DNA of 6,025 bases from Pseudomonadota bacterium (GTDB taxonomy: Bacteria; Pseudomonadota; Gammaproteobacteria; Burkholderiales; Casimicrobiaceae), in the NCBI GenBank assembly GCA_022709775.1, contig JAKLIE010000133.1:1-6025 (forward strand), in the 5' to 3' direction. Position 1 is the first letter of the stretch, and the number at the start of each line of letters is the position of its first letter. The notes under the pieces were generated by a model. The model saw nothing but the letters and a program-made list of their open reading frames with translations, was not told where the DNA came from and did no database searches. This document shows positions 1-6,025 of this stretch, in pieces. The position numbers and the translations under genes were made by a program.

Positions 1-827
1 ATGCGGTTGAGCTCGTTGACGCGGCAGTAGTGCAGCGCGGCGTAGATCTTGTAGTCCTGCATCCGCGCCTCGGTCGCGAGGAACGGATCGGGCCAGCGGA
101 TCGAGACGCCGTCGGGCGGCAGCGGAAAATCGTCGGGGACGACGATGTTGACGCGGTCCGGGTCGATCGACACCGAGGCCGAGCTCTCGACGGTGTCGGC
201 GACGCACTTGAAGCCGACCCACAGGCCCGAGTAGCGGCTCATCGCCCAGCCGTGCAGGCCGAGGTCGAGGATCTCCTGCACGCTCGACGGGTAGAGCACC
301 GGGATCATCGCCGCCGAGAACTGGTGGTCCGACTGGTGGGGCAGCGTCGAGGACTTCGCGGCGTGGTCGTCGCCCGCGAGCGCGAGCACGCCGCCGTGCT
401 TCGAGGTGCCCGCGAAGTTCGCGTGCTTGAACACGTCGCCGCAGCGGTCGACGCCCGGTCCCTTGCCGTACCACATCGCGTAGACGCCGTCGACGGTGGC
501 GCCCGGGTGCAGGTTGAGCTGCTGCGTGCCCCATATCGACGTCGCCGCGAGGTCCTCGTTCAAGCCCGGCTGGAACGTGACGTTCGCACGCCCGAGGAAC
601 TTCTTCGCGGCCCAGAGTGCCTGGTCGAGCCCGCCCAGCGGGCTTCCGCGGTAGCCGGAGACGAAGCCGCCGGTGTTGAGCCCCGCGAGCCTGTCGCGCT
701 GCTGCTGCAGGATCAGGAGCCGGACGATCGCCTGCGTGCCCGTGAGATAAACGCGGCCGGAGTCGAGCGCGTACTTGTCGTCGAGGGAGACGTTCGCGAG
801 CGCGGCGCCGGTGCCGGGTGGTGACAT
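1..827 (-). CDS. Indolepyruvate ferredoxin oxidoreductase (fused IorA/IorB type), N-terminal 275 residues, runs off the window
   Basis: This enzyme oxidatively decarboxylates aryl-pyruvates such as indolepyruvate to the aryl-acetyl-CoA, with CoA and ferredoxin, in the cytoplasm. It acts in aromatic amino acid breakdown. I translated the minus strand from ATG at 825-827. The product begins MSPPGTGAALANVSLDDKYA and matches the N-terminus of the long (about 1,150-residue) fused proteobacterial form. Conserved blocks are GYRGSPLGG (58-66), the glycine-rich segment starting GKGPGVDRCGD (121-131), GDDHAAKSST (152-161) and YPSSVQE (179-185). They belong to the pyruvate:ferredoxin oxidoreductase-like pyrimidine-binding domain. 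The TPP-binding and C-terminal gamma-like domains should lie beyond position 1. A GGAG ribosome binding site (complement of 834-837) sits 6 nt before the ATG, supporting this start. The gene is read away from the rest of the window. It lies 269 nt downstream of the BCAM0308-like gene on the same strand and may be a separate unit. Confidence 0.93.
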   Translation of the reverse strand, partial: MSPPGTGAALANVSLDDKYALDSGRVYLTGTQAIVRLLILQQQRDRLAGLNTGGFVSGYRGSPLGGLDQALWAAKKFLGRANVTFQPGLNEDLAATSIWGTQQLNLHPGATVDGVYAMWYGKGPGVDRCGDVFKHANFAGTSKHGGVLALAGDDHAAKSSTLPHQSDHQFSAAMIPVLYPSSVQEILDLGLHGWAMSRYSGLWVGFKCVADTVESSASVSIDPDRVNIVVPDDFPLPPDGVSIRWPDPFLATEARMQDYKIYAALHYCRVNELNR

Positions 828-833
828 CAGGGA

Positions 834-837
834 CTCC
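834..837 (-). promoter_or_regulatory. Ribosome binding site of the indolepyruvate oxidoreductase gene
   Basis: On the minus strand this reads GGAG, followed by 6 nt and the ATG at 827-825. It is a canonical Shine-Dalgarno arrangement and fixes the start codon. Confidence 0.7.
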
Positions 838-863
838 GCAAAATCGTGTTTTGGGGACGCTTG

Positions 864-884
864 GGGATGCAAGGATGGCATCCC
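864..884 (-). other. Perfect 7-bp hairpin in the oxidoreductase leader
   Basis: GGGATGC (864-870) and GCATCCC (878-884) are exact reverse complements around a 7-nt loop. The element lies about 40-55 nt upstream of the start codon, inside the probable 5' untranslated leader. No T-tract follows on the minus strand, so it is not an obvious terminator. I cannot assign a function. Confidence 0.35.
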
Positions 885-933
885 GTCGACGCTCGCGCAC
901 GCGAGGCTTGTGGCCCGTGGCGAATGGCCGCGG

Positions 934-962
934 ATGATACGCTCTCGACGCCCGTGCGTCCA
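934..962 (-). promoter_or_regulatory. Candidate sigma-70-type promoter for the indolepyruvate oxidoreductase gene
   Basis: Read on the minus strand, TGGACG (957-962, 4 of 6 to TTGACA) is followed after exactly 17 nt by TATCAT (934-939, 5 of 6 to TATAAT). Transcription would begin near 927 and give a leader of about 100 nt. The gap to the upstream gene is GC-rich, so a TATCAT at consensus spacing is moderately suggestive. The match rests on two hexamers only. Confidence 0.33.
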
Positions 963-985
963 CGAACCGACGCACGCGCGTGCGC

Positions 986-1051
986 CGACCCCACTGACGA
1001 TGGGGTCGCAGCGGGAGGGCGGCAGCGACGCGCGCGCTGCGCTCCGCCCGC
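986..1051 (-). terminator. Two consecutive GC-rich hairpins after the BCAM0308-like gene, possible transcription terminator or attenuator
   Basis: The first is a perfect 8-bp stem: CGACCCCA (986-993) pairs with TGGGGTCG (1001-1008) around a 7-nt loop. The second is a longer imperfect stem: 1011-1027 pairs with 1035-1051 at 13 of 17 positions around a 7-nt loop. Both lie 45-110 nt past the stop codon of the BCAM0308-like gene and upstream of the candidate oxidoreductase promoter, where a boundary between transcription units would be expected. There is no T-run after either stem, so classical intrinsic termination is not supported. High GC makes chance pairing easier. Confidence 0.3.
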
Positions 1052-1096
1052 GATGCGCGCGGCGGAGGGGCGCTGGCGGCCGCTCAGGCGTTCACG

Positions 1097-1618
1097 TCAG
1101 CCGCGATGCCAGCGGACGCGGACGACGTACTCGTCCTCGCCGTAGCGCACGTCGAGCTCGCCGTCGTAGGCGCGCTCGAGCGCGCGGCCGATGCGCTGCG
1201 GCAGGTGGATGTCGGTCGTCGTGACGACGCTCGCAGTCGGGCAGTCCTCGATGCCCATGATCCGGTTCAGCGGATGCTCCTGGCGCTCGTGGTCGGCCTC
1301 GTTCCGCGCGAGGTGCAGGATCTCGTCGCGATGCGCGAGGAAGAACGGACCCTCGATCGTCAGCATGCCGGCCGGCAACTCCTCGCGGATGCGCCTGCAG
1401 GCGGGGCAGACGACCGAATGGGCGCCCGGCTCGGCGGGTGCCCACTGCCAATGCCCGCGATGGTAGGCCGCCCGGCAGTCCTCGCACACGGCCGGCTCCT
1501 TGACCTTGCCCGCCGCCTGATAGGGGTCGTGCTTCTTCTCGTCGAACACCCGCGCGCCGTGGCGATCGACGCCACCTTGCGGCCGGGTCGGAGTATGGGA
1601 TCCGCGCTGCTTCGACAT
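1097..1618 (-). CDS. BCAM0308-family protein, putative four-cysteine zinc-ribbon protein of unknown function
   Basis: This is a 173-residue soluble protein with no signal peptide or membrane segment. The basic N-terminus (1-30) leads into the conserved HDPYQ segment (30-34). Two CxxC pairs follow, C45/C48 and C71/C74, separated by 22 residues and spanning YHRGHWQW. This looks like a single zinc-ribbon. Then come the family-typical blocks starting LPAGMLTIEG (81-90), HRDEILHLARNEADH (96-110) and HPLNRIMGIED (115-125). The C-terminus (128-172) has the look of a small alpha/beta domain. Recognition as the BCAM0308 family is from memory of these blocks. No biochemical role is known to me. In B. 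cenocepacia the name-giving locus tag lies, as I recall, within the low-oxygen-activated cluster. The ATG is preceded by GGAG (complement of 1626-1629) at 7 nt. The gene is divergent from the archease-PEBP chimera and shares with it an FNR-type dyad, suggesting induction at low oxygen. Confidence 0.85.
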   Translation of the reverse strand: MSKQRGSHTPTRPQGGVDRHGARVFDEKKHDPYQAAGKVKEPAVCEDCRAAYHRGHWQWAPAEPGAHSVVCPACRRIREELPAGMLTIEGPFFLAHRDEILHLARNEADHERQEHPLNRIMGIEDCPTASVVTTTDIHLPQRIGRALERAYDGELDVRYGEDEYVVRVRWHRG

Positions 1619-1625
1619 GCTCGTT

Positions 1626-1629
1626 CTCC
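1626..1629 (-). promoter_or_regulatory. Ribosome binding site of the BCAM0308-like gene
   Basis: Minus-strand GGAG followed by 7 nt and the ATG at 1618-1616. A good Shine-Dalgarno match that supports the chosen start. Confidence 0.7.
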
Positions 1630-1642
1630 TCGAGGCGGCCGC

Positions 1643-1656
1643 CGGTCATCGGACCG
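1643..1656 (-). other. Small 5-bp hairpin in the BCAM0308-like leader
   Basis: CGGTC (1643-1647) pairs with GACCG (1652-1656) around a tetraloop. It lies in the predicted 64-nt leader, 14 nt upstream of the ribosome binding site. Short and possibly incidental. Confidence 0.2.
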
Positions 1657-1688
1657 CTCATACTGGTGGTACCCCGATCGGCTTCCAG

Positions 1689-1694
1689 ATTACG
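1689..1694 (-). promoter_or_regulatory. Candidate -10 element of the BCAM0308-like gene
   Basis: On the minus strand this reads CGTAAT, 4 of 6 to TATAAT. Its centre is exactly 32 bp from the centre of the TTGAC-N4-GTCAA dyad, the spacing of a class-II FNR-dependent promoter. Transcription would start near 1682 and give a leader of about 64 nt. Weak by itself; the spacing is what makes it worth recording. Confidence 0.4.
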
Positions 1695-1716
1695 CGCCTT
1701 GCCGCACGGGGCCCCG

Positions 1717-1730
1717 TTGACAGGGGTCAA
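1717..1730. promoter_or_regulatory. FNR/Anr-type operator, perfect dyad TTGAC-N4-GTCAA
   Basis: TTGACAGGGGTCAA is a perfect 5-4-5 inverted repeat. It fits the TTGAY-N4-RTCAA pattern bound by FNR, Anr and Dnr regulators of the CRP/FNR superfamily, which control genes at low oxygen. It is AT-richer than its surroundings. It lies between two divergent genes, 52 nt before the plus-strand ATG at 1783 and 98 nt from the minus-strand ATG at 1618. Candidate -10 hexamers sit 32 bp from its centre on both sides. The sequence and spacing are seen directly; binding by an FNR-family protein is inferred. Confidence 0.6.
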
Positions 1731-1752
1731 GCCGAGGTGGGGACCTGGCCGG

Positions 1753-1758
1753 AATACT
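1753..1758 (+). promoter_or_regulatory. Candidate -10 element of the archease-PEBP/kinase transcript
   Basis: AATACT matches TATAAT at 4 of 6 positions, including the key A at -11 and T at -7. Its centre is exactly 32 bp downstream of the dyad centre, so the dyad would be at -41.5 relative to a start near 1765. That start would make the in-frame ATG at 1765 leaderless and leave an 18-nt leader with a ribosome binding site before the ATG at 1783. Confidence 0.45.
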
Positions 1759-1772
1759 GGGCGCATGGGAGC

Positions 1773-1776
1773 AGGA
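1773..1776 (+). promoter_or_regulatory. Ribosome binding site of the archease-PEBP chimera
   Basis: AGGA followed by 6 nt and ATG at 1783-1785. It favours this start over the in-frame ATG at 1765 and agrees with archease homology beginning right after the second ATG. Confidence 0.6.
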
Positions 1777-1782
1777 TCGCGC

Positions 1783-2301
1783 ATGGCGTGTGAGCACTTC
1801 CGGCACGAGGCGGACATCGGCGTCAGCGGGATCGGGGCGACGCCCGGTGCGACCTTCTCCGACGCGGCGCCGACGGCGGTCGTGACCGATCGGGCGGGGC
1901 GCGCCGGCAGGGTCGCGGTCGACATGGGCAGCGAAGCGCCCGACGACGACAGCCTCATCGCCGACCGGCCCGGCGCATCCGATCCCGCGAACCCGACGAC
2001 GACATGGGTGCACAGGGTGCGCGGCAACCTGCCGGCCTCGTCGACCGGGCTCGTCGAAGTGGTCGCGCCATCGGCGCTGCCGCCGGGCACCGCGCTGGGA
2101 ACGAACGACTGGCGCCGGACCCGCCGGGGCGGCCGGCGCCCGCCGATCGGCCGCCACCGCCACTTCTTCGAGCTCCACGCGCTCGAAGCGGCGCTGCCGG
2201 CTTCGCTCGGCGCCCCGACGAAGGCAGCGCTCGAGAAGGCGATGCACGGCCACGTGCTCGCGAGCGCGAAGCTGGTCGGCACGTACCGGAAGCGGCGCTG
2301 A
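1783..2301 (+). CDS. Chimeric ORF: N-terminal archease fragment fused in frame to C-terminal PEBP (YbhB/YbcL) fragment, probably decayed
   Basis: The 172-residue product has two parts. Residues 2-56 resemble archease, the activator of the RNA ligase RtcB. EHFRHEADIGVSGIGAT (4-20) carries the H-x-ADIG metal-site motif, followed by the AVVTD (32-36) and EAPDD (51-55) blocks. Residues 62-172 resemble the Raf-kinase-inhibitor-like PEBP family: DPANPTTTWVH (67-77), NLPA (82-85), GTNDW (106-110), PPIGRHRHFFELHALE (120-135), and a tail starting APTKAALEKAM and ending LVGTY. The join is at SLIAD (57-61, nt 1951-1965), where both families have a similar leucine/isoleucine-rich strand ending in Asp. 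Roughly half of archease and the first third of PEBP are missing. The PEBP part has radical changes at usually conserved places: WV to RV after the histidine, TGYGGPC to TRRGGRR, HRY to HRH. The frame is open throughout and has a ribosome binding site and promoter candidate, so it may still be translated. Neither original activity is expected. The kinase gene follows after 21 nt. Confidence 0.72.
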   Translation: MACEHFRHEADIGVSGIGATPGATFSDAAPTAVVTDRAGRAGRVAVDMGSEAPDDDSLIADRPGASDPANPTTTWVHRVRGNLPASSTGLVEVVAPSALPPGTALGTNDWRRTRRGGRRPPIGRHRHFFELHALEAALPASLGAPTKAALEKAMHGHVLASAKLVGTYRKRR

Positions 2302-2322
2302 GGCACCGGACCAGGCCGATCG

Positions 2323-3906
2323 TTGCCCATCGAGCTCACGCTGGCGGACCAGACGCGCCTCGTCGCGGCACTGCGCGATGCGCTGGGGGCCGGCGTGCGG
2401 GTGATCGAAACGCACATCTCGTACGTGCTGCTCGCCGGCGGGTACGCGTACAAGATCAAGAAGGCGGTCTCGCTCGGCTTCGTCGACTGCTCGACGCTCG
2501 CGCTGCGGCGGCGCTACTGCGAGGAGGAGCTGCGGCTCAACCGCCGGCTGGCGCCGGCCGTCTACCTCGACGTCGTGCCGATCGCCGGCACCGTCGAGCG
2601 ACCGTCCCCGGGCGGCGCCGGGCCGCCGATCGAGTTCGCGGTGCGGATGCGCGAGTTTCCGCAGGAGTCGCTGCTCGCCCGCGAGATCGAGCGCGGCGAG
2701 CTCTCGGCTCGGGAGGTCGACGCGCTCGCGGCGATCGTCGCGGCTTTCCACTCGAGAATCGCGGTCGCGAGTCCCGCCGACGGCTACGGCTCGCCGGACG
2801 AAGTGCTCGCCTACGCGCGCGAGAACTTCGAGCACCTCGAGCGCCTGCGCGGCGATCCGGCCGAACGCGAAGCCCTCGCCGCGCTGCGGGGCTGGACGGA
2901 AAGCGAATTCGCCGCACTGCGCGGCGCCATCGAGGCGCGCCTCGCCGGCGGGTTCGTCCGCGAATGCCACGGCGACCTCCACCTCGGCAACGTCGCGCGC
3001 GTCGAGGGGAAGATCGTCGTCTTCGACGGCATCGACTTCAACGCGCACCTGCGCTGGATCGACGTGGCGAGCGAGATCGCGTTCACGGCGATGGATCTCG
3101 AGGACCGCGGGAGGCCGGACTTCGCGCACCGGTTCGTCGACGCGTACCTGTCGATCACCGGCGACTACGCGGGCCTCGAGATGCTCTCCTTCTACGTCGT
3201 CTACCGGGCGCTGGTGCGCGCGAAGGTGGCGGCGCTGCGTGCGCGGCAGCTCGCGGCGCCCGACGCGCGTGGACCGGTCGACCGCGAGTACGACGGGTAC
3301 GTCGCGCTCGCGGTGCGCCGTGCCGGGAGCGGACACCCGGGGATCGTCGTCACGCACGGGTTGTCCGGCTCGGGCAAGACGACGCGGTCGCAGGCGTTCC
3401 TCGAGCAGGTCGGCGCCGTGCGCCTGCGCACCGACGTCGAGCGCAAGCGCCTGCGCGGCCTCGCCGCGCAGGCGCGGTCGGGATCGGACGTCGAGGGGGG
3501 GCTCTACGGCGCGGAGACGACCCGCGCGACCTACGAGCGGGTCTGCGATCACGCGCGGACGGTCGTGGCCTCCGGGCGCATCGCGATCCTCGACGGGACG
3601 TTCCTGAAGCGCTGGCAGCGCGACCTCGCGCGCTCGCTCGCGGCCGAGCTCCGCGTGCCGTTCGCGATCCTCGCGTTCGCGGCGAAGCCCGAGACGCTGC
3701 GCCGACGCATCGTCGCCCGCTCGCTCGCGGGCACCGACGCGTCGGAGGCGAATCTCGCGGTGCTCGCGCGCCAGGTCGCGACCCAGGAGCCGCTCGCGCC
3801 CGACGAGATGGGCGCCGTCGTCGCGTACGACGCGGAGGCCCCGCTCGCGCAAGCGCCGGACCCCGAAGCGTGGCGCGAGGTCCGCGCGCGGCTTCGGCTG
3901 CCCTAG
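2323..3906 (+). CDS. Bifunctional aminoglycoside-phosphotransferase-like / P-loop kinase protein
   Basis: A 527-residue cytoplasmic protein with two kinase domains, a full-length member of a family usually about 500-530 long. Residues 25-310 form an APH/choline-kinase-like fold. YAYKIKKAVSLGF (41-53) holds the probable ATP-binding lysine, CHGDLHLGN (215-223) is the catalytic loop with D218 and N223, and VVFDGIDFN (232-240) has the metal-binding Asp. Residues 340-527 form an AAA/gluconate-kinase-like domain. HGLSGSGKTT (345-354) is Walker A with K352, RTDVERKR (369-376) is a substrate/lid element, and AILDGTF (421-427) looks like Walker B. The substrate of either half is unknown; despite the family name there is no reason to infer antibiotic resistance. 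The start is TTG: homology begins near residue 8, no better start lies upstream, and AGG (2313-2315) sits 7 nt before it. It lies 21 nt after the chimera and probably shares its FNR-type promoter. Confidence 0.9.
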   Translation: MPIELTLADQTRLVAALRDALGAGVRVIETHISYVLLAGGYAYKIKKAVSLGFVDCSTLALRRRYCEEELRLNRRLAPAVYLDVVPIAGTVERPSPGGAGPPIEFAVRMREFPQESLLAREIERGELSAREVDALAAIVAAFHSRIAVASPADGYGSPDEVLAYARENFEHLERLRGDPAEREALAALRGWTESEFAALRGAIEARLAGGFVRECHGDLHLGNVARVEGKIVVFDGIDFNAHLRWIDVASEIAFTAMDLEDRGRPDFAHRFVDAYLSITGDYAGLEMLSFYVVYRALVRAKVAALRARQLAAPDARGPVDREYDGYVALAVRRAGSGHPGIVVTHGLSGSGKTTRSQAFLEQVGAVRLRTDVERKRLRGLAAQARSGSDVEGGLYGAETTRATYERVCDHARTVVASGRIAILDGTFLKRWQRDLARSLAAELRVPFAILAFAAKPETLRRRIVARSLAGTDASEANLAVLARQVATQEPLAPDEMGAVVAYDAEAPLAQAPDPEAWREVRARLRLP

Positions 3907-3907
3907 A

Positions 3908-4012
3908 ATGGCTGGCGAGCGGCGCCGGCCCGCGGGTGCGGGAATCGCCGACCAGGCGTCGGGCCGAAGGCCGACGATCCTCGCACGCGAGTCCCCGGCA
4001 TCGGATCGATGA
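3908..4012 (+). other. 34-codon ORF bridging the kinase stop and the DHH start, possible coupling peptide
   Basis: ATG at 3908 begins 1 nt after the kinase stop codon TAG (3904-3906). The frame runs 34 codons to a TGA at 4010-4012 that overlaps the DHH start as ATGA (4009-4012). It fills the 102-nt spacer exactly and could carry ribosomes from the kinase stop to the DHH gene, which lacks a good Shine-Dalgarno. Against it: the product (begins MAGERRRPAG) is Arg/Ala-rich and unlike any family I know, there is no Shine-Dalgarno, and third positions are less GC-rich than in the neighbours. Probably non-coding or regulatory. Confidence 0.22.
3958..3975 (+). other. Hairpin in the kinase-DHH spacer
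   Basis: GTCGGGCC (3958-3965) pairs with GGCCGAC (3969-3975) around a GAA triloop, with one bulged G. No T-run follows, so it does not look like a terminator. It could shape readthrough or protect the mRNA end; no function can be assigned. Confidence 0.3.
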
Positions 4013-4965
4013 CACATTACGACGTATTCAACGGCGACGCCGACGGCCTGCTCGCGCTGCACCAGCTGCGCCTCGCCGAGCCGCGTGCGTCGGTCCTCGT
4101 CACGGGCCTGAAGCGCGAAGTGGCGCTGGTCGGCCGCGTCGACGCGCGCCCCGGCGACTCGGTGACGGTCTTCGACGTCTCGCTCGACGCCAATCGGGGC
4201 GCCGTCCTGGCGCTGCTCGCGCGCGGCGTCCCGGTCCGCTATTTCGACCACCACTACGCCGGCGATCCGATCGCGCACCCGGCGTTCGAGCCGCACATCG
4301 ACACGTCGCCGGGCGTGTGCAGCGGCATCCTCGTCGACCGCTACCTGGGCGGAACGCGGCGTCCGTGGGCGGTCGCCGCGGCGTTCGGCGACAACCTGCA
4401 CGGGCCGGCGCGGGCGCTCGCGGCGTCGCACGGACTGACCGCGCTGGAGACGGACGCACTGCGGGAGCTGGGCGAGTGCCTCGCGTACAACGCGTACGGC
4501 GACTGCGACGCGGACGTCGTGATCGCGCCGGCGGCGATGTACCTGACGCTCGCTCGCTGCGCCGACCCGTTCGCCTTCATGCGCGACGAGCCGGTCTTCG
4601 AGCGCATCCGCGGGGCGCGGCGCGACGACCTCGAGCGCGCCCGCGCGATCGCGCCGCAGCTGGTGGAGCGGGGCGGCGCGGTCTACGCGCTGCCCGACGC
4701 CGCATGGAGCCGCCGTGTGCGGGGCGCGCTCGCCAACGAGCTCGCGCAGGGTCATCCGGACCGGGCGCACGCGATCCTGACGCCATCGCCGGCGGGCGGC
4801 TACGTGGCGAGCGTGCGCGCGCCGCTCGCCGCGCCGACGGGCGCGGACCGGCTGTGTCGCACGTTCGCGAGCGGCGGCGGACGCGCGGCGGCGGCCGGCG
4901 TGAACCACCTGCGCGCGGACGAGGTCCCGCTGTTCGTCGACCGGTTCCGTCGGGCGTACCCGTGA
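4009..4965 (+). CDS. DHH-superfamily phosphoesterase
   Basis: A 318-residue protein of the DHH/DHHA1 superfamily (RecJ, NrnA, pyrophosphatase and cyclic-dinucleotide phosphodiesterase relatives). These are Mn-dependent hydrolases of phosphodiester or phosphoanhydride bonds. Motif I is FNGDADG (7-13, D10 and D12), motif II is VFDVSLD (54-60, D56) and motif III is YFDHHYAG (78-85, D80-H81-H82). IDTSPGVCSG (97-106) supplies the motif-IV Asp D98. GDNLHG (127-132) and GECLAYNAYG (155-164) are typical of this subgroup. The C-terminal DHHA1-like part ends with ASGGGRAAAAGVNHL (287-301), whose GGGR loop binds the phosphate or nucleic acid end. All metal ligands I would expect are present. I recall relatives in Betaproteobacteria annotated only as DHH or, loosely, as acetyltransferase. 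The substrate is unknown. There is no strong Shine-Dalgarno: GGA at 4003-4005 is only 3 nt from the ATG. The stop codon overlaps the primase start by 4 nt, so the two are probably translated together. Confidence 0.88.
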   Translation: MTHYDVFNGDADGLLALHQLRLAEPRASVLVTGLKREVALVGRVDARPGDSVTVFDVSLDANRGAVLALLARGVPVRYFDHHYAGDPIAHPAFEPHIDTSPGVCSGILVDRYLGGTRRPWAVAAAFGDNLHGPARALAASHGLTALETDALRELGECLAYNAYGDCDADVVIAPAAMYLTLARCADPFAFMRDEPVFERIRGARRDDLERARAIAPQLVERGGAVYALPDAAWSRRVRGALANELAQGHPDRAHAILTPSPAGGYVASVRAPLAAPTGADRLCRTFASGGGRAAAAGVNHLRADEVPLFVDRFRRAYP

Positions 4966-5756
4966 GCCGCGGCCCCGACCCGCGCGACGTGATCGCGACG
5001 CTCGACGCGGCGCACGCGTACGCGGCGCACGGCTGGTCGGTCATCCCGTTCGAGGCGCGCAGCAAGCGGCCGGGGCTCGCGTGGCTCGAGTTCCAGAATC
5101 GTCGCGCCTCCCGGCAGGAGGTCGAGAGCTGGTTCCGGCACCGCCGCGACGCGAACGTCGGCGTCGTGACCGGCGCGATCTCGGGCATCGCCGTGATCGA
5201 CGTCGACGCCGGCCACGACGGCATCCAGAGCCTGAAGCGGCTCGAGGTCGAGCACGGCCCGCTGCCGGTCACCGTCGAGGCGATCACCGGAGGAGGCGGA
5301 CGCCACCTCTATTTCGCGCACCCGGGCGGCACCGTGCCCAATCGCGTCGGACTGTTCCCGGGCATCGACGTGCGCGGCGACGGCGGATGCGTCGTCGCGC
5401 CGCCGTCGATGCACGCGAGCGGGCGCCGCTACGCGTGGGCGACCGGACGCGCGCCGGGGGAGACCGCCGTCGCGCCCATGCCCGCGTGGCTGCAGGACAC
5501 GCTCAGGCCGGGCAGCGCGCATCCGGGCAAGCCGCTGGCGCACTGGCGCGAGGTCGTCCGCACCGACATCGGCGAAGGCATGCGCAACAACACGCTCACT
5601 TCGCTCGCCGGCCACCTGATGTGGCACGGCGTCGACGTCGAGGTCGCGCTCGAGCTGCTGCTGGGATGGAACCGGCTGCGCTGCAGGCCGCCTCTTCCCG
5701 ACGACGAGGTCGCCGGCATCGTCGACAGCGTGGCGCGCATGCATGCCCGCGCCTGA
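4962..5756 (+). CDS. Compact bifunctional DNA primase/polymerase (Prim-Pol, AEP superfamily) with PriCT-like C-terminus
   Basis: The 264-residue product contains the full set of archaeo-eukaryotic primase Prim-Pol motifs. The N-terminal AYAAHGWSVIPFEARSKRPG (19-38) is the family opening. Motif I is AVIDVDAGHDG (77-87) with metal-binding D80 and D82. GGGGRHLYF (110-118) has the nucleotide-binding H115. PGIDVRGDGGCVVAPPS (133-149) has the third acidic residue, D136. Residues 195-262 resemble the PriCT helical domain: GMRNNTL (206-212), then CRPPLPDDEVAGI (241-253). Family members can make primers and extend them with dNTPs or NTPs. Most are larger, fused to helicases, and carried by plasmids, phages or integrated elements; here no helicase or mobility gene is visible. 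The GTG start at 4962 gives the overlap GTGA with the DHH stop and no Shine-Dalgarno, pointing to translational coupling. A later in-frame GTG at 4989 is possible but would cut the N-terminal helix. Base composition matches the neighbours. Confidence 0.87.
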   Translation: MSRGPDPRDVIATLDAAHAYAAHGWSVIPFEARSKRPGLAWLEFQNRRASRQEVESWFRHRRDANVGVVTGAISGIAVIDVDAGHDGIQSLKRLEVEHGPLPVTVEAITGGGGRHLYFAHPGGTVPNRVGLFPGIDVRGDGGCVVAPPSMHASGRRYAWATGRAPGETAVAPMPAWLQDTLRPGSAHPGKPLAHWREVVRTDIGEGMRNNTLTSLAGHLMWHGVDVEVALELLLGWNRLRCRPPLPDDEVAGIVDSVARMHARA

Positions 5757-5764
5757 CGTCGTCC

Positions 5765-5781
5765 GTCCGCACGCTTCGGAC
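5765..5781 (+). other. Weak hairpin between the primase and hydrolase genes
   Basis: GTCCG (5765-5769) pairs with CGGAC (5777-5781) around a 7-nt loop. A pyrimidine-rich stretch containing TCAATCTTT (5791-5799) follows a few nt later. It could be a weak terminator or just spacer; the rest of the 52-nt gap (5757-5808) shows nothing else. Confidence 0.2.
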
Positions 5782-5808
5782 CCCCTCACCTCAATCTTTG
5801 CCGCGACC

Positions 5809-6025
5809 ATGACCCCGACGCCGCTCCTTCCCGCCGTCACGATCGACACCGGACGCGATCCCGACGCGTCGGTCATCTGGATGCACGGTCTCGGCGACAC
5901 CGGCCACGGCTGGTCGCAGATCGTGCCCGAGCTCGCGCTGCCGCCGTCGCTGTCGGTGCGCTTCCTGTTCCCGCACGCGCCGTCGATGCCGGTGACGATC
6001 AACCAGGGCTACGTGATGCCGGCGT
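5809..6025 (+). CDS. Alpha/beta-hydrolase, carboxylesterase/phospholipase family, N-terminal 72 residues, runs off the window
   Basis: The visible product starts MTPTPLLPAVTIDTGRDPDA and continues with VIWMHGLGDTGHGW (22-35), the HGLGD oxyanion-loop motif of the YpfH/EstB-type carboxylesterases. VRFLFPHAPSMPVTINQG (50-67) follows, the next conserved strand and the PHAP(S/x)xPVTxN(x)G signature. Family members of about 220 residues hydrolyse short-chain esters or lysophospholipids in the cytoplasm. The nucleophile GxSxG, the catalytic Asp and His lie past the end of the window and cannot be checked. The ATG at 5809 fits the family N-terminus; no clear Shine-Dalgarno precedes it. It follows the primase by 52 nt on the same strand, so it may be the last gene of the same transcript or a separate unit. 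Confidence 0.9.
   Translation, partial: MTPTPLLPAVTIDTGRDPDASVIWMHGLGDTGHGWSQIVPELALPPSLSVRFLFPHAPSMPVTINQGYVMPA

Follow-up and report, generated by a model that had tools for sequence, protein, structure and literature searches.

The 6,025-nucleotide stretch of DNA analysed here (the window, about 6 kb with a G+C content of 72.7%) carries one perfect FNR/Anr-type dyad between two divergent genes, with class-II spacing to a candidate -10 element on both sides, the minus-strand element lacking the A at position 2. This dyad would, with a confidence somewhat better than even, be a shared operator at which an oxygen sensor of the FNR/Anr type serves two divergent class-II promoters, one for a BCAM0308-family gene and the other for a chimeric gene and the putative kinase gene behind it. 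That such operators occur with class-II spacing in this group of bacteria is a statistical observation, while the two-way use of the window site is judged from its geometry (Table 1) and from the recurrence of similar sites in relatives.

Table 1. Features of the window around the predicted operator (positions counted from the first nucleotide of the window)
Feature	Position	Strand	Remarks
FNR/Anr-type operator dyad TTGAC-N4-GTCAA, TTGACAGGGGTCAA	1717..1730	none	0 mismatches to TTGAY-N4-RTCAA; centre 1723.5
Putative -10 AATACT, plus promoter (chimera/kinase genes)	1753..1758	+	centre 1755.5; 4/6 with A2 and T6
Putative weak -10 CGTAAT, minus promoter (BCAM0308-family gene)	1689..1694	-	centre 1691.5; 4/6, no A2
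Predicted plus transcript start	1765	+	operator at about -41.5; from -10 position
Predicted minus transcript start	1682	-	from -10 position
BCAM0308-family gene	1097..1618	-	173 aa; start ATG 1618; low-oxygen-activated locus family
Ribosome-binding site AGGAG	1626..1630	-	7 nt ahead of ATG 1618; by sequence
YbhB/YbcL (PEBP) C-terminal part + archease-like N-terminus gene (chimera)	1783..2301	+	PF01161 3.5e-15, C-terminal part
Ribosome-binding site AGGA	1773..1776	+	6 nt ahead of ATG 1783; by sequence
APH + AAA_33 fusion protein, putative kinase	2323..3906	+	PF13671 1.1e-32; PF01636 1.3e-8
Indolepyruvate ferredoxin oxidoreductase family gene, left end of window	3..881	-	

Genes flanking the dyad

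The product of the minus-strand gene scores 194.5 bits against the NCBIfam model NF040826 (lxa_BCAM0308), for which the curated cut-off is 100, and is thereby assigned to the family. At the protein level, the nearest relatives (P0001 to P0006) have identities of 69 to 90%. BCAM0308, which is named in one account (PMC4981469), falls by its number within BCAM0275-BCAM0323, a Burkholderia cenocepacia locus reported to be activated at low oxygen (PMC6127331), and no described function of the BCAM0308-family gene was found.

On the plus strand the chimera is followed by the APH + AAA_33 fusion, a 318-aa protein and a Prim-Pol protein. The first ~40 residues of the chimera are presumably archease-like, judged by eye. 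An ATG at 1765-1767 is in frame with the chimera gene and its A coincides with the predicted plus transcript start; ATG 1783 was taken as the translation start, which leaves a leader of ~18 nt, because AGGA precedes it by 6 nt and because P0121, a homologue with 98% identity, has its predicted start at the residue encoded by this codon. As this nearly identical copy exists, the chimera is not the error of a single assembly. Its YbhB/YbcL part deviates from homologues at several positions, for example with GRRPP where P0122 and P0124 have GPCPP, and it may be a decaying fusion.

The 318-aa protein behind the kinase gene had no match in Pfam or NCBIfam, and the putative kinase no sequence match among PDB chains at E 0.001. 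APH + AAA_33 homologues were present inside the fetched stretches of 8 of the 97 other BCAM0308 loci (L004, L005, L066, L074, L080, L094, L096 and L106), a recurrence that suggests a functional link. Towards its right end the window carries an esterase-like gene (5743-6024) which, judged by eye from its start sequence, is of the same kind as the gene opposite BCAM0308 in locus L001; the block of chimera, kinase, DHH-like and primase genes may have been inserted in the window or lost in L001.

Recurrence of the dyad upstream of BCAM0308-family genes

The palindrome described in the sequence-only reading was retrieved exactly, at the same coordinates and with the same centre. At the composition of the window, 6 kb should contain 0.0007 copies of the exact motif and 0.0013 of the pattern TTGAY-N4-RTCAA by chance; with up to two mismatches allowed, shuffled sequences lead to an expectation of 0.73 matches, and the perfect dyad is the sole match in the window. 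Single-sequence scans of genome contigs and viral contigs for BCAM0308 relatives found none, while an alignment scan found them. In all, 98 loci were gathered (33 from named genome contigs, 64 from whole genomes and the window), among which the partial matches of G114 and G301 are not counted. L034 to L043, repeats of L001 to L009 and L033, are likewise not among them, and three of the 98 loci (L032, L033 and L099) were dropped as they offered less than 250 bp of upstream sequence. With the start codons of the homologues guessed by position, a few of them clearly not start codons, 18 of 95 loci, the window included, carry a perfect TTGAY-N4-RTCAA within 250 bp upstream of the BCAM0308-family gene, compared with 0.04 expected and with 0/95 for the reversed control pattern. 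On these counts a chance palindrome was rejected, and the enrichment supports the FNR/Anr-type nature ascribed to the dyad.

Conservation in orthologous regions, which the sequence-only reading had made a point of, held in part. Within the family of genome G001, the perfect dyad is present upstream of BCAM0308 in 6 of 12 relatives' loci, while one further locus retains 9 of the 10 positions and five, with 7 or 8 of 10, have no good dyad.

In forward counts over whole genomes, perfect dyads number 36 in G001, 21 each in G002, G003, G011 and G033 and 13 in G009, against 0 (G001), 0 (G002), 1 (G003), 1 (G009), 6 (G011) and 1 (G033) for the reversed control. The type found in the window, with C/G at the fifth positions, makes up 32 of the 122 relatives' dyads analysed for spacing, and 25 of these 32 have at least one class-II arm, an arm being one side of a dyad. 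The distribution of dyads can be uneven: a 118 kb contig of G033 (G033:C18; L167, L168) holds 10 of the 21 perfect dyads of its genome, nine of them within ~29 kb around the BCAM0308 gene, and this stretch looks like a low-oxygen gene island. An identical perfect dyad, TTGATGCGCATCAA, occurs twice in each of two loci, with the copies 131 bp apart in L127 (G011:C50) and 119 bp apart in L155 (G002:C423), perhaps a conserved double-operator arrangement.

Class-II spacing in the group

Of 23 FNR-activated promoters of E. coli whose start is known, 19 are reported to have the operator at -41.5 ± 4 (PMC3688515). The equivalent spacing in relatives of the window was examined in a census restricted to perfect dyads, those with less than 80 bp on a side being dropped. 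A first set consisted of 75 unique dyads with 80 bp per side (from G011, G002 and G033, 12 of the 21 of G003 and one of G001) and a second of 47 further dyads from G001 and G009. Hexamers were accepted with at least four of six matches plus A2 and T6, at offsets of 17 to 72 and irrespective of genes. Among the 150 arms of the first set, 11 hexamers are centred at offset 31 and 20 at offset 32, with 0-4 at any other offset; the 94 arms of the second set have 5 at 31 and 8 at 32, with 0-3 elsewhere. Given this pile-up at 31-32 bp in both sets, class-II spacing is common and statistically supported in this group, in agreement with E. coli.

A -10 mixture model fitted to the 150 arms returned the pattern YAnnnT, with A2 at 81% and T6 at 88%, and offset 32 holds 65% of its weight. 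Control positions show how many arms exceed a posterior of 0.5 by chance, namely 12-26 of 150. A -10 element is present in 80 of 160 arms that face a called gene vs 19 of 84 arms that do not (Fisher 3e-5), the gene calls being heuristic (open frames with high third-position GC). Hexamers without A2 are mildly enriched at offset 32 (4/150 arms vs 0-3 at other offsets). From the census comes a -10 model that can be used for the FNR promoters of uncultured Betaproteobacteria rich in G+C.

The two arms in the window

Both hexamers of the window match TATAAT at four of six positions and both are centred exactly 32 bp from the centre of the dyad, as the sequence-only reading had it. AATACT at this offset has a likelihood ratio of 7.9, and the plus arm a posterior of 0.82-0.83 under the local model. 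For CGTAAT the ratio is 3.2. It lacks A2, a base with a share of 81% in the model, and this makes the minus arm the weak one. An alternative minus-strand hexamer, TAATCT (1692-1687), reaches a ratio of 23 at offset 34, yet this spacing holds only 4% of the model weight; together the two hexamers bring the minus arm to a posterior of 0.72-0.73, to which CGTAAT at 32 contributes about two thirds and TAATCT at 34 the remaining third. The score of the plus arm is reached by 1.3% and that of the minus arm by 2.6% of window positions on both strands, and 4 of the 5865 possible centres in the window have both arms as good as here. The geometry in the window is better than chance, with the minus arm its weak part. 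A plus promoter is likely and a minus promoter plausible from these hexamers; in the window the plus promoter is the better of the two, and the weak minus promoter is on the side conserved among relatives.

Mirror-image sites in relatives

Two arms with a posterior above 0.5 were found at 13 of 75 dyads in the first set (0 to 4 of 75 in control shifts) and at 4 of 47 in the second (0 to 1 in controls). Of the pooled 17/122 both-armed dyads, 9 have equal offsets on the two sides because 32 is the commonest spacing. The statement that exact symmetry is unusual holds only in part: under the strict hexamer rule just 2 of 75 dyads have both arms, fewer than under the fitted model. Paired arms are uncommon but recurrent, and the arrangement is already known elsewhere.

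Both arms occur at 11 of 52 dyads between divergent gene pairs vs 6 of 70 in other contexts (Fisher 0.064); that this enrichment is beyond doubt was rejected, with p values of 0.038 and 0.28 for the first and second sets and 0.064 for both pooled, and the both-armed dyads outside a called divergent pair (6/70) count against a bidirectional reading. For the 11 divergent pairs, proteins were viewed for 10 (all except L243:690) and families searched for 9 (L152 excluded); many of these proteins are cut by stretch ends, so that scores lie below curated cut-offs. A nirS-like cytochrome c faces a uroporphyrinogen-III-type methyltransferase across a both-armed dyad in three genomes (L138, L156 and L243), the cd1 domain of the cytochrome c protein being matched in L243 only; L156 and L243 have stronger arms than the window. 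In two genomes (L146, L249) a 2-oxoacid:acceptor oxidoreductase-type protein faces a dehydrogenase, which in L146 is closest to the 6-hydroxycyclohex-1-ene-1-carbonyl-CoA family. Other both-armed dyads lie between a POR-domain subunit and a succinate dehydrogenase/fumarate reductase membrane subunit (L141), a fumarate reductase flavoprotein and a phosphodiesterase-like protein (L167), and Hsp20 and BCAM0308 (L252). The pair in L155 had no NCBIfam match. Both-armed dyads are thus seen repeatedly between divergent genes, some of them anaerobic.

Of the 18 BCAM0308 loci with a dyad, four (L001, L002, L044 and L045) have it in training regions of the -10 model. A class-II -10 element with a posterior above 0.5 is directed towards BCAM0308 in 15, and six have it on both sides (the window, L009, L015, L020, L023 and L045). 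In two of the 15, L076 and L082, the -10 may be spurious, as the hexamer overlaps the likely ribosome-binding site and the ATG. By eye, the second arm of L045 points back at an upstream reading frame running in the direction of BCAM0308, which shows that a both-armed dyad need not go with two genes.

The candidate regulator

Thirty regulator loci from relatives contain seven sequences that fit the helix pattern, five of which carry CxxCx5C near the N-terminus, cysteines we take to be the Fe-S ligands of FNR. These five come from G001, G003, G009 and G011, four of the six relatives' genomes searched; the helix-pattern search found no CxxCx5C regulator in G002 or G033. In G003 (L194 / G003:C239) the gene of an FNR-type regulator with CxxCx5C adjoins the BCAM0308 gene on the opposite strand, its helix-turn-helix match lying ~110 bp beyond the BCAM0308 match. 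Each of the six relatives' genomes matches the CRP/FNR helix-turn-helix family 4 to 11 times, in part below the cut-off of that family. From these relatives we infer the identity of the regulator that would bind the window site, and oxygen as its signal.

Comparison with known systems

One comparison is with the alphaproteobacterium Dinoroseobacter shibae. There, one Fnr/Dnr dyad, TTAAC-N4-GTCAA, is reported between nirS (at -39.5) and nosR2 (at -41.5); reporter fusions were active in both directions, dependent on DnrD and reduced without FnrL, mutation of the site abolished nirS expression, and a second shared site was predicted between hemA3 and dnrE (PMC5398030). This system and the window have in common one dyad amid divergent genes with class-II spacing on each side, and they differ in that the genes of D. 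shibae are denitrification genes, its two sides differ by 2 and its starts are known, whereas in the window both offsets are 32 and the starts are predicted.

The consensus of FNR has T/A at the fifth positions, where the dyad of the window has C/G. Class-II FNR promoters of E. coli such as dmsA and narG resemble the window in the location of the operator centre at about -41.5, as reported (PMC3688515). They differ from it in being described for one direction.

El-Robh and Busby (2002) reportedly dealt with a single CRP site that serves divergent promoters. CRP belongs to the same superfamily, one symmetric dimer governing both directions, with cAMP as the signal; an account that calls the control of both divergent promoters by one regulator rare in E. 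coli lists 11 of its promoter pairs, divergent and under CRP control, with one CRP site in between (PMC3105977). At bidirectional promoters of E. coli, two opposite starts are reported to occupy one short segment, where they can compete for polymerase, and at a promoter of this kind with overlapping starts an activator, CRP at -40.5, blocked the RNA of the other direction (PMC12825309). By analogy, such blocking would count against two-way firing at the window site. The symmetry in E. coli lies within the -10 element; the window has two -10 elements, one on each side of an activator site and 64 bp from each other.

Alternative readings

The operator could be one-directional, which is unlikely for either direction. 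If it served the BCAM0308-family gene only, AATACT would be a chance A+T-rich hexamer or an unused start. The BCAM0308 direction is indeed the conserved one (15/18 dyad-bearing loci, the other side 6/18), partner genes vary among BCAM0308 loci (esterase-like in L001 by eye, Hsp20 in L252 and L009) and 12-26 of 150 control arms pass 0.5 by chance; however, the better -10 of the window points away from BCAM0308 and has a suitably spaced ribosome-binding site and ATG 1783 downstream of it. The converse, a class-II operator of the chimera/kinase genes with BCAM0308 using another promoter or having a decayed FNR promoter, is equally unlikely. It would account for the higher score of AATACT, which has A2 and T6, and for the missing A2 of CGTAAT, but 15 of the 18 dyad-bearing BCAM0308 genes have a class-II -10 on their side, and scanning the intergenic region with the consensus revealed no sigma-70-type promoter, a result on which ordinary sigma-70 promoters with -35 elements were rejected there.

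Improbable to a higher degree is that the dyad is read by a regulator of the Dnr, FixK or NnrR type, with nitric oxide or a relay as the signal rather than oxygen directly. Dnr sites are reported to be indistinguishable from Anr boxes (PMC5398030), the relatives' genomes offer several CRP/FNR-type candidates (the 4 to 11 helix-turn-helix matches given above), and some of their both-armed dyads lie at nitrite-reductase-like genes; on the other hand, five of the seven helix-pattern regulators carry CxxCx5C, and BCAM0308 is within a locus reported as low-oxygen-activated in Burkholderia cenocepacia (PMC6127331). That palindrome and both hexamers are a coincidence is hardly credible: each -10 matches at four of six positions, yet 0.0007 exact dyads are expected, the upstream count of 18/95 faces an expectation of 0.04, and 4 of 5865 centres are as good.

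Proposed mode of action and implications

In the preferred reading of a shared operator, a [4Fe-4S] dimer would bind to 1717-1730 at low oxygen, and each face of the symmetric dimer could contact an RNA polymerase whose -10 element is 32 bp off. On the AATACT side this would lead to transcription of the chimera/kinase genes from about 1765, and on the CGTAAT side to that of the BCAM0308-family gene from about 1682, or else 1680. Class-II promoters are not known to need a good -35 element. Either/or firing is likely, since two polymerases would overlap over the dimer, and simultaneous firing in both directions is doubtful; any single DNA copy would be transcribed in only one direction at a given moment, the two genes would both be induced in the population as a whole, and the plus direction would probably be the stronger. 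The start points, the oxygen response and the either/or mode are all predicted. The proposal that one dimer activates both directions is supported in part, by the dyad, the 32-bp geometry on both sides and the recurrence of both-armed dyads, and the minus -10 is its weak element.

Going further, and only as a tentative possibility, mirror-image class-II sites might have been selected as a module that recurs in the low-oxygen regulon of these uncultured Betaproteobacteria, and in which the FNR dimer would act as a two-way branch point with competing polymerases, so that the partners would be co-induced in the population and never on the same DNA copy at once. The recurring divergent pairs, a nirS-like gene with a uroporphyrinogen methyltransferase and a 2-oxoacid:acceptor oxidoreductase with a dehydrogenase, would be places where polymerase competition at one activator is measurable. 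If the shared operator is real, the BCAM0308-family gene and the chimera/kinase genes would be under one oxygen-controlled site, perhaps together with the DHH-like and primase genes behind the kinase, which would provide a first handle on their role.
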